A DNA stretch of 64,000 nt from the NCBI RefSeq assembly GCF_002153745.1, contig NZ_JOPL01000025.1, positions 1 through 64,000 of the forward strand, read 5' to 3'. Within the stretch, counting starts at the first letter, position 1, and the number at the start of each line of letters is the position of its first letter. Positions 1 through 64,000 of the stretch are shown one piece after another. The notes under the pieces are model-generated. The model did not search any database. It saw only the letters and a list, made by a program, of their open reading frames with translations, and was not told the origin of the DNA. A program made the translations under genes and the position numbers. The stretch is from Acetobacter sp. DsW_063. GTDB taxonomy: Bacteria; Pseudomonadota; Alphaproteobacteria; Acetobacterales; Acetobacteraceae.

Positions 1-537
1 AAGAGCTGGGCACTTCGCTCCGTCATTCAAGGCATAACAGGCCCTAGCCTAATTCCGATTGAATCCTGCAGGTATATAGAACCCTAAATTTTATTTACAT
101 GAAAATTATTTCAGAAAATATCCTTGCGCGTAAAGCACGTGTGCTGAAAATCACGACCATACAAATCGAGTGCGATGATACGAGAAATTTGACGTGCATT
201 GCAGAGAACTCATTTCTCATGGCTTTGGAATGTTTTGTTGACGCTTTGAAAATACGATGATTTCTCCAAGACTCCGTATGAATAAAAAACGCCTGGCCAT
301 GATCTGTTGAACAATAGACGAGGCATAGTTGCCGGGCCGGCTCGTGCCGGAGTTGCGCATCTTTGTAGGACGTCGGTTCAGAGGCGCAAAAATTGTCTGT
401 CAGATTTCCACTGGAGCGCATGTCATGCAGGATGCCTCGGGCGTTCGGCAATTACAGGTTCCGGAATATCGAGTTGTGAGCGTTTTCACGAAATCGTCTG
501 ATTACTCCTCGTCCGGATCTGCTCTAGAAGTCGGAGA
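1..537. other. intergenic region, no gene recognised
   Basis: The first half kilobase has mixed composition, with AT-rich patches near 80-290. Several short open frames exist on both strands, but none has a recognisable product, a convincing ribosome-binding site or the codon bias of the neighbouring genes. The last 20 bases carry a GGAG-type ribosome-binding site for the photolyase gene. The photolyase promoter should lie here, but I cannot assign one. Confidence 0.5.
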
Positions 538-1944
538 ATGAACGACAAACCCGCCATTGTCTGGCTCCGCGAAGATTTCCGCCTCGCCGATAACGCGGCT
601 CTGACTGCGGCGACGCAGACCGGAGCGCCGCTCCTGTTGGTTCATATCCGGCCCGAACGCCCTTCCGGCATGACTGCTGTTGACTGGTTTCGCGAGAAAA
701 CGCTGGCGCATTTTAACGCGGGCTTGCAATCGCTGAGCGGAAAAGTTCACGTTTTCACCGGAGATTCGGCGCGCCTGTTGCCCGAAATCGTGGCGCGCAT
801 TGGCGCTGCCGCGGTGTTTTGGAACCGGCGTTACGATCCGATCGGACGGGAGATAGACGCCGGTTTGAAGCGGGAATTCGCTGCGTGTGGAACCGAGGCG
901 CACAGCTTCGCGGGCGCGCTGTTTCATGAACCATGGACTGTGAAGAACCGCGCAGGGCAGCCGTTCAAAATTTTCTCCGCCTATTGGCGCGCCGCCTGCG
1001 AAGCGGGTTCGCCAGGGCCGCCTCTGCCTGCGCCGCGAGAATTCAAGTTTTTTGCCGGGTCAATCACCGGGGCGCAGGAGCAGCAGCTTTCCTGGCCCGC
1101 GTGGACGTCCTCTCTGGACGCGTATCACGAATTCGGCGAAGCCGCTGCGCAGGATCGCCTCGCCCGGTTCGTCGCTGACGACCTCGGCCATTACGAGGAT
1201 GAGAGAGACTTTCCCGACCGAGACGCAACCTCTGGCCTGTCGCCTTATCTGCGTGTGGGACAGATCACGCCGCGACAGGTGTGGAACGCCGTAAGCGACG
1301 CACCCGGCGGTTTGGCCCATGCGGCTGCGCGCGCCAAATTTCTGGCGGAGCTTGGGTGGCGGGATTTCGCGTGGTCAGTCTTGTGGGAGCATCCGGGCCT
1401 TGCTGACCATGCTCTGCGCGAGGAATTCGAAGACTTGCCGTGGCGGAGCGACCCGTCGGGGCTGGAGGCGTGGAAACGGGGACGGACGGGCTATCCATTG
1501 GTCGATGCGGGCATGCGCGAACTTTGGCGTTCGGGCGTGATGCATAACCGGGTGCGGATGGTCGCGGCGTCGTTTCTGGTCAAGCATCTGCTGATTGACT
1601 GGCGTCTTGGCGAGCAATGGTTCGCGGAGACGCTGGTCGATTACGATCCCGCCAGCAACGCCCTGAACTGGCAGTGGTGCGCCGGGACGGGGGCGGACAG
1701 CGCCCCGTTCTTTCGCATCATGAACCCGGTGCTGCAATCGCGGAAATTCGACCCGTCGGGCGCCTATATACGCAGATGGGTTCCAGAGCTGAAATCGGCT
1801 TCGGACAAGCACATTCATGCGCCGTGGGAGAGTCCCGACGCGCGGCCCGCTAATTATCCGCTTCCCATTGTCGATCATGCAGCGGCTCGTCGGCGCGCGC
1901 TGGCCGCATGGGACGGCGTGCGGGGCGGCGATCGGCAATCGTAG
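538..1944 (+). CDS. phrB: deoxyribodipyrimidine photolyase (class I photolyase/cryptochrome family)
   Basis: This is a light-driven flavoprotein that splits UV-induced pyrimidine dimers in DNA. The 468-residue product has the usual length. Residues 5-130 form the antenna-binding alpha/beta domain, starting with the typical IVWLREDFRLADN. The C-terminal half is the FAD-binding helical domain, with SGLSPYLR, GYPLVDAGMREL, the NALNWQW segment and the FDPSGAYIRRWVPEL block near the end. The ATG at 538 sits a few bases after GGAG, which fixes the start. The gene stands alone: the next one starts about 190 bases downstream. Its exact lesion specificity (CPD versus a cryptochrome-like variant) is inferred from overall similarity only. 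Confidence 0.93.
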   Translation: MNDKPAIVWLREDFRLADNAALTAATQTGAPLLLVHIRPERPSGMTAVDWFREKTLAHFNAGLQSLSGKVHVFTGDSARLLPEIVARIGAAAVFWNRRYDPIGREIDAGLKREFAACGTEAHSFAGALFHEPWTVKNRAGQPFKIFSAYWRAACEAGSPGPPLPAPREFKFFAGSITGAQEQQLSWPAWTSSLDAYHEFGEAAAQDRLARFVADDLGHYEDERDFPDRDATSGLSPYLRVGQITPRQVWNAVSDAPGGLAHAAARAKFLAELGWRDFAWSVLWEHPGLADHALREEFEDLPWRSDPSGLEAWKRGRTGYPLVDAGMRELWRSGVMHNRVRMVAASFLVKHLLIDWRLGEQWFAETLVDYDPASNALNWQWCAGTGADSAPFFRIMNPVLQSRKFDPSGAYIRRWVPELKSASDKHIHAPWESPDARPANYPLPIVDHAAARRRALAAWDGVRGGDRQS

Positions 1945-2132
1945 CAGCGGCTTTGGCGGCGGCCACATCTGCGTCGGTGGGCGCCATAGCCGCAGGCTCC
2001 TTGCGTCCGTGAAGGCCGACGCCTTTGGGGAATGCTCTGCGACGGGAGGACCGCGGCTCTTTGCCACGTCCGCCCGCCCGTTCAAACAGGAGCCTACTTA
2101 CCGTCCGGCCGTCTTTCGCTAGACTGCCGGCA

Positions 2133-5060
2133 ATGTCCGCCTATTCCCCCTATGACGCGCCAGCCATCATCGCCCGCCACGGCTCGTTTTCCTGCCTGAC
2201 GCCCGATGGAGAACTGCTGTCGCTGGATCGGGACGGCGCGCTTGCTCTCGTCGCGAAAGCGGGGCCGCCTCTGGTTGTTCATGCCCCGGAAGCGGCGCGC
2301 AAGCTCGGCTTGCCGCCACCGGGGCAACCGTCGCCGTGGTTCGATCTGCTGGAGCTGTTCGCCTTCGTGCATCCGGCGCATCCGGCCGCCCCTACGCCAC
2401 TCGGGTTGTCGCTCGCGCTAGGCAGGGCGGACGGTCCGGTCGACGTTGATCGCCTGCCGGGTCTGGCGACGCGGCTGCTGGCTGATCTGCGCGGCATGCC
2501 TCTGGGAGAGGCGCGGGAGATGACGAACGCGCTCGCGGTGAGACTGCGTGCGGTGGGGTGGATGTGGGGCGATGCGGTCATGGAGGCGCTCGATCTCGAG
2601 GGACCTACGCCGCGATCGGCTATGCAGGCCAGCGACGCGATGCGGATATGGCGGGCGCTGCCGAAATGGGAGGAGACGCCGCCACGTCCCGCGCCGGGCT
2701 CTCGGCCTGTGACGCCGGCCGAAGCGCGCGCCCGGCTTGCGACGATCCTCGGGCCGGGGGCGGAGACCCGCGTGGGGCAGGCGGACTTCGCGGGCGTTGC
2801 GTCCAGTGCTTTTGCGCCGCGCGAGAGCCGGGGGGCGCCGCAGGTGGTCCTCGCCGAGGCGGGCACCGGAACGGGGAAGACGCTGGGTTACATTGCGCCA
2901 GCCAGCCTGTGGGCGGAACGCAATGGCGGGGCGGTCTGGATCAGCACGTATACGCGCCATCTCCAACGACAGATCGAAAGCGAGACGGCGCGGCTGCACC
3001 CGGACGCCGCCGCGCGCCGCCGTAGGATCGTCCTGCGCAAGGGGCGAGAGAACTATCTGTGCCTGCTGAACATGGAGGAGGTCGTCAACACCGCGCCCAC
3101 GCGCGGAGCGGGCGTCACGATCGCGCTGTCTCTGCTGGCGCGCTGGGGGCTGGCGACATCTGAGGGCGACTTGTTCGGAGGCGATCTTCCGGGCTGGTTC
3201 GGGGAGGTTTTCGGTCACGCCATCGTCACGGGCGTCGCTGACCGGCGTGGCGAATGCATCCACGGCGCGTGCCCGCATTATCAGAAGTGCTTCGTCGAGC
3301 ATTCGATCCGCCGTGCGCGGGAGGCTGATCTCGTGGTGGCGAACCACGCGCTCGTCATGTCGCAGGCCGCATGGGCGCAGCAGGGCGCGGCCAATCCTGA
3401 CGATGCGGCGAGCGACGAGGACGGCGTGCCGACGCGTTACGTGCTGGACGAAGGGCATCACGTCGCCGATGCGGCGGACAGCGCCTTTTCATTGGAGTTA
3501 TCAGGACTGGAAGCCGCCGAACTGCGGCGCTGGCTTCTGGGGGCGGAAGGCAGTCGCTCCCGCGCGCGGGGGCTGAAGCGACGTCTTGATGATCTGGTGG
3601 TCGGGTCCCCGCGGCTGGAGACGCCGCTCGACGCCGCGCTTCTGGCGGCGAAAGCCTTGCCTGCGCCGGGGTGGTCGGCGCGGCTCTCGCTGGCAGACGA
3701 AGACGCCGGGGCGCCGCCGGAGGTCGTCGAAAACGACCCGTGGGGCGTGCTCGCTCTTTCGTCGCCACAGGCTTCGGAAGCGGAGTTGATCAACCCGACA
3801 GAGGCGTTTCTTGCCCTGCTGCGGGGGCAGGTGCTCGCACGCACCGCCGGCGCCAACCGGACCACGTTGAACGGGCGCGAGTGTGATCTGTATCCCCTTG
3901 CTCCTGGACTCGCGGAAGCGGCGGCGGCGCTTTCCCGTGCCTTTGGTCGCGTCGCCGAACCTCTGCGCACGCTGGTCGACCGTCTGCAGGATCGCCTCAG
4001 CGAAGAAGCCGACACGCTGGACGCGACCTCCCGTGGGCGGATCGAGGCGATGACGCGCACGCTGCGCCGCCGCGCGCTGTCGCGCCTCGACGGTTGGGTC
4101 GCGATGCTGAGCGCGTTTGCGGCGCCGCCCGAAGAGGGAATCACGCCGCAGTTTATTCGCTTCATCCGTTTGACGGCGCGTGGAGGACAGCGGCGTGGCG
4201 AACTGGATGTCGGCCTGCATCAGCACTGGCTCGACCCGACGATCCCGTTCGCCGCCGTCCTTGCCGCGCCCGCGCATGGATTGCTGATCACTTCGGCCAC
4301 GCTGCGCGACGAGACCGGCGCGAAAAGCGGAGACGAGGTCGAGCGCGCGTGGGAGGCAGCTGAATCGCGTGTGGGCGTCAACCATCTGCCCGCGCCAGCC
4401 GTGCGCGCAGCTTTGGCGAGTCCCTTCGATTACGCCTCGCAGACCCGCGTTTTCATCGTCAGCGATGTCGCTCATCACAATGTGGAGGCGCTCGCCGCCG
4501 CCTATCGCACGCTGTTCCTTGCGTCGGGAGGCGGGGGACTGGGATTGTTCACTGCAATCGAGCGATTGCGCGGGGTGCATCGTCGCATCGCCGAACCGCT
4601 GGAAACTGCGGGGATTTCGCTGTACGCGCAGCATGTCGACGCGATGGACAACACCACGCTGGTCGACGTGTTCCGCACCGAAACCGATTCATGCCTGTTG
4701 GGGACAGATGCGATGCGCGACGGCGTGGACGTGCCGGGGCACGCGCTGCGGCTGGTCGTATTCGAGCGGGTGCCATGGCCGCGCCCGGATATTCTGCATC
4801 GCGAACGCAGGCTGCATCTCTCGCAGGGCGCGCCGGGGCTGTACGACGAACGGATTGCGCGTCTGCGCCTGCGGCAGGCGTTCGGGCGCCTTATCCGCGC
4901 TCGCGACGATCGCGGTGTTTTTGTGCTGCTGGAGCGTCGTACGCCGTCGCGTTTGCTCAGCGCATTCCCCAGCGGCGTGCGGACGCAAAGGATGGGGCTG
5001 GCCGCAGCGGCTGCGGAAATCAGGGCGTTCTTCGCAGAGACGCCGTCAGGCGGCGTGTGA
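2133..5060 (+). CDS. dinG: DinG/XPD-type ATP-dependent DNA helicase with Fe-S cluster
   Basis: A superfamily 2 helicase of the DinG/YoaA/XPD group, 975 residues from the ATG at 2133. The frame is open further upstream, but the residues before MSAYSPYDAP look unlike protein. Walker A is AEAGTGTGKT (about 240-249) and the DEAH-like motif is DEGH (439-442). Four cysteines at 310, 375, 380 and 386 lie between them, the spacing expected for the 4Fe-4S cluster that couples ATP use to unwinding in this family. The C-terminal motifs GTDAMRDGVDVPG and QAFGRLIR complete helicase domain 2. It probably acts in repair or in removal of R-loops and other unusual DNA structures. The N-terminal 200 residues match nothing I recognise. 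Confidence 0.87.
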   Translation: MSAYSPYDAPAIIARHGSFSCLTPDGELLSLDRDGALALVAKAGPPLVVHAPEAARKLGLPPPGQPSPWFDLLELFAFVHPAHPAAPTPLGLSLALGRADGPVDVDRLPGLATRLLADLRGMPLGEAREMTNALAVRLRAVGWMWGDAVMEALDLEGPTPRSAMQASDAMRIWRALPKWEETPPRPAPGSRPVTPAEARARLATILGPGAETRVGQADFAGVASSAFAPRESRGAPQVVLAEAGTGTGKTLGYIAPASLWAERNGGAVWISTYTRHLQRQIESETARLHPDAAARRRRIVLRKGRENYLCLLNMEEVVNTAPTRGAGVTIALSLLARWGLATSEGDLFGGDLPGWFGEVFGHAIVTGVADRRGECIHGACPHYQKCFVEHSIRRAREADLVVANHALVMSQAAWAQQGAANPDDAASDEDGVPTRYVLDEGHHVADAADSAFSLELSGLEAAELRRWLLGAEGSRSRARGLKRRLDDLVVGSPRLETPLDAALLAAKALPAPGWSARLSLADEDAGAPPEVVENDPWGVLALSSPQASEAELINPTEAFLALLRGQVLARTAGANRTTLNGRECDLYPLAPGLAEAAAALSRAFGRVAEPLRTLVDRLQDRLSEEADTLDATSRGRIEAMTRTLRRRALSRLDGWVAMLSAFAAPPEEGITPQFIRFIRLTARGGQRRGELDVGLHQHWLDPTIPFAAVLAAPAHGLLITSATLRDETGAKSGDEVERAWEAAESRVGVNHLPAPAVRAALASPFDYASQTRVFIVSDVAHHNVEALAAAYRTLFLASGGGGLGLFTAIERLRGVHRRIAEPLETAGISLYAQHVDAMDNTTLVDVFRTETDSCLLGTDAMRDGVDVPGHALRLVVFERVPWPRPDILHRERRLHLSQGAPGLYDERIARLRLRQAFGRLIRARDDRGVFVLLERRTPSRLLSAFPSGVRTQRMGLAAAAAEIRAFFAETPSGGV

Positions 5061-5535
5061 AGTCGGTTCTGCATGCAAAGTGCACAAGACAGACATTGCG
5101 TGGTCGTGCGTCGAAGCATCGTTAAGGATCATCTCGATACCTGTTTAGGGAGGTTCGTCCATCGGTCCGAGCAATGTGCTGAAGTCATATCCGCGGATTG
5201 GCGTGGCTCTGGGAATAGAGGCTTACGGTTGTCGCCATCGCAAGCGGGTGTGAACGTGCGTCGAAAGACGAAAGTCGTTCTGTCAGGCCGTGGAGAGTCT
5301 CGTCTACTATTTGGGTTGTCACTTTAACCTCGCTTGTTGTGGTCTGAATCGTAATGCGGCGCATGGCTGGAAGTCGACGTCTTTTCTGCCTGTCTGGCGA
5401 AAGTTGTCGGTCGGTCCTTCTTCGATCGTTTTTGCATGAAAGATGGCGTCTTCCGCGTTGCCGCGGGCGCCACCACTCTGGGCAACTCGCTTCAAACTCT
5501 CTAAGAGTGCGGGTATGCGAGACAGGACGCAGTTC
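5061..5535. other. intergenic region upstream of the metal-uptake genes
   Basis: About 475 bases separate the helicase gene from the DUF2946 gene. No open frame here resembles a protein, and I found neither a cobalamin-riboswitch B12 box nor a tRNA. The promoter and 5' leader of the three-gene unit at 5536-9735 presumably lie here. An in-frame ATG at 5515 is an alternative start for the next gene but has a weak ribosome-binding site. Confidence 0.4.
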
Positions 5536-5904
5536 ATGAACCGGATTTTGGCCTGTTGGCCACTGGTTCTGCTCGCCCTGATGGCGCGGTTGAGTTTCGG
5601 CGGTCTGGTTTCACCACAAGCCGCGCTCGACGATCCTGTGGCGCGTGTCGCGGCATTGTCTCTGCTATGCGACAGTCAGCACGTTGGCGATGGAACTCCG
5701 CACGATCACGTCCCTTCCGATATGGGCGATGGGATATTCCTGCTTGGCGACGCGCTCGACAATCCAGCTCCGGCGTTCGTAGCGTTCGCTCTGCTTTTTC
5801 TGACGTTCTGTGTTCCGTGCGCCCACGTCTGGTGTTTTCCGCCGGTGCGTGGGCCACCACTGCGACGCGTCGCCAGCCTCTACCCGCAGGGACCACCAGT
5901 CTGA
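5536..5904 (+). CDS. DUF2946-family protein with CXXC motif, possible copper-responsive leader protein
   Basis: A 122-residue protein starting MNRILACWPL, with an N-terminal hydrophobic segment (5-25), a middle part containing Cys45 and His49/56/58, a second hydrophobic segment (80-92), CVPC at 92-95, Cys100 and a proline-rich tail ending QGPPV. This layout is that of DUF2946 proteins, which sit beside copper-linked TonB receptors. In Bordetella, as I recall, a DUF2946 upstream frame with a CXXC motif controls the following TonB receptor in response to copper. Here a TonB receptor starts 82 bases downstream and a hairpin lies between. ATG 5536 follows AGGACG; ATG 5515 is an alternative. The regulatory role is inferred from position and motif. 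Confidence 0.68.
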   Translation: MNRILACWPLVLLALMARLSFGGLVSPQAALDDPVARVAALSLLCDSQHVGDGTPHDHVPSDMGDGIFLLGDALDNPAPAFVAFALLFLTFCVPCAHVWCFPPVRGPPLRRVASLYPQGPPV

Positions 5905-5925
5905 TCTGAAACGAGTTTTCGTAAA

Positions 5926-5955
5926 CCCGCGTGTTCGCTCGAACGGAGGCGCGGG
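5926..5955 (+). promoter_or_regulatory. stem-loop between DUF2946 gene and TonB receptor
   Basis: Arms CCCGCG (5926-5931) and CGCGGG (5950-5955) enclose a second perfect stem, GTTC-GCTC-GAAC (5933-5944). It lies 21 bases after the DUF2946 stop codon and 30 bases before the receptor ATG. No T-run follows, so it is not an ordinary intrinsic terminator. It could be an attenuation or ribosome-access element. Function is inferred from position only. Confidence 0.4.
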
Positions 5956-5985
5956 GTATTTCTGTTTCATTCAGGTCATACCATC

Positions 5986-8355
5986 ATGATTCGTATCACA
6001 GAAGACGCGCGCCGCGTCGGCGCGGCCGTCGGCGCGCTTGCGCTGGCTATGCTTCAGCCAGACCTTGCAAGAGCTTCCACCGCTCGTACGCCGTTGCGGC
6101 CTACACACACTGTTGCGGCCGCTCCAGCGCGCCGCGCGCCACAAAAATCGAAACCCCGTCTTCAATCGGATCGTCCGGCGCCACGCCCGGAAGAGATCAC
6201 TGTGAACGGCGTGGACCGGCTGTCGGTCGCGGCGCGGCCAACGGGACAGACGACCTACAGCGCGGAACGCAGTGATTTCGCCAATCGTTCGGCGCAGACT
6301 GCTGCCGACATGATGGCGACCATTCCCGGCGTGACCGTGATGCAGGGCAACGGGCCGCGCGACACCGTGATCTCCGTCCGTGGCTCAGGCGCGAGACAGT
6401 CCTACGGGCTGAAAAATCTTTCGGTGACGGAGGATGGTTTCCCAGTCACCCAGCCTGACGGCACCGCTCGTGCGGATCTGATAGACCCGCATGCCTATGC
6501 AGGCGTCGACGTCTTTCAGGGACCAGCGTCTTCCCTTTATGGAAACTACGCGATCAACGGGGCGATCAATTTCCGGACACGCAATGGCGCCGACATTCAC
6601 GGGGTCGAACTGGGGTCTGATTTCGGCAGCTTCGGGATGATTAACAACTACGTCACGCTGGGCGCGGGGAACCGCCGATATGATTTCATGCTCTTCGGCA
6701 GCGATGTTCGGGGAAATGGATTTATACCGAATAGCGCCTATGCGACTTCTACCGAAAACATGAGATTACGTGTTGTCCTGACGCCGTCCGACCGCCTTGT
6801 GTTGAAGGTGATCAATAACGTCACAGATACGTTTCTGCCGCTGCGCCTGTCTCTCTCGCAGTATCTGGCCAATCCCTATCAGCGGGGATGCGCGAATGCA
6901 GCCAGCGCCGCGAACGGTTGCGCCTCGGTCAACCTGTTGAGCAACGGGCGTTATGGGGCGACTCAGGCGACGAGTCCGCAGCAGGCGGGTCTTGGTCGCT
7001 TCGACCGACGGACGATTGTCGGTTTGCGCTGGGAACATGATTTCAACGCGCAGACCCAGTGGAGAACGCAGTTCACCTATGATCAGCGCCATGTCGATCA
7101 ACCGACCTCGACTACAGCCTTCGTCGGCCCGTTCAATTCCTATAATGTGCAGACCGATCTTACGAATCGTGGTCACATCGGCGTGACGCCGCTAACAAGC
7201 TTCGTCGGCACGAATTTCGATTACATGGATTACGGGTATCAGGTGTACAACCTGACGCCGCAGGGCGGCGCGACGCGCGGCGCACTGAACTCGACGTCCT
7301 ATGGACACCAGTTCAACATTGGTCTGCGGTTTCAGGAAGACTGGAAATTCGCGCCCAAATGGCGGGCCGTGGTGGGGTTGGGTGGCACATACTCGGATAT
7401 CGGAGCAGTCGAGACGCTCTACGCCTACGGGGCGTCATCGCGTTCACTGCAATATGTTACGGCGAACAGGTATTTCTTCAATCTCGCGCCGGAGGCGTCT
7501 GTCGTCTACGCCCCATCGAAGGCGTGGACCCTGCATACGCGCGTCGGCACGGCTTACGCCACGCCGTCATATTCAAGCTTTTTTGTAACTCCTCAGGGGA
7601 ATTATGGAAACAACACATCCCTGAAGAGTGAAACGAGTCTGGGCTTCGATCTGGGCGCGGAGTGGCGTCCCTCGGCCGATATCGACGTGCAAGCGACGGG
7701 ATTCTACGAATTTTATCACAACGAGTTTGTCAGCCAGTCCGCAGGCGTCAACACGACAGCCGGAAGCTACACCTTCAACGCGCCGGCGTCCGAGCATCGA
7801 GGCGTCGAACTGGGCGCAACCTGGCGACCGCTACGCACGTGCCTGCCCGGCCTGCAGCTCAGGCTTTCCTATACTTATGACAACCAGATCTATACGAACT
7901 ATACGGAGACGCTGACCAGCGGAGCCGTGTCCCGCAGTTTCTCGCGCAAGGGACGCTATATCCCCGGCGTAGCGCCGCATTTTTTGAATGCACGGGTGAT
8001 GTACGATCAGCCTGACGGCGTCTTCGAGGGGCTCGGCGCGTTTGCAGAAGTCGCATGGCGTAGCGATATGTGGATCGATAACGCTAATATTCTCAAGGTC
8101 CCGGGATACGCGTTACTGAATCTGGAAGTTCATTATGATCCTCCCGTACGATTCGGTTGGGCGCATCGACTGCATAGTTATTTCGAGGTGCAGAACGTCA
8201 CCAACCAGATTTACGCTGCGGGCGCCACAGTGATCGCCGACAGCTTGTCAAGCAGCGGGCGTCAGGCTGGAGCCGCGACGCTGGCTGGAAAAACCGGGTC
8301 AATTTACGCCGGATCGCCACGCGCCTTCATGGGCGGCGTACGCGTGAGATTCTGA
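5986..8355 (+). CDS. TonB-dependent outer-membrane receptor (copper or other metal chelate suspected)
   Basis: A 789-residue outer-membrane transporter. A signal-like N-terminus (cleavage near ARAS, about 30) and a Pro/Arg-rich linker precede the plug domain (about 70-190: IPGVTVMQGNGPRDTVISVRG, then VDVFQGPASSLYGNYAINGAINF). A 22-strand-type barrel follows and ends in Phe, as the outer-membrane assembly machinery prefers. It takes up its ligand using energy from TonB-ExbBD, none of which is encoded here. It follows the DUF2946 gene and is 12 bases upstream of the PepSY gene, so the three probably form one transcript. The ligand cannot be read from the sequence. Copper is favoured by the neighbours, not by residues in this protein. 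Confidence 0.85.
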   Translation: MIRITEDARRVGAAVGALALAMLQPDLARASTARTPLRPTHTVAAAPARRAPQKSKPRLQSDRPAPRPEEITVNGVDRLSVAARPTGQTTYSAERSDFANRSAQTAADMMATIPGVTVMQGNGPRDTVISVRGSGARQSYGLKNLSVTEDGFPVTQPDGTARADLIDPHAYAGVDVFQGPASSLYGNYAINGAINFRTRNGADIHGVELGSDFGSFGMINNYVTLGAGNRRYDFMLFGSDVRGNGFIPNSAYATSTENMRLRVVLTPSDRLVLKVINNVTDTFLPLRLSLSQYLANPYQRGCANAASAANGCASVNLLSNGRYGATQATSPQQAGLGRFDRRTIVGLRWEHDFNAQTQWRTQFTYDQRHVDQPTSTTAFVGPFNSYNVQTDLTNRGHIGVTPLTSFVGTNFDYMDYGYQVYNLTPQGGATRGALNSTSYGHQFNIGLRFQEDWKFAPKWRAVVGLGGTYSDIGAVETLYAYGASSRSLQYVTANRYFFNLAPEASVVYAPSKAWTLHTRVGTAYATPSYSSFFVTPQGNYGNNTSLKSETSLGFDLGAEWRPSADIDVQATGFYEFYHNEFVSQSAGVNTTAGSYTFNAPASEHRGVELGATWRPLRTCLPGLQLRLSYTYDNQIYTNYTETLTSGAVSRSFSRKGRYIPGVAPHFLNARVMYDQPDGVFEGLGAFAEVAWRSDMWIDNANILKVPGYALLNLEVHYDPPVRFGWAHRLHSYFEVQNVTNQIYAAGATVIADSLSSSGRQAGAATLAGKTGSIYAGSPRAFMGGVRVRF

Positions 8356-8367
8356 GGGAAAATAAAA

Positions 8368-9735
8368 ATGCACTTCAAACAATTTTCCCTGTGGCCGGAT
8401 CATCGCACCGTCTGGCGGTGGCACTTCTTCGCGGGACTTTTCTGTCTTCCGTTTGTGGCGTTTCTCAGCCTGACCGGTTCAGTCTATCTGTTCAAACCGC
8501 AGATCGACGACTGGATTGACTGGCGCTTCGATCATCTCTCCGTCACAGGGCCTGCGGCGTCGCCGACGCAGGAGGTGCGCGCGGCGCTTGCCGCCGTTCC
8601 GGGCGGGCGCTTGCTCGCCTATGAACTTCCGCGAGGCGTCGGCAGCGCGGCGCGCGTCGTTGTCGACCATGGTGGCGAAACGATCCGTGTTTACGTCGAT
8701 CCGTCTTCCCTCTCGATACTCAAGAAGATTCCGGAAGAGTCGCGGTTCGAACGCATTGTCTTCAAGCTGCATGGGCAACTGCTTTTGGGTAATGTCGGTT
8801 CAGTGATCATGGAGATGGTGGCTTCGTGGACAATCGTGATGATCGTCACCGGGATATATCTGTGGTGGCCGCGAGGCGGCGCGCGGGGTGGAGGAGTGCT
8901 CTACCCCCGCGTCGGCCGGGCGCGTGCGCGGTGGCGCGATTTGCATGCCGTCACAGGCCTTTGGATTTCCCTGTTTCTGGCGCTGTTTCTGGTCTCCGGA
9001 TTGCCGTGGTCTTTCGTATGGGGGCATGCGCTGGCTCGGGTTGAGACCACCGTGGGTAAACTGACCTCGGTTCAGGATTGGGAAATAGGAGCGATTTCAG
9101 CGCGGGACGTCATCGTCGGACACCCCGCGGAAAATTCTGGTGCGATTCAGCGAATGCCGGGCATGGACATGGGCGACATGGATATGCCGGGCATGGATAT
9201 GGCCCGGTCGACCACCGCGATATCGCCGTCGGCAGATCCGCTTGCAGGGCTGGACGCAGTGGTCATCGCAAGCCGACGTCTGGGGTTTCCAGCTCCCGTT
9301 CTGGTCACGCCGCCTGCCCGCATCGGCGCGCCATGGCGTGTGCGCTCGGACACGCCGGACAGACCACGCCGCGTCAGCGCCCTTCTCGATGCGAAGGGAG
9401 CGGTTCTCTCCATGGAACGATTTTCTTCGAAAGGCGTGGCTGATCGCGTTGTCGCTTACGGCGTCGCCGCGCATGAAGGACAACTGTTCGGTTGGGCTAA
9501 TCAGGTGCTCAATCTGCTCGTCGCAACGGGTTTGCTGACTATGAGCGTCGCTGCGACGATCCTGTGGCTGCGGCGTAAAACGCCTGGTCATCTGGGCGCT
9601 CCGTCGCCGCTCGCCAGCCAGCGGGTTGGCGTGGGATCTCTTGTCGTTATGACGGCGCTGGGCGTTCTTCTGCCTGAACTTGGCGCGTCGTTGCTATTGA
9701 TTGTCGTGGCGAGCGTCATACTGAAAAAGACATGA
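8368..9735 (+). CDS. PepSY-associated transmembrane protein with Met-rich metal-binding loop
   Basis: A 455-residue inner-membrane protein of the PepSY_TM family, often found next to TonB receptors and thought to help metal reduction or transfer at the inner membrane. The N-terminal helix (about 18-42) includes HFFAGLFCLPFVAFLSLTG. A PepSY-like periplasmic part follows (about 65-130), then helices near 145-167, 197-215, 395-415 and 430-453. Residues 263-278 read MPGMDMGDMDMPGMDM, seven Met and four Asp in 16 residues. That resembles the Met-rich copper-binding stretches of CopA/PcoA-type proteins and is the best internal evidence that this unit handles copper. The gene starts 12 bases after the receptor stop. 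Confidence 0.82.
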   Translation: MHFKQFSLWPDHRTVWRWHFFAGLFCLPFVAFLSLTGSVYLFKPQIDDWIDWRFDHLSVTGPAASPTQEVRAALAAVPGGRLLAYELPRGVGSAARVVVDHGGETIRVYVDPSSLSILKKIPEESRFERIVFKLHGQLLLGNVGSVIMEMVASWTIVMIVTGIYLWWPRGGARGGGVLYPRVGRARARWRDLHAVTGLWISLFLALFLVSGLPWSFVWGHALARVETTVGKLTSVQDWEIGAISARDVIVGHPAENSGAIQRMPGMDMGDMDMPGMDMARSTTAISPSADPLAGLDAVVIASRRLGFPAPVLVTPPARIGAPWRVRSDTPDRPRRVSALLDAKGAVLSMERFSSKGVADRVVAYGVAAHEGQLFGWANQVLNLLVATGLLTMSVAATILWLRRKTPGHLGAPSPLASQRVGVGSLVVMTALGVLLPELGASLLLIVVASVILKKT

Positions 9736-9804
9736 TATTTGGTCAGCTCATGGCGTTCGTATTCGGCTGTGGCGCGACCCGTCCTCGCGCGATAGCATCG
9801 GGCA

Positions 9805-10641
9805 ATGAAGCGAATGTCCTTCCATGAGCATGAAGCGAGCGTTTGTATTTCCCGGTGGAATCTGATCGAAGACGGAGCGCCTTTGAAAACGGCGTCTTCG
9901 TATCTGCTGCCGGTGACTTGCGATGGCGTCGCCGCAATGTTGAAGATCACCGCCGATCCCGACGAGCAACGAGGCGCCGCGTTGATGGCGTGGTGGGGCG
10001 GTGCGGGCGCCGCGCCCGTCCTGAAGCATGACCTGGGCGTTATGCTGCTTGAGCGCGCCTCCAGAGATCGCTCGCTTGCGGCGCTTGTTTACGAAGGAAG
10101 CGATGACGATGCGACGTCGCTTCTCTGTGCGACGGCCGCGCGCCTGCATCTGCGTGAGGGGCGGGATGCTCCATCCCTGAAGCCGCTCGAAGACTGGTTC
10201 GCCTCTCTGCTCAATTTTTCGCAGACGGATGAAGCATGGATCGTGGAGTGCTCGACGTTGGCGCGGCTATTGCTGAGCGAGCAGAGCGCCGCTGTTCCTC
10301 TGCATGGCGATCTGCATCACGGCAATATTTTGGATTTTGGATCACGCGGGTGGCTGGCGATAGATCCGAAGGCGCTTTGGGGTGAGCGAACGGCTGATTA
10401 CGCCGCCATGTTCCTGAATCCAGACCTTGCTGACCCGGATCGACCATTTGCGGTGGACAGCGGGGCGTTCGAACGTCGCGTCCGCACGGTCTCCAGCCTT
10501 GCAGGCCTCGACTCCCGAAGGTTGCTGCGATGGATACAGGTATGGAGCGGCCTTTCGGCGCTCTGGTTTCTTGAGGACGGCGGCGATCCTGTCGTCCAGC
10601 GTAGGATCGGGGAACTGGCTGCTCGATCTTTGGCGCAATAG
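9805..10641 (+). CDS. aminoglycoside phosphotransferase family kinase (APH(6)/hydroxyurea-kinase-like)
   Basis: A 278-residue small-molecule kinase of the aminoglycoside/hydroxyurea resistance kinase family, whose members include streptomycin 6-phosphotransferases. The catalytic loop is PLHGDLHHGNILDF (about 168-181), with the DxxxxN arrangement, and the metal-binding block is AIDPKALWGE. The ATP-binding N-lobe (about 30-80) is recognisable by position only. It sits alone between the PepSY gene and a terminator. Many chromosomal members of this family do not cause detectable resistance, so the natural substrate remains open; resistance is possible but not shown. Confidence 0.78.
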   Translation: MKRMSFHEHEASVCISRWNLIEDGAPLKTASSYLLPVTCDGVAAMLKITADPDEQRGAALMAWWGGAGAAPVLKHDLGVMLLERASRDRSLAALVYEGSDDDATSLLCATAARLHLREGRDAPSLKPLEDWFASLLNFSQTDEAWIVECSTLARLLLSEQSAAVPLHGDLHHGNILDFGSRGWLAIDPKALWGERTADYAAMFLNPDLADPDRPFAVDSGAFERRVRTVSSLAGLDSRRLLRWIQVWSGLSALWFLEDGGDPVVQRRIGELAARSLAQ

Positions 10642-10868
10642 GTATCCGGGATGCGGCGAAAGCGTCGCCACGAAAATATGCTTTGGCGAGGATACTTTAC
10701 ATCTTTCGGCGCCAGCACTGCCGCGTGCGCAGGATTTTTTTCGTTTGATTGTGAAGTAGTGTTCACTCCTACCACAATTGCCTTATATTTACTGAAAATA
10801 TTTTAACAATCTATTTTTGGCCTAAAAAAATATCATACAGGGCTGCGTCGGCGCGTTCGCCTGGAAAT

Positions 10869-10929
10869 CGCTCCGCCAGAGTGCGCCGGCAATGGCCGCG
10901 CCTGTTGTCGCTTTGGCGGAGCGGTTTTT
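10869..10929 (+). terminator. Rho-independent terminator with long stem
   Basis: Perfect 10-base arms CGCTCCGCCA (10869-10878) and TGGCGGAGCG (10914-10923) are followed by GTTTTT. The 35-base spacer contains a smaller GC-rich near-palindrome. It would end transcription of the kinase gene. The stop codon of the convergent isochorismatase gene lies three bases further on. Confidence 0.6.
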
Positions 10930-10931
10930 CC

Positions 10932-11501
10932 TCAATCCGCCAGTTCGATAGAATCGCTCGTTGTGACGCGCGCCAGCATCGGAAAGATCCTCTCGCAGGC
11001 GAAAGTATGCATGTCTTTTGAAAGACTTGATGTTAAATCTTCAGCGATCACGACGCCGTATCCATGCTCGTGCGCGGCCCGCGCCGTGGATTCGACGCCC
11101 ATGTTGGTTGCGACGCCTCCCAGAACGATCGTCGTGACGCCACGTCGGCGGAGCTGCAAATCAAGCTCGGTTCCATAGAATGCGCCCCATTGCCTTTTTG
11201 TGATTCGCAGGTCGGAGGGTTCGGCCATGCCGTCACAGAGCTCGGACCACTTCTCGGGACGACTGTCGGCTGGCGGCGTAAGAGGTCGGTCCACGGGGGC
11301 TTTCACGGCGTCCGCGAAGTCGGCGGCGAACGCGACGTTCACAAGTACGACTGGCGCACCGGCGGCGCGGAAACGTTGCGCCAGCAGCTTGGAACGAGAG
11401 AGAATGGCGTCGCTGGGATGCGGCTCAAGCTGATAGCTCATGATACCCTTCTGGAGATCGATCAGGACGAGGGCGGTTGTGGAGGCGGGTAGAGAAATCA
11501 T
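10932..11501 (-). CDS. isochorismatase-fold cysteine hydrolase homologue lacking the catalytic Cys
   Basis: A 189-residue isochorismatase-like protein. The N-terminal LVLIDLQKG carries the conserved Asp15 and TKRQWGAFYGT the Lys102. The family motif GVATN(I/M)CVEST reads GVATNMGVEST here, so the nucleophilic Cys is Gly135 (codon 11097-11099). True isochorismatases such as EntB also have Gly at this place and act on a vinyl ether, whereas the amidase branch needs Cys. That argues against nicotinamidase or N-carbamoyl hydrolase activity. It is divergent from a TetR gene, with about 100 bases between their starts, and is probably that regulator's target. The substrate is unknown. Confidence 0.83.
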   Translation of the reverse strand: MISLPASTTALVLIDLQKGIMSYQLEPHPSDAILSRSKLLAQRFRAAGAPVVLVNVAFAADFADAVKAPVDRPLTPPADSRPEKWSELCDGMAEPSDLRITKRQWGAFYGTELDLQLRRRGVTTIVLGGVATNMGVESTARAAHEHGYGVVIAEDLTSSLSKDMHTFACERIFPMLARVTTSDSIELAD

Positions 11502-11595
11502 CCATTCTGCTCCGGCATGGCGCTCGCGCTCCTGCGCGTTGTTCGATCAGGAGCGGTCGGGTAGAATTTGAGGGTGTGTTCAAGTAGGGGCATTA

Positions 11596-11613
11596 TTTGA
11601 GTATGGACTCAAA
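11596..11613. promoter_or_regulatory. palindrome over the tetR start codon, candidate operator
   Basis: TTTGAGT-ATGG-ACTCAAA is a perfect 7-base inverted repeat whose spacer contains the ATG at 11603. Palindromes of this size in a divergent promoter region are typical TetR-family operators. This one would allow self-repression and control of the isochorismatase gene. A looser TTGA-N8-TCAA repeat lies just upstream, near 11570-11584. Binding is inferred. Confidence 0.5.
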
Positions 11614-12232
11614 TTCGTCAAGCGGAAAAAATCGAGCGCCTCTGACGCCGCAACGGGCGGTCGGGCGCCAGCGAGTGGCTGAATTGCTGGGCGCAGCGTC
11701 GGACATCATTGAGGAGCGTGGCTACGAAGCGACGACAATGGCGGAGATCGCCGCGCGAGCCGGGGCGAAAATAGGTTCGCTTTATCGCTTCTTTCCGAAC
11801 AAGGACGCGGTGGCGAGGGCGTTGCTCGACCAACATCTTGCGATCCTGACGGAGGCGTATGCGGCGCTGGAGCAGCGTGCCGCAGGGAGGTCGCCGGATG
11901 AACTGGCCGACATGCTGATAGAGTTTCTGGTGTCGATCTATCCGCAGGTGAAATCCCTTCCTGCCCTGATGGATATGCGCGAAGACGTGGCGGATTTTCG
12001 ACGCCGGTTGCATGCTCATGCTCTGGCGGGCGTCTCGGGAGCGTTGTGCGTGTGCGCGCCGCACCTGGATCAGAAAAACGCTGAAAATATTTCAGCAGTT
12101 CTCGTTAACAATATGAAAACTTTGTTGGGAATGACGCGAGGCGCGGTTATCTCGACGCCGGGCGCGCCGGACGAGTTGCGGTTGATGAACCGTCTGTATC
12201 TGTCCAGCAGGTTGAAGACGCACGGAGCCTAG
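11603..12232 (+). CDS. TetR/AcrR-family transcriptional regulator
   Basis: A one-component repressor of 209 residues. The helix-turn-helix is in the first 60 residues (ATTMAEIAARAGAKIGSLYRFFPNKDAVARALL), followed by an all-helical ligand domain with no recognisable specificity. The ATG at 11603 lies 12 bases after AGTAGGGG. A TTG at 11597 in the same frame is better spaced, about 7 bases, and is a real alternative. It is divergent from the isochorismatase-fold gene, which it probably controls through the palindrome at the start codon. The effector is unknown. Confidence 0.85.
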   Translation: MDSNSSSGKNRAPLTPQRAVGRQRVAELLGAASDIIEERGYEATTMAEIAARAGAKIGSLYRFFPNKDAVARALLDQHLAILTEAYAALEQRAAGRSPDELADMLIEFLVSIYPQVKSLPALMDMREDVADFRRRLHAHALAGVSGALCVCAPHLDQKNAENISAVLVNNMKTLLGMTRGAVISTPGAPDELRLMNRLYLSSRLKTHGA

Positions 12233-12455
12233 TAATACAGAGCGCCGTTGGCTTGTGTGGGCGTATGCTGCGCGTACAGAAAACCTCTGCGCCGATATGG
12301 CCGCAGACGGACCTTTACGAGAACCGGCCTTTTTCACTCTGATGGCGGAAATTCTTGATATTTTCTATAAAAATCAGTGATATTTCGCGACGTCATCCTG
12401 CAAACAGGCGGATTCGGCATCGCGTTCACAGAAAGCCGTGCGTGGCATTGGAAGG

Positions 12456-13124
12456 TCAGCCCGGCTTTCTGGAGGAGGTCAACTGAGTCAGTTGTGCCGC
12501 CAGCCGCTCGGCGCTGGCGTCCACGGGCAATACGCCCATAAGCCGGTTGTCTCCGTCCATAAGGTAGAGCACGGAACTATGGTCCATCAGATAGGCGTCG
12601 GGCTTCTCTCCGCTCCGGGGAGTGCGTCTGTTCGCCATGACGTGAAATTCGCGGAGCATACGGTCGATATCGCCGCTACGCCCGGTAAGGCCGATGATGT
12701 CGGGTGAGAACGTAGAGACGTAGCTTTTCACCACCGCGGGAGTGTCCCGTTCGGGGTCGACAGTGACGAACAGCGGCGTAATCGCGGCGCCGACAGGGCC
12801 GAGCGAGTCCAGGGCCTGGGTCACTGTCGCCAACGTAAGCGGGCAGACGTCGATGCAGTGGGTGTAGCCAAAATAGATCAGGGTTTGACGACCGTGGAAG
12901 GTGTCTTGCGTGACGGGGCGTCCGTTCATGTCGACAAGCGCGTACGGACCGCCGACGGTATTTGGAGTCCTGTGCGAGAGCATGAGACGCAGCCCCGCCG
13001 CGCCAAGAAAGAGCGCGGCGATAAAAGCGACGACCGCTACGGACGGCCACCGACGCTTTGGGGTCAAGGGTGACGACTTGTCTGCCGAACGCTGTCCCGG
13101 TCGTCCCGATGCTGAGCGCGTCAT
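12456..13124 (-). CDS. SCO1/SenC-family copper chaperone
   Basis: A 222-residue membrane-anchored thioredoxin-fold protein that delivers copper to the CuA site of cytochrome oxidase or acts as a periplasmic thiol reductant. A basic N-terminus precedes one transmembrane helix (28-48). The copper ligands are all present: CIDVC (Cys90 and Cys94) and His182 in YLMDHSS. The fold motifs IYFGYTHC and FVTVDPERDTP are standard. It stands alone between the tetR gene and a HAD gene. Together with the suspected copper uptake unit 3 kb away it hints at local clustering of copper functions. Confidence 0.9.
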   Translation of the reverse strand: MTRSASGRPGQRSADKSSPLTPKRRWPSVAVVAFIAALFLGAAGLRLMLSHRTPNTVGGPYALVDMNGRPVTQDTFHGRQTLIYFGYTHCIDVCPLTLATVTQALDSLGPVGAAITPLFVTVDPERDTPAVVKSYVSTFSPDIIGLTGRSGDIDRMLREFHVMANRRTPRSGEKPDAYLMDHSSVLYLMDGDNRLMGVLPVDASAERLAAQLTQLTSSRKPG

Positions 13125-13294
13125 GCGTTCCTCCTGCCTGCACGGTCCGACACAAAGGTCAGTTTATAAAAGCCGATGAGAACACGCCATACCCGGTCTG
13201 ACGGTTGAGCCGCCAGTAAGCTGCGTCTCGCAGTGCTGCCCTCCGCTTTAGGCCTGCCCGAAGCAGAGACAGCACCGAAGCAAGGCTTCCTGTC

Positions 13295-14182
13295 TTACCA
13301 TACGAGGCCCGGCACGCTGGCGACGGGAGACAGGCCTTGCGCGTCCGCCTCGGCCTGCGCCAACGTCGGATCGTCGCCAAGTTTTTCCTTATGGATCCCA
13401 CCAAGAATCCAGAGTGCGTCCACGCCTGCCGCCGCCGCGCCGCGCACGTCCGTCGCCAGCGCGTCGCCCACCCCGATCACGCGGTCGCGCGGCGTATCGA
13501 GCATGGCCAGCACCGGTTCGTACACCGCAGCGAAAGGCTTGCCGATCCAGTGCACCAGACCGTTCTTCTGTTCGTAGATTTTCGCCAGAAGCCCCGCGCA
13601 GATAAGGCGCTTTCCGTCACGGATCACCTCCATGTCCGGGTTGGCGCAGATCATCGGCAGCCCGCGCGCGGCGGAAGCGTCCAGCGCTGCGACATAAGGT
13701 TCGAACTCGGTCTTTCCACGCCGTTCGTCTGGTCCGGTGTTCATGACAAAGTCGGCTTCCTCTGGCGTTTCGACCAATTCCAGACCAAGCCCCTCGAACA
13801 GCGCCAGATCGTGATCGCCGCCGATATGCAGCGTTTTCGTTCCCAGTGACGCGAGCCACGGCGCGACGGCGAGGGTCGCGGCCTGATCGCGCGAGAGAAG
13901 AAGGTGACGAGTGAACTCGCCGCTGGTCATCAGGCCGTCGTAGAGCGTGTCCACGACGCCCATGTCGCGAAGCTGAGCCTGCACGACAGGCGCCGGGCGC
14001 GGCGCATTGGAGAGCAGCACGATCCGTTTGCCCGCCGATTTCAGCGCCTGCAGACACGCAATGGCGCCGGGATAGGGGCGAACGCCGTCATGCACGCATC
14101 CCCACAAGTCCACGATGTAGCCGTCATAACGGCCGACCAGACCGGAAACGCCGGAGAGGCGTTCTATGCGGCGGGCGGTCAT
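13295..14182 (-). CDS. HAD-superfamily class IIA hydrolase (TIGR01459 type)
   Basis: A 295-residue phosphatase-like protein. Motif I is IVDLWGCVHDG (about 24-34), with the nucleophilic Asp. Motif II is VLLSNAPRP, and the C-terminal motif IGVGDALATDVRGAAAAGVD binds Mg. The DLWG form of motif I marks the class IIA subgroup common in Alphaproteobacteria, whose substrate is not established. Its start overlaps the pyrD stop by four bases (ATGA), so the two are translationally coupled. Confidence 0.85.
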   Translation of the reverse strand: MTARRIERLSGVSGLVGRYDGYIVDLWGCVHDGVRPYPGAIACLQALKSAGKRIVLLSNAPRPAPVVQAQLRDMGVVDTLYDGLMTSGEFTRHLLLSRDQAATLAVAPWLASLGTKTLHIGGDHDLALFEGLGLELVETPEEADFVMNTGPDERRGKTEFEPYVAALDASAARGLPMICANPDMEVIRDGKRLICAGLLAKIYEQKNGLVHWIGKPFAAVYEPVLAMLDTPRDRVIGVGDALATDVRGAAAAGVDALWILGGIHKEKLGDDPTLAQAEADAQGLSPVASVPGLVW

Positions 14183-15276
14183 CGGCTTTCTCCACCGTTG
14201 TTTTTCAGATCAGCGCCCTTCAAATCTGATAGCGATTCTACGCCCAGTTCGCGCAGGATCGCCAGCGTCTCGCGCTTCAGGCGCGCCAGAAGCGCAGGGC
14301 CTTCGTAAGCGAACGCGGAATAGACCTGCACGAGGTCGGCGCCCGCGCGCACCCGTTCGACGATATCCGCGCCAGTCTCGATGCCGCCGCAACCGATAAG
14401 CCCAAGCCGCCCATTCGTCAGTTGCGCCGCTTCGCGCAGCATTTCAGTTGCTCGCGCCTTGAGCGGTCGGCCCGACAGGCCGCCGGTCTCACCCGCGTGC
14501 GGGCTACGCAGCGTCGCGGGTCGCGCCAGCGTGGTGTTGCTGATGATCAGTCCGTTCGCCCCACCCTGCGCAGCCGCCTCGACAACGGGCGCCAACTGGT
14601 CGTCCGCCAGATCGGGGGCGAGCTTGATCAGCAGAGGAGGGCGGGTCGCATGACGCGCGTTGATAGCGGCCAGCAGTTCGGCCAGGCGTTCGGAATCCTG
14701 CAGGGCGCGCAGGCCGGGCGTGTTGGGTGACGAGAGGTTGAGGACGATGTAGTCCACATACGGCTTCACGCGCGCGATCAGCTCCGGGTAGTCCAGTTCG
14801 GGTGCTGCGCCGATCTTGTTGATGCCCAGATTGGCGCCGACCGGCGCTCCGGGGCGGGTGCCCCGATCACGATACAGCCGCGCCAGTCGCACCGTGAAGC
14901 GGTCTATGCCCTGATTGTTGAAGCCCATCCGGTTGATGACAGCGCGATCCTCCGTCAGCCGGAACAGCCGCGGACGGGGGTTGCCCCGCTGCGGACGTGG
15001 CGTAACCGTTCCCGCCTCGACAAACCCGAAGCCCAGCTGCGCCAGTGGCCGGACGACGCGCGCGTCCTTGTCGAATCCCGCAGCGATGCCGATGGGGTTG
15101 GAGAACCGCATGCCGAACGCCCGTGTGGCCAACGCCGGGTCGTCCTTCGGGCGTGACGGAGGGACGCCGGCGCCCAGCAGCAGGGCGTCGATCGCCAGGC
15201 CGTGGGCGCGTTCGGGATCGAGACGCCGGAGCAGGGGAAGGGCGGGGGCGAGAAGGCGGTCGGACAGGTCTTTCAT
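14179..15276 (-). CDS. pyrD: dihydroorotate dehydrogenase (quinone), class 2
   Basis: Catalyses the fourth step of UMP synthesis, oxidising dihydroorotate and passing electrons to the quinone pool at the inner membrane. The product is 365 residues from MKDLSDRLLAP; the frame is open about 100 codons upstream, but that part is not protein-like. The N-terminal helical part (1-40) is the membrane-associated quinone tunnel of class 2 enzymes. FMN-binding and active-site blocks include GIAAGFDKDARVV, FVEAGTVTPRPQ, the VLNLSSPNTPGLR loop with the catalytic Ser, and the C-terminal IGCGGIETGADIVERVRAGA. It is the first gene of a two-gene unit with the HAD hydrolase. Confidence 0.94.
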   Translation of the reverse strand: MKDLSDRLLAPALPLLRRLDPERAHGLAIDALLLGAGVPPSRPKDDPALATRAFGMRFSNPIGIAAGFDKDARVVRPLAQLGFGFVEAGTVTPRPQRGNPRPRLFRLTEDRAVINRMGFNNQGIDRFTVRLARLYRDRGTRPGAPVGANLGINKIGAAPELDYPELIARVKPYVDYIVLNLSSPNTPGLRALQDSERLAELLAAINARHATRPPLLIKLAPDLADDQLAPVVEAAAQGGANGLIISNTTLARPATLRSPHAGETGGLSGRPLKARATEMLREAAQLTNGRLGLIGCGGIETGADIVERVRAGADLVQVYSAFAYEGPALLARLKRETLAILRELGVESLSDLKGADLKNNGGESR

Positions 15277-15457
15277 GGCGGCGGATGCTGCCCGAAGGGC
15301 GGCGAATTGAAAAGTCAGGATTGCCCCCTTCAGGGGGCGGGGCGCGACAGTCCAGGCGCTGTATGCTACCGGCGGAGAAGGCATGATTCCCGCGCGAACG
15401 GGGCGCGCCGCTGAAAGAACGGCGGAAAATGACGCCGATGGAGAAGGCGCAACGACG

Positions 15458-18442
15458 ATGACGCAGGACGGTCGCGAACATGTTGTGGACTCGGGACTGT
15501 TCGATGCGGCGTGGTATCGGGCGCGGTTGCCGAATGCAGGCCGTGACATAGCGGATCCGCTCGACCATTTCATGACTGTCGGGGCTCGTGAGGGCCTGCC
15601 GCCGGGACCGTTGTTCGATCCGCCGCGTTACTTCGCCCGTTCCTGGCATCTTGAAGCGGGGGTGGACAATGCGCTTCTGCATTATCTTCTCGCCGGCCGA
15701 GCCGCGGGCGTGGTCGGAGAGGGCGTTTGCGATACAGCGCTTCGCGGAGGAGACGGCCCGGTAGAGCCGACGTTGCTAGCGGGGCCGCCGTCGCAACCAC
15801 GCAGTCTCGCCATCGCGCTTCATGTCAGTCGGCCTGAGGTGTTTCAGGTGATCTGCCAGCGTCTGGCGACGTTGCCGTGCCACTATACGCTGCTGATCCT
15901 GACGGACAGTGTGGAACTGCGCAGCGTTTGCGAAGCCATTGTCGAGAGCGCAGGGATCTGGGAGCCTGCGATCGTTCGCCTGTCTCCTGTTCGGAGATAC
16001 AATATCGCTTCAGTATTCAGCGTGTTTCATAATGCGCTGCGTCATCATGAATTCACTCTGTTCCTTCATACGGAGCTCGGGGTGGATGGTCGTCCGGTCT
16101 TTGACGAATTGCGTCAGAACCTCCTGCCTCATCCGGACGCGTTCGGGGGGCTCTTCTCGCGCCTTGCCGATGACGCCGCGCTCGGCTTGCTGCAACCGAC
16201 GCCTCCGTCCGCCACGCCGTACTGGGCGTTTGGCTGGGTTGGGCAGGGGGCGCAGGCGCGCGCGGCGCTGCGGCGACTCAAACCTGACGCGTCATGCCCT
16301 GAGGGCTATTTCGACTATCCGGCGGGCGGCATGTTCTGGGCCCGGACGCGCGCTCTGGCGCCGTTTCTCGACATGGCGTGGACTGATGCTGATTTTCGTG
16401 TCGTGGCCAGAGGCGGCGTTGCTGACGCGGCGGCGCTTTTTGAGCGTGCCATCGGCGTGATTGTGCGTGGCGAAGGATTCCGTTGCGACGAATATGACGC
16501 GCAGGCTGGGCTGATCCGCGTCGGATGGGGGCGGCGTAATTTCGATCGCTATGAAGCGTTTTCATCGGCTCGATTGAAAATCGCGGTCGAGGAGGCGCGC
16601 GTCGTCTCGTTCGATATCTTCGACACGTTGCTTCAACGGATCGCGCTGACGCCTGACGCTGTGCAGCGATATGCTGGCTGGCTGGTTGAGCAGGCGTATC
16701 CGGAAATTCAGAATTTTTTCGACCGCCGAAAAAGCGCCGAGGATACGGCGCGCGCTGCGCTGGGCTGGACCGACGACGTCGGGCTTGACGAGATCTACTC
16801 CGGATTGGAGGAGGCGACCGGCTGGAGCGCTGAGAGTCTGGCTTTCGCCCGTAGCAAGGAAGAGGAGCTCGACGCCCGCCAGTTGCAACCTCGCCCCGGC
16901 ATGCTCGAAGTTTTGCGTCACGCCCGTAAGCGGGGGCGTCGCGTGATTCTGGTCAGCGACACCTATCTGCGCCGGACGGAACTGGACCCAATCCTCGCCC
17001 GGACGGGCGTTCTTGCTCTGGTCGATGAAATCTATCTGTCTTCCGAGCGTTTCGCACGGAAGGACAGGGGCGATATGTGGGACCTTGTCGTTTCCGCTGA
17101 AGGCGCCGACGGATTGCTGCATGTCGGAGATAACGAACGGTCCGATCTGTTCAATGCAGCGCAACGCGGCGTGAAGACCATTCATGTTCCGTCGGCGCTT
17201 TCCTTGCTGCGCGCAAACCCTGTGGAAGCGGATATTTTCGCTGCAGCGCGCAAGGAACATGTGAGTGATGAAGGCGTCAGGATCGATCGATCGGATGAAG
17301 CGCTGGCGGCGGAGATTCTGCTTGGCCCCATCGTGGCGGCGACTTTCGGTTCTCCTTTCCCATCGGCGCAACGTGGCGGGGTCGCACGCACTTTGACGTT
17401 ATCGTCGGCTTCTGAAATGGGAAAGATGCTGTTCGGTCCGTTGTTGTTGTGTTTCATGAGCAAGCTGGCGCAGCATCCGGCGACCGCGCGGGTCGAGAAA
17501 ATATTCTTTCTCGCGCGCGAAGGATATTTCCTTCTGAAACTCTATCAGGAAGTGCGCGCGCGCTGGCTTCCCGGCTTGCCGGAGGGCGTTTATTTTTGCT
17601 GTTCGCGACGGGTCGCCAACAGCGCGTCCCTGAGCCGCAACGGCGATCCGCTCGGTCTTGTGAAGATCGGTGAAGGATTTCGCGGCACGATGGCCGGGAT
17701 GCTCGACGCTCGTCTGGGGTATACGGTTAGTCCCGATAGCCCTCTGCGCGCCATGCGGATCGTGACGCCAGAAGAATTCGACAAGGCGCGCTCGATCATC
17801 ACTTTGCTGCGTAGCGACATTCTCGCGCAGACACGGAAAAACGCTGCTCGATTACATGTATATTGCGAGTCTTTAGGTATTCGTACGGATGGTTCTGCGC
17901 TGTACGGAATGGTCGACGTCGGATACAGCGCCACTATTCAACGACGCGTGCAAGAGACGACCGGTGCGCGTTTCGCGGGGTTGTACATGGCGACCGGGCA
18001 ATTGGCGGCCAGCGTCGAGGAAACGGGAGGCCTCGCATTCGGCCTGCTCGCTGAAGGGGCGGCCGGGGACAGGTTCCAGCGCGTGTGCGGCTTGATGATC
18101 GAGGCGTTTTTAACGGCGCCGCACGGCCAGACAATGGGCTATGACGATTCCATCCCGCCGCGACCGGTTTTTGGCGCTGAGGGCGTGTCTCAGAAAAACT
18201 TTTCTGTTTTGGAGGAAATTTTTTCAGGTGCTCTCGATTACTGCCGGACCGTTGTCGAAGCTTACGGGGCGGAAGTATTCGGGGCGCTGGCGCAGGGAGA
18301 GCGCGCAGCGACGACTATGCTTGGCGCGTTGGCCTCGGGGCGTCTCGTAATCGCGCCGGAACTGACGGAGGCCCTCGCAGTTGACGACCAGTTCTGTGGG
18401 CGCGGGGAAATACATATTTTCAAGCATATGACGGGCGCCTGA
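15458..18442 (+). CDS. RgpF-like glycan protein fused to a COG5610-type HAD hydrolase
   Basis: A 994-residue multidomain protein, probably for cell-surface polysaccharide assembly. Residues 10-80 hold two copies of the WY/PLxHFxxxGxxEGxxPxPLFD-type motif seen in large bacterial glycosyltransferases. About 110-375 resembles rhamnan-synthesis protein F (RgpF), with FTLFLHTELGVDGRP and YPAGGMFWAR. From about 384 a HAD domain starts with VVSFDIFDTLLQR; VSDTYL is near 499 and GDNERSD near 557. From about 670 the IFFLAREGYFLLKLYQ region is typical of COG5610 proteins. ATG 15458 follows GGAGAAGG and is chosen over ATG 15383. It is divergent from pyrD. The order of reactions and the sugar are unknown. 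Confidence 0.75.
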   Translation: MTQDGREHVVDSGLFDAAWYRARLPNAGRDIADPLDHFMTVGAREGLPPGPLFDPPRYFARSWHLEAGVDNALLHYLLAGRAAGVVGEGVCDTALRGGDGPVEPTLLAGPPSQPRSLAIALHVSRPEVFQVICQRLATLPCHYTLLILTDSVELRSVCEAIVESAGIWEPAIVRLSPVRRYNIASVFSVFHNALRHHEFTLFLHTELGVDGRPVFDELRQNLLPHPDAFGGLFSRLADDAALGLLQPTPPSATPYWAFGWVGQGAQARAALRRLKPDASCPEGYFDYPAGGMFWARTRALAPFLDMAWTDADFRVVARGGVADAAALFERAIGVIVRGEGFRCDEYDAQAGLIRVGWGRRNFDRYEAFSSARLKIAVEEARVVSFDIFDTLLQRIALTPDAVQRYAGWLVEQAYPEIQNFFDRRKSAEDTARAALGWTDDVGLDEIYSGLEEATGWSAESLAFARSKEEELDARQLQPRPGMLEVLRHARKRGRRVILVSDTYLRRTELDPILARTGVLALVDEIYLSSERFARKDRGDMWDLVVSAEGADGLLHVGDNERSDLFNAAQRGVKTIHVPSALSLLRANPVEADIFAAARKEHVSDEGVRIDRSDEALAAEILLGPIVAATFGSPFPSAQRGGVARTLTLSSASEMGKMLFGPLLLCFMSKLAQHPATARVEKIFFLAREGYFLLKLYQEVRARWLPGLPEGVYFCCSRRVANSASLSRNGDPLGLVKIGEGFRGTMAGMLDARLGYTVSPDSPLRAMRIVTPEEFDKARSIITLLRSDILAQTRKNAARLHVYCESLGIRTDGSALYGMVDVGYSATIQRRVQETTGARFAGLYMATGQLAASVEETGGLAFGLLAEGAAGDRFQRVCGLMIEAFLTAPHGQTMGYDDSIPPRPVFGAEGVSQKNFSVLEEIFSGALDYCRTVVEAYGAEVFGALAQGERAATTMLGALASGRLVIAPELTEALAVDDQFCGRGEIHIFKHMTGA

Positions 18443-18460
18443 TTGCGGGCCGCGGCGCTT

Positions 18461-19297
18461 TTATTTTGCGCTGGAGAAACCGTCTTCCAGCCATTGGCTC
18501 ATAAGCGAATAGGACTGGGCTGCGGCGTGCGCGTCGTAACGGCAAAGACCGGCGGAGGCGGTGGCCTCCGTTTCGGTAAAGCAGTGGACGGCGTGGCCGA
18601 TAACCGTGAATTCCCACGGCGCCGAGCTCCGACGCATCTCCTGCATAAAGGCGCCGAAATCTGGCGACGTTGTCGCGTCGTCCGCTCCATTCATCACGAG
18701 CACGCGCGCGCGGATTTGTTTCGCCAAATCCGGGTCGTCTGTCGTCAGGTTGCCATGGAAAGACACGACGGACGATATATCGGCGCCGCTGCGGGCGAGA
18801 TCCAGGACGGCGGCGCCGCCGAAGCAGAAGCCGATCGCGGCCATCCGGGTCAGATCTATCGGCGCGCTGTCGGCGTAACTGCGTAGTTGCTCCAGCGCGA
18901 AGTTGGCGCGTCGCCGCATCACGCCACGGTTCGACAGGAGCGGCTTCGTCGCCGCGCGCGCCTCGTCAGAGTTGCGGGGACGGATGGTCTCCCCGTACAT
19001 ATCGGTCAGAAGAATGACGTAACGCTTGCCTGCGATATCTTCCGCCTTACGGATCGCTGCGTCGTTGACGCCGAACCACGCCGGAACCATGAGCACGCCC
19101 GGCCTTTTTGCTGTGATCGCGTCGTCATAGACAAGCACGCTTCTGAAGCGGGCGTTTTCAAAAGTCCATGTGACGGATTTTGCGACCATACGAGCATCAG
19201 CGGCGCCGCTCCACCATGGTGCGGTCAACATGCAGAGAGCCGCAAGACTCTTTAGAAGAACGCACGCTGTCCGGCAGGAACGCAAAGAATCGAGCAT
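18461..19297 (-). CDS. exported dienelactone hydrolase family protein
   Basis: An alpha/beta hydrolase of 278 residues with an N-terminal signal peptide (about 1-35, hydrophobic KSLAALCMLTAPWW then ADA). The dienelactone hydrolase triad is visible: Cys158 in GFCFGG, Asp207 in GADD, and His238 in HAVHCFT. The family hydrolyses esters and lactones, and periplasmic members are common without a known substrate. It is convergent with the RgpF-HAD gene (19 bases between stops) and lies between two polysaccharide loci. A role in glycan de-esterification is possible but only suggested by position. Confidence 0.85.
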   Translation of the reverse strand: MLDSLRSCRTACVLLKSLAALCMLTAPWWSGAADARMVAKSVTWTFENARFRSVLVYDDAITAKRPGVLMVPAWFGVNDAAIRKAEDIAGKRYVILLTDMYGETIRPRNSDEARAATKPLLSNRGVMRRRANFALEQLRSYADSAPIDLTRMAAIGFCFGGAAVLDLARSGADISSVVSFHGNLTTDDPDLAKQIRARVLVMNGADDATTSPDFGAFMQEMRRSSAPWEFTVIGHAVHCFTETEATASAGLCRYDAHAAAQSYSLMSQWLEDGFSSAK

Positions 19298-19521
19298 CTA
19301 CGGCCTCCATCCAATGCAACGCTGTTGGTCAGACCATGCCGTATTGCCAGTGTTGCGTTTGTCGAGCCAATGGTCGCCTTCAGATGGCGAGACGTCAACG
19401 CGCTACGTCGCGGAGTAGAGATGGCGATAACGAGAAATGGAGGGCGCTCGCCAAGGTGAGCATATAAAAAATCGCACTGAACACGTGAGAGAGGAACGAA
19501 ACAAGGAATGTCTTCTCCGTT

Positions 19522-20712
19522 CTATATGTTGACGCCAATCTTCCCTTGGCTTTGCGTTGTAATCTCACGACGAGACGCCGCTGAAGCGGCGGCGCCGGAA
19601 ACTATTGATCCGGATACGGGCAGGCCGTGGGCCGCCAGATCGACCAGAAGCTGTTCCGCCATAACGCGCCAGGCCGTGTCATTCTCTGTGGAGGGTGGAA
19701 CCAAAGGCGTCGGCTGAGCCTCGATCATGCGGATCAGCGCCGCGCGGAGCGACGACGCGTTCGGGTCGCAGAGCGCGGCCTGTGGCTGGTTACGAAACTG
19801 CTCTGTCAGCCCGCCTACATTCGTTGCGACGATCCATCGTCCGGCGGCGAGGCCGATTGCGCCTACGCCACTTTGGCTGGCCTCGGTGTAAGGCAAGACA
19901 ATCACGTCGGCCCATTCGACCAGTGATCCGATTTCTTCTTCCGGAACCCAACGGTTTTCAACCGTAACCTTCGGTACCGAGGAGAGCGTCCGCAACGGTT
20001 CAGAGTCCGGCCCTTTGCCAACGATGCGACATTCAAATGAAAGTTCGGGCGGAAAATCGGTCAGCGCCTCGGCGAGCATCCCGAATCCCTTGTATGGGAG
20101 CAGGCGCCCAAACATCAGTAGCCGCAAAGGTCCAGGTTCGCGGAGGCGTGCTGAGTCTGGCGGAGGCACGTCATAGTTGAACGGGGGGTGCGACGCGACG
20201 ATGATATCTTTCATTCTGGTCGTCGGCTGCTCTCGCAATTGCGCGGCGACATGCCTGGTCAGTGCGACGATGACGTCCGCCCGACGCAGGAGCGCGCGTT
20301 GCAATGTCATTTGCAGTGGAAATCCGTCTCCCGGATGCGTCACCGCGTCATGCACGATCACGGCGAACGGCACGCGCAGGCGCTGCAGGATGAGCGCCAT
20401 CAGCAGATCCAGTGGCCCGACCATTGCACAGATCGCGAAATCCGGTCGCCATGAGGACAACCGCCGCCGCAGTCCCAGAAGCATGACTGGAGCGGTCAGG
20501 AGCCGTCGGGCCAACCCCCAGACGCTGTCATATGTGTCGACGGGACAGAGGGGCAACGTCTGTGTGGCCGGCGCAGATAGAATCTCCGCGCGACGTGAGG
20601 GAGAAAAAAGAACTTCCTGCTTCGGCAGGCTATGAAGCGATCGGGCGAGGTCGAGTGCGAAACGAGGCCCGCCGCCTCTTCGGCCCCATTGCCAGATGAG
20701 CACGCGGCTCAT
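19522..20712 (-). CDS. glycosyltransferase, GT4 family
   Basis: A 396-residue GT-B fold glycosyltransferase. The N-terminal acceptor domain begins MSRVLIWQWGRRGGGPRFALDLA. The donor-binding C-terminal domain has LLMFGRLLPYKGFGMLAEAL and the WADVIVLPYTEASQSGVGAIGLAAG block, in which the usual EX7E motif is weak. It overlaps the preceding glycosyltransferase gene by four bases, so both are made together. It probably adds one sugar to a surface polysaccharide or lipid-linked oligosaccharide at the cytoplasmic face. Donor and acceptor cannot be predicted. Confidence 0.85.
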   Translation of the reverse strand: MSRVLIWQWGRRGGGPRFALDLARSLHSLPKQEVLFSPSRRAEILSAPATQTLPLCPVDTYDSVWGLARRLLTAPVMLLGLRRRLSSWRPDFAICAMVGPLDLLMALILQRLRVPFAVIVHDAVTHPGDGFPLQMTLQRALLRRADVIVALTRHVAAQLREQPTTRMKDIIVASHPPFNYDVPPPDSARLREPGPLRLLMFGRLLPYKGFGMLAEALTDFPPELSFECRIVGKGPDSEPLRTLSSVPKVTVENRWVPEEEIGSLVEWADVIVLPYTEASQSGVGAIGLAAGRWIVATNVGGLTEQFRNQPQAALCDPNASSLRAALIRMIEAQPTPLVPPSTENDTAWRVMAEQLLVDLAAHGLPVSGSIVSGAAASAASRREITTQSQGKIGVNI

Positions 20713-21941
20713 GGCGCATGGCCCGGCGGCGCGGCAAGGCGACGCGTCACGTCGAGGAGCGCCGCGCCAGAGAAGCGTTCACGCGCTGCGATCTCGGCGT
20801 TCACTCCCAACCGCGTTCGTAGCGCCGCGTCGTCAGCAGCGCGCCGCAATGCGCTGACGGCCGAGTGGAGGTCAGCTTCGGCCCATTGCGCCCCTGGCGC
20901 CTCAAACACACCTCGCGGGTCGCGCGCGGGGACCAGTCTGAAGGCGACGGGCAGGCCGCAATCCGTGTCGATGAATTCAGCGGTGGCGGACCAGTCCGTG
21001 GCGATGACGGTGCGCCCGAGCAGCATGGCCTCTGCGGGGACGAGGCCGAAACCCTCGCTGCGGTGCAGGGAGAGAACGATATCGACGCAACGTGTCAGGG
21101 CGTAGGAGTCCGCGATCGGAAGCAGTCGTTCTTCGAAGCGGATGTTCTGCGCGCCGCCAGTAGCCTCGCGCAGCACACGCATATCGGTGGCGTAGTGATC
21201 GGCGTGCGAGATCTTGAGCACTAGGATCCTGTCCCGGCGGTCTCCGAAAGCCGCGCGAAACGCCCGGATCGCCGCCAGCGGATTTTTTCGTTCAAAACTG
21301 GAGGCTAGGCTGAACGATACGAGCACGACGACGGCGTCTTCCGGCAGGCCGAACGCGGCGCGGTCGAGGTAAGCTGGAAGGATGGGCGCCGCGGCCAGTG
21401 CATGGGGCACGACGCGCACGCGCCCCGGCGCCAGTGGTTCGATGGCTCTCGCGCTGAACGCAGAAGGCGCCCACACTTCATGCACGCATCCAGCCCCGGC
21501 GCTCCAGAGCGGGGGCAAGGTCGGCAACTCCCAGGCCCAGTAACCGACTATGCGCCGCCCGCGCAGGAAGCGCCGTCCGAGGCGGAGCAGAACGGCAGGC
21601 AGATGCGGGGAGTTCACATGCAAGACCAGGGCTGGTCGTGGAGCCTGACCTGAATGACCGCCCTTGGACTGGGCTCGGTCCGTTCCTTCCATGAGCCCGG
21701 CGCGCAACGGCGCAACCGGCACACTGAACGTTTCCAGAGCCCGCAGCATAATGCGCGCGCCCTCGCCCAGCCCGGAGTCCCGGTTGAGTTCGCCGCCGAC
21801 GATCACAGAGCCGTCCGATATTGGCGGCGGTAACGTGACCTTGGGGGCCAGCGCGGCGGTCAGCGCGGCGAAGCCGCGGCGTCTCTGTTCGACCGGGAGA
21901 CGGCGCCAGACGCTGTGCAACGGATGAAACGCCTTGCTCAC
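20709..21941 (-). CDS. glycosyltransferase, GT4 family
   Basis: A 410-residue GT-B glycosyltransferase, the first gene of a two-gene unit. The donor-nucleotide domain contains VLVSFSLASSFERKNPLAAIRAF and the EX7E motif in SEGFGLVPAEAM, followed by VIATDWSATAEF. The N-terminal 180 residues are the acceptor domain. Its stop overlaps the start of the second glycosyltransferase. With the RgpF-HAD gene 2.3 kb away it suggests a small exopolysaccharide or capsule locus. No polymerase or flippase is present in this window, so other genes of the pathway must lie elsewhere. Confidence 0.86.
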   Translation of the reverse strand: MSKAFHPLHSVWRRLPVEQRRRGFAALTAALAPKVTLPPPISDGSVIVGGELNRDSGLGEGARIMLRALETFSVPVAPLRAGLMEGTDRAQSKGGHSGQAPRPALVLHVNSPHLPAVLLRLGRRFLRGRRIVGYWAWELPTLPPLWSAGAGCVHEVWAPSAFSARAIEPLAPGRVRVVPHALAAAPILPAYLDRAAFGLPEDAVVVLVSFSLASSFERKNPLAAIRAFRAAFGDRRDRILVLKISHADHYATDMRVLREATGGAQNIRFEERLLPIADSYALTRCVDIVLSLHRSEGFGLVPAEAMLLGRTVIATDWSATAEFIDTDCGLPVAFRLVPARDPRGVFEAPGAQWAEADLHSAVSALRRAADDAALRTRLGVNAEIAARERFSGAALLDVTRRLAAPPGHAP

Positions 21942-22165
21942 CTTCAGTCCCGGAATAAAGATTTGTCATAAAAAAAGGGCACGGTCCGATCCTAACCCCG
22001 ACCCGAGTGTGCGCGAAAGAGCGAGTGCGGTCGAAAGGTGGTCCGAAATGTCGGAGTGGCGGATTAGCCAAGGGGAATAGGGACGCCGCAATAACGTGCA
22101 AAGTTTCGCTCAGATTGCTTTCGCGGGATTGCGAGGACCACGTCGGAGGGTCAATACTCGGCGGC

Positions 22166-23452
22166 ATGACAGACATTGCGTACCCTGACAGCCCGTCGCA
22201 TGGCGACGCGACGAGCCTTTCCGTCCAATCCGGCGTAGCGCAATCGCACGGACATACTGCAGCCGCGGCGCCCGCGCCGGGCTCCACGGACAGTGTGGCG
22301 ATGCTGGCCCATATTGTGTCTTACGACACGACCAGCGACCGGTCGGATCTGCCGCTGATCGACTGGATTTCCGGCTGGATGGACGCCCATGGCGTCAGCT
22401 GGTCACTGAGTCACGATCCGTCGGGCGAGAAAGCCAACCTGCACGCCATTATAGGACCGAGAGAGGCCGGAGGACTGGCGTTCGCCGGGCATGTGGACAC
22501 CGTTCCGGTCACGGGTCAGGAATGGACGGGCGACCCGTTCGTGCTGCGCGAACAGGGCGGTAAACTGATTGGTCGTGGCGCAGCCGACATGAAAGGCTAC
22601 GTCGCGTGCATGCTCGCAGCCGTGCCCGATCTTGTGCGCATAAAGCTTGAACGTCCGGTGCATCTGCTCTTCACCTTCGATGAGGAAATCAGTTGCGACG
22701 GCGCGCGCGTCGCCATGCAGGACGCGCTCGAAAACAACCTTCTCCCGTCAGTATGCGTCGTCGGCGAGCCGACCCTGATGACGCCGGTCATCGCGCACAA
22801 GGGGCGTCTTGCGGCCCGTCTCGTCGCACGCGGCAAGCCAGGCCACTCCTCCCGTCCGGCGGAAGGCGTCAATGCGCTGCACGCATTGGGAGAGGCGATG
22901 GCGTGGGTCGCGGCCGAGGCGCGGCGCCTCGCGTTGGAAGGTCGAAAGGTCGAAGGCTTTGAGCCGCCCAACAGCACCATCCAGATCGGTTTTGCGCAGG
23001 GCGGAACGGCGATCAACATCATCCCCGAACGCGCTGAGGCGCTTCTGGAGTGGCGCAACGTTCCGGGCGACGACTCGCACGCCATGATGGCGCGGATGGA
23101 GCAAGAGCTTGAGGCGACGACGGGGCGATGGATGCGCGAAGCCGATCCGGAGTGCGGCCTGACGTTCGAGGTGTTGAACGAACTGCCGCCGCTGGCGCTT
23201 GCCGCGGACAATCCGCTGACTACAGCGGTCAAGCTCGCCACAGGTGCAAACGCTGAAGAGTTCGTCTCCTACGGCACTGAAGGCGGCATCTACCAGCAGG
23301 CGGGAATGACCAGCATCGTTTGCGGTCCGGGCAGCATCGAGCAGGCGCATCGTCCGGACGAGTGGATCGCGCGGACGCAGCTTGAACGTTGCGACGCCTT
23401 CATCCGCGATATGGCGCAGCGCGTCTGCGCGCGATCGACCGGGGCGGCATGA
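22166..23452 (+). CDS. argE: acetylornithine deacetylase (M20 family metallopeptidase)
   Basis: A 428-residue di-zinc M20 hydrolase that removes the acetyl group from N-acetylornithine in arginine synthesis. Metal-site motifs are GHVDTVPV, GRGAADMKG, and the catalytic Glu in FDEEISCDGA. The C-terminal YGTEGGIYQQAG carries further active-site residues. A dimerisation insert occupies the middle. The N-terminus has about 40 low-complexity residues (Ser/Ala/His-rich) before the catalytic domain, longer than usual; no later ATG fits better. It overlaps the next gene by four bases (ATGA). That pairing leaves open another N-acyl amino acid as substrate. Confidence 0.86.
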   Translation: MTDIAYPDSPSHGDATSLSVQSGVAQSHGHTAAAAPAPGSTDSVAMLAHIVSYDTTSDRSDLPLIDWISGWMDAHGVSWSLSHDPSGEKANLHAIIGPREAGGLAFAGHVDTVPVTGQEWTGDPFVLREQGGKLIGRGAADMKGYVACMLAAVPDLVRIKLERPVHLLFTFDEEISCDGARVAMQDALENNLLPSVCVVGEPTLMTPVIAHKGRLAARLVARGKPGHSSRPAEGVNALHALGEAMAWVAAEARRLALEGRKVEGFEPPNSTIQIGFAQGGTAINIIPERAEALLEWRNVPGDDSHAMMARMEQELEATTGRWMREADPECGLTFEVLNELPPLALAADNPLTTAVKLATGANAEEFVSYGTEGGIYQQAGMTSIVCGPGSIEQAHRPDEWIARTQLERCDAFIRDMAQRVCARSTGAA

Positions 23453-24459
23453 CGTCCGCGGGCCGCGAACCGCAACCCGTTCGCGCGCCCGCGCCGCGCC
23501 TGTCGGAGACTCTTCCCCCGACGCCGCCGCGCCTGCCCACATTCACGCTGGAAATTCCCCCCCCGGACCTGTCGCCCTGGGTTGCTGGCAATACGGGCGT
23601 TCCCGGCCTGCATCAGTTCGATTCCGGACGGCCGGGGCCGCACGTCGCGGTCAGCGCGCTGATGCATGGCAACGAATACGCCGGCGCCATCGTGCTGGCG
23701 GACCTGCTGCGAGAGGGGGTGACGCCTCGGCGGGGCAAACTGTCGCTCGTCTTCCTTAATCTGGCTGCGTTCGCTCGGTTCGATTCTGAACGTCCGATCG
23801 CCTCGCGCTTCGTCGATGAGGACATGAATCGCCTCTGGCGCCGTGACACCCTTGATCAGCCAGCAGCGTCCAGCGAACGTGACCGTGTTCGCAGCCTGAT
23901 CGGATTTTTCGATACGGTCGATGTGCTGCTCGACCTGCACTCAATGTTGTGGCCGTCAGATCCCCTTGTGCTGTCCGGGCCGAGCGAAGCCGGATGCGCG
24001 CTTGCCCGCGAGATCGGGACACCGCCCCTGATTGTCAGCGACAGCGGGCACGCGGGCGGGCCTCGCTTGATTGACTACGAACGTTTCGTCACCCCCGCCA
24101 CGGGCGCGCGGGCCTGTCTGCTTGAGGCTGGGCAACACTGGGCCGAAGCGACTCTTGCCCTGACGCGCAAGGCGGTCTCACGTTTTCTTGGAGCCTGCGA
24201 CGTCCTCGGTTCCGTTGAGGCGACCGGGACGTATCCTCGTGTGGCGGAGGTTACGGAATGCGTCACCGCCAGAACGACGTCGTTGACGTTTCTGCGTAAT
24301 TTCCGGGGCGGCGAGATCATTCCCCGTCAGGGTACGGTGATCGCCCTGGACGGCCCGGAAGAAATCCGGACGCCTTATGACGATTGCATGTTGATCATGC
24401 CGAATCACCGTGCTGCGCGCGGCCATACCGCGGTACGACTGGCGCGGGTAGTCGCATAG
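23449..24459 (+). CDS. succinylglutamate desuccinylase/aspartoacylase family protein
   Basis: A 336-residue zinc-dependent deacylase of the AstE/AspA family (M14 fold). Zinc-binding residues appear as HGNE (ALMHGNEYAG, about 63-72) and the distal His in DLHSMLWPSD (about 163-172). The DEDMNRLWRRD segment fits the substrate-binding region. Family members split N-acyl amino acids such as N-succinylglutamate or N-acetylaspartate. Translational coupling to the M20 deacetylase suggests the two act on related acylated amino acids. The rest of the arginine succinyltransferase pathway is not in the window, so calling it astE would go too far. Confidence 0.83.
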   Translation: MTSAGREPQPVRAPAPRLSETLPPTPPRLPTFTLEIPPPDLSPWVAGNTGVPGLHQFDSGRPGPHVAVSALMHGNEYAGAIVLADLLREGVTPRRGKLSLVFLNLAAFARFDSERPIASRFVDEDMNRLWRRDTLDQPAASSERDRVRSLIGFFDTVDVLLDLHSMLWPSDPLVLSGPSEAGCALAREIGTPPLIVSDSGHAGGPRLIDYERFVTPATGARACLLEAGQHWAEATLALTRKAVSRFLGACDVLGSVEATGTYPRVAEVTECVTARTTSLTFLRNFRGGEIIPRQGTVIALDGPEEIRTPYDDCMLIMPNHRAARGHTAVRLARVVA

Positions 24460-24781
24460 TTTGCCCGATTGCCGTCGATTGAGGAGATGCAATTGGCGGC
24501 AGTTTCGGAACGTCTCCGCGGGGTCGCTGGTCCCCTGTTGCTTTGCCGTGTCGCTGATCAACGACCTGTCTGACCGGGCGCTGTTCGCGGATAAGACTGA
24601 AGAAATTCTTTTTTACGATGGCTGTTCGTCGAAGGCCCGGCGTCACGGAATTGGGGCGGTACCACTGAAGGAGTTTTAGAAAATATTTTTTATATTTTGA
24701 GGTTTTGTCAGAAGGATATTTTCGCGCTAAACCTCAAATGCCCCAAGAGAAATGCGGAGCGTGGCAGTTACGGCGTCTCGT
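24460..24781. other. intergenic region between convergent genes
   Basis: About 320 bases. The left half is GC-rich and contains only short frames without recognisable products; one ATG at 24487 after GAGGAG gives a frame of about 24 codons. The right half is AT-rich and holds the inverted repeat annotated separately. Confidence 0.4.
24696..24738. terminator. 10-base inverted repeat, probable bidirectional terminator
   Basis: TTTGAGGTTT (24696-24705) and AAACCTCAAA (24729-24738) form a perfect stem with a 23-base loop between the ends of two convergent genes. AT-rich runs lie on its left flank, which is the downstream side for the minus-strand gene. Termination is inferred. Confidence 0.45.
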
Positions 24782-25234
24782 TCATGGCAGAACGCCAAAT
24801 TCCCGCATCGCTGGAACGAAGTTTTCGTTTTCATGTTTGGAATTGGCCAGTTTTATAAGGGCGAAACGCTGAAGCGGCGCCAGCGCCGCCCATTGCGCCG
24901 ACGTTGGTGGAGAGACGTCGTCAGTTTCTGCTTGGCGTATGACCGCCTCGGGCATCCGGTCTGGCGCGATCCATCCGTCGAATGATTCGGGGGGGAGAAG
25001 TTTTGCCGGCTCGTCCGTTTTCGCGGCGATGAGGGCGAGCACAACCTCACGATAGTGCGCCAGTTCCTCTATGGATTCGGCGGGCAGCGTCGTCAGGTCC
25101 TCGCGGTCTTCGCGAGAAAAACGGCTCCATTGTCGCAATGACAGCTTCACGCCGCAGAGATCGAGCTTCTGTCGGGCGACCATTGGAATGCACCGGAGGG
25201 ATCCGGCGAAGTCGCTCTCGAAATTAAAAATCAT
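24782..25234 (-). CDS. nitrate reductase-associated protein (Pfam Nitr_red_assoc-like)
   Basis: A 150-residue soluble protein starting MIFNFESDFAGSLRCIPMVARQKLD. It resembles the small nitrate-reductase-associated family described first in cyanobacteria, found next to molybdoenzymes and of unknown biochemical role. The frame is open to 25360, but the upstream residues overlap the end of the molybdoenzyme gene and look like chance sequence, so the ATG at 25234 is preferred. It follows the FdhF/YdeP gene by about 80 bases on the same strand, which suggests a helper role for that enzyme or its cofactor. Confidence 0.72.
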   Translation of the reverse strand: MIFNFESDFAGSLRCIPMVARQKLDLCGVKLSLRQWSRFSREDREDLTTLPAESIEELAHYREVVLALIAAKTDEPAKLLPPESFDGWIAPDRMPEAVIRQAETDDVSPPTSAQWAALAPLQRFALIKLANSKHENENFVPAMREFGVLP

Positions 25235-25316
25235 ATTTATGACTCGGTTCTTTCCTCTGACGTCCCGAATCGAAAACCTCGATGTCGGGACGTCAGACCG
25301 CGCGTCTTGGCGGAGA

Positions 25317-27617
25317 TCAGGCCGCCGCTGCTTCTTGCGTGGCCCCGACCATGGCGACAATACGCACAGGAATGGACTTCGCCGCGGGTGTTCCGCTGAT
25401 ATCGTCGAAATGACTCAGCGGCAGAAGAGGGTTCAATTCCGGGTAATACCCTGCGACCGCGCCCCGCGGCATCGGATAATCCAGCACTGTCAGGCCCTCA
25501 ACCCGCCGCATCACGCCGTCGCTGGAAATGGTTTCGAGCGCCACGCGTGCGTGTTTCTCCAGTCCGCGCTCCTCACGCTCTGCGGTGCTGAGAAACAGCA
25601 CCATGCGGTCGTTGTAGACGCCGCGATACCGGTCGCTATTGCTGTAGATCGTCGTGTTGTATTGGTCGTGTGAGCGAATGGTGGAAAGACGCAACATGTC
25701 AGGATCCGCTACGTCGCTGTCCACGGCAAGGCCGGGGATTGTCAGGAAGTTCGCCTTGCCTGTAGACGTCTTCCACACGCGACGGCGAGGCGGGATGTCG
25801 AGGTGGAAACCTTTGGGATCTTTGATTTTGTTTGGAAAATCTTCGTATATTTCTGGATAAACCTGCGCGATCTTTTCCCGGATCAGGTCGTAGTTCTCTA
25901 TGTAGCTTTCCCACGGAATGTGGCTGTCAGGCAGCGTCGCGCGGGCGATGCGGCAGACAATCTCGACTTCCGCCCGCAGATCCGGGCTCGCGGGCTCAAG
26001 CACGCCGCGCGAGGACGTCACGTTCGACATCGCGTCCTCGATCGTGACGAATTGCTCGCCCGCTGACGTGCGGTCGATTTCCGATCTGGCGATCACCGGG
26101 AGGATCAGCGCGTCCTTGCCATGGACGATATGTCCACGGTTCAGCTTGGTGGCTATGCCAACGGTGAGCTCAAGACGGCTCATCGCCTCGTAAGCGATGA
26201 CGGTGTCGGGAATGGCGTGGATGAAATTACCGCCCATACCGATGAAAACCTTGGAGCGGCCATCGATCATCGCTTCCACGGATTCCACGACGTGATGTCC
26301 GTGCTCGCGTGGCGGCTCAAAGTCGAACGTGTCGCGCACGCGGTCGAGGTAGGCTTGAGTCGGCTTTTCGTCGATGCCGACCGTCCGGTCTCCCTGCACA
26401 TTCGAATGACCGCGAATGGGCGCGATGCCGGCGCCGGGCTTCCCGAAATTCCCCCGCAACATCAGCAAAGCCGCGAGTTGCTGGATCATCCGCGAACCCT
26501 GCTGGTGCTGCGTGATGCCCATGCCGAAACACAGAACTGTCGCCTTGGAGCGCGCGTAGATCTCCGCGACGCGACGAATCTGCTCCTCGGAAATCCCGGA
26601 AATGCGGGTGATGTCCTGCCAGGTGCAGGAAAGAACCTCGTCGCGCCACGCTTCGAAACCATGGGTGTGCTCAGCGATGAATTCCTGGTCGAGCACCTTC
26701 TCGCCGGAGGCTTCCCGCTCCAAAAGGACCTTGATCATGCCTTTCACAAGGGCGAGGTCGCCGCCGATGCGGATATGCACGAATTCGCTGGCGATGGCAG
26801 TCGAGCCAAACGTCGCCATCTTCACCGGATCCTGAGGTTCGGTGAAGCGGATCAGCGCGCGCTCCGGCATAGGATTCACGACAACGATCGGCACGTTGTG
26901 TTTGCGCGCATGGACGAGGTTGCTCATCATGCGCGGTGAGTTCGTGCCGGTGTTCTGTCCGAAGATGAAGATCGCCTCGGCCTTGTCGAAGTCCGACATC
27001 ACGATCGTGCCTTTGCCGATGCCGATCGCATGCGGTAGGCCGCGCGACGTGGGCTCGTGGCACATGTTGGAGCAGTCAGGGAAATTGTTCGTGCCGTATG
27101 CGCGAACGAAGATCGAGTACAGGAACGCGGCCTCGTTCGAAGTGCGGCCAGACGTGTAGAACTCGGCCTCGTTCGGATCCTTCAGGGCGCGCAGATGCCT
27201 GCCGATCATCGCGTAGGCGTCATCCCACGTGACGGGCACATAGCGATCCGTCGCGGCGTCGTAGCGCATGGGCTCGGTCAGGCGCCCCTGCTCCTCCAGC
27301 CAGTAATCGCTCTGCGCCATGAGTTCTGTGACGGTATGCTGTTCGAAGAAGGCGCGCGTCACGCGCTTCTTCGTGGCTTCCACGGCCAGCGCTTTCGCGC
27401 CGTTTTCGCAGAATTCCAGCGTCTTTTCGCGGTCCGGGTCAGGGAAGGCGCAACTGGGGCATTTGAAGCCGCCGGGCTTGTTCATGGAGAGAAGCGCGCG
27501 CGACCCCTTGCCGATGACGCTCTGCTCCAGCAGCGCCTTGGCGGTCGCTTTTGCAGCGCCCCAGCCGCCAGCCGGGTGGTCATAGGTTTCGTAGCGGGGT
27601 TTGGCGGTTTCGCTCAT
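25317..27617 (-). CDS. FdhF/YdeP-family molybdopterin oxidoreductase
   Basis: A 766-residue molybdopterin-dependent enzyme of the formate dehydrogenase H-like YdeP group. Near the N-terminus, KCPSCAFPDP and a later FCENGAKA supply three Cys typical of this family, rather than a classic four-Cys ferredoxin site. Cofactor-binding blocks include FYTSGRTSNEAAFLYSIFVR, the CHEPTSRGL segment, FGQNTGTNSPRMM, VLCFGMGITQHQQG and the C-terminal LSTIRSHDQYNTTIYS. E. coli YdeP is linked to acid resistance with unclear chemistry. The adjoining formate/nitrite channel points to formate here. No separate electron-transfer subunit is nearby. It is the middle gene of three on this strand. Confidence 0.87.
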   Translation of the reverse strand: MSETAKPRYETYDHPAGGWGAAKATAKALLEQSVIGKGSRALLSMNKPGGFKCPSCAFPDPDREKTLEFCENGAKALAVEATKKRVTRAFFEQHTVTELMAQSDYWLEEQGRLTEPMRYDAATDRYVPVTWDDAYAMIGRHLRALKDPNEAEFYTSGRTSNEAAFLYSIFVRAYGTNNFPDCSNMCHEPTSRGLPHAIGIGKGTIVMSDFDKAEAIFIFGQNTGTNSPRMMSNLVHARKHNVPIVVVNPMPERALIRFTEPQDPVKMATFGSTAIASEFVHIRIGGDLALVKGMIKVLLEREASGEKVLDQEFIAEHTHGFEAWRDEVLSCTWQDITRISGISEEQIRRVAEIYARSKATVLCFGMGITQHQQGSRMIQQLAALLMLRGNFGKPGAGIAPIRGHSNVQGDRTVGIDEKPTQAYLDRVRDTFDFEPPREHGHHVVESVEAMIDGRSKVFIGMGGNFIHAIPDTVIAYEAMSRLELTVGIATKLNRGHIVHGKDALILPVIARSEIDRTSAGEQFVTIEDAMSNVTSSRGVLEPASPDLRAEVEIVCRIARATLPDSHIPWESYIENYDLIREKIAQVYPEIYEDFPNKIKDPKGFHLDIPPRRRVWKTSTGKANFLTIPGLAVDSDVADPDMLRLSTIRSHDQYNTTIYSNSDRYRGVYNDRMVLFLSTAEREERGLEKHARVALETISSDGVMRRVEGLTVLDYPMPRGAVAGYYPELNPLLPLSHFDDISGTPAAKSIPVRIVAMVGATQEAAAA

Positions 27618-27650
27618 GACAAAAGCCCTCTTTGTCCTTCTAACGCAGCC

Positions 27651-28523
27651 CTAGATCGGGCGGGACGCCGGATCCTGATTGGAGATGGGCATGGTCCTGT
27701 AGGTCGCGTAAAGCGCTCCCCCTGTAAAGACGATGCCGCCGACAAGGTTGCCGAGCGTGACCGGAATCTCATTCCACAGCCACCAATCTGCAAAGCTGAC
27801 ATTCGCCCCCAGCATCATGCCTGCGGGGATCGCAAACATGTTCACGACACTGTGCTCGTAGCCTTGGGCAACAAATATCATGATCGGGAGCCACGCGCCG
27901 ATGATCTTGCCGATCGTCGAGGTCGAGGCGAGGCCGACAACCGAGCCCAAGCTTACCATCCAGTTGCAAAGTATTGCTTTTGCGAAGACGGTCGCCAGCC
28001 CGGCCGCCCCGAACGCTTCATAAGCGGTCGTCTTGGATACGGCGAGCGCGCGCAGCTTTTCGCCGAGCGGCCCCCCGGAGACATTCCCGCAATCGGTGAT
28101 CGCGATCCAGAACAGCGCAGCGTAAATCAGACTGCCGAGCAGATTGCCGAGAAACACCAGCGCCCAGTTGCGAAAAACGGCGCCGACGCCGATGCGTCCG
28201 GCGAATGCGGCCAGAGGCATCATGCCGAAATTACCGGTAAGCAATTCCATGCCCAACAGGACGATGAGCACAAACCCGGCGGGAAAGAGCACGGCTCCTA
28301 CGATGAATTGGCCGGTTTGCGCCGCCACGAGAAAGGCCAGAGTCGTGGCGAACGAAAGATACGCCCCCGCCAGCATGGCCCGGATCAGCACGTCTTTGGC
28401 GGGAAGAGCGGCCTTCAGGGAGGCAGCTTCGATCATGTTGTCGAGAATGACGGAGGGTTTGACGTAGTCGGCCACCTGGTGCGCGCCTTTATTTTGTTCG
28501 TTGTGCGTCAAAGTTTGACACAC
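27651..28523 (-). CDS. formate/nitrite transporter family channel (FocA/NirC-like)
   Basis: A 290-residue inner-membrane pentameric channel for small anions such as formate or nitrite. Six hydrophobic segments are visible, and the family signature is clear in WNEIPVTLGNLVGG and the repeated pore segments (MELLTGNFGMMPLAAFAG). A GTG start at 28523 lies 7 bases after AGAGG, which decides the start. It is followed after 33 bases by the FdhF/YdeP gene, so channel and enzyme are probably co-transcribed, with formate the most likely shared substrate. Direction of transport cannot be told. Confidence 0.88.
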   Translation of the reverse strand: MCQTLTHNEQNKGAHQVADYVKPSVILDNMIEAASLKAALPAKDVLIRAMLAGAYLSFATTLAFLVAAQTGQFIVGAVLFPAGFVLIVLLGMELLTGNFGMMPLAAFAGRIGVGAVFRNWALVFLGNLLGSLIYAALFWIAITDCGNVSGGPLGEKLRALAVSKTTAYEAFGAAGLATVFAKAILCNWMVSLGSVVGLASTSTIGKIIGAWLPIMIFVAQGYEHSVVNMFAIPAGMMLGANVSFADWWLWNEIPVTLGNLVGGIVFTGGALYATYRTMPISNQDPASRPI

Positions 28524-28646
28524 GGTAGCCTCTGCGCGCCATGACCGACATTATACCTGAGTATCATGCCGGTCGGACCGCAGTATCAGAAAGGCAGGCT
28601 CGGGGCCGAGTTCAGGAAGTTCAGAGCGGTTTTGCGCCCTGATGGA

Positions 28647-29603
28647 TCACGTGAATCTGATGTCGAGAGTACGCAGGTAAGTCTGCAGACCCGCGTCCTG
28701 AATGGGGATCAGGCGGGCGTCCCTGTCAGACTCGTTGAAATGGGCATGCCAGTATCCAGGCGGCGTTACAAAGGCGCAGCCGGATTCCCAGTCGACGCGG
28801 GTGGGATCGACCATATTGCCGTCCTGATCGATTTCTTTCGACAGCAGGGAGTAGCATCCCTTGTCGCAGTCGACGATAAAGTCGAGTGCGATGGACTGGT
28901 GGCGATGCGGCTTCTGCTGAGTATGCGCGCCAATCATTCCATACATGGCCCAGAGCACATGCGTCACCGTGCGGGTGTGAGGGAAATTGGCGTTGCCCAG
29001 CAGAATGCTGACCCGACTTTTTTCACCGGCGTTCGGCTGAGACGCGACCGTCCGTAATTCGGCGTTCGCTTTTTCCGCCCGATAAAGCGTCGGCTCGAAC
29101 CGGGCGACGGTGGGCTCCACGCCAAGGTAGCGCAGCAAGGGGGCGTCATTGACATAGTAAAGCGCAGCGTCGCCTGTCGCGCTCAGTTCGATCGCGCTGA
29201 CGCCGGGGGCAGTAAAGAAATCTCCCTCGCCCCATTCGAACGTCGCGCCGTGGGTTTTGACCGATCCAGCTCCTCGGATGACGTAGAACACTGTCGACGT
29301 CGATTCAGGCTGCAGTGCGAGAGAGTCCCCTGCGGCGACGCGAACGAAATTTGCGCAAAGTCCGGGGCCTGTCGCTGGAGCCTCACATTTCAACGCCTCG
29401 CTCATGTCCAGCGGGACAACGCGTGACGGCCCCTCCGCATAAAGAGCGGGCGAAAAGAAATGGAATGGAATTCGGGGCGTCAAGCTCGGGCGGATGGGGT
29501 TGGCCGCGGTGCTGTACTCAAAGTATTCGGCGTCACGTGTAATGGCGGGGCCATGTTCGTCACGAAGTGTCACCGGGCTCGGCTGGGGGGAATATTTGTC
29601 CAT
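28647..29603 (-). CDS. bicupin protein, gentisate 1,2-dioxygenase-like
   Basis: A 318-residue protein with two cupin barrels. The first (about 75-150) has STVFYVIRGAGSV and WGEGDFFTAPG but lacks the metal-binding His pair. The second (about 225-300) has PHRHQSIALDF and PPGYWHAHFNESD, so it probably holds the Fe(II) or other metal. Overall layout is like gentisate/1-hydroxy-2-naphthoate dioxygenases, but no aromatic pathway gene is adjacent. ATG 29603 follows AAGGAGAG; the frame is open another 37 codons upstream. A LysR regulator lies just upstream on the same strand. Confidence 0.72.
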   Translation of the reverse strand: MDKYSPQPSPVTLRDEHGPAITRDAEYFEYSTAANPIRPSLTPRIPFHFFSPALYAEGPSRVVPLDMSEALKCEAPATGPGLCANFVRVAAGDSLALQPESTSTVFYVIRGAGSVKTHGATFEWGEGDFFTAPGVSAIELSATGDAALYYVNDAPLLRYLGVEPTVARFEPTLYRAEKANAELRTVASQPNAGEKSRVSILLGNANFPHTRTVTHVLWAMYGMIGAHTQQKPHRHQSIALDFIVDCDKGCYSLLSKEIDQDGNMVDPTRVDWESGCAFVTPPGYWHAHFNESDRDARLIPIQDAGLQTYLRTLDIRFT

Positions 29604-29727
29604 GGCGGCTCTCCTTTTTGAAGTTTTTAAGCGCTTCCGGCAGGATGTTGAGCCGCGACCGTGTTGAGATCGATAACCCGCGCCGCATATGAGTTTTGTC
29701 GTAAGGGGATGCAAACTGCGTGAAACC

Positions 29728-30639
29728 TCACCACTCGTTTGCGGCGCGGTAGCGGTTTTCGAAAAAGGAGATGAAGGCTCTTACTTTTGAGGGGACAATT
29801 TTTTTTGGGGGGTAGACGATCCAGATTCCCTCATCGGCCTCGCTTCCAGGAGAGAACTCACAGTCGGGCAAGACATTTTCCAGTAAACCTGATTGCAGAT
29901 CGTCGTTGACGAGCCAACGGGGCAGGACAGCGTAACCCGACGCGCCGATAGCGGCGGCCCTGAGGCACTCCAGATCGTCAGATCTCAAGGGTCCTGAGAC
30001 CTTTATTTTTTCCCAACCGTCTGCTCCTCTGAAAGCCCATGTCGCGCCGGATTGCAGGCCGAGCGGCAGGCAGGGGCGATGAGTAAGCGCCTGCGGCGTC
30101 TCTGGCCGACCGTTGGGGTCCCTGAAGGATGGGCTGACGCAACAACAATAATGGTTTGGCGCTATTTTTCTGGCGACGAGCTGTGAATCCGCCAACGCGC
30201 CGATCTTCAACGCAACGTCCACGCCGCCTTCGATGATGTCGCGTTCGGCGTCGGCCAGAATCGCCTCCACTCGTATCATCGGGTGGTGCGCCAGAAATTC
30301 TCCCAGAACGCCCATGACATGTTTTCGTGCGAACGCGCCCGGAAGCTGGATGCGAAGCAACCCCTGCGGCATGGCGTTGAGAGTGGGGACCAATGAGCGA
30401 ATCTGTTCGATGTCGCCCAGTAGTGCGAGCGCCTTTTCATGAAAGACGCGGCCCATTTCGGTCAGATGCAGATGGCGCGTCGATCGGTTGAAGAGGGCCG
30501 CACCCAAATCCTCTTCCAGAAAGGTAATGTAGCGGGAGACGGTGGAAACCTTAATTCCGGCTTCCTCTGCGGCGCGGGTGAACGTGCCCAGTTCGGCGGA
30601 CCGGACGAACACTTTCATGGCGGCCAGATAGTCCATCAT
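29728..30639 (-). CDS. LysR-family transcriptional regulator
   Basis: A 303-residue regulator with the N-terminal winged helix (about 1-62: MKVFVRSAELGTFTRAAEEAGIKVSTVSRYITFLEEDL) and a C-terminal effector domain of the periplasmic-binding fold. It resembles the DsdC/AaeR-like branch common in proteobacteria. It lies 124 bases upstream of the bicupin gene on the same strand, not divergent from it, so control of that gene is possible but less certain than in the usual divergent arrangement. Confidence 0.88.
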   Translation of the reverse strand: MMDYLAAMKVFVRSAELGTFTRAAEEAGIKVSTVSRYITFLEEDLGAALFNRSTRHLHLTEMGRVFHEKALALLGDIEQIRSLVPTLNAMPQGLLRIQLPGAFARKHVMGVLGEFLAHHPMIRVEAILADAERDIIEGGVDVALKIGALADSQLVARKIAPNHYCCCVSPSFRDPNGRPETPQALTHRPCLPLGLQSGATWAFRGADGWEKIKVSGPLRSDDLECLRAAAIGASGYAVLPRWLVNDDLQSGLLENVLPDCEFSPGSEADEGIWIVYPPKKIVPSKVRAFISFFENRYRAANEW

Positions 30640-30855
30640 CGCTCCGCTGACGTTTCACAAGAGTGCCGCTGCAGTGTTTTCGGCGCTTGTGGCGCCGGCG
30701 TGTCGGCCCTTCGCCAGCAGGTTACACTGCGTGCCTGCCGCACAAATTGAATTGCGCGTGTGGCCTCACGTTATGGACGGCGGCGGGGTCCTACAGTCAA
30801 AGACCCGCGAGCTGCTCCGCTTCGTGCGCCTCGGTCACACCTTTCCGAGACACGT

Positions 30856-31356
30856 TTAGCGACCGCGCTGTATTTTCTCGTAACGCGCGACCAGCCTGTT
30901 GCGTCGCAGGGCCGACAGGTGCTGTATCCAGAAAATACCGTCCAGCTGGTCGATCTCATGCTGGTGACAGACCGCCCGCAGGCCATCGGCCTCCTCGGCG
31001 CGTTCATGTCCGTCAATGTCGCGGTAACGCACGCGCACGCGGGCTGCGCGTTCGACGCGTTCGTTGACGCCCGGCATGGAGATGCTGCCTTCCTCGTGAA
31101 GGATCGTTTCTTCAGAACGCCAGACAATCTCCGGATTGACGTAGGTGTGGGGCGCGTCTGAACCGGGCAGGTCGAGCGTTACGACGCGCATGGAAACGCC
31201 GATATGGGGCGCCGTTATGCCGATTCCCGGAGCCGCGCGCACGGTGTCGAGCAGATCGACCGCAAGAGTGCGAAGGGACGCGTCAAATGCGGTCACCGGC
31301 GCCGCGATCAGACGAAGGCGCTGATCCGGGTAATGGACGAGGAGCTGAACCGTCAT
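30856..31356 (-). CDS. peptide deformylase homologue with substituted metal ligands
   Basis: A 166-residue protein with the deformylase fold and all three family motifs in place, but altered. Motif 1 reads GIGITAPHIG, so the oxyanion Gln is His51. Motif 2 reads EGSISMPG, so the metal ligand Cys is Ser91. Motif 3 reads HQHEIDQLDG, so the last metal ligand His is Gln137. His133 and the catalytic Glu134 remain. With two of three metal ligands lost it is unlikely to be an ordinary Fe/Zn deformylase, and the cell must have another def gene. The start is ATG 31356 rather than the frame opening at 31389. It lies just downstream of glyA on the same strand. Confidence 0.82.
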   Translation of the reverse strand: MTVQLLVHYPDQRLRLIAAPVTAFDASLRTLAVDLLDTVRAAPGIGITAPHIGVSMRVVTLDLPGSDAPHTYVNPEIVWRSEETILHEEGSISMPGVNERVERAARVRVRYRDIDGHERAEEADGLRAVCHQHEIDQLDGIFWIQHLSALRRNRLVARYEKIQRGR

Positions 31357-31418
31357 GGGCGTCGGTTTTCGCCGTTTTGGGCGATCCACGCGCGCATGAG
31401 CGTACGCAAGGGCGAAAG

Positions 31419-31445
31419 GGCCTGCGGTCGGCGGCGCCGCAGGCC
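31419..31445 (-). terminator. GC-rich hairpin after glyA
   Basis: GGCCTGCGG (31419-31427) and CCGCAGGCC (31437-31445) make a perfect 9-base stem directly downstream of the glyA stop on the minus strand. The following minus-strand sequence is CCTTTCG, only weakly T-rich. It probably works as the glyA terminator. Confidence 0.55.
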
Positions 31446-31453
31446 ACAGCGCC

Positions 31454-32740
31454 TTACTTGTAGATCGGGAACTTCGCGCACAGGGTCTTCACGCGCTCAT
31501 GCACCGCGTTTTCCACCGTGGCGTCGCCTTCGCCGCCGGATGCGGCCAGTGCAGTCAGCACCTCGTCGATCATCTCGCCGACGATGCGGAACTCTTCCTC
31601 GCGGAAGCCACGCGCGGTTGCCGCCGGGCTGCCGAGACGGATGCCGGAGGTGATCGCGGGCTTCTCCGGGTCGAACGGCACGGCGTTCTTGTTCGCGGTG
31701 ATGCCCGCACGCTCCAGCGCCTGTTCGGCGGCCTTACCGGTCACCTTCTTCGGGCGGAGATCCACCAGCAACAGATGGCTGTCGGTCCCGCCGGTGACGA
31801 TGTCGAAGCCACGCGAGATCAGCGTCTCGCCCAGCACGCGGGCGTTGGCGGCGACGGCTTTCTGATACTCGACGAACTCGGGCTGCAGCGCTTCGCCGAA
31901 AGCGACGGCCTTGCCAGCGATCACATGCATCAGCGGACCGCCCTGCAGGCCGGGGAACACGGCCGAGTTGATCTTCTTGGCCAGCGCTTCGTCGTTGGTC
32001 AGGATCAGGCCGCCGCGCGGGCCACGCAGCGTCTTGTGCGTGGTGCTGGTGACGACATCGGCGTGCGGCAGCGGGCTGGGATACAGGCCAGCGGCGACGA
32101 GGCCCGCGAAATGCGCCATGTCGACCATCAGCTTTGCGCCGACTTCGTCCGCGATCTTGCGGAAGCGCGGGAAGTCGATGATGCGGGGATAGGCGGAGCC
32201 GCCAGCGACGATCAGCTTCGGCTTATGCTCGCGCGCCAGACGCTCCATGTCGTCGTAATCCAGCTCGCCGTCCTGGAGACGGACGCCATACTGGATCGCG
32301 TTGAACCATTTGCCGGAGTAGTTCGGGGCGGCGCCGTGCGTCAGATGGCCGCCAGCGGCGAGGCTCATGCCCAGAACGGTGTCGCCTGGCGCGATGGTCG
32401 CCATGAAGGCGGCCTGATTGGCGTTCGCGCCGGAATGCGGCTGCACGTTGGCGAAGGCCGCGCCGAACAGCTTCTTCACGCGTTCGATGGCCAGAACCTC
32501 GACCTTGTCCACTTCGAAGCAGCCGCCGTAATAGCGGCGGCCCGGATAGCCTTCGGCATATTTGTTGGTGAGCACGCTGCCCTGCGCCTCAAGCACCGCG
32601 GCGGAGGCCATGTTTTCGCTGGCGATCAGCTCGATGCCTTCTCGCTGGCGAACCATCTCGCCGCTGATCGCAGCCGCGACGTCAGGATCGACAGCGCTCA
32701 GAGGAGCCTGAAAAAATCGTTGCAGATTCGTCTCGCTCAC
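31454..32740 (-). CDS. glyA: serine hydroxymethyltransferase
   Basis: A PLP enzyme that converts serine and tetrahydrofolate to glycine and methylene-tetrahydrofolate, the main one-carbon source. The 428-residue product is full length. Landmarks are IELIASEN near the start, [41 protein letters not shown] and the PLP-lysine block [17 protein letters not shown] start at 32740 (giving MSETNLQ) lies 7 bases after AAAGGA. A GTG at 32764 would add eight residues and has no such site. It is divergent from an amino acid permease about 200 bases away. Confidence 0.96.
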
Positions 32741-32946
32741 CTTTGAAATCCTTTTTTCGACCACCAGCCACGCAACTGGCTAAACCCGCAACCAGACCGC
32801 TGAACCGGCGACGGGACCGTAACAGCCCCGCTCATACCGCCTTGGCGAGCCCAAGGCCACATGCTTCGGGCGGAGACGTACCCCGCGACAGCCCGCGCCG
32901 CAACGGCTATCCACGTCCAGAAGACAGAACCCGGAGACACAACTTC

Positions 32947-34404
32947 ATGTCGCAGACGGAGAGGCGACCGGCCTCAACTTCCCTGTTTCGCCTCAAGCCC
33001 ATCAACACGGCGGTCGAGGAAACAGGACTCAAGCGGGTTCTGGGGGCCGGTAACCTTGTCGCTCTGGGCGTCGGCGCCATCATCGGCGCGGGATTGTTCT
33101 CGCTGACCGGCATCGCCGCCTCCGAGAACGCGGGGCCAGCGGTCGTGCTGTCTTACCTGATCGCAGCCGTCGCCTGCGGTTTCGCCGGGCTCTGCTACAG
33201 TGAACTGGCGAGCATGATCCCGGCCGCGGGCAGCGCCTACAGCTTCGCCTATGTTTCGCTGGGCGAGTTCGTCGCATGGATCATTGGTTGGGATCTGGTG
33301 CTCGAATATGCCGTCGGCGCCGCCACCGTCTCGGTCAGCTGGTCGCGCTACGTCGTTTCCCTGCTGGCCGATTGGGGCATCGCGCTGCCGGAGAGGCTGA
33401 CAGCTTCCCCGTTCGAAACCGTGCGTCTGGCGTCCGGCGCGGAGGCCGCGGGCATCGCCAACCTGCCTGCCGTGTTCGCCATCGTCGTCATCACGATGCT
33501 TCTGATCCGCGGCGTTTCGGACTCTGCGAAGGTCAACGCCGTCATCGTCGCGATCAAGCTGACCGTTATCGCTGCGGTCATCGGCTTTGGCCTGCCTTAC
33601 GTTCATGCGACCAACTATCACCCGTTCATCCCGCCCAACGACGGGACGTTCGGACACTTCGGCTTCTCCGGCGTGATGAGGGCCGCAGGCACGATCTTCT
33701 TCGCCTATATCGGTTTTGACGCCGTTTCCACGACGGCGCAGGAAGCCCGCAACCCGGCGCGGGACATGCCGATCGGCATCATCGGTAGCCTGCTGGTTTG
33801 CGTGACGGTCTATATGGCTTTCTCGCTCGTATTGACCGGCATGGTGAATTATCACGACATGCTCGGCGACGCCGCTCCGGTCGCGACCGCGATCGACCAT
33901 ACGCCGTTCGGATGGCTCAAGACGGCGGTGAAGCTGGGCATCATCTGTGGCTTCACGTCGGTCATGCTGGTGCTGCTGCTCGGGCAGAGCCGTGTGTTTT
34001 ACGCCATGGCGAGCGACGGGTTGCTGCCGTCGTTCTTCGCCCGCACCCACGCCCGCTTTCGCACGCCGTGGCTGTCCAACCTGTTCTTCATGATGGTGAC
34101 GGGCGTGCTGGCCGCGTTCCTGCCGATCTCGGAACTCGGGCATATGACGTCCATCGGCACGCTGCTGGCCTTCACCATCGTCTGTATCGGCGTGCTGGTT
34201 CTGCGCCGGACTCAACCGGACCGCGAGCGTCGATTCCGTATTCCCGGTGGTGCGACCGTGCCGCTGCTTGGTGTTTTGAGCTGCCTTACGGTCATGGCTT
34301 CTCTGGACAGTCTGACGTGGGTCCGGCTTGTCGTGTGGTTGCTGATCGGGTTCGCGATCTATTTCGGATACAGCCGCAGTCGCAGCGTGCTTGCTCCGCG
34401 CTGA
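32947..34404 (+). CDS. APC-family amino acid permease (cationic amino acid transporter type)
   Basis: A 485-residue inner-membrane transporter with about 12 hydrophobic segments. The consensus first-helix motif VALGVGAIIGAGLFSLTG (about 37-54) binds substrate in the LeuT-like fold. A second conserved block is AYIGFDAVSTTAQEARNPARDMPIGI. These match the CAT/YfnA-type group that carries basic or broad-range amino acids. The ATG at 32947 is chosen because the 68 upstream codons of open frame are rich in Arg/Pro and not membrane-like. It is divergent from glyA. Confidence 0.9.
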   Translation: MSQTERRPASTSLFRLKPINTAVEETGLKRVLGAGNLVALGVGAIIGAGLFSLTGIAASENAGPAVVLSYLIAAVACGFAGLCYSELASMIPAAGSAYSFAYVSLGEFVAWIIGWDLVLEYAVGAATVSVSWSRYVVSLLADWGIALPERLTASPFETVRLASGAEAAGIANLPAVFAIVVITMLLIRGVSDSAKVNAVIVAIKLTVIAAVIGFGLPYVHATNYHPFIPPNDGTFGHFGFSGVMRAAGTIFFAYIGFDAVSTTAQEARNPARDMPIGIIGSLLVCVTVYMAFSLVLTGMVNYHDMLGDAAPVATAIDHTPFGWLKTAVKLGIICGFTSVMLVLLLGQSRVFYAMASDGLLPSFFARTHARFRTPWLSNLFFMMVTGVLAAFLPISELGHMTSIGTLLAFTIVCIGVLVLRRTQPDRERRFRIPGGATVPLLGVLSCLTVMASLDSLTWVRLVVWLLIGFAIYFGYSRSRSVLAPR

Positions 34405-34444
34405 CGCGCGCTCCGGCTGTGCAGGGCGTGAGTCTGGAGCAAGT

Positions 34445-34472
34445 CCCATTCAAACGGACCCGTTTGAATGGG
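34445..34472. repeat. near-perfect 13-base inverted repeat between convergent genes
   Basis: CCCATTCAAACGG followed by AC and CCGTTTGAATGGG: an almost loopless palindrome 40 bases after the permease stop. It is less GC-rich than its surroundings and has no T-run on either side. A second, imperfect repeat (GCTTTTCCA at 34503, TGGAAGAGC at 34528-34536) follows. They could be a bidirectional terminator or a dispersed repetitive element. Only one copy is visible here. Confidence 0.5.
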
Positions 34473-34561
34473 TGAAGGTGCTCGACGAAATAAGAACTTA
34501 GAGCTTTTCCACAACTGCCGTGTCTAATGGAAGAGCCCTGAATCCTGAGTTTTCCGAGATC

Positions 34562-35131
34562 TCAGTCTTTCACGCGCCGCGTCAGCGCCGCGAGAGCCTC
34601 AATCTGACGTGACAGGAATTCGCGCGTTGCAGGGTCTGTCAGTTCCAGCGTCTCCGCGTTCACCTTCGAACCCGCCAACCCGATCATCGCTTCCGGCTTG
34701 TTCAGCACGAACGCGTCGAGAAATACGAGGCTCTGGCGGAGGTGATACTGCGCCCGCGCTCCGCCTATCGCGCCGGGCGACGCTGTCTGGATCGCGACAG
34801 GCTTGCCTGCCAGCGGCTGCGGCGAAACGCGTGAAAGCCAGTCAATGGCGTTCTTCAGCACGCCCGGCACGGAGTAGTTATATTCCGGCGTGACGATGAT
34901 CACGCCGTCCGCGGCGCGGATCTGTTCCGCCATAGCCAGCACGGGAGCCGGGAAGCCCTGCTCCTGCAGGTCCTGATCGTACAGCGGAAATTCTCCGACG
35001 GAGCCCAGGGCGCTGATCGACACGCCTTCTGGCGCGAGGGCCGGGAGGGCGCGCGCGATAGCGGCGTTGATCGAACCTTTGCGGAGGCTGCCGATGAGGC
35101 TGACGAAATGGAGCTGGCTTTTCTCTGTCAT
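34562..35131 (-). CDS. NAD(P)H-dependent FMN reductase (ChrR/azoreductase-like)
   Basis: A 189-residue flavodoxin-fold oxidoreductase that uses FMN to reduce quinones, chromate or azo compounds by two electrons. The phosphate-binding loop GSLRKGS (14-20) and the isoalloxazine-binding PEYNYSVPG (82-90) are both typical. It is divergent from the siderophore-type TonB receptor across a structured 200-base region. A link to iron metabolism is conceivable, as some family members reduce ferric complexes, but that rests only on position. Confidence 0.9.
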   Translation of the reverse strand: MTEKSQLHFVSLIGSLRKGSINAAIARALPALAPEGVSISALGSVGEFPLYDQDLQEQGFPAPVLAMAEQIRAADGVIIVTPEYNYSVPGVLKNAIDWLSRVSPQPLAGKPVAIQTASPGAIGGARAQYHLRQSLVFLDAFVLNKPEAMIGLAGSKVNAETLELTDPATREFLSRQIEALAALTRRVKD

Positions 35132-35217
35132 GCGCTGATGTTCTCCGGACGTCGATGTCTTGTGAGTGGTGCAGTCGTATCATTAGGACAGGATCTGGCT
35201 AGGCGGAGCAAGAGGAT

Positions 35218-35271
35218 CTGGTGGCTTGCAGGGTGGTAAGCCACAGCATGGAGGACGAAATCCACCCTGCA
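35218..35271 (+). promoter_or_regulatory. interlocking hairpins upstream of TonB receptor, possible pseudoknot
   Basis: Hairpin A pairs GTGGCTT (35221-35227) with AAGCCAC (35238-35244); CTG and CAG extend it with one bulged G. Its whole loop belongs to a second perfect 10-base repeat, TGCAGGGTGG (35227-35236) with CCACCCTGCA (35262-35271). In RNA this is either an H-type pseudoknot or two competing folds. It lies 64 bases before the receptor ATG, between divergent genes. It matches no riboswitch class I know. Confidence 0.45.
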
Positions 35272-35274
35272 GTT

Positions 35275-35293
35275 GATAATGAATATTAGTTGC
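35275..35293. promoter_or_regulatory. Fur-box-like sequence
   Basis: GATAATGAATATTAGTTGC agrees with the classical 19-base Fur consensus at 13 of 19 positions by my count and contains the inverted repeat TAAT-GAAT-ATTA. It lies about 42 bases before the siderophore-type receptor gene. Control by Fur or a related iron regulator is inferred. Confidence 0.4.
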
Positions 35294-35334
35294 GTTAAGG
35301 GTCGCTGGCAATTCTAAGTAAGGCGACTTCTTCC

Positions 35335-37476
35335 ATGGTTTCCACACGGTCTGACCAAAACAGCGTGATGTCGCTAACGTTTCTCTTTTCTTGCGCACTT
35401 CTGACGCCCGTCGTGCCCGTCCGCGCGGAGACCCCGGATAGGGATTCAGCTACACAAACTGCGCGGCACGAGAAGATAGTGGTCGTCGGAAGAAATCAAA
35501 AGCTTACTCCTCTCCACAAGACTAAAACGTCGTATGGCGCGTTTGGTGAAAGAAGCGATCTCGATACTCCTTTCTCTCAAGCTCAATTTACAGATCGATA
35601 TATTGCAGAAAAAGTCATTTCGTCGACGCACGAGCTGTTTCAGCAGGACGCTTCGATCATGTCCAACGCCGGAACGTATACAAGCCGCCCGAGTTTGCTT
35701 TCGGTTCGGGGGCTACAACTTGATACGCTCAATAGTTACAAGATAAATGGGCTCGCTCTGGCGGCGTATGGTCTGGAATTACCACTAGAAGATTTTCAAC
35801 AAGTCGACGTCCTGAAAGGACCAGCCGGTTTTATGTACGGTTTTGGTTCACCGGGCGGAATCGTCAATTATGTGACGAAAAAACCAACGGATCAGTTTTA
35901 TGCTGCTTTTGATCAAGGGTATCAGACCAACTCTGTTTTTTCGGAGCACTTGGACGTAGGCGGACGCTTCTTCAGAAACAAGCGTGTCGGATATCGTGTT
36001 AATCTGACGCACGAAGGTGGAGAAACGTTCAATGGTGGGTCAATCGACCGAAACGCTTTCTCCTTGGGGCTTGACGTCCGGATTACCGATAAACTGACCT
36101 GGACGTTCGATGGACTCTACCAGCGGCGCGTCACGACAGGTGGTATTCAGGGTTTGTTGCTCACATCATATACCGGAAGTGGCCTTCCGGGCACGATCAG
36201 CGGTCGACGCAATCTGTCGTCGAATGGGTCGCAATATGCAAGCGAAGGAGGGCTTCTTGTCAGCGGGCTGCACTGGGATATGGCGCCAGGGTGGAAAGCG
36301 TCGCTCGATTACAGCTACTCGTCAACGCGCAGGCGTTACGCCGAAGATACGCTCTTGTTGCTGAATCGTGCAGGAGGGTACTCGGATTACATGTATGACG
36401 TCGGCAATCGATATGGGTTTCATCAGATACAAGGTCTTGGCGAGGGTCATTTCACGACAGGCCCTTTCAAGCATTATCTGGTTTTCGGAGCGACGTGGCA
36501 ATCGGGATGGAGCGATTTCGCAACGCCGAATTTTTATAACAGTATCGGTACAGGGAATCTTTTTTCCAGAAATGCGAATGTCTACCGATCCAGCATTTCT
36601 CCACGATACTATCGCGGCTCGACTGTTGATCAGACCGCGGGTTTCCTGAGCGACACCATAGCTCTGACCCGATGGATGTCAGTGCTGGGCGGAGTTCGTT
36701 ATACGGATTTGAGCCAGACATCGCGCAGCAGTTCAGGCGTCGTGACTGCGAGGTATGGAAAATCGCCTTTCACGCCAACAGTTGCGCTTCTCATAAAGCC
36801 GCGCGCAGACACCACTGTTTATTTTAGTTGGGTGCAGGCGTTGGAGCAAGGAACGACCGTGGGCACGACGTATCGGAATGCGAACGCCGTTTTGCCGCCG
36901 ATCGTAAGCACTCAATATGAGGTAGGTGTTAAAGCTGAACATAAAACCTGGACGGCCAACGCAGCCCTGTTTCGTATAGATAGAGCTAACTCCTATGTGA
37001 ATTCATCAAATTACTACGTGCAGAGCGGCATGGCGCAGTATGACGGAGTGGAACTGGGGGCTTCATTACAGCCTGTGAGTTCCCTGCGCCTGTCGGCCAA
37101 TCTTATGTGGCTGGATGCATCGGTTATCAGCGGTGTTGCGAGCCAGGTGGGCAGGCGGGTGCGGGGCGCATCGCGTTTCACCGCCACCGGGGGCGTGGAC
37201 TGGAGTCCGAAATTTCTAAAAGGCTTCGTGGTGAACGGGCAGGGGCGTTATACGGGGACGACAGCTGTCGGCAACAACAGCGCGTTGACAGTTCCGGCCT
37301 ACGCCTTATTCGATCTGGGCGCTCTATATGGACTGGATGTGGGTCGACATCGTGTCGAACTGCGTACAGAAATACGAAACATCGCAGATAGACGATATTG
37401 GTACTATTATTCGTCTTCGATCATTTTGCCCGGAGAGCCGCGAACTTTCGCAATGAGCCTGCACTTGGGCTATTGA
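35335..37476 (+). CDS. TonB-dependent siderophore receptor
   Basis: A 713-residue outer-membrane receptor for ferric siderophores. The signal peptide ends near VRAE (about 32). The plug domain (about 45-200) has the siderophore-family blocks RPSLLSVRGLQLDTLNSYKING and VDVLKGPAGFMYGFGSPGGIVNYVTKKP. A barrel follows and ends in LHLGY. Codons are more AT-rich than in the neighbouring housekeeping genes. ATG 35335 follows AAGG; ATG 35368 would shorten the signal peptide. A Fur-like box and interlocking hairpins lie just upstream. No siderophore synthesis genes are nearby, so it probably takes up siderophores made by others. Confidence 0.9.
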   Translation: MVSTRSDQNSVMSLTFLFSCALLTPVVPVRAETPDRDSATQTARHEKIVVVGRNQKLTPLHKTKTSYGAFGERSDLDTPFSQAQFTDRYIAEKVISSTHELFQQDASIMSNAGTYTSRPSLLSVRGLQLDTLNSYKINGLALAAYGLELPLEDFQQVDVLKGPAGFMYGFGSPGGIVNYVTKKPTDQFYAAFDQGYQTNSVFSEHLDVGGRFFRNKRVGYRVNLTHEGGETFNGGSIDRNAFSLGLDVRITDKLTWTFDGLYQRRVTTGGIQGLLLTSYTGSGLPGTISGRRNLSSNGSQYASEGGLLVSGLHWDMAPGWKASLDYSYSSTRRRYAEDTLLLLNRAGGYSDYMYDVGNRYGFHQIQGLGEGHFTTGPFKHYLVFGATWQSGWSDFATPNFYNSIGTGNLFSRNANVYRSSISPRYYRGSTVDQTAGFLSDTIALTRWMSVLGGVRYTDLSQTSRSSSGVVTARYGKSPFTPTVALLIKPRADTTVYFSWVQALEQGTTVGTTYRNANAVLPPIVSTQYEVGVKAEHKTWTANAALFRIDRANSYVNSSNYYVQSGMAQYDGVELGASLQPVSSLRLSANLMWLDASVISGVASQVGRRVRGASRFTATGGVDWSPKFLKGFVVNGQGRYTGTTAVGNNSALTVPAYALFDLGALYGLDVGRHRVELRTEIRNIADRRYWYYYSSSIILPGEPRTFAMSLHLGY

Positions 37477-37666
37477 ACGTGACCTACGGTCTGGCACGTC
37501 ACCCACGGAGACGACATAATGTTCGTGTACATTAAGAAATAATTATTAATATCATATCGTAAAATTTTATAAATTATATTAATTGTTTCGCGTTTTGTTG
37601 GGTAGCATTGCTATTTAGCTTTGTGTTGAGTGGCGCCAAAAAAATATAGAAATAGTAAACGGAAAC

Positions 37667-37695
37667 TGCCGCCGCCCGAAAGCCGGGCGACGGCA
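37667..37695 (-). terminator. hairpin after the HtrA gene
   Basis: TGCCGCCGCCCG (37667-37678) pairs with CGGGCGACGGCA (37684-37695) with one mismatch. It is six bases beyond the minus-strand stop codon. The minus strand then reads GTTTCCGTTT, weakly T-rich. Confidence 0.55.
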
Positions 37696-37700
37696 CGTCG

Positions 37701-39311
37701 TCAGTTGTTGTCGTCGTCATCTCCGTCGCTTCCGCCGCCCGGCGCGCCATTGCCAGCGTCGCCGTTGTCGCCGTTCAGAGAGATCGCCACGAACAGGGAC
37801 TGCCCATCACGCAGGACGCGCAGCAGCACCGCCTGCCGGGTCTTCAGAGCAGCAGCGACGGCCGTCACGGCGGCGTGCGGGTTGTCGATCGGCTGATCGC
37901 CCACGGCCTGAATGACGTCGCCCGGCCGAACGCCAGCCTGCTCAGCTGCTGAGCCCGGTTTGACGTCGGTAACCACGACGCCATGAACAGAATTGTCGAG
38001 TCCAAGCTGTTGGCGGACGTTGCCAGTCAGCGGCGACAGGGAAACGCCCAGTTTCTCCCCTTTGGCGCCGACTTGCGCGGATGCGCCACCCGCTTCGCCA
38101 GCCGCAGACTGGTTCGCGATATGGACTGTGACGTCGCGTGAAGCGCCGTTGCGCAGCAGCGTGACGGTTGCGTCCGTGTTCGGAGCGATGGATGCGACCT
38201 TCACGGCAAGATTATGCGGGGTATCCACCGGCTTGCCGTCGAGTTTGACGATGACGTCGCCGGACTTTATCCCGGCTTTCTCGGCCGGGCTGCCAGCCGA
38301 CACGTTTGCGACCAGGGCTCCGGATGGCGGGGCGCCGGGGGAGGGCGACTTCAGGCCAAGCGCGCTCGCCATCGAGGGGGAGATCTGCTGGGCTTCGACG
38401 CCCAGATAACCGCGCGTCACGTGGCCGGTCTTCTGAATCTGGGAGACGACGTTTTTGACCACGTCGGACGGAATGGCGAACCCGATGCCGATCGATCCGC
38501 CTGACGGCGAGTAGATAGCGGTGTTCACGCCGATGACTTTTCCGTCCTGTGTGAACAGAGGGCCACCGGAGTTGCCGCGATTGATCGGCGCGTCGATCTG
38601 GAAAAAGCTGTCATACGGTCCGTCGCCGATGTCGCGGCCCAGGGCGGAGACGATGCCGGCCGTGACTGTGCCGCCGAGCCCGTATGGGTTGCCAACGGCC
38701 ACGACCCACTGCCCGGGGAGGACATCGTCGGACTCGCCAAGTTCGATGAACGGCAGTTTGTTTGTCGATGTCAGCTTCAACAGAGCCAGATCGGTCTTCG
38801 GGTCGCGTCCGACGATGCGGGCCGCCAGCGTCGTGCCGTCGTCAAGCGTCGCAGTCACCTTGGTCGCGCCTTTGACGACGTGATTGTTGGTCACGGCGTA
38901 GCCGTCGGCGGAGATGATGAAGCCCGAACCGCGCGCCTCGATCGTCTGGCGCTGGTGCTGCGGCATCATCTGGAACGGGAAGGGGAACGGGAACGGCGAC
39001 TGCTGCATGCCGCCCTGTCCGCCGCCCATGCCGCCACCCTCCTCATCCGCCGCGTCAGCCTTGATGATCGAGGTGATGGAGATCACCGCGGGCTTCACCT
39101 GTTTCACCAGATTGACGAAGTCGGGGATCGTCTGGGTCTGCGTACGGGGCTGAATGGCGCCGGGCGCGTCGGCGTGTGCGCTGCTGATCAGGCCAGACGT
39201 CCCCAACATCGGAGGGACGGCCAGGGACAGAAGTTCGACGCCAGCGACGGCGAGCAGGAGCGAGCGACGTTTGTTCCCGGCGGTCCGGGGCGACTGTGTC
39301 TGGTCTTGCAT
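37701..39311 (-). CDS. degP: Do-family periplasmic serine protease (HtrA/DegP)
   Basis: A 536-residue quality-control protease and chaperone. A basic N-terminus and hydrophobic segment (16-36) lead to export, with a likely cleavage at AHA-DA. The triad is His144 (TNNHVV), Asp174 (KTDLALL) and Ser248 (RGNSGGPLF). Two PDZ domains follow (about 290-390 and 430-515). Unusual parts are a Gly/Met run (92-102) with PFPFPFPF in the LA loop region (107-114), and an Asp/Gly-rich tail ending SDGDDDDNN. ATG 39311 is chosen; the upstream open frame is Arg-rich and not signal-like. tadA lies upstream on the same strand. Confidence 0.93.
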   Translation of the reverse strand: MQDQTQSPRTAGNKRRSLLLAVAGVELLSLAVPPMLGTSGLISSAHADAPGAIQPRTQTQTIPDFVNLVKQVKPAVISITSIIKADAADEEGGGMGGGQGGMQQSPFPFPFPFQMMPQHQRQTIEARGSGFIISADGYAVTNNHVVKGATKVTATLDDGTTLAARIVGRDPKTDLALLKLTSTNKLPFIELGESDDVLPGQWVVAVGNPYGLGGTVTAGIVSALGRDIGDGPYDSFFQIDAPINRGNSGGPLFTQDGKVIGVNTAIYSPSGGSIGIGFAIPSDVVKNVVSQIQKTGHVTRGYLGVEAQQISPSMASALGLKSPSPGAPPSGALVANVSAGSPAEKAGIKSGDVIVKLDGKPVDTPHNLAVKVASIAPNTDATVTLLRNGASRDVTVHIANQSAAGEAGGASAQVGAKGEKLGVSLSPLTGNVRQQLGLDNSVHGVVVTDVKPGSAAEQAGVRPGDVIQAVGDQPIDNPHAAVTAVAAALKTRQAVLLRVLRDGQSLFVAISLNGDNGDAGNGAPGGGSDGDDDDNN

Positions 39312-39486
39312 AGGTCTTCCGGTAGGCTCCAACTGATCGGGTCGCGATACGCGACCCCTTCTGGACTTTGCGTCGGGGCTGACCCGACATGTCCGTCCGA
39401 GACGTGACGAGGTCACAATGCCTCGTGTCGTCGAACCGGCATCATACACGGTGATGAAAAACGCGTTAGGCCGTCACTTTTTACGA

Positions 39487-39969
39487 TTATGCGTCACCGG
39501 ACAGGCGCAGGGCCGCCCTGTCGGCCCGCAAATCCTGAAAAAACGAGCGCAGGAGGGTCGCGCAGCGCTGCTCATCAACCCCGCCGACGACGTCGGGACG
39601 GTGGAGGCATGCTGGCTGGGCGAAAATGCGAGGGCCGTGCTCGACGCCGCCGCCTTTCGGGTCGTAGGCTCCGAAGACGACCCGCTGGACGCGGAAATGG
39701 ACGGCCGCGGCTGCGCACATGGGGCATGGCTCCAGCGTCACGACCAGCGTGCAGTCGTTCAGCCGCGTCGACCCCAGAAGGCGGGCGGCCTCACGTAGCG
39801 CGAGCATTTCGGCGTGCGCTGAAGCGTCATGGTCGGTCTCCACCTGATTCCCGGCGCTGGCGATAATCTGCCCGTGCGCGTCCAGAACGACCGCGCCAAC
39901 CGGCACTTCGCCACGCCCGGAAGCGGCGCGGGCTTCGGCCAAAGCCTCGTCCATGGCGCTCCATCGCAA
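39487..39969 (-). CDS. tadA: tRNA(adenine-34) deaminase
   Basis: Converts adenosine to inosine at the wobble position of tRNA-Arg(ACG). The zinc site is complete: His52-Ala-Glu54 and PCPMC with Cys82 and Cys85. EVPVGAVV at 21-28 is the usual N-terminal signature. I favour a TTG start at 39969 because it follows GGAGG and gives MRWSAMDEALAEA, the normal family length. Alternatives are GTG 39999 and ATG 39954. It is divergent from the small secreted peptide gene and upstream of degP. Confidence 0.9.
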   Translation of the reverse strand: MRWSAMDEALAEARAASGRGEVPVGAVVLDAHGQIIASAGNQVETDHDASAHAEMLALREAARLLGSTRLNDCTLVVTLEPCPMCAAAAVHFRVQRVVFGAYDPKGGGVEHGPRIFAQPACLHRPDVVGGVDEQRCATLLRSFFQDLRADRAALRLSGDA

Positions 39970-40220
39970 CAAACCTCCGGAGGCGATCTCGCGCTTCACG
40001 GGGAAGGTTCGCGCGAAACGGAGCGTCGATCTGCCGTAGTCACGTTCTGTTTCAAACGCCGGTCGGACGGGCGAGGATGCAGTCGGTGAAAAATAATCGA
40101 AAACCCCTTATTTTCCCTTGCTTGTAACACGACGAGGGCACAAAGTGCAGCTCACAGACATAGTGATCTCTGTAACATAACGGTTCAACTTCGCCGCCTG
40201 AAGTGTAGGGAGAGACCCCG

Positions 40221-40367
40221 ATGCGCAGTCTGACACTTGTCTTGGCAGCCGCCGCAATCGGCATCGGCTTGGCCGCTTCCGAGCGCGGAACATTTCATTT
40301 CGGCAGCGAGGCGGCGCACGCCCGCGTGGCGAATGAGTCTGGCGCAGTGAAGTTGGCTGACCTCTGA
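40221..40367 (+). CDS. small secreted or membrane-anchored peptide, 48 residues
   Basis: ATG 40221 follows GGGAGAG at a good distance and opens a 48-codon frame to TGA at 40365-40367. The product starts MRSLTLVLAAAAIGIGLAA, a textbook signal or anchor segment, and ends in a short polar part (SERGTFHFGSEAAHARVANE and on). No family is recognised. The good ribosome-binding site and signal-like start are the evidence. Conservation would be needed to confirm it. Confidence 0.55.
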   Translation: MRSLTLVLAAAAIGIGLAASERGTFHFGSEAAHARVANESGAVKLADL

Positions 40368-40846
40368 AAAGTCACGCCTGAAGGTCCGACGGAACAGGGT
40401 CCAGGCTGAACCGAAGCATTTCCCTCTATATCTTTTCAGGATGTCGTCGTTCGAACCCGCTGTTTCGGGTGTGAGCTGCTTCCGCCAATTCAGGACGGTG
40501 TCCCGGTTCCTCCATTTCGCCTGATAATCAGGAATCAATAAAGCTGCGCCTCGTTGTGCCGTCAGAGGCGCTCTAGGATGTTTCTTCTACTTTAGGCGTA
40601 TGTGCGCGACAGAAATCGTCCGGTTCATAAGGTGTTGATCTGTGTTCGGATGCAGCGCGTATTGGAGTTGACACGCTATTTCCTTTCTGCGTTGGGACGC
40701 AGTTGGAGCCGATGGTGTTGCCGCTCTTTAAGGCAGCGAGCGCAACCGTCGCCCACGTTGATGTGACGCTTCGCACATCCGGACGATGATCGATCAAGAG
40801 ATGAGCGAACGGCCGCCCCATATACCGGCACGGCGCTTTATTCTAT
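40368..40846. other. intergenic region, no gene recognised
   Basis: About 480 bases, of lower GC than the flanks in parts. Frames of 80-117 codons on the minus strand give proteins with no recognisable domain, and no ribosome-binding site stands out. It may be degraded coding sequence, but I could not identify a source. The promoter of the next unit should be at its right end. Confidence 0.35.
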
Positions 40847-41638
40847 GTGAGCGCCATGACACGCGATAACCCCGTCATCGGCGTAACCATGGATCAGGAG
40901 CCGGGAGGCTCCGGCCAGTATTCGGCCTTTCCATGGTACGCCCTGCGCGCCAATTATATGAGCGCCATTATCGGCGCCGATGGCGTGCCTGTGGCCATAC
41001 CGCACGCGCCTTGTATGGCAGGGGCTTTTCTCGATCGGCTTGACGGGCTTGTCGTCACCGGCGGCGCGTTCGACATCGATCCTGCGTTATATGGCGATAA
41101 GACGCTCCATCCCGCCACGCAGCTGAAACCTGCACGCACGCGCTCCGAACTGGCCCTGATCGAAGCCGCCCGTACGCGAGGGATGCCGATCCTTGGGATT
41201 TGCGGTGGCATGCAGCTTCTCGCCGCCGTTCTGGGCGGCTCCCTGCATCAGGACATAGCGGACGCCATTCCGAACGCGCTACCGCACGAGCAGCCCAATC
41301 CGCGTGACGAGGCCGGTCATATCGTCATGATCGAACCGGGAACGCGCCTAGCGGCGATTGTCGGACGTTCGCGCATGGCCGTGAACTCCTCTCATCATCA
41401 GGCGGTGCATGATCCCGGTCGGGCGATTGTCGCCGCGCGGGCGGAAGACGGCGTCATCGAAGCCATCGAGGATGGCGAGGCCACGTTCTGTCTGGGCGTG
41501 CAATGGCACCCCGAATTTCTTATCGATGCTGGAGACAAGGCGATCTTCGCCGCCTTCGTCTCTGCCTGCCGCGACTGGCGCGCGCGCGTGGGAGTCGTAG
41601 GAAACGGCGCGCCGAATGCTGTGAAACACGAAGGATGA
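40847..41638 (+). CDS. gamma-glutamyl-gamma-aminobutyrate hydrolase family protein (class I glutamine amidotransferase fold)
   Basis: A 263-residue peptidase C26 protein, PuuD-like. The nucleophile is Cys119 in GICGGMQLL and the His/Glu pair is His221 and Glu223 in VQWHPEF. YSAFPWYALRANYMSAI and GLVVTGGAFDIDP are typical of the PuuD group. Members split gamma-glutamyl amides such as gamma-glutamyl-GABA. No other putrescine-pathway gene is nearby. It starts with GTG (40847), with ATG 40856 possible. Its stop overlaps the rluB start (ATGA), so it heads an operon with rluB, rsmD and a yigZ-like gene. Confidence 0.85.
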   Translation: MSAMTRDNPVIGVTMDQEPGGSGQYSAFPWYALRANYMSAIIGADGVPVAIPHAPCMAGAFLDRLDGLVVTGGAFDIDPALYGDKTLHPATQLKPARTRSELALIEAARTRGMPILGICGGMQLLAAVLGGSLHQDIADAIPNALPHEQPNPRDEAGHIVMIEPGTRLAAIVGRSRMAVNSSHHQAVHDPGRAIVAARAEDGVIEAIEDGEATFCLGVQWHPEFLIDAGDKAIFAAFVSACRDWRARVGVVGNGAPNAVKHEG

Positions 41639-42441
41639 CTGACATGGACGGGCAGGACGCGGGCGCGCGCGGCGAGCGGATCGCAAAATGGCTGGCGCGC
41701 AGCGGGGTCGCGAGCCGTCGCGACGTCGAGCGGATGATCGAGGAGGGGCGCGTCTCCCTCAACGGCGCCCCCGTCACGCATCCGGCGACGTTCGTGACGG
41801 CGAACGACGCAGTGTTTGTGGACAAGAAGCTGGTTGAGCAGCCGGACCACACGCGCCTGTGGCGCTACCACAAGCCGGACGGTCTGGTGACCACCCACCG
41901 CGACCCGGAGGGGCGTCCCACCGTGTTCGCCTCCCTGCCGGAGGGGATGCCGCGCGTGGTCAGCGTCGGGCGGCTCGACCTCAACAGCGAGGGCCTGCTG
42001 CTGCTGACCAATGACGGCGCGCTGGCGCGGCGTCTTGAATTGCCCTCGAACGGGTGGTTGCGGCGATACCGGGTGCGCGTGTTCGGCGTCGTAGACCCGA
42101 AGCGGCTCGCGGAGCTTGCAGGCGGCAGTGTGTTCGACGGCGTGAAATACGGGCCTATCGAAGCGTCGCTCGACTCGAAAAAGGGTGACAACGCATGGCT
42201 GACTGTGGCGCTGCGGGAAGGAAAAAACCGCGAGGTCCGGCGCGTCATGGCCGGGCTCAACCTGCACGTCAGCCGTCTGCTCCGCACGTCCTACGGCCCG
42301 TTTCCCTTGGGTGAGCTTCAGCCGGGCGAACTGGAGGAGGTTCCAGGCCGCGTTCTGAAAAGTCAGTTGCCGCGCGATAATGAACCTGCTCCCGCTGCGC
42401 GTGGAGCGTCGAAGGGGCGTGCGCCAGCGCGCAGGGGCTAG
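41635..42441 (+). CDS. rluB: 23S rRNA pseudouridine synthase, RluB family
   Basis: Makes pseudouridine in 23S rRNA during ribosome assembly. The 268-residue product has an N-terminal S4 RNA-binding domain (about 12-60: RIAKWLARSGVASRRDVERMIEEGRVSLNG). The catalytic domain has the active Asp in SVGRLDLNSEGLLLLTNDG, and the C-terminal GKNREVRRVM motif is present. The tail is short and basic. ATG 41635 overlaps the preceding stop; ATG 41644 is also possible. The TruA/RluB/RsuA group is hard to split by sequence, so the exact target base is inferred. Confidence 0.9.
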   Translation: MTDMDGQDAGARGERIAKWLARSGVASRRDVERMIEEGRVSLNGAPVTHPATFVTANDAVFVDKKLVEQPDHTRLWRYHKPDGLVTTHRDPEGRPTVFASLPEGMPRVVSVGRLDLNSEGLLLLTNDGALARRLELPSNGWLRRYRVRVFGVVDPKRLAELAGGSVFDGVKYGPIEASLDSKKGDNAWLTVALREGKNREVRRVMAGLNLHVSRLLRTSYGPFPLGELQPGELEEVPGRVLKSQLPRDNEPAPAARGASKGRAPARRG

Positions 42442-42448
42442 GCGCATC

Positions 42449-43012
42449 GTGCGGATTATCGGCGGCGACCGGCGCGGGCGGCAGCTTCAGGCTCCACCGG
42501 GCGGCGTGACCCGGCCCACGGCGGATCGCGTCCGGCAGGCGCTTTTCGACATGGTGCTGCACGCCTCTTGGGGCGGACGGGACGCGGTGGAGGGCGTCGC
42601 CGTTCTGGACGGGTTTGCCGGCACCGGCGCGCTGGGGCTGGAGGCTCTGTCGCGCGGGGCCGCGTCCTGCGCTTTTTTTGAACGTGACCGCGCGGCGCTT
42701 GCCGCCTTGCGCGCCAACATAACGGCCTGCCGCAAGGAAGACATGTCGCGCGTGTTCGCTGGCGATATTCTGGCGCCGCCGAAAGCTGTTCACCGCTGTG
42801 GTTTGATCTTTCTCGATCCGCCTTACGATAGAGGGTTGCCAGTGCTCGCCCTGAACGCGCTCACTGCGCGCGGGTGGATCGCGCCGGACGCGCTGATCAT
42901 CGTCGAAACCGCCAAAGACGAGGCGCCGCCCGTCGACACCGTGGAGATTTTGTTCGAACGCGCCCACGGCGCGGCCCGGCTATGGGGGTGGCGGGCTGGC
43001 GGCCATGGCTGA
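42449..43012 (+). CDS. rsmD: 16S rRNA (guanine(966)-N(2))-methyltransferase
   Basis: A 187-residue SAM-dependent enzyme that methylates G966 of 16S rRNA. The SAM-binding loop is VLDGFAGTGALGLEALSRGA and the catalytic motif LDPPYDRG. VRIIGGDRRGRQL with PTADRVRQALFD is the family N-terminus. It therefore most likely starts at GTG 42449, eight bases after the rluB stop. The frame remains open upstream but would overlap rluB. It ends eight bases inside the next gene. Confidence 0.92.
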   Translation: MRIIGGDRRGRQLQAPPGGVTRPTADRVRQALFDMVLHASWGGRDAVEGVAVLDGFAGTGALGLEALSRGAASCAFFERDRAALAALRANITACRKEDMSRVFAGDILAPPKAVHRCGLIFLDPPYDRGLPVLALNALTARGWIAPDALIIVETAKDEAPPVDTVEILFERAHGAARLWGWRAGGHG

Positions 43013-43604
43013 GATGCTGACGGAACGGGCGTTTTTCGAGAAGGAGATCAAGAAAAGCCGTTTCCTCGCCTACGCCGCGCCGGTCGACAACGAAGAAGCG
43101 GCCCTCGCCTTCATCCACGAAATTTCGGACGTCGAGGCGCGGCACAATTGCTGGGCCTGGCGGATTGGCCAGCAGTACCGTTTTCACGACGACGGAGAAC
43201 CTGGCGGTACGGCCGGTCGTCCCATCCTGCAGGTGATCGAGGCGCAGGACATAGATCGCGTCGCCGTGGTCGTGACGCGCTGGTTTGGCGGGATCAAGCT
43301 CGGAGCGGGCGGGTTGGTCCGCGCCTATGGCGGCACGGCGGCGGAGTGCCTGCGTCTTGCGCCGCGCGCCGCGATCGTGGCGCGCGTGCGCGTGGGCTTT
43401 CATTGCCCGTTCTCCGATCTGGCGCTGATCGGCGCGCGTCTGTCCGGACTGGGTGCTCAGGTCGAAGCGGAGACGTTCGACGCGACTGGCGCTACTTATG
43501 TCGTCGCTGTGCCGGTGGAGGGAGTAGAGGGCTTGATCGCGCGTCTTGCGGACCTGACGGCGGGGCGTGTGGCCGCGCGTGTTTGCGAGGACGTTGAGGG
43601 ATAA
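43005..43604 (+). CDS. YigZ/IMPACT-family protein
   Basis: A 199-residue protein of the YigZ/UPF0029 family, related to eukaryotic IMPACT, which modulates Gcn2. Signature blocks are KEIKKSRFLAYAAPV, the NCWAWRI segment, DDGEPGGTAGRPIL and VVVTRWFGGIKLGAGGLVRAYGG. A C-terminal ferredoxin-like domain (about 130-195) follows. Molecular function in bacteria is not settled; nucleic acid binding is suspected. It overlaps rsmD by eight bases and closes the four-gene unit, suggesting a ribosome-related role. Confidence 0.9.
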   Translation: MAEMLTERAFFEKEIKKSRFLAYAAPVDNEEAALAFIHEISDVEARHNCWAWRIGQQYRFHDDGEPGGTAGRPILQVIEAQDIDRVAVVVTRWFGGIKLGAGGLVRAYGGTAAECLRLAPRAAIVARVRVGFHCPFSDLALIGARLSGLGAQVEAETFDATGATYVVAVPVEGVEGLIARLADLTAGRVAARVCEDVEG

Positions 43605-43729
43605 ATTCCACGAATATATTAATTTGTATAATATATAGGCGGTTTTCCTCAACTCCTTTCGTTGCCGTTATTGCCTTGGGAGTTGCGTATAGGTAGCGTC
43701 GAGTTTGTTGCAAAATATGACGGTGAATT

Positions 43730-44224
43730 ATGAAGCGTTGGGGTCTCTTTCTGGCTGTATGCGCCACAGGCTTCTCTTTGGCGGGGTGCGTGCAGAACTC
43801 CGTGACCTCCCTAAATGCGTCCGGAGCCGGCGTCTCCAATGGCTCCGCCGTAACGCGTCGGGTTGTCGACGTCCCACAGTGGAATCGTTATCGTCTGGTC
43901 GACAAGATCGTAATGAAAAATACCGACACGATGCTGAATTACTGGCAAGCTGTGGCGGTCGACTGTTCCGCCGAAAAGTTTCAGGTCCTCAAGGTTGCAA
44001 AAGACCCGCAGCACGGGACCGCTACGTTCGTCGATTATTCGGTCAACCCGAGCTTTCCCGCGAGCAACCCGCGCTCGCGCTGCAACGCCGCGCCGGTCGC
44101 CGCGACAAGCCTTCATTACAAACCGGCGGCGGATTTTACCGGCGTCGACGCGGTGCCTGTCACGGTGGCGGGACCGCAGGGGACGATCATGAACGTTCTG
44201 TTTCGTATCCGCGTCATCGACTGA
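43730..44224 (+). CDS. lipoprotein of unknown function
   Basis: A 164-residue exported protein. The signal MKRWGLFLAVCATGFSLAGC has a clear lipobox (LAGC, Cys20). The mature part contains three blocks that recall Ig-like/cadherin-type periplasmic domains: DPQHGTATFVDYSVNP, SLHYKPAADFTGVDAVPVTV and MNVLFRIRVID. The last two match the bacterial motif YTPxxxFxGxDxFxY. It probably sits on the outer membrane. An AT-rich promoter-like stretch precedes it (43605-43729). No partner is evident. Confidence 0.75.
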   Translation: MKRWGLFLAVCATGFSLAGCVQNSVTSLNASGAGVSNGSAVTRRVVDVPQWNRYRLVDKIVMKNTDTMLNYWQAVAVDCSAEKFQVLKVAKDPQHGTATFVDYSVNPSFPASNPRSRCNAAPVAATSLHYKPAADFTGVDAVPVTVAGPQGTIMNVLFRIRVID

Positions 44225-44294
44225 ACGTCTCGGGCTTGCCGCCGCGTCCGTTTCGGACCACATCGGGGCGTTCTGAACGGATCGGGGGCGGACC

Positions 44295-45308
44295 ATGGCG
44301 CATCGCATCGCAGTCGTAACCGGAGCAGGCGCGGGCATAGGTCGCGCGACTGCGCGTGCTTTGGGCCGGGCGGGTTTCGACGTCGCTTTGCTGGGACGCA
44401 ATGAGGAGCGGCTGGCGGCGGCGGCCGAGGAACTGGAGCAGTCCGGCGTGCGGACCGTGCACGTGGCTGTCGATGTCGCCGACGAAGCGGCGCTGGACGC
44501 CGCCGCAGAGCAGGTCGAGGAAGAACTTGGCCCGATTTCGATCTGGGTCAATTGCGCCGGCGCCACCGTCGTAGGTCCAGTCGTGGAACTGGATGGCGCC
44601 GATATCCGTCGCGCGACGGAGGTCACTTACCTTGGCTCCGTCTATGGCTCCACCGCCGCGCTGCGCCGTATGCGACGGCGTGGGCAGGGCGTGATCGTCA
44701 ATCTGGCGCTTGGCCCGCGCTTGCGCGGATTGCCGCTGCAGGCGGCGGAGAACGGTGCGCGCAGCGCCGTGGTTGGCTTCTGCGAAAGCCTGCGCGCCGA
44801 GATCGCCCATGACGGCGATCGCATCCGTGTGGTGCTTGTCCATCTACCGTCCTTCAATACGCCGCGCTTTGGCTGGACGAAGAACCTGACCGGCAAGCGC
44901 CTGCGTCCGCCTGCGCCGATCTTCGAACCGGAAGTGGCCGGAGAGGCCATCTGCCGCGCGGCCTTCCACAGCGGCGAGGATATGTGGGTTGGCCTGCGTG
45001 GCCAGATCACGCGCGCGATCGACGCGCTCGCTCCGCGTATCGTTGCGTCCCGTCGTGCTCGCCGGGGTTATGCGGCGCAACTGGAGAAAGCTCCCGCGTC
45101 CGACGACGCTCCCGCCAACTTGGATTACAGTGTCGCAGGTGCGCTTTCCGCTTATGGGCCTTTCGATATCGAGACCAAAAAGGCGACGGCGCTGACGCCT
45201 GCATTTCTCGGCGCTCCATTGCCGTTGGGTGCGCGCCTGGGGCTGGCGACGCTGGGCGTCGTCAGCGTTCTGGCGGGGGTGTGGGGGTGGCGTAAGTTTA
45301 AAGTCTGA
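44295..45308 (+). CDS. short-chain dehydrogenase homologue without catalytic residues, C-terminal membrane anchor
   Basis: A 337-residue protein with the SDR Rossmann fold: TGAGAGIG (10-16 region), NCAG (86-89) and the usual spacing. Aligned on the conserved LPLQ-A segment, the catalytic Ser is Leu139, the Tyr of YxxxK is Glu152 and the Lys is Arg156. All three are replaced although the nucleotide site is intact, so dehydrogenase activity is unlikely. Residues about 313-334 form one hydrophobic helix ending in WRKFKV, which would anchor it to the membrane. It may be a NAD(P)-sensing or structural protein. Confidence 0.82.
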   Translation: MAHRIAVVTGAGAGIGRATARALGRAGFDVALLGRNEERLAAAAEELEQSGVRTVHVAVDVADEAALDAAAEQVEEELGPISIWVNCAGATVVGPVVELDGADIRRATEVTYLGSVYGSTAALRRMRRRGQGVIVNLALGPRLRGLPLQAAENGARSAVVGFCESLRAEIAHDGDRIRVVLVHLPSFNTPRFGWTKNLTGKRLRPPAPIFEPEVAGEAICRAAFHSGEDMWVGLRGQITRAIDALAPRIVASRRARRGYAAQLEKAPASDDAPANLDYSVAGALSAYGPFDIETKKATALTPAFLGAPLPLGARLGLATLGVVSVLAGVWGWRKFKV

Positions 45309-45484
45309 TAAGCGAAGCGCAGGCTATTCTGGTTAGAAGGTATTTGCGCGCCGCTCGTTTCCGCTGTCGAGTAGCCAGAGTGGGCGGCGTTTCCCCCGGC
45401 CTCCTGATGCGCTGCGCGTCAGTGACGGAGGCGCGCAGGACGCGGGGATAGTGTCGGCCTCAAATCAGTCTCCTTCGGTGGCGT

Positions 45485-46126
45485 TTAGCTGCTCCATTGA
45501 GAACAGCGGATGACTGAACAGAAATTGCCGCGATGAAAGTGCGGCTCCTTGTCTGCGATGACGTCCGCTTTGACGTTACCGAATGTAGTGTCGGGCTTGT
45601 GTCGAATCCCGTCGTAAAACGCCTGAATGATATCCTCTTTAAAATTCGGGGAGCGTGAAAACGCCGCGACGACGGCCTCGCGTTCGGCTGCGGAATATTG
45701 CGCGTAGGTGAGGCCCAGCACGTCCATCTCCACGCCAGCGGTCACAAGCGCCACGACAGGATGCATGTGTTGCGGCACGCCCGGCGTGGTGTGGAGCGCG
45801 ATCGCCGTCCACACCGTATAGGCGTCTTCCTCGGGAACGCCGTGGCTCCGCAGGAAATCGCGGGCGGCATGGGCTCCATCGACCTCAAACCGTTCGCCTG
45901 GGCTGCTGTGGCTCGGCATCAGGCCGATGTCGTGAAACATCGCTCCTGCATAAAGTAATTCGCGGTCGAATTTGATTCCGCGCTTGACGCCCGCCAGCGC
46001 GCCGAATTGGTAAACACGGCTGGAATGGTTGAAGAGCAGCTCTGTTTCGGTGTCGCGAATATATTCGGTGATTGCGCGGGCTAACGCACTGTCGGGAATT
46101 GCGGCTTCTTGAGTGACGGACGGCAT
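45485..46126 (-). CDS. HD-domain hydrolase (cyanamide hydratase-like)
   Basis: A 213-residue metal-dependent HD-domain protein. The metal site includes NHSSRVYQFG (about 33-42) and FHDIGL (about 64-69), with later HAARDF and ALHTTPG. This layout is that of the HD group annotated as cyanamide hydratase-like, a broad family with few tested members. It is divergent from a GlxA-type regulator with 108 bases between start codons, so it is probably the regulated gene. The substrate is unknown. Confidence 0.83.
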   Translation of the reverse strand: MPSVTQEAAIPDSALARAITEYIRDTETELLFNHSSRVYQFGALAGVKRGIKFDRELLYAGAMFHDIGLMPSHSSPGERFEVDGAHAARDFLRSHGVPEEDAYTVWTAIALHTTPGVPQHMHPVVALVTAGVEMDVLGLTYAQYSAAEREAVVAAFSRSPNFKEDIIQAFYDGIRHKPDTTFGNVKADVIADKEPHFHRGNFCSVIRCSQWSS

Positions 46127-46183
46127 ATTTTCCCCCTGCTGGCTGGCCTTGCGCAGACGGTAGGAGTGTCGTGAAATGGCTGC

Positions 46184-46214
46184 AATTGTTGTAATACGTC
46201 GATTTCGGACAATT
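46184..46214. promoter_or_regulatory. inverted repeat in divergent promoter region
   Basis: AATTGT (46184-46189) and ACAATT (46209-46214), with a 19-base spacer, lie between the HD-domain gene and the GlxA-type regulator gene. The spacing is compatible with an AraC-type dimer site. It could be the regulator's operator, but six-base repeats occur by chance. Confidence 0.25.
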
Positions 46215-46234
46215 TAGGGTCAGGGCGGCCACGG

Positions 46235-47212
46235 ATGAAAGTGCGGTCGAAGACAATTGTGGTGGTGGCGTTGCCGGGGGTCCAGCTTCTGGACGTATGC
46301 GGCCCGCTGGATGTGTTCGCGGAAGCTAATGCTCAGGTCGGGCGTGAGGAATACCGACTTGTCGTCACCGCGATCGAACCGGGTCAGGTCCGCAGTTCGT
46401 CCGGCGTGCGGTTAGTGGCGGACTGTATTATCGGCGACGACGAAGATGAGGCGATCGACACGCTTCTCGTCGCCGGACGCCCAAACGCGGCCGTTTCCCC
46501 GGTGGATGACGCTGTTGTCGCATGGTTACGCAGGCGGGCGCCGACGGCGCGGCGATTTGGGTCGGTGTGCAGCGGAGCATTCTTTCTTGCCGCAGCAGGT
46601 CTGCTGGACGGCAAACGGGTCACGACTCATTGGGCCGTCGCGGAGGAACTGGTGCGACAGTTTCCAGACGTCATGGTGGATGCGGAGGCGATTCACGTCG
46701 CGGACGGGGCCCTTCGGACAGCCGCCGGGGTAACCGCCGGACTGGATCTCGCGTTGTCGCTTGTCGAGGAGGATCTGGGCCACGAGCTAGCGAGGAGGGT
46801 GGCAAGCCAACTCGTGATGTTCTTCAAGCGACCGGGCGGGCAGATGCAGTTCAGCCGCAAGGGCGTCGCCGCGTTGCCCGGTCGCTCGGCGTTGCAAGAA
46901 CTGCAGCGGTGGGTGGCGACCAATCCGGGCTTGAACCACTCAGTCGCGAATCTCGCCAGACGTATGGATCTGAGCACGCGCCATTTCTCGAGGTTGTTTC
47001 GCAACGAGGTGGGAGTGACGCCGGCGTCGTGGGTTGAAGACGCTCGCGTGAATGCCGCCCGGCGACGTCTGGAACTGGGACAGGAGACGCCAAAGCAGGT
47101 CGCGGCGTCCTGCGGTTTTGCCGATGTCGACACATTGCGCCGGGCGTTCGTCAGGCATGTGGGCGTGTCGCCAGCTGAATATAGAAAGAGGTTTTCGAAA
47201 TTTGACGCGTGA
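46235..47212 (+). CDS. GlxA-family transcriptional regulator (DJ-1/PfpI domain plus AraC helix-turn-helix)
   Basis: A 325-residue regulator. The N-terminal DJ-1/PfpI-like domain (about 7-180) starts IVVVALPGVQLLDVCGPLDVF and carries FGSVCSGAFFLAAAGLLDG with the nucleophile-position Cys; it binds small molecules rather than cutting them. The AraC helix-turn-helix pair is at about 225-322 (SVANLARRMDLSTRHFSRLF and AASCGFADVDTLRRAFVRHVGVSPAEYRKRF). Members control amidase, arginine or quaternary-amine genes. Its likely target here is the divergent HD-domain gene. Confidence 0.88.
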   Translation: MKVRSKTIVVVALPGVQLLDVCGPLDVFAEANAQVGREEYRLVVTAIEPGQVRSSSGVRLVADCIIGDDEDEAIDTLLVAGRPNAAVSPVDDAVVAWLRRRAPTARRFGSVCSGAFFLAAAGLLDGKRVTTHWAVAEELVRQFPDVMVDAEAIHVADGALRTAAGVTAGLDLALSLVEEDLGHELARRVASQLVMFFKRPGGQMQFSRKGVAALPGRSALQELQRWVATNPGLNHSVANLARRMDLSTRHFSRLFRNEVGVTPASWVEDARVNAARRRLELGQETPKQVAASCGFADVDTLRRAFVRHVGVSPAEYRKRFSKFDA

Positions 47213-47526
47213 AAATGGAACTGTATCGAGTGGTCCGGACTTGATGCGTGAAACTCGCACCGAATCACCCACGCTTCGCTGGCTAAATCACTGAGTGTGA
47301 GGAAAGGCGACGTTTTGAGCGTGTCACGCACTACTATGCGGCGAGGGGCGCCCGGTACGGATCTCGCTGCGTGGTGAGGGGGAGTTGCTGGCGACGGACC
47401 TTCGAGCCGCCGTCTCTCGTCTCCTGCGTTGACGCGCTGCGGCATCGCCCGTAAAAGCCCGCGTTCCGATATCAGCGAAGCCCGAACAGGCGCAGCCTTT
47501 TTTGAGCGCCGGAGGCGCCGCTTGCC
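47213..47526. other. intergenic region, no gene recognised
   Basis: About 315 GC-rich bases between the GlxA-type regulator gene and the helicase gene. Only short frames without recognisable products are present, and no clear hairpin with a T-run. The helicase promoter presumably lies here; a GGAGG-containing stretch about 12 bases before 47527 is its ribosome-binding site. Confidence 0.4.
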
Positions 47527-48819
47527 ATGACCATGACATTTGCCGACCTCTCTCTGGCGGAACCCGTGCTCCGCGCGCTGGCGGAGGAGGGCTACGTCAA
47601 GCCGACGCCCATCCAGGCTCAGTCGATCCCGATGTTGCTCGAAGGGCGTGATCTGCTCGGCATGGCGCAGACGGGCACTGGCAAGACCGCAGCCTTCGCG
47701 CTGCCTTTGCTTCATCGTCTGGCGCAGTCTCCACGCCCGGCGCCAGCAGGCGGCGCGCGCGTGCTCGTCCTCGCGCCCACGCGCGAGCTTGTCTCGCAGA
47801 TTGCTGACGGCTTCGAGAGCTTTGGCCGCCATCTGGATATCAACGTAACGACGATTTTTGGCGGCGTCAGCCAGTTTCATCAGGTCAATGCGATGAAAGA
47901 TGGCGTGGACATCATTGTCGCCGCGCCGGGGCGTCTGCTCGACCTGATTGAGCAAGGACTGTGCGATCTGTCGCAGCTTGAAGCTCTGGTTCTGGACGAA
48001 GCTGACCAGATGCTCGACATGGGCTTCGCCAAGCCGATAGAGCGCATTGTCGCGACGTTGCCGAAAGATCGTCACACGCTGCTGTTTTCGGCGACGATGC
48101 CGAAGTCTATCGCCGCGTTGGCTGAGAGCCTGCTGCGCGACCCGGCGAAGGTCGAGATCGCTCCGCCGTCAACCACAGTGGACCGCATCGAGCAATCCGT
48201 CATGTTCCTCGACGCGGCCAACAAGAAAGACGCGCTGCTGACGCTGCTGCGTACGCCGGGGATGGGGCAGGCGGTCGTCTTCACCTTGCAGAAGAACATT
48301 GCCAACGAGGTCTGCGCCTTCATCGTAGAAGCAGGCATCACTGCCGAGGCCCTGCACGGCAACAAGTCGCAGGGCCAGCGGGAACGCGCGCTCGACGCCT
48401 TTCGTTCCGGAGACGCTCAGGTTCTGGTGGCGACAGACATCGCCGCGCGCGGTATCGACGTCGACACGGTAACGCATGTTTTCAACCACGATCTGCCGAG
48501 CCTGCCGGAAAGCTATGTGCACCGCATCGGGCGCACTGGCCGTGCAGGCCGCGCCGGTTTCGCCGTCACGCTGTGCGACGCTGAACAGCGCGCCTGGTTA
48601 CACGCCGTGGAACGGGAGATTGGCCGCGCTCTGATCGTTCACGAAGACCACGAGTGGCATTCCGAAGATGCGAGAAATTCGACCATGCGTCCGCCTGTGT
48701 TGGGTGGTGGGCCGGTGAAGCAAATCAAGCCGCAGAAGACGCGGGAGCGTAAAGTGTGGACCGAAGAAGAGAAGCAGGCGGCCCGGATAGCCGCCGGGAA
48801 AGTTGTGGAAAACGCGTAA
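47527..48819 (+). CDS. DEAD-box ATP-dependent RNA helicase (RhlE-like)
   Basis: A 430-residue RNA helicase likely to act in ribosome assembly, mRNA decay or cold adaptation. The motifs appear in order: Q motif with PTPIQ (26-30), AQTGTGKT (47-54), PTRELV, VLDEADQMLDMGF, SAT, and in the second domain TDIAARGIDVD and HRIGRTGRAGR. The C-terminal tail is short and basic (PVKQIKPQKTRERKVW), as in RhlE relatives. Two nearby ATGs (47527 and 47533) are both usable. Confidence 0.93.
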   Translation: MTMTFADLSLAEPVLRALAEEGYVKPTPIQAQSIPMLLEGRDLLGMAQTGTGKTAAFALPLLHRLAQSPRPAPAGGARVLVLAPTRELVSQIADGFESFGRHLDINVTTIFGGVSQFHQVNAMKDGVDIIVAAPGRLLDLIEQGLCDLSQLEALVLDEADQMLDMGFAKPIERIVATLPKDRHTLLFSATMPKSIAALAESLLRDPAKVEIAPPSTTVDRIEQSVMFLDAANKKDALLTLLRTPGMGQAVVFTLQKNIANEVCAFIVEAGITAEALHGNKSQGQRERALDAFRSGDAQVLVATDIAARGIDVDTVTHVFNHDLPSLPESYVHRIGRTGRAGRAGFAVTLCDAEQRAWLHAVEREIGRALIVHEDHEWHSEDARNSTMRPPVLGGGPVKQIKPQKTRERKVWTEEEKQAARIAAGKVVENA

Positions 48820-49084
48820 TTGAGTCGGTGGGCGAGGGGAGGACTTCCTCTCACCTGTCCGCGAGCGACATACTGGGCCTTCCCGTTCCAACTGGAAAAC
48901 GGGATCGTCGCTTCACAAAATAACTAAAATACCAACTCTGTCGCCCCCGGTAGTGAAATCAGTCCGTTATCGGACATCGACGGAACGTGGCGTTCGCTGC
49001 AGCGAAGATAGAAAAAATCTCAGTGTACGAGGCTATGGTTTTGGCGTATGCCATTACGAGTAGTAGATAACTAAGCTGAACATA

Positions 49085-50302
49085 TCATGTAAAATTAAAG
49101 TTCGATACTTCATTAAATAATTGAAGATTTGTCATTTTCATAAGGGCGTCAACGGGATTGGGTTGCGATGAAAATTTAACAATGACAACCTCCGACTGGG
49201 GGTCGACGTAGAGCCATTGCCCATGAATGCCCAGCGTAAAGAATGCTTGGTGAGCATTCCCGCTCTGATACCATTGATTGCGATAAGATCCGCCGGGAAG
49301 CCAGTCGGCAAAATTCCCTTCCCTCCAGGCTTGCATGTCTCCCCCTGAAATCGTGTCGGCCACCCATTCTGGCGAAATAACCTGACGACCAAGGGCCTTG
49401 CCTCCACACCGCATGGCTTCTCCGATCCTCGCGAGGTCACGCGGGGTCATGGAAATTCCGCCGCCTGCGCGTGGCGTACCCTCTGTATCCACGGTTATTG
49501 AACCAGATTGGCGGAGACCGAGCGGGCGCCAGAGACGTGTGGCTGCGAAATCCGCCAGGCGCTCTCCGGATGCCCGCTCCACTACCAGCCCAAGGACATC
49601 GGAATTCGGCGAACAATAGTAAAAGGGGCCACCGTGCTCATTGCTTCCTTTCTTTAGCGATGCAAGAAATTCGATCACTGTCTCCTGGGGCGTTCCCTCC
49701 ATCTGTGGATCGAGGAGGCCCGCCCTTCGATAGCGGGCGAAATCGCCAAGAGAATCGCCGTATTCTTCTGTAAAAGCTACGCTCGTGCGCATATCGAGCA
49801 CGTGTTGAATGGAGGCGTTTCCAAAAGCGGAACGCTCCAGCTCCGGCACGTATCTCGCTACCGGTGCGTCGCGTTCGATTAACCCGTCGCCGACCAGAAG
49901 GCCGACCAAAAGACCTGTGATGGATTTACTTGAAGAAAACATAATATGACGGGTCTGAAGATCGAACTGCGGCGCATGAAATTCGGCTATAAAGCGTCCC
50001 GATTTCATGACGACCAAGGCGTCCGTCCAGGTACGGCGCAACACATCGATCAGTGGTTCTGACTCGCCCGCAATTTTAACGTTCTTTTCGATTAACCGAT
50101 GGGGGCCAACTACGGGCTCTTCTGGCTCCACTGAGTATGATCGAATCTCCGCGGTCGGTATAAATTCCGGGACATGGCAAAACGCCCATACATTCCATGG
50201 AGAATTTCTCCAGTTGTGCAAATGGACCTGATTTCTCATGAAACCATAGGCGTTTGCGAACTGATCGCGCTGCGTCATACGAATTGCTCGTTCTGAGGAC
50301 AT
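49085..50302 (-). CDS. NylB-like serine hydrolase (6-aminohexanoate-dimer hydrolase family)
   Basis: A 405-residue hydrolase of the class C beta-lactamase/esterase VIII fold. From memory, its sequence follows nylon-oligomer hydrolase NylB closely: NSPWNVWAFCHVPEFIPTA near the start, TWTDALVVMKSG, SSSK with Ser123 and Lys126, FYYCSPNSD with the Tyr229 general base, and GIHGQWLYVDPQSEVVIVKFSS near the end. No signal peptide is seen, so it should act in the cytoplasm. It starts 16 bases after the ABC ATPase gene, which makes an imported amide or short peptide-like compound the likely substrate. An esterase role remains possible. ATG 50278 is an alternative start. Confidence 0.8.
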   Translation of the reverse strand: MSSERAIRMTQRDQFANAYGFMRNQVHLHNWRNSPWNVWAFCHVPEFIPTAEIRSYSVEPEEPVVGPHRLIEKNVKIAGESEPLIDVLRRTWTDALVVMKSGRFIAEFHAPQFDLQTRHIMFSSSKSITGLLVGLLVGDGLIERDAPVARYVPELERSAFGNASIQHVLDMRTSVAFTEEYGDSLGDFARYRRAGLLDPQMEGTPQETVIEFLASLKKGSNEHGGPFYYCSPNSDVLGLVVERASGERLADFAATRLWRPLGLRQSGSITVDTEGTPRAGGGISMTPRDLARIGEAMRCGGKALGRQVISPEWVADTISGGDMQAWREGNFADWLPGGSYRNQWYQSGNAHQAFFTLGIHGQWLYVDPQSEVVIVKFSSQPNPVDALMKMTNLQLFNEVSNFNFT

Positions 50303-50318
50303 TTATGTGGAGCGCCGG

Positions 50319-51041
50319 TCATTGCACATGCTGCAGGAAATTATGAAATCGCTCGCTAGGCGGCGAGGATAATAAAGCAGTCGGTTCACCGTCATGAATC
50401 ACGCGACCGTTCTCCATGAAAATGAGGCGTGAGCCGACTTGCCGGGCGAAATGCATCTCATGAGTAACAACCATCATGGTCATCCCTTCCGTCGCAAGTG
50501 TTTGCATGACTTTCATGACTTCCTGCCGTAACTCGGGATCCAGGGCTGACGTCGGTTCGTCGAACAGCATCAATTTGGGTTGCACGGCAAGCGCACGGGC
50601 AATTGCAACGCGTTGTTGCTGGCCTCCAGATAATTGAGATGGATAATGATTCTTTCTTTCAAAAAGTCCTACTTTTTCTAGCAACGTTTCGGCGGCTTCC
50701 TGCGCCTCGAATTTCGAGTGCTTATTGACCTGGATCGGCCCAAACATAACATTTTGCAGTGCCGTAAGGTTGGGAAAGAGATTGAACTGCTGAAAGACCA
50801 TGCCCGCCTGACGTCTTATCTGGCGTACGTCAGCGGGCGATCCCAGTACACTAATCCCGTTTACCAACAAATCTCCACCGTTGATTTTTTCTAGAGCATT
50901 GACGCAGCGGAGCATTGTCGACTTCCCGGAACCGGACGGACCGATGATAACGGCGACTTCCCCCGACTTGACCGAGAGTTCGGTTGGTCGCAGCACCACA
51001 TGATCACCAAAGCTTTTCGTGGTTTGACGGAATTCAATCAT
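50319..51041 (-). CDS. polar amino acid ABC transporter, ATP-binding protein
   Basis: A 240-residue ATPase of the GlnQ/HisP group that powers import through the adjacent permease. Walker A is GPSGSGKST (about 35-43), the signature LSGGQQQR, Walker [13 protein letters not shown], and the switch His lies in VVTHEM. Its start is one base after the permease stop, so they are translationally coupled. Substrate specificity comes from the binding protein, not this subunit. Confidence 0.93.
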
Positions 51042-51042
51042 T

Positions 51043-51699
51043 TCAGGGCAACCTCACCCGCCGTTCCAGCAAACGCAATCCTAACGCAAATGCGCTGATG
51101 ACCAAAAAGTAAATCGCCGCGACTTCCGACCAAATTTCTACAGAACGAAAATTTTCGGCCATTACCTCCTGACCGCGACGTGTAAGCTCTCCAACTCCTA
51201 TCACTATAAAAATAGAAGTATCTTTCACAACATTGACGAGTTGATTTCCCATTGCCGGTAAAGAACGTCGAAACGCAAGCGGCGCTATAATATGAGCAAG
51301 AACGGCAGGAAAAGAGAGACCCATCGCCAGGCCGGCTTCCTGTATCCCAATCGGAACACTATTAAGAGCTCCGCGTATAATCTCAGCGTTATAAGCTCCA
51401 GAATTGATTATGATGGTAATGATGGCGGCGTCTATGGAGCTGATACGAATGCCCGCTATCAACGGTAACGCAAAAAATATGAACATGACCTGGACTACGA
51501 TAGGCGTTCCTCTGATGAGCGCGACATAAACATGCGCCAGCGCATTGGAGATTCGTCCTCCATACTCCAGTGCAACACCCGCCACGACGCCAAACACGAT
51601 CCCTCCGGCCAATCCGGAAAGCGCGATCAGAAGCGTCACTTGTAGCCCCTGCATCAAATCTGGAAAGGCAGATATCAGAACCGACCAGTCAAAGTTCAT
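51043..51699 (-). CDS. polar amino acid ABC transporter, permease
   Basis: A 218-residue HisM/GlnP-type permease with about five transmembrane segments. The coupling-loop motif is ALNSVPIGIQEAGLAMGLSFPAV, the usual EAA loop. A single permease gene implies a homodimer. ATG 51699 follows CGGAAAA; a TTG at 51717 would add six residues. It lies between the binding-protein gene (26 bases) and the ATPase gene (one base). Confidence 0.92.
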   Translation of the reverse strand: MNFDWSVLISAFPDLMQGLQVTLLIALSGLAGGIVFGVVAGVALEYGGRISNALAHVYVALIRGTPIVVQVMFIFFALPLIAGIRISSIDAAIITIIINSGAYNAEIIRGALNSVPIGIQEAGLAMGLSFPAVLAHIIAPLAFRRSLPAMGNQLVNVVKDTSIFIVIGVGELTRRGQEVMAENFRSVEIWSEVAAIYFLVISAFALGLRLLERRVRLP

Positions 51700-51725
51700 T
51701 TTACATTTTCCGTACAAAACTCAGC

Positions 51726-52478
51726 TTATTCTTCGGTCTGGCCGAACCATTTCTCGTTTAACGCGGAGAGGCGACCATCTTTTTTCATCAACGTCAGTTG
51801 CGTGTTCGCCTGTGCCACAAGGGGGCTTCCCTTTGGAAAGCCGATACAGACATCGCGTCCCTCGAGGTCGGGCTTGATTATCCGTACTTTGCCTTTCCCT
51901 CCGGTGTGGGCGTAATACATCAATACCGGCGTGTCATACACAACTGCATCCGTGCGCCCGGCCTCAAGGGCCAGTAACGCCTCGGTAACAGAGGGCATTT
52001 CAGCAATCGTCGCATTTTTGATGTTTTCTCTGATGTAGGCGATTCCTATTGTGCCGGTCTCTGCGCCAATTATTTTTCCGGCGAGATCCGATGCCGTATG
52101 GATCGTCGTATTGTCGATGCGCGTCACGGCGATTAAGCCGCTTTTGTAGTAGGGTTCAGAAAAATCAATTACTTTTCGGCGTGCTGGTTTTACGAAAAGT
52201 TGCGAGACGACAACATCGAGGCTTCTCGTCTGCAAAGCTGGAATGAGAACGTCAAACTCCATCGGTTGAATTTTCCAATTCTTTCCGATGCCTGTGGCAA
52301 TTTCGCTCCATACGTCGATGTCGAACCCTGTGTAGGACCCGTTTTTTCTGAAGCAAAACGGGGGACCTCCGGCATGTGCTCCGACGATCAGGGGAGCGTC
52401 ATCAGCCCTTGCACCATGCGACGCCACGATAGCGGGTGCGGCCAGCAGACCGAGTCGCAAAATTGAACGTCGATTCAT
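51726..52478 (-). CDS. amino acid ABC transporter, substrate-binding protein
   Basis: A 250-residue periplasmic binding protein of the family 3 (polar amino acid) type. The signal MNRRSILRLGLLAAPAIVASHGARA contains a twin-Arg and could use either the Tat or the Sec route. GFDIDVWSEIATGIG, VVVSQLFVKPARRKVIDFSEPYY and IGAETGTIGIAYI are family landmarks. The usual ligand-carboxylate Arg region is present (PARRK), so the ligand probably has an alpha-amino acid-like head group. The exact ligand is unknown. Confidence 0.9.
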   Translation of the reverse strand: MNRRSILRLGLLAAPAIVASHGARADDAPLIVGAHAGGPPFCFRKNGSYTGFDIDVWSEIATGIGKNWKIQPMEFDVLIPALQTRSLDVVVSQLFVKPARRKVIDFSEPYYKSGLIAVTRIDNTTIHTASDLAGKIIGAETGTIGIAYIRENIKNATIAEMPSVTEALLALEAGRTDAVVYDTPVLMYYAHTGGKGKVRIIKPDLEGRDVCIGFPKGSPLVAQANTQLTLMKKDGRLSALNEKWFGQTEE

Positions 52479-52571
52479 TTTTCACTCGTCCTGAAAGGTA
52501 AAAATGAATAATTCCTGTAATCCATATTCGTTTGGTGTCAGGATTGCTCGAATACTGACTTACAGAGAATC

Positions 52572-53459
52572 TCAGCGTTCGGCAGATGCTTCCACGTGAC
52601 CTCCCAGCCAGCAGCCGCAAATTTTTTCGTCATCAAGAGTGAAACGAATATCTATTTTGGAGGGCCGGTTCATCGCTCGACCCTGGCGGATTGTGATGAG
52701 ACGATCGGACGCTTCGACCAGTTGATTCTCCAGCAGCCCAAAGGCCAGAGCCGAAGCTGCAATTCCAGTCGCAGCATCTTCAGGATATCCGGAATTTTTC
52801 GGAAATTGTCTGGCGTCGTAAATTTGCCGAGCACGATCATGTGGAGCGTATGGGTATAGCCCCGTCGAATCTATTCTTTCGCACAGACTTTCAATACGCG
52901 TGAAATCGGGTTGCAACGCGTCAAGAATGGCCGTGTTTTTCACGGGAACTAAAGTCTTGACCCGACTGGTTGCTGCGTTCTGAATGGGGAACGGCGCTAG
53001 GTCATTTTTGGAGATCTGGAGAACATCCAGAATCTCCGCTTCGCTCTCGGCTGGGTTCGGCAATACATCAATTTTGCCAGGAGGCTGCGTAATCTCAAAT
53101 TGCGCTTCCGCTCCAACGCCCGCGGCAAGGCGTCCACAAACAATGCCGCTCTTCGTCCATATTTTGGCCTCTTGTCGAGGCAATTTTCCGTTTTTGTGCA
53201 GCAGCCAGAGCGCGCCGACAGTCACATGGCCGCACATAGCCATTTCGTGATTGGGAACGAAATATCGAATTTCAAAGTCACATTGGGAGTCGGGAGGGGG
53301 CGGCAATATGAACCCGCTTTCAAGGCCGAATTCTTTCGTGATGCTCTGCATCTCCACGCCAGACAGGCCGGATGCGTCCATTGCTATGGGCGCGGGGTTG
53401 CCACCGCCTTGGCCATCGGTAAATACGTTGACGATTTTCATAGAAATGCCCGACTTCAT
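52572..53459 (-). CDS. PhzF-family isomerase/epimerase-like protein
   Basis: A protein of about 295 residues with the two-lobed diaminopimelate-epimerase/PhzF fold. The catalytic Glu is in EFGLESGF (about 45). AMCGHVTVGALWLL and the second-lobe loop GYPEDAATGIAASALAFGLL line the active site. PhzF enzymes move protons and double bonds in cyclic or amino-acid-like compounds; most family members outside phenazine pathways are untested. ATG 53459 or 53441 (giving MKIVNVFTDG, the commoner family start) are both possible. Its place next to an amino acid transporter suggests it processes the imported compound. Confidence 0.84.
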   Translation of the reverse strand: MKSGISMKIVNVFTDGQGGGNPAPIAMDASGLSGVEMQSITKEFGLESGFILPPPPDSQCDFEIRYFVPNHEMAMCGHVTVGALWLLHKNGKLPRQEAKIWTKSGIVCGRLAAGVGAEAQFEITQPPGKIDVLPNPAESEAEILDVLQISKNDLAPFPIQNAATSRVKTLVPVKNTAILDALQPDFTRIESLCERIDSTGLYPYAPHDRARQIYDARQFPKNSGYPEDAATGIAASALAFGLLENQLVEASDRLITIRQGRAMNRPSKIDIRFTLDDEKICGCWLGGHVEASAER

Positions 53460-53547
53460 CGTCACGCCCTATCAGGTGGTTCGTATGGGCAGACAATAAA
53501 CGGATCTGGAGTTTCTTTGCTTGTCCCGTCGGGCCGTATCTTATGCC

Positions 53548-54411
53548 CTATCGGGCCTTCGGCGTTCTGATTTCCGATGGAGAGCGGCCAGTGGTCCGGC
53601 GCATGGTCCGGGCCAGGGCGCCGCCGCTTTCAAAACCTACGCGAAGCGCTATCTCGCCGATCGACAGATCCGTGCCGGTTAAAAGTGTTTTAGCTTGCTT
53701 TAATCTTGCTCCTTGCTGATACGCTCCTATTGATACGCCACTTTTTTCTCGAAACAGGCGTGTGAGGTGGCGGCGGGAAATCCCGAAACGTTGCCCCATT
53801 TCATCCAGAGGAAGGCTCCGGTCTGCATGATTTGCGATATATGACTTGAGATCAGCGACCAAAGCCGCCCCGTGATCGTGGCGAGCCGCATCAGGCATCG
53901 CCAGGCCTGTCATGACATCGGATATGCACTGCACCAGAAGCGCGGAGGCGATATCCAGACGAAGTGCTGATCCGCCGTATGTTCCCAGATCCTTGCGCAT
54001 GGCGAGGTCTTGTAGAGCGCGCAGGGCGGCGCTGCGCTGGATGAGAATCGGTTTGTCCGCACGGCGATAAAATTCCTGCAAAGAACCCATACGGGCGTCG
54101 ACCTTGCGTAGCGCGTCTTCAGTAACGTACAGCGCTATATGGTGGTGAGACGCCAGCGCCGCTCGGGTCTGATGGCCGCGTCTGGAGGGGACTACCGCAA
54201 AGCATTCCTGAGACAACCAGGCGCCTTTGGAGCGACCTTCATGCTTCAGCTCAATAGCTCCTTGACTGGGGAGCATGAACATCACGCAATCGTGCCAATG
54301 CCACGGTTTCGCGTAATCGCCCGAACTACTCAATGCTGCGAGTGTTTGATCGGCGGCGATTAAATTTTGTCTGTTCTGAGGACAGCTAACCGCTTCAAAT
54401 GACCGCAGCAT
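53548..54411 (-). CDS. AraC-family transcriptional regulator
   Basis: A 287-residue regulator with an N-terminal cupin-like sensing domain (WHWHDCVMFMLPSQGAIEL, about 37-55) and a C-terminal double helix-turn-helix (about 190-285: LPLDEMGQRFGISRRHLTRLF and IGEIALRVGFESGGALARTM). It heads the strand of the PhzF-ABC transporter-NylB-like genes and is the evident local regulator. Induction by the transported compound is likely but not shown. Confidence 0.9.
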   Translation of the reverse strand: MLRSFEAVSCPQNRQNLIAADQTLAALSSSGDYAKPWHWHDCVMFMLPSQGAIELKHEGRSKGAWLSQECFAVVPSRRGHQTRAALASHHHIALYVTEDALRKVDARMGSLQEFYRRADKPILIQRSAALRALQDLAMRKDLGTYGGSALRLDIASALLVQCISDVMTGLAMPDAARHDHGAALVADLKSYIANHADRSLPLDEMGQRFGISRRHLTRLFREKSGVSIGAYQQGARLKQAKTLLTGTDLSIGEIALRVGFESGGALARTMRRTTGRSPSEIRTPKAR

Positions 54412-54724
54412 GACGTTCCCCCATGAGGTTCACTGCAGATTAGCGATAACCTTGATACGTTTTCAAGAAATGTGATGGGATGCTTCTGCAACGCTTCATC
54501 CAGTGGAGGCGCCGTGCCTAGGGTATGTTGCAGGTCAATGTGCAAATTTCGTGGGCAGATATTTCTTGGAAAACCAAGACGCCATCATGAGGTGAAGACG
54601 AAATAGACTACATGATGTTTGGCATTTATCTGGAAATTTTTAATTTTTCGGTAATTGTGAAAGATAATATGTAGTATTTCTGTGATATTTATTGAAAATC
54701 CTATTGTGTGCGTGGAGTCGACTT
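54412..54724. other. AT-rich intergenic region, no gene recognised
   Basis: About 310 bases, increasingly AT-rich to the right (54600-54710). Frames are short and without recognisable products. It marks the right border of the AT-shifted catabolic block. I saw no direct repeats, tRNA end or integrase that would mark an insertion site. Confidence 0.35.
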
Positions 54725-55000
54725 TTAATTCCACTCTTTCCTAAGCGCCCGATAAAGTGGGATAGCCGCTACAAGCGCAATCAGAGAAACCAGCAGCAAA
54801 AACAGAACGCCGGAAATGTGTTCGGCATTTTCCGTGCCTTGCATGCCAATGGAAGTCTGGAATGCTTTAAACCACGGGCTCATGCACATATTATAGATAA
54901 TGCGCGTGACGAATGCGGTCCTGATCAGCGCGTTGGTTGCCAGAAGCGCGATGGTCAGAGCGGCGCAGATCGATAAAGCTGCCGGTACGATTTTTCTCAT
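54725..55000 (-). CDS. small two-helix membrane protein, unknown function
   Basis: A 91-residue protein from ATG 55000 (the frame is open to 55060). Two hydrophobic helices, about 4-24 (IVPAALSICAALTIALLATN) and 63-82 (GVLFLLLVSLIALVAAIPLY), flank a polar loop with MCMSPWFKAFQ, and it ends basic (RALRKEWN). I do not recognise the family. Hydrophobic periodicity and codon choice support a real gene; the start is uncertain. Confidence 0.55.
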   Translation of the reverse strand: MRKIVPAALSICAALTIALLATNALIRTAFVTRIIYNMCMSPWFKAFQTSIGMQGTENAEHISGVLFLLLVSLIALVAAIPLYRALRKEWN

Positions 55001-55329
55001 ACTTCGATATCTCGTGGCGTGGTTCTGTTTCAACGAAAACATAGAAAGTTCGCGCGCCAAGCATACTTTAACGCGAGGGGGTGTCGCGCGCTTTAGTTAC
55101 GCCGAACGCCGGCTTCTGAAAGCCGGGTTCGATCGAGTGTCGGTATTTTGTCGGTCATTTTTTGTAGAAAAGGAAAAAACCCAAAAATCTGATGTGTATT
55201 TAGGTATTTGGGAGAATTTTTCCCAATAAATAAATATTTACGGACCGACCAAATCTGTGGTTTTACTTCTGCTTGTTGCACGTTGGCTTCTGGCGTGAAA
55301 GCATCACATCAGAAGCCAACGGCGAGAAA
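55001..55329. other. intergenic region with short hairpins
   Basis: About 330 bases before the cyclophilin stop. It contains CCGGCTT-CTGA-AAGCCGG (55109-55126), a TTGGGA/TCCCAA hairpin near 55218-55232 and the larger repeat annotated at 55282. No gene is recognised. Confidence 0.4.
55282..55320 (-). terminator. 11-base stem after the cyclophilin gene
   Basis: GTTGGCTTCTG (55282-55292) and CAGAAGCCAAC (55310-55320) form a perfect stem with a 17-base loop, nine bases beyond the minus-strand stop. No T-run follows, so termination is inferred from position. Confidence 0.5.
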
Positions 55330-55818
55330 TCAGGCCTCAACCGAAGCGGGACGCATCTTCACGATACGGTCAGGATCGGTCACGACGCCGCCGCCGCCTG
55401 AACCGCGCTTGATCTTGTCCACCAGTTCCATGCCCTCCGTCACCTGCCCGACGATCGTGTACTGCCCGTCGAGGTGCGGGGAGGGCTCAAACATGATGAA
55501 GAACTGGCTGTTGGCGCTGTTCGGGTCCTGCGTGCGGGCCATGCCGACCGTGCCGCGCTCGAACTTCGCGGCGCGCGTGAACTCGGCCTTCAGATCCGGC
55601 AACTTGCTGCCGCCGCTGCCGGTGCCTGTCGGGTCACCGCCCTGCGCCATGAAGCCGGAGATGACGCGATGGAACGCAACGTTGTCGTAGAACCCTTCCG
55701 CAGACAGCGTGCGCAGGCGCTCGGCCGCCAGGGGCGCGATGTCGGCGCGAAGCTGGATGACCACGCGGCCGGAAGTCAGGTCCAGGTTGAGCAGGTCGCT
55801 CTTGTCGATCTCGGACAT
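55330..55818 (-). CDS. ppiB: peptidyl-prolyl cis-trans isomerase, cyclophilin type
   Basis: A 162-residue cytoplasmic cyclophilin that speeds proline isomerisation in folding. The active-site blocks are FHRVISGFMAQGGDPTGTGSGG and MARTQDPNSANSQFFIMF; the active-site Arg is in FHRVI. No signal peptide is present. It follows coaD and gyrA on the same strand after a 160-base gap, an arrangement familiar in acetic acid bacteria. Confidence 0.94.
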   Translation of the reverse strand: MSEIDKSDLLNLDLTSGRVVIQLRADIAPLAAERLRTLSAEGFYDNVAFHRVISGFMAQGGDPTGTGSGGSKLPDLKAEFTRAAKFERGTVGMARTQDPNSANSQFFIMFEPSPHLDGQYTIVGQVTEGMELVDKIKRGSGGGGVVTDPDRIVKMRPASVEA

Positions 55819-55981
55819 GCGTAAATCCTTTGGTCAGGCCGGCTGTGAAGCTGGCTGGTGAGCCGACCCCTTTACGCCCGGACGGGCAGGGATCGACGAA
55901 CGCCTCCCCTTACGACGCCCTCAGGCAAACGTAAAATCATGGGGGGTTTCGTGATTGGAAACTGGCGCCGGAACGCCGCGG

Positions 55982-56491
55982 TCAACGCCCCAGTTGCGCC
56001 TTGATACGCCGCGCGGCGCCCTCGGGCGCGAAGTCGGAGATATCGCCGCCGTAAAAGGCGATGTCGCGCACGAGGCTGGAGGAAATGGACTGCGTACGCT
56101 CGGACGCCATCAGGAAAACTGTCTCGATCTCCGGCGCCAGCTTGCGGTTGGCGCCCTGCATCTGGATTTCATAGTCGAAATCGCTCAGCAGCCGCAGCCC
56201 GCGAAAGATCAGCGAAGCGTTATAATCCCGCACCGCATGAACGAGCAGCTTGTCGAACCCGACCACCTCGATCTCCGAGTCAGTCTCCTGAATCAGGCGA
56301 GGAAGCTCATCGTTGATGCAGGCAATGCGCTCATCGCTCGACAGAAGCGGCTTCTTCCCGGCGTTCGTCGCCACGCCGATGACCAGTCGGTCAACGAGCC
56401 GCGCGGCGCGCTCGATCACGTCCAGATGTCCGAACGTAACCGGGTCGAACGTGCCAGGGTAGAACCCGATCCGTGGCGACGATTTAGGCAT
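55982..56491 (-). CDS. coaD: pantetheine-phosphate adenylyltransferase
   Basis: Transfers AMP from ATP to 4'-phosphopantetheine, the fourth step of coenzyme A synthesis. The 169-residue product has the nucleotidyltransferase signature [18 protein letters not shown], then [13 protein letters not shown] and the C-terminal [18 protein letters not shown] loop. ATG 56491 lies inside the gyrA end (8-base overlap), coupling the two genes; the longer open frame to 56542 is not supported. Confidence 0.95.
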
Positions 56492-59258
56492 TTTCCGTTC
56501 CGCTTTCCTCGTCCGGAGCGACGTCCCCGCCCTCCGAGTCATCTTCCAGAACGGGGAACACGCTGGTGACGACCTCGGTTCCGTCGAGACGCAGAACTGT
56601 CACGCCACTTGCCTGACGCGACATGATCCGCACCTGATCCACTGGCACGCGGATCAGGCGACCGGCGTTGGTGACCAGCATGACGTCAGTGCCCGGGAGA
56701 ACCGGCAGTGTCGCCACGACCTCGGATCCGCGCTTGCTGGACGAGAAGGTCATGTTGGAGATGCCCTGCCCGGCGCGGCCGCTCACGCGGTAGTCGTAAG
56801 CGGAGGAGCGACGACCGAAACCGCCGTCGCTGACCGTCAGCAGGATTTCCTCGCCCGCCTCAAGCTCGGCGAAACGCTCGGGCGATAGGCTGGCGCCGGC
56901 CGTCGCGACCTCGTCCTCGGCCTCAGGCACCACAGCGTCTTCGGCTTCGTCCTCGCCCACCGCATTTTCCGCGCGACGCTTCGCCGCCGCAGCGCGGAGA
57001 TAAAGCTGACGCTCCTCAACCGTGGCGTCGACGTGGTTGAGCACGCAGAGGCTGTTCACCTCGTCGCCCTCAGCCAGCTTGATGCCGCGCACGCCCGAAG
57101 AATCACGGCCAGCAAAGACGCGCAGCGTCTCGTCGGTGATCTGGAAGCGGATGCAGCGCGCCTTGCGGGTGGCGAGGAACACGTCCTGACCTTCGCGGCA
57201 GGTCGCGACGCCGATCAGGCGATCGCCCTCGTCCAGCTTCATGGCGATCAGGCCGGAAGCGCGGATGTTGCGGAAATCGCTCAGACGGTTGCGGCGAACG
57301 CCGCCACTGGCCGTGCCGAACACGAGGTGCAGGGACTCCCACAGCTCCTCATCCTGCGGCAGAGGCAGGACCGCCGTGATCGAGTCGTCGCCCAGATCAG
57401 GCAGCAGATTGACCAGCGCGCGGCCCTTGGCGGTGGGGCTGGCTTCGGGCAGGCGCCACACCTTCTCCCGGTAGGCCTTGCCGCCGGAGGAGAAGAACAG
57501 CACCCATTGATGCGTGTGCGCGTTGAACGAGCGGACCACGATGTCGTCGCCGCGTCGTCCGGCCGCCGTGCGCCCGCGTCCGCCGCGGTTCTGCGCGCGG
57601 AACACGTCGAGCGGCGTGCGCTTGATGAAACCGTCGCGGGTGATGGTGACGACCATCAGCCCCGGCTCGATCAGGCTTTCGTCTGTCTGGTCGCCTTCGT
57701 AATCGGTGATCTCGGTCATACGCGGCGTCGCGATTTCGGCGCGCGCGATGAGAATTTCCTCACGCATTACTTCCATGCGGCGGATGTGGCTGCCGATGAT
57801 CGCCAGAAGCTCGTTGATCTTGATGGCGACTTCGGACAGTTCGTTCTGGATCTTCTCGCGCTCAAGCCCGGTCAGGCGTTGCAGGCGCAGTTCCAGAATG
57901 CCGCGCGCCTGCGCTTCGGTCAGGCGCACCTTGCCGTCGACGACGACGTTGCCTTCGTCGTGGATCAGCGCGAGCAGCGGCTCGACCTCGGCCGCTTCCC
58001 ACTCCGCCGCCATCAGGGATTCGCGCGCCGTCGCCGCGTCGGGCGCCGCGCGGATCAGCTTGATGACCGCGTCGATATTGGCGACGGCGATGACGAGGCC
58101 GACGAGGATATGGCCGCGATCGCGCGCCTTTGCGAGATCGAAGCGGGCGCGGCGGAGGATGACTTCTTCACGGAAAGCGATGAACGCCGACAGCACCTCG
58201 CGCAGGCCCATCAACTGCGGCTGGCCGCCGTTGAGGGCCAGCATGTTCACGCCGAACGAAGTCTGAAGCTGCGTGAAGCGGTAGAGCTGGTTGAGCACGA
58301 CTTCCGGCGTGGCTTCGCGCTTGATCTCGATGACAACGCGCATGCCCGAGCGGTCGGATTCGTCGCGAATGTCAGAAATGCCCTCGACCTGCTTCGAGCG
58401 CACGAGTTCCGCGATGCGCTCCTGCAACGTGGCCTTGTTGACCTGATACGGAATCTCCGTGACCACGATCGCCTTGCGGTCCTTGCGGATCTCCTCGACC
58501 TCGGCCTTGGCGCGGATGATGACGGAGCCGCGTCCGGTGGCGAAGGCGTTGCGGATGCCGGAACGCCCGAGAATAAGGCCGCCCGTCGGGAAGTCCGGCC
58601 CCGGCATGATCTTCATCAGCTCTTCGAGTGTGATGTCCGGGTTCTCGATCATCGCCAAAGTGGCGTCGATGACCTCGCCGGGATTATGCGTCGGGATATT
58701 CGTCGCCATGCCGACCGCGATGCCCGTGGCGCCATTGATCAGCAGGTTGGGAAAGGAAGCCGGGAGAACCTTGGGCTCGTGTTCGGATTCGTCGTAGTTC
58801 GGCTGGAAATCGACGGTGTCGCGATCAATGTCGTCGAGCAGGAAGGAAGCCGCCTTGGCCAGACGCGCTTCGGTGTAACGCATGGCCGCCGGGCTGTCGC
58901 CGTCAACCGAACCGAAATTGCCCTGCCCGTCGATCAGCTTGACGCGCATCGACCAGTGCTGGGCCATACGGACCATGGCGTCATAGATCGAGGCGTCGCC
59001 ATGCGGGTGATATTTACCCATGACGTCGCCGACGGCGCGGGCCGATTTACGGTAGGGCTTGTCGGCGGTGAAGCCGCTTTCGCGCATGGCGTAGAGGATG
59101 CGGCGGTGAACCGGCTTCAGGCCGTCGCGCACGTCCGGCAGGGCGCGGCTGACAATGACCGACATCGCGTAGGCGAGGTAGGAGGAGCGCATTTCCTCCT
59201 CGATCGTCACCGGAACGAGGTCCGAGGGCGGAATGGGCTGGTCGGGGGCGTCGGTCAA
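56484..59258 (-). CDS. gyrA: DNA gyrase subunit A
   Basis: The cutting subunit of the topoisomerase that supercoils DNA. The 924-residue product has catalytic Tyr128 (AMRYTEARL). The quinolone region reads [13 protein letters not shown]: Ala89 and Ser90 stand where E. coli has Ser83 and Ala84, common in Alphaproteobacteria. The C-terminal beta-pinwheel contains the GyrA box QNRGGRGR. An acidic, Ala-rich insert of about 40 residues (around 750-795: [20 protein letters not shown]) lies between blades. The tail is acidic. It is followed by coaD with an 8-base overlap. Confidence 0.97.
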
Positions 59259-60511
59259 AGCGTTTCCGTCATGTCGTGGGCCGCGCAGCCCCCGGTGGAG
59301 GCAGGCGCGACAAATCTATTACAAAGCGGCGGCACCCTAGCATATGCGAATCAGGGCGGTAAGGCGTGGCGCGCCCGGAGTTCGTCGCAGCGGTTCCGGG
59401 GCTCTCTCGGCACGGTAGATGGAACGTCCTTGCGCTCTGTCTCAAGCTGCGGGCTGTCTGACCTCCCGCCCTTTTCCTCGAAACGCGTAGATCGAGGCGG
59501 GCCTGTTATTTGCGGCCCGACGGCTCTGAAGTGAAGCGCTTCAATAGATCAGATTTTTTGGTTCACTTTATAAAGGAAGGGCGGGGCTCGAACTGTGCAT
59601 CGTGCGATGGCGGGCCCCGCACGCGGCCATACTGGTGGGATCACCGCCCGCGCGTTCAGCAGGCCCAGTCGCTCGCTGGCGTCTTTGGCGCGATCCGACG
59701 AAATGCCCAAGGTTCGGAAAACTTACGATAATACCAGTTTTCATGGCAAAATTTGGCATCCAGCCTCTTTGGTGGGGGCCACAAAAAGAACGTCGTTTAC
59801 GAAAATGTGTTCGCTCAGCTATCCAGATGTCTGAAATCTGACCATAAAACCTGAATCACCTGCGATGTTTGTATAGTTCTTTTTTCATGATCGACGTGAA
59901 AGATTCTAAAAATCCTCTTTGCCTCGCCAGAGGTGTCGGGATGATCGTTTGATAGTTCTTGTTAACGAGGCTTGAGATAGAATTTTTAAAGTCACACCGT
60001 TAATACTTATTTATATCAGATTAAAAAATGTCAAAATGTGAATGTTTCATGAAATATACAAATAAAATCAACAATATGTAAAAAAATATAAATATAGAAA
60101 TTGAAATTATTATTCTAAATTTGACGTTGTATTTTTCATAAAAACGGAATTTTTTTAGAAAAAAAGCAATAAATATGTTTATAATAACAACTGAAATAAA
60201 AACAAATAATTCAATATTTCTGATCATTATTAACATTATCCGGTTCGTTAATGATAGGATTCATCAGAAAATACGATTAATTCAATAATAAATATTGTAT
60301 TTATTGTCATTTTATTAATATCTATATTGTTATGGGCCGTCTCCTCGTCATTTTTCCTTTCCAAACGACGGTTCTGACCAATTTCAGGACCCGATGCTGC
60401 AACCCCGGTCATAATAACGAGGTAAAAGCAGGCTACCTGCGAATTCGGCGGATGTCTCCAGCAAGACATGGAAAGCGCCCGATTCAACCTAACGCGGGCA
60501 ACGTGTCTCGC
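59259..60511. other. 1.25 kb gap with GC-rich hairpin and AT-rich island
   Basis: The left part (59259-59600) is GC-rich and should hold the gyrA promoter. It includes a TGAAGCGCTTCA palindrome (59532-59543) and a nested hairpin with arms GCGGGGC (59581-59587) and GCCCCGC (59614-59620) around CATC-GTGC-GATG. Composition then falls, and 59990-60340 is extremely AT-rich and unlike anything else in the window. No tRNA or known RNA gene was recognised. One hydrophobic frame in the island is listed separately. Confidence 0.5.
60021..60236 (-). CDS. possible small two-helix membrane peptide in AT-rich island
   Basis: A 71-codon frame encoding a hydrophobic stretch (about 9-27), a basic loop (KKFRFYEKYNVKFR) and a second hydrophobic stretch (about 43-62), ending KHSHFDIF. 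The helix-loop-helix pattern is orderly for a chance frame, but AT-rich DNA read in this direction favours Phe, Ile and Leu. The ribosome-binding site is weak. It may equally be non-coding. Confidence 0.25.
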   Translation of the reverse strand: MLIMIRNIELFVFISVVIINIFIAFFLKKFRFYEKYNVKFRIIISISIFIFFYILLILFVYFMKHSHFDIF

Positions 60512-61177
60512 CTATTCCGCGTAGGCGTAAGCGCCACCGCGCTCCAGCGCCCGACGATAGGCCGGTCGGCTGTGGATACGGTCGAGAAACGCCGCCACGA
60601 ACGGCGTCTTTGGCCCCGCCGCCGCGCGCGACGTTGCGGCTTCCAGAGGGAAGCTCATCTGTATGTCGGCGGCGCTGAACTGCTCTCCCGCGAACCATGG
60701 GCTACGGGACAGCGAGTCTTCCCAGAAACCCATATGAAGTCGAATTTGCGGATCAATGAAGCTTCGGCTCGTCTTGTCCGCGATCATCCTGACCAGCGGT
60801 TTTACAAGAAAAGAAGAGCGTCCAGGAAGCATCGAGAAGACCAGCTTCAGAAGCAACGGCGTCATCGCGGAGCCTTCTGCGTAATACATCCAGTATGTGT
60901 AGCTGAGCTTTTCGGCTGTCCCTTCCGGGGGGACCAGACGTCCACCGCCATATGTCGTCACGAGATAGTCGATGATGGCGCCGCTCTCAGCGACGGTTCT
61001 GTCACCGTCCTGAATCACGGGCGCCTTGCCGAGTGGATGAATCTTCCTCAGTTCCGGCGGCGCCAACAGAGACCCCTGCCGTTTGTAGACCCTCAATTCG
61101 TATGAAACGTCCAGCTCCTCCAGAAGCCACAGGATGCGCTGCGAGCGTGAGTTCTCAAGGTGATGGACGATAATCAT
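60512..61177 (-). CDS. glutathione S-transferase family protein
   Basis: A 221-residue cytosolic GST. The thioredoxin-like N-domain starts MIIVHHLENSRSQRILWLLEEL; the first active-site Ser is probably Ser10 or Ser12. The glutathione-binding cis-Pro and Glu-Ser pair appear in GKAPVIQ and VAESGAIIDYL. The helical C-domain (about 90-215) includes the conserved PWFAGEQFSAADIQMSFPL. It detoxifies electrophiles or binds small ligands; specificity is unknown. The gene lies between the AT-rich gap and a small hypothetical gene on the same strand. Confidence 0.9.
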   Translation of the reverse strand: MIIVHHLENSRSQRILWLLEELDVSYELRVYKRQGSLLAPPELRKIHPLGKAPVIQDGDRTVAESGAIIDYLVTTYGGGRLVPPEGTAEKLSYTYWMYYAEGSAMTPLLLKLVFSMLPGRSSFLVKPLVRMIADKTSRSFIDPQIRLHMGFWEDSLSRSPWFAGEQFSAADIQMSFPLEAATSRAAAGPKTPFVAAFLDRIHSRPAYRRALERGGAYAYAE

Positions 61178-61315
61178 CTATACTGGCTCCATCCTGACCG
61201 CAGGTTTCCGGGCGGCGCAGGACTATACGTGAACGCGCCAGAGCGGCTGGAGGTGTGTAGAGAAATTTGCATTCTGGACAGTCACCAGGCGTCGGTCCGT
61301 GCGGGCGTCGTCCGT

Positions 61316-61702
61316 TCAGTTAGCGCGTTTGGCGGCGGCCCTGACGTCGAGGTGAAGCTGTTTGTGCAATTGCAGGCCATGCGCCAGTCGCTCCGTGTCT
61401 TTTGGGAGCAGCGTGAAGCCCAGTGGCCCGTAAGCCGGATGTTGGAAAGCCAGAATCGAACCGCCGGATTCGACATCCGGCTGCACCGCCCAGCTTGTGC
61501 GCCGCACTGGCGTAAACTTTGCGCCCTCGATGCTGGGAGTCACATCGCCGCCCAGCGTCTGGTTCACCGCGCCCAGCGCCGTGATGAGGCTGGCCAGTTG
61601 CGCGCGGGACAGATTGAGTGAGAACGAAGCCTCGTCCGCCGTGAAGGCGACGGTTGCGTGGGTGCGGTCATCCGATACGGCGATGTGAACTTGTGGTTCC
61701 AT
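61316..61702 (-). CDS. hypothetical protein, about 128 residues
   Basis: The frame starts at ATG 61702, six bases after AGGGGTG, and gives MEPQVHIAVSDDRTHATVAF and a mixed alpha/beta protein without signal or membrane segments. GTG 61711 would add three residues. Codon use matches the neighbouring genes, and the good ribosome-binding site supports it. I recognise no domain. It lies just downstream of ispE on the same strand. Confidence 0.65.
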   Translation of the reverse strand: MEPQVHIAVSDDRTHATVAFTADEASFSLNLSRAQLASLITALGAVNQTLGGDVTPSIEGAKFTPVRRTSWAVQPDVESGGSILAFQHPAYGPLGFTLLPKDTERLAHGLQLHKQLHLDVRAAAKRAN

Positions 61703-61781
61703 ACTGCTCACCCCTGTTGCGCGCTAAACGCGGCACTCTTTCACGAAGACGTGCGCCTGCGCCATAGGTTGCGTCCGATTT

Positions 61782-62687
61782 TCAGGCTGCCGGCCGGCTT
61801 TCGGAAGTTTTCTGGCGTCCGGCAAGGCCGCCCGCCCAGACCCACCACGATCGCGCCGGAGTAAGAGCGCTCAATTGCGCAGCCGCACGCCGCGCCGCCT
61901 CCGGCGTGTCGAAGATCCCAAAGCATGTCGCGCCTGAACCGCTCATACGCGACAGCAGGCAGCCGGGGAGTGCGTCAATCGCGGCGAGCACCTCGCGGAT
62001 TGTCGGGCATAGCGCGCAGGCGGCCGTTTCCAGATCGTTATGCAGGCGCGACAGATCAGTCGCCATTTCTGCCGCATTCGCCCATGCGGCGGGCAATGCC
62101 GGGGCGTCGGAGAAACCGCCATCGCGCGCGCGAAATACTGCGGGCGTCGAGACGCCGAGCCCGCAATTCACCAGAATCATGCCGCAATCAGGGAGCGCGG
62201 GCGCGGGATCAAGGCGCTCGCCAACGCCGCCCATTCGCGCGGAGCGCTGCGCGAGGCAGACCGGCACGTCTGCGCCAAGTTTTTCCGCCAGTTCGAACAG
62301 GCGCTCTTCAGGCACGGCAACGTCCCAAGCCCGCTGAAGCAGTCGCAGCGCCGCCGCCGCGTCGGCCGAGCCGCCGCCGATTCCCGACGCCACGGGCAAC
62401 GCTTTTTCCAGAGTCAAAGCGCCTGTCGGCGCGCGTCCGGCTTCCTCAGCCAGCAGGCGTGCAGCGCGCATGACGAGGTTGTCGTCGGTTGCGCCTGTCG
62501 AAAGCCCAGCGCCGAACGGACCACCAACAGACAAGGAGAGCGCGCCGGCGTCGGGTGAGAGCGACAGCGTGTCGGCTGCTCCGGCGAACACGGCAAGGCT
62601 GTCCAGCAGGTGATAGCCGTCGTCCCTGCGGCCGGTCACGTGCAGGTAGAGGTTGATTTTCGCGTGCGCGGTTTCGGTCAGGATCAA
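61782..62687 (-). CDS. ispE: 4-(cytidine 5'-diphospho)-2-C-methyl-D-erythritol kinase
   Basis: A GHMP-family kinase of the MEP isoprenoid pathway. The 301-residue product has [20 protein letters not shown] at the N-terminus (catalytic Lys10) and the ATP loop [19 protein letters not shown] in the middle. Asp in ADVPVCL and the C-terminal [14 protein letters not shown] complete the site. It lies downstream of the TPR gene on the same strand after about 140 bases, an adjacency seen in other Alphaproteobacteria. Confidence 0.95.
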
Positions 62688-62825
62688 GAACTTAAGTCCG
62701 TTCTGGCGCCCGGGACGGGGCGCGCGGCGAGGGAGGGCGTCCGCCCCGTGCGTCGGTCACCGGGCTGCGCCGGATCGAGGCCTACTCTAGCCCGAATGAC
62801 GCTTTCATTCAAAAGCGGACGATGG

Positions 62826-64000
62826 TTAGCCGCCGTTGGTCGCTGTCGAAGACGCGACAGGCGAAGCAGGCGCGCCCGCGTCGCTGAGCGCCTTGCGGAT
62901 CCGTTGCAGGTCATCGGGTTCGGGCTTCAGGCCCAGAGCCACGTTCCACTGATCGATCGCTTCCGCCTTGCGGCCCAGACGCCAGTAAGCGACGCCAAGA
63001 TGGTAGTTCACCTCCGGGTCGAGCGGCGTTTGCTCAGCCGCATGTTCCAGCAGCGCCGCCCCCTCCTGCGTCTGGTGGTTTTCGAGAAGCGCCCAGCCGA
63101 GGCTGTCCCGGATCGCCGCGTCATCGGGGTCGAGCGACGCTGCGCGTTGCAGCATCGAGATCGCTTCGTCCTTGTGAAGACCGCGCTGCACCCACCCGTA
63201 GCCCAGGAAATTCAGTATCAGCGGCTCGTCCGGCATCAGCTTGCGCGCCTCTTGGAGGTCTGCTTCGGCGCGAGCCCAGTTCCCGGCGCGCTCATAGGCG
63301 GCGGCCCGTCCGAACAGCAACGTCCAGTCTGCGAGATGCGCGGCCTTTGCCGAGGCGATGGCGCGGTCATAGGCGGCCGCCGATCCGGCCCAGTCTTTCT
63401 GTTCGAACAGAAGCATAGCCAGTGCGCGACAGATCAGGATTTGCCCGGGCTGGCCTTTCTCCAGATCCTCAAGTTCGCGGCGGGCGTCGACGGGATCGCC
63501 AAGCGCGTCCTGCAACAGCGCCGTGCGGTAACGCGCCACCCGGATCAGCGGATCGGTCGCCTCCACGCCGCGCAGGACCTGCAATGCGATATCCTTGTGA
63601 TCGCTGTTCTCCTCCACTTCGGACAGCATCAGGCGTGCGACGGAAAGGTGAGGATCGAGCGACAACGCCATGCCCAACATCATGCCTGCCGCTGCGTCGA
63701 TCTGTTTTTCCGCGTCGGCCTGACCGACATGGGCGGCCTGCTGGCGCAACACGTAAGCCCCCATCACGTAGGCGTAGGCGGCGCCCTCGGGGATGGTCGT
63801 CACGGGCGGAGCTGTGATGGCTTCCTGAAGATCTGCGCTGGCGAGGGCGAGCGGCGTGGGAGAGTCCGTCAGGCGACGCAGAAGCGCGCGTCCTTCCAGC
63901 CCGTGCCCGTCCTGCCAGAGCAGGTTGGCGCGCGCGCGGGCCAGCAGGAGATCGTCGCCTGTCGTTTGCGTCGTCGCCTGTCGGAACAGTTGTGTCGCGT
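62826..64000 (-). CDS. tetratricopeptide-repeat protein (5' end outside the window)
   Basis: The reading frame is open from the stop at 62826 to the window edge, at least 391 residues, so the start is not seen. Multiple TPR units are visible, for example AGSAAAYDRAIASAKAAHLADWTLLFGRAAAYERAG, then a unit on EADLQEARKLMPDEPLILNFLGY, DEAISMLQRAASLDPDDAAIRDSLGWALL, and DPEVNYHLGVAYWRLGRKAEAIDQWNVAL. Such proteins are protein-binding scaffolds, often exported in Alphaproteobacteria. The tail is Ala/Pro/Ser-rich. Confidence 0.88.
   Translation of the reverse strand, partial: ATQLFRQATTQTTGDDLLLARARANLLWQDGHGLEGRALLRRLTDSPTPLALASADLQEAITAPPVTTIPEGAAYAYVMGAYVLRQQAAHVGQADAEKQIDAAAGMMLGMALSLDPHLSVARLMLSEVEENSDHKDIALQVLRGVEATDPLIRVARYRTALLQDALGDPVDARRELEDLEKGQPGQILICRALAMLLFEQKDWAGSAAAYDRAIASAKAAHLADWTLLFGRAAAYERAGNWARAEADLQEARKLMPDEPLILNFLGYGWVQRGLHKDEAISMLQRAASLDPDDAAIRDSLGWALLENHQTQEGAALLEHAAEQTPLDPEVNYHLGVAYWRLGRKAEAIDQWNVALGLKPEPDDLQRIRKALSDAGAPASPVASSTATNGG

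Follow-up and report, generated by a model that had tools for sequence, protein, structure and literature searches.

Six open reading frames, all on the minus strand, occupy positions 49085-54411 of the window, the whole 64,000-nucleotide stretch of Acetobacter sp. DsW_063 DNA that was analysed. The first gene of the block encodes an AraC-family regulator of 287 residues (53548..54411; PF12833/PF00165). It is followed, after 82 nt, by a 297-residue PhzF-family isomerase (52572..53465; PF02567, E 1.1e-42; TIGR00654 score 149.9 against a cut-off of 76.2) and, after a further 93 nt, by a GlnH-like family 3 solute-binding protein of 250 residues with a remodelled pocket (51726..52478; PF00497). 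A GlnP-like ABC permease (51043..51702; GlnP equivalog score 303.5 against a cut-off of 303) comprises 219 residues when read from its ATG, which lies 23 nt beyond the binding protein gene; a TTG at 51717 is a possible alternative start. A single nucleotide separates the permease from a 240-residue GlnQ-like ABC ATPase (50319..51041; GlnQ equivalog 404.9 against a cut-off of 379), and 16 nt separate the latter from a NylB-like serine hydrolase, 405 residues as called (49085..50302; PF00144; S123/K126/Y181/Y229). A later hydrolase start at 50278 is possible, matches the L024 orthologue and extends this gap to 40 nt. The Pfam assignments agree with all six gene identities and, together with the ORF calls, bear out the position and common strand reported by the first-pass annotation. 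No Rfam match at the gathering threshold was found in 48600-55400. Promoter-like sites are about as frequent as expected by chance (5 versus a mean of 5.8), and the number of terminator-like sites exceeds chance only slightly (11 versus a mean of 7.5, s.d. 2.8).

A lack of co-occurrence of these genes elsewhere had been set beforehand as a refuting outcome; instead, AraC, PhzF and NylB-like genes were found together at 20 loci. These comprise three in Acetobacter, one on a Paraburkholderia plasmid, five more in the family of Paraburkholderia and eleven in another family. A. sacchari and A. nitrogenifigens share both the gene order and the genomic site of the window block. The plasmid of Paraburkholderia sp. 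PGU19 has the same order plus a RidA gene (PF01042), as do five further loci (L104-L108), and L117 has this order without RidA. An AraC counterpart lies directly upstream of PhzF on the same strand in all 20 cases, and the AraC protein is a probable sensor/activator of the block; visual inspection of the spacers at the 20 loci revealed no shared AraC operator. The importer is present at ten of these loci. The other ten consist of AraC, PhzF and NylB only, and no binding protein of this type was found in their genomes at E<=1e-35. The constant core is therefore AraC-PhzF-hydrolase, with the importer optional. Of the earlier proposal that hydrolase, PhzF and importer are joined under an AraC regulator, the AraC-PhzF-NylB part thus holds, while the importer as an obligatory partner does not.

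The 20 loci are not independent, as eight f31 loci share flanks. When flanks of 5 kb were compared among the six loci of the RidA type, one weak match emerged in total, indicating that the unit persists in unrelated surroundings. The NylB of L122 and L123 groups within the f31 module clade, with AraC and PhzF on a deep separate branch, as if this hydrolase had been paired with a second AraC-PhzF lineage. Where the PhzF is at least 58% identical, NylB adjoins it at 14 of 15 loci from two families; L109 (PhzF 59%) carries neither NylB nor importer. Among the NylB matches above 55% identity listed from searches that were not guided by PhzF, all four (own genome, G011, PGU19 and G640) lie beside a PhzF gene. 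An unbiased sample of 398 genomes of the phylum contained PhzF in four (E<=1e-35), with NylB adjoining in two (the own genome and G640). On plasmids, eight PhzF matches of at least 42% identity were found and six neighbourhoods were read, of which only that of PGU19 holds the module; around the 57% identical PhzF of a Pantoea eucalypti plasmid, the other module genes are absent within 8 kb.

These observations bear on whether the NylB-like enzyme could be a plain esterase that owes its position to one ancestral assembly copied around, and that shares no pathway with PhzF. The NylB-like fold is catalytically promiscuous, the 20 loci may stem from few founding events, and NylB is missing from 59 of 75 PhzF loci surveyed. 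However, the linkage is kept at approximately 60% identity in unrelated surroundings, involves two divergent AraC-PhzF lineages, and recurs in each of the four matches from searches not guided by PhzF. We regard this reading as very unlikely.

The GC and GC3 of the six block genes both lie at 0.49-0.57, compared with a GC of 0.61-0.66 and a GC3 of 0.78-0.88 for ppi, coaD and gyrA, confirming the more AT-rich codon use, relative to flanking core genes, noted previously. The small neighbouring orf111 is likewise AT-rich (GC 0.494). The module genes are absent from the gyrA-coaD-ppi neighbourhood in nine of nine other Acetobacter stretches, and a close NylB was found in two of 37 same-genus genomes, own genome counted. 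This restricted distribution within Acetobacter fits the transfer that had been suggested. Comparison of the block with that of A. nitrogenifigens gives dN/dS values of 0.05-0.19 which, together with the recurrence of the gene order in other genomes, argues that the arrangement is not due to chance. We are confident that the genes form a real, selected and co-inherited catabolic-type module, and the original assignment to amide- or peptide-type utilisation is supported as probable. All component families are already known; no paper describing a joint system of hydrolase, PhzF and importer, or this combination of families, was found in the literature searched, in line with the first-pass annotation.

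GlnH is the best-scoring equivalog model for the binding protein, but both the window protein (234.5) and that of Paraburkholderia (250.9) fall below the cut-off of 303. The available text of PMC3375291 describes the glutamine α-carboxyl and α-amino groups as held by R75 and D157 of the binding protein, and the equivalent positions are kept in all ten module binding proteins. The pocket otherwise differs from E. coli GlnBP at six positions in ten of ten (D10 to N/H, F13 to G/A/S, G68 to Q, T70 to F, K115 to E and H156 to Y), including D10 and K115, which are glutamine recognition residues according to the accessible part of PMC10609312. With anchors kept and the pocket rebuilt throughout, a plain glutamine importer is unlikely, and this label is lowered further by the sub-threshold GlnH score. 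A conventional operon for glutamine import to which the other genes are loosely attached, the reading that automatic annotation would suggest, would account for the ATPase and permease passing the GlnQ and GlnP cut-offs, features shared with GlnHPQ along with both anchors. It does not account for the binding protein, nor for the PhzF-NylB linkage being kept without an importer at ten loci, and we consider it highly doubtful. Ectoine utilisation (ehu/eut) loci also place a family 3 amino acid-type importer in an uptake-and-degradation locus. They differ in that no Eut enzymes were recognised in the block, and ectoine uptake was rejected since all listed Ehu equivalog scores lie under their cut-offs (EhuA 265.7 versus 345.4, EhuB 50.8 versus 190.9, EhuC 139.0 versus 196.95 and EhuD 119.2 versus 205.2).

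The hydrolase matches 6-aminohexanoate-dimer hydrolase with a phmmer E-value of 4.8e-74, and its Ser123, Lys126 and Tyr229, pointed out earlier as conserved, indeed align with Ser112, Lys115 and Tyr215 of the nylon-dimer enzyme. All 20 module hydrolases retain these residues and Tyr170 (NylB numbering), placing them in the same family as NylB (e.g. PDB 3vwl, 1wyb). In contrast to NylB, all 20 have Arg in place of Asp181 (R192 in the window) and Gly in place of Asn266 (G280), two residues described as important for nylon-dimer activity in the portion of PMC7019077 available. The 'NylB-type' designation therefore remains apt for the catalytic residues and not for those of nylon-dimer hydrolysis, lowering a plain nylon-hydrolase label. 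The Arg is not a module-specific mark, being shared by 21 of 29 relatives outside the module, the remaining eight keeping Asp. It is also found in Rhizobium- and Shinella-type clusters (L032, L064-L072), where a 44-49% identical NylB-like enzyme lies beside an ABC importer; in these clusters, however, the importer is of the spermidine/putrescine type, an Amidohydro_3 enzyme is present, L064-L071 contain a second NylB-like gene, and no PhzF match occurs in the stretches examined. Inspection by eye of the 20 hydrolase orthologues revealed no hydrophobic N-terminus, which agrees with the reported lack of a signal peptide.

The window PhzF shares PF02567, TIGR00654 and the invariant Glu, His and Asp with the PhzF/YddE/LmbX family: E49, H80 and D230, which we take to be the PhzF active-site set, are invariant in 79 of 79 aligned rows and in YddE. 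It differs in its EDAATGIAA motif (EDPVTGNAN in YddE) and in its hydrolase, RidA or ornithine-cyclodeaminase/mu-crystallin family (OCD) neighbours. Where phenazine PhzF has Ser213, the window protein has Ile, so its reaction may differ. No other phz genes were recognised among the ORFs at 44-60 kb, nine of which were Pfam-scanned. To our knowledge, most PhzF-family proteins that take no part in phenazine synthesis lack an assigned function. For the homologue LmbX, the accessible text of PMC4780272 describes isomerase activity on a conjugated cyclic imine. The 75 PhzF loci include 29 with an adjacent RidA, 16 with NylB and six with OCD; 29 have none of the three nearby. An asparaginase-like gene was dismissed as a partner, following PhzF in only five of these last 29, all from one genus-level group.

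The PhzF fold is related to that of DAP epimerase, and serine hydrolases of the NylB-like fold include D-amidases and D-peptidases. PhzF could thus be a D/L epimerase or racemase and its partner a D-amidase or D-peptidase, scavenging D-amino acid amides or cell wall-type peptides. Consistent with this, there is a weak sequence match (E 3.8e-4) to a DAP epimerase, but RidA and OCD neighbours are not expected alongside simple epimerisation, making such a role improbable.

RidA lies in the operon at six of the 20 module loci and is absent from 14, including all three in Acetobacter. Its presence points to an imine or enamine step; given its absence elsewhere, it may be protective as opposed to a step of the pathway. 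RidA-family proteins quench reactive enamines and imines according to the available portion of PMC5320631, which, in its account of MocR-type regulons, also notes proteins of the PhzF-like and RidA-family kinds that lie outside phenazine synthesis, as here. Those regulons differ in having other regulators and DMT-type transporters, and the same portion mentions no NylB-like hydrolase. The quenching activity would suit a detoxification or salvage function, as opposed to growth, in which the module disarms an amino acid antimetabolite produced by microbes or plants nearby. The reactive group would be destroyed by the hydrolase or PhzF, and RidA would clear toxic imines. The patchy distribution within Acetobacter is compatible with this, as are the importer-less operons, as expected of an intracellular detoxifier. 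Conversely, the importer at ten of 20 loci would carry the toxin inward, and we view detoxification as possible but rather unlikely.

We tentatively favour a reading in which the module may be a horizontally spread catabolic unit whose substrate, a non-standard amino acid, enters in the form of an amide or peptide-like conjugate and is processed by an enamine/imine route. From the conserved anchors, the binding protein, permease and ATPase would import the conjugate by gripping its α-carboxylate and α-amino groups; importer-less loci presumably use another uptake route. The cytoplasmic NylB-like enzyme would then open the amide or a related acyl bond by Ser-Lys-Tyr catalysis. Going by family chemistry and neighbours, PhzF could carry out a PLP-independent proton shift on the amino acid thus set free, yielding an enamine or 2-imino acid. 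Hydrolysis of the imine, by RidA where present or by water, would release a 2-oxo acid and ammonia; beside related PhzFs, an OCD gene can occupy the position of RidA. AraC would sense the compound and switch the operon. The many related PhzF loci without these partners count against this reading. A more specific version, which we consider a long shot, has β,γ-unsaturated (vinylglycine-type) or comparable amino acids, supplied as amides or small peptides, converted to 2-imino and then 2-oxo acids independently of PLP, through NylB-like release, a 1,3-proton shift by PhzF and RidA hydrolysis. The literature searched yielded no link of PhzF with the hydrolase, RidA, OCD or vinylglycine, and the available part of PMC5320631 describes no such operon.

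The labels 'glutamine transporter' and 'nylon oligomer hydrolase' are probably misleading for this module. If the vinylglycine-type route were true, the orphan, YddE-like members of the PhzF family would gain a catabolic or detoxifying role, and RidA would be paired with a non-PLP source of imines. A conserved operon that ties a PhzF subfamily to an amide-type hydrolase and sometimes an imine deaminase, together with a distinctive binding pocket, makes the function of these PhzF proteins directly testable.

Reading of ORFs combined with Pfam assignment resolves six genes on the minus strand at window positions 49085-54411, encoding an AraC regulator, PhzF, a GlnH-like binding protein, a permease, an ATPase and a NylB-like hydrolase. 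A. sacchari TBRC 11175 (L023) and A. nitrogenifigens DSM 23921 (L024) share both the gene order and the location, with gyrA-coaD-ppi-orf111 on one side of the block and a DEAD-box helicase on the other. Identity to these two is 87-99% for the module proteins and 95-99% for the flanking proteins (orf111, 91-95%). The dN/dS values of the six genes are low (0.05-0.19 against A. nitrogenifigens and 0.03-0.27 against A. sacchari), and the genes thus look functional. Their GC content is 0.49-0.57, compared with 0.61-0.66 in ppi, coaD and gyrA. Among 37 genomes of the genus, including the DsW_063 assembly itself (3.03 Mb, 176 contigs, 69% complete), a close copy of the hydrolase occurs only in DsW_063 and G011, which we regard as identical with L024. 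None of the six genes was matched in nine other Acetobacter gyrA-coaD-ppi stretches (10-16 kb each, L144 being shortened by a contig end). The binding protein (E<=1e-40) was detected solely in DsW_063 among 299 genomes of the family, a sample evidently without the carrier G011. Close to the block, though outside it, a DJ-1/PfpI-AraC fusion regulator (46235-47212) adjoins the DEAD-box helicase. Two AT-rich stretches were also observed: one at 35335-37476 covers a 713-residue ORF resembling, by eye, a TonB-dependent receptor, and another at 59260-60330 lies upstream of gyrA, with no ORF of at least 120 residues between approximately 59535 and 60331.

The first-pass annotation had flagged the block as a candidate amide or peptide utilisation system and set co-occurrence elsewhere as the test. 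Such co-occurrence was found, and with the window itself included there are 20 module loci: 16 from two sampled families (f88 and f31), the three in Acetobacter and one on a plasmid of Paraburkholderia sp. PGU19. Singling out the block was justified, as was this choice of test; the module is real, selected and probably mobile. The PGU19 plasmid holds all six genes in unchanged order at 57-74% identity, with a gene for a RidA-family protein (imine deaminase) inserted between PhzF and the binding protein. Downstream of this module (L026:15184-18423) are a LysR-like regulator, CsiD (PF08943) and an ORF of FAD-oxidase type that by eye resembles LhgO; these genes probably belong to a glutarate pathway distinct from the module. 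The hydrolase tree groups the Acetobacter proteins as sister (100/96) to those of the six RidA-type loci, PGU19 and L104-L108. The module GC is ~0.63 in three other hosts measured, so base composition does not indicate such hosts as direct donors.

PhzF (E<=1e-50) was detected in 60/329 genomes of f88 and 15/296 of f31. Family f88 was taken as Burkholderiaceae because its member G985 is 98-100% identical to Caballeronia sp. SBC2 over neighbouring genes. All 75 PhzF neighbourhoods were searched for matches to a panel of reference proteins, L130, L134 and L137 being shortened by the region requested or a contig end. NylB (>45% identity) lies downstream of PhzF in 16, RidA is adjacent in 29 and OCD (ornithine-cyclodeaminase/mu-crystallin family) in six, while all three are absent from 29. 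Where PhzF identity is at least 58%, NylB is present in 14 of 15 loci; the exception is L109, in whose genome the best hydrolase relative is merely 37% identical and no module-type binding protein was found. Of the 29 loci with RidA, 24 (L131-L135, L173, L174, L176-L192, all in f88) combine PhzF and RidA with another kind of transporter: a tripartite-tricarboxylate-type binding protein lies upstream of the two genes in a compact, related unit. An asparaginase-like gene, named by eye, follows PhzF in one f88 genus-level group (L161, L163, L164, L167, L175).

The 20 loci are not independent, as eight f31 loci have flanks in common. The six RidA-type loci gave one weak flank match in all, in a comparison that left out L122, L123 and the three loci from Acetobacter. 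When 398 genomes were sampled across the phylum, without reference to f88 or f31, PhzF (E<=1e-35) turned up in four, with NylB alongside in DsW_063 and G640 and absent in G462 (L118) and G606 (L134). NylB-like proteins (E<=1e-50) occur in 46 of the 398, indicating that the broad hydrolase family is common whereas the PhzF subfamily is rare. Six plasmid PhzF neighbourhoods were examined out of eight matches at >=42% identity, and among these only PGU19 carries the module; the PhzF of a Pantoea eucalypti plasmid (57% identical) stands alone, without other module genes. The AraC and PhzF of L122 and L123 form a deep branch separate from the other 18 loci, and their hydrolases fall within the f31 module clade. 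This is suggestive, but not proof, of a re-pairing of NylB with a different AraC-PhzF, given the program's long-branch warning for the PhzF tree.

The first-pass annotation also placed the transporter at the centre of the system. This fits Acetobacter, PGU19, the five f88 NylB loci (L104-L108, all with RidA and importer) and L117, but not the other ten of the 11 f31 NylB loci (L063, L110-L116, L122, L123), which have no importer. No module-type binding protein (E<=1e-35) was found in these ten genomes, so the module can do without the importer. The ATPase and permease score above the GlnQ and GlnP cut-offs, respectively; the binding proteins of the window and Paraburkholderia did not reach that of GlnH. 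In the glutamine-binding protein, R75 is described as gripping the alpha-carboxyl group of the ligand and D157 its alpha-amino group (PMC3375291), and D10 and K115 as taking part in substrate recognition (PMC10609312). All ten module binding proteins retain the R75 and D157 equivalents while D10 is replaced by N or H and K115 by E, and the pocket alignment reveals further changes at F13, A67, G68, T70, G119 and H156. The ligand is therefore likely to be of amino-acid type, with a side chain different from that of glutamine. By eye, the binding-protein N-termini (window 51726-52478, MNRRSILRLG; L026:11405-12169, MNRRQLLQLG; L117, MKRRDFIKLG) resemble a twin-arginine signal, which we would not expect for a GlnH-type protein.

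The nearest solved structure to the window hydrolase is 6-aminohexanoate-dimer hydrolase (E 4.8e-74). Ser112, Lys115, Tyr170 and Tyr215 of that enzyme are retained in 20/20 module hydrolases; in contrast, Asp181 is replaced by Arg and Asn266 by Gly in every one, both positions being reported as important for nylon-dimer activity (PMC7019077). Arg at the Asp181 position would suit a negatively charged substrate. It marks a wider branch than the module, as 29 relatives outside it have Arg in 21 and Asp in eight. Eight Rhizobium-type (f32) loci, L064-L071, each contain a pair of NylB-like genes, whose identity to the window hydrolase is 46-49% for the first and 32-34% for the second; only the second retains the nylon-type Asp181. 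The pair adjoins ABC genes of spermidine/putrescine type and a gene for an Amidohydro_3-type enzyme.

The protein families involved are already known. It is their combination that was not found in print: in the open-licence literature, PhzF taken together with a NylB-like hydrolase, with RidA and catabolism, with OCD and a transporter, with a catabolic gene cluster, with racemase/dehydratase/imine chemistry or with vinylglycine led to no paper on an operon of this kind. PhzF Glu49, His80 and Asp230 are invariant in 79/79 aligned rows, and the motif part A-A-T-G-I-A-A is retained throughout, apart from a single row with a gap and another with Val. Imine reductases are found among OCD-family proteins. 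RidA substrates are described as enamines/imines (PMC5320631), and a conjugated cyclic imine is the reported substrate for isomerisation by LmbX, a homologue of PhzF (PMC4780272). These points underlie our proposal that the module works by way of an enamine or imine. Constant catalytic residues amid varied neighbours suggest that PhzF supplies a single type of reaction to several pathways.
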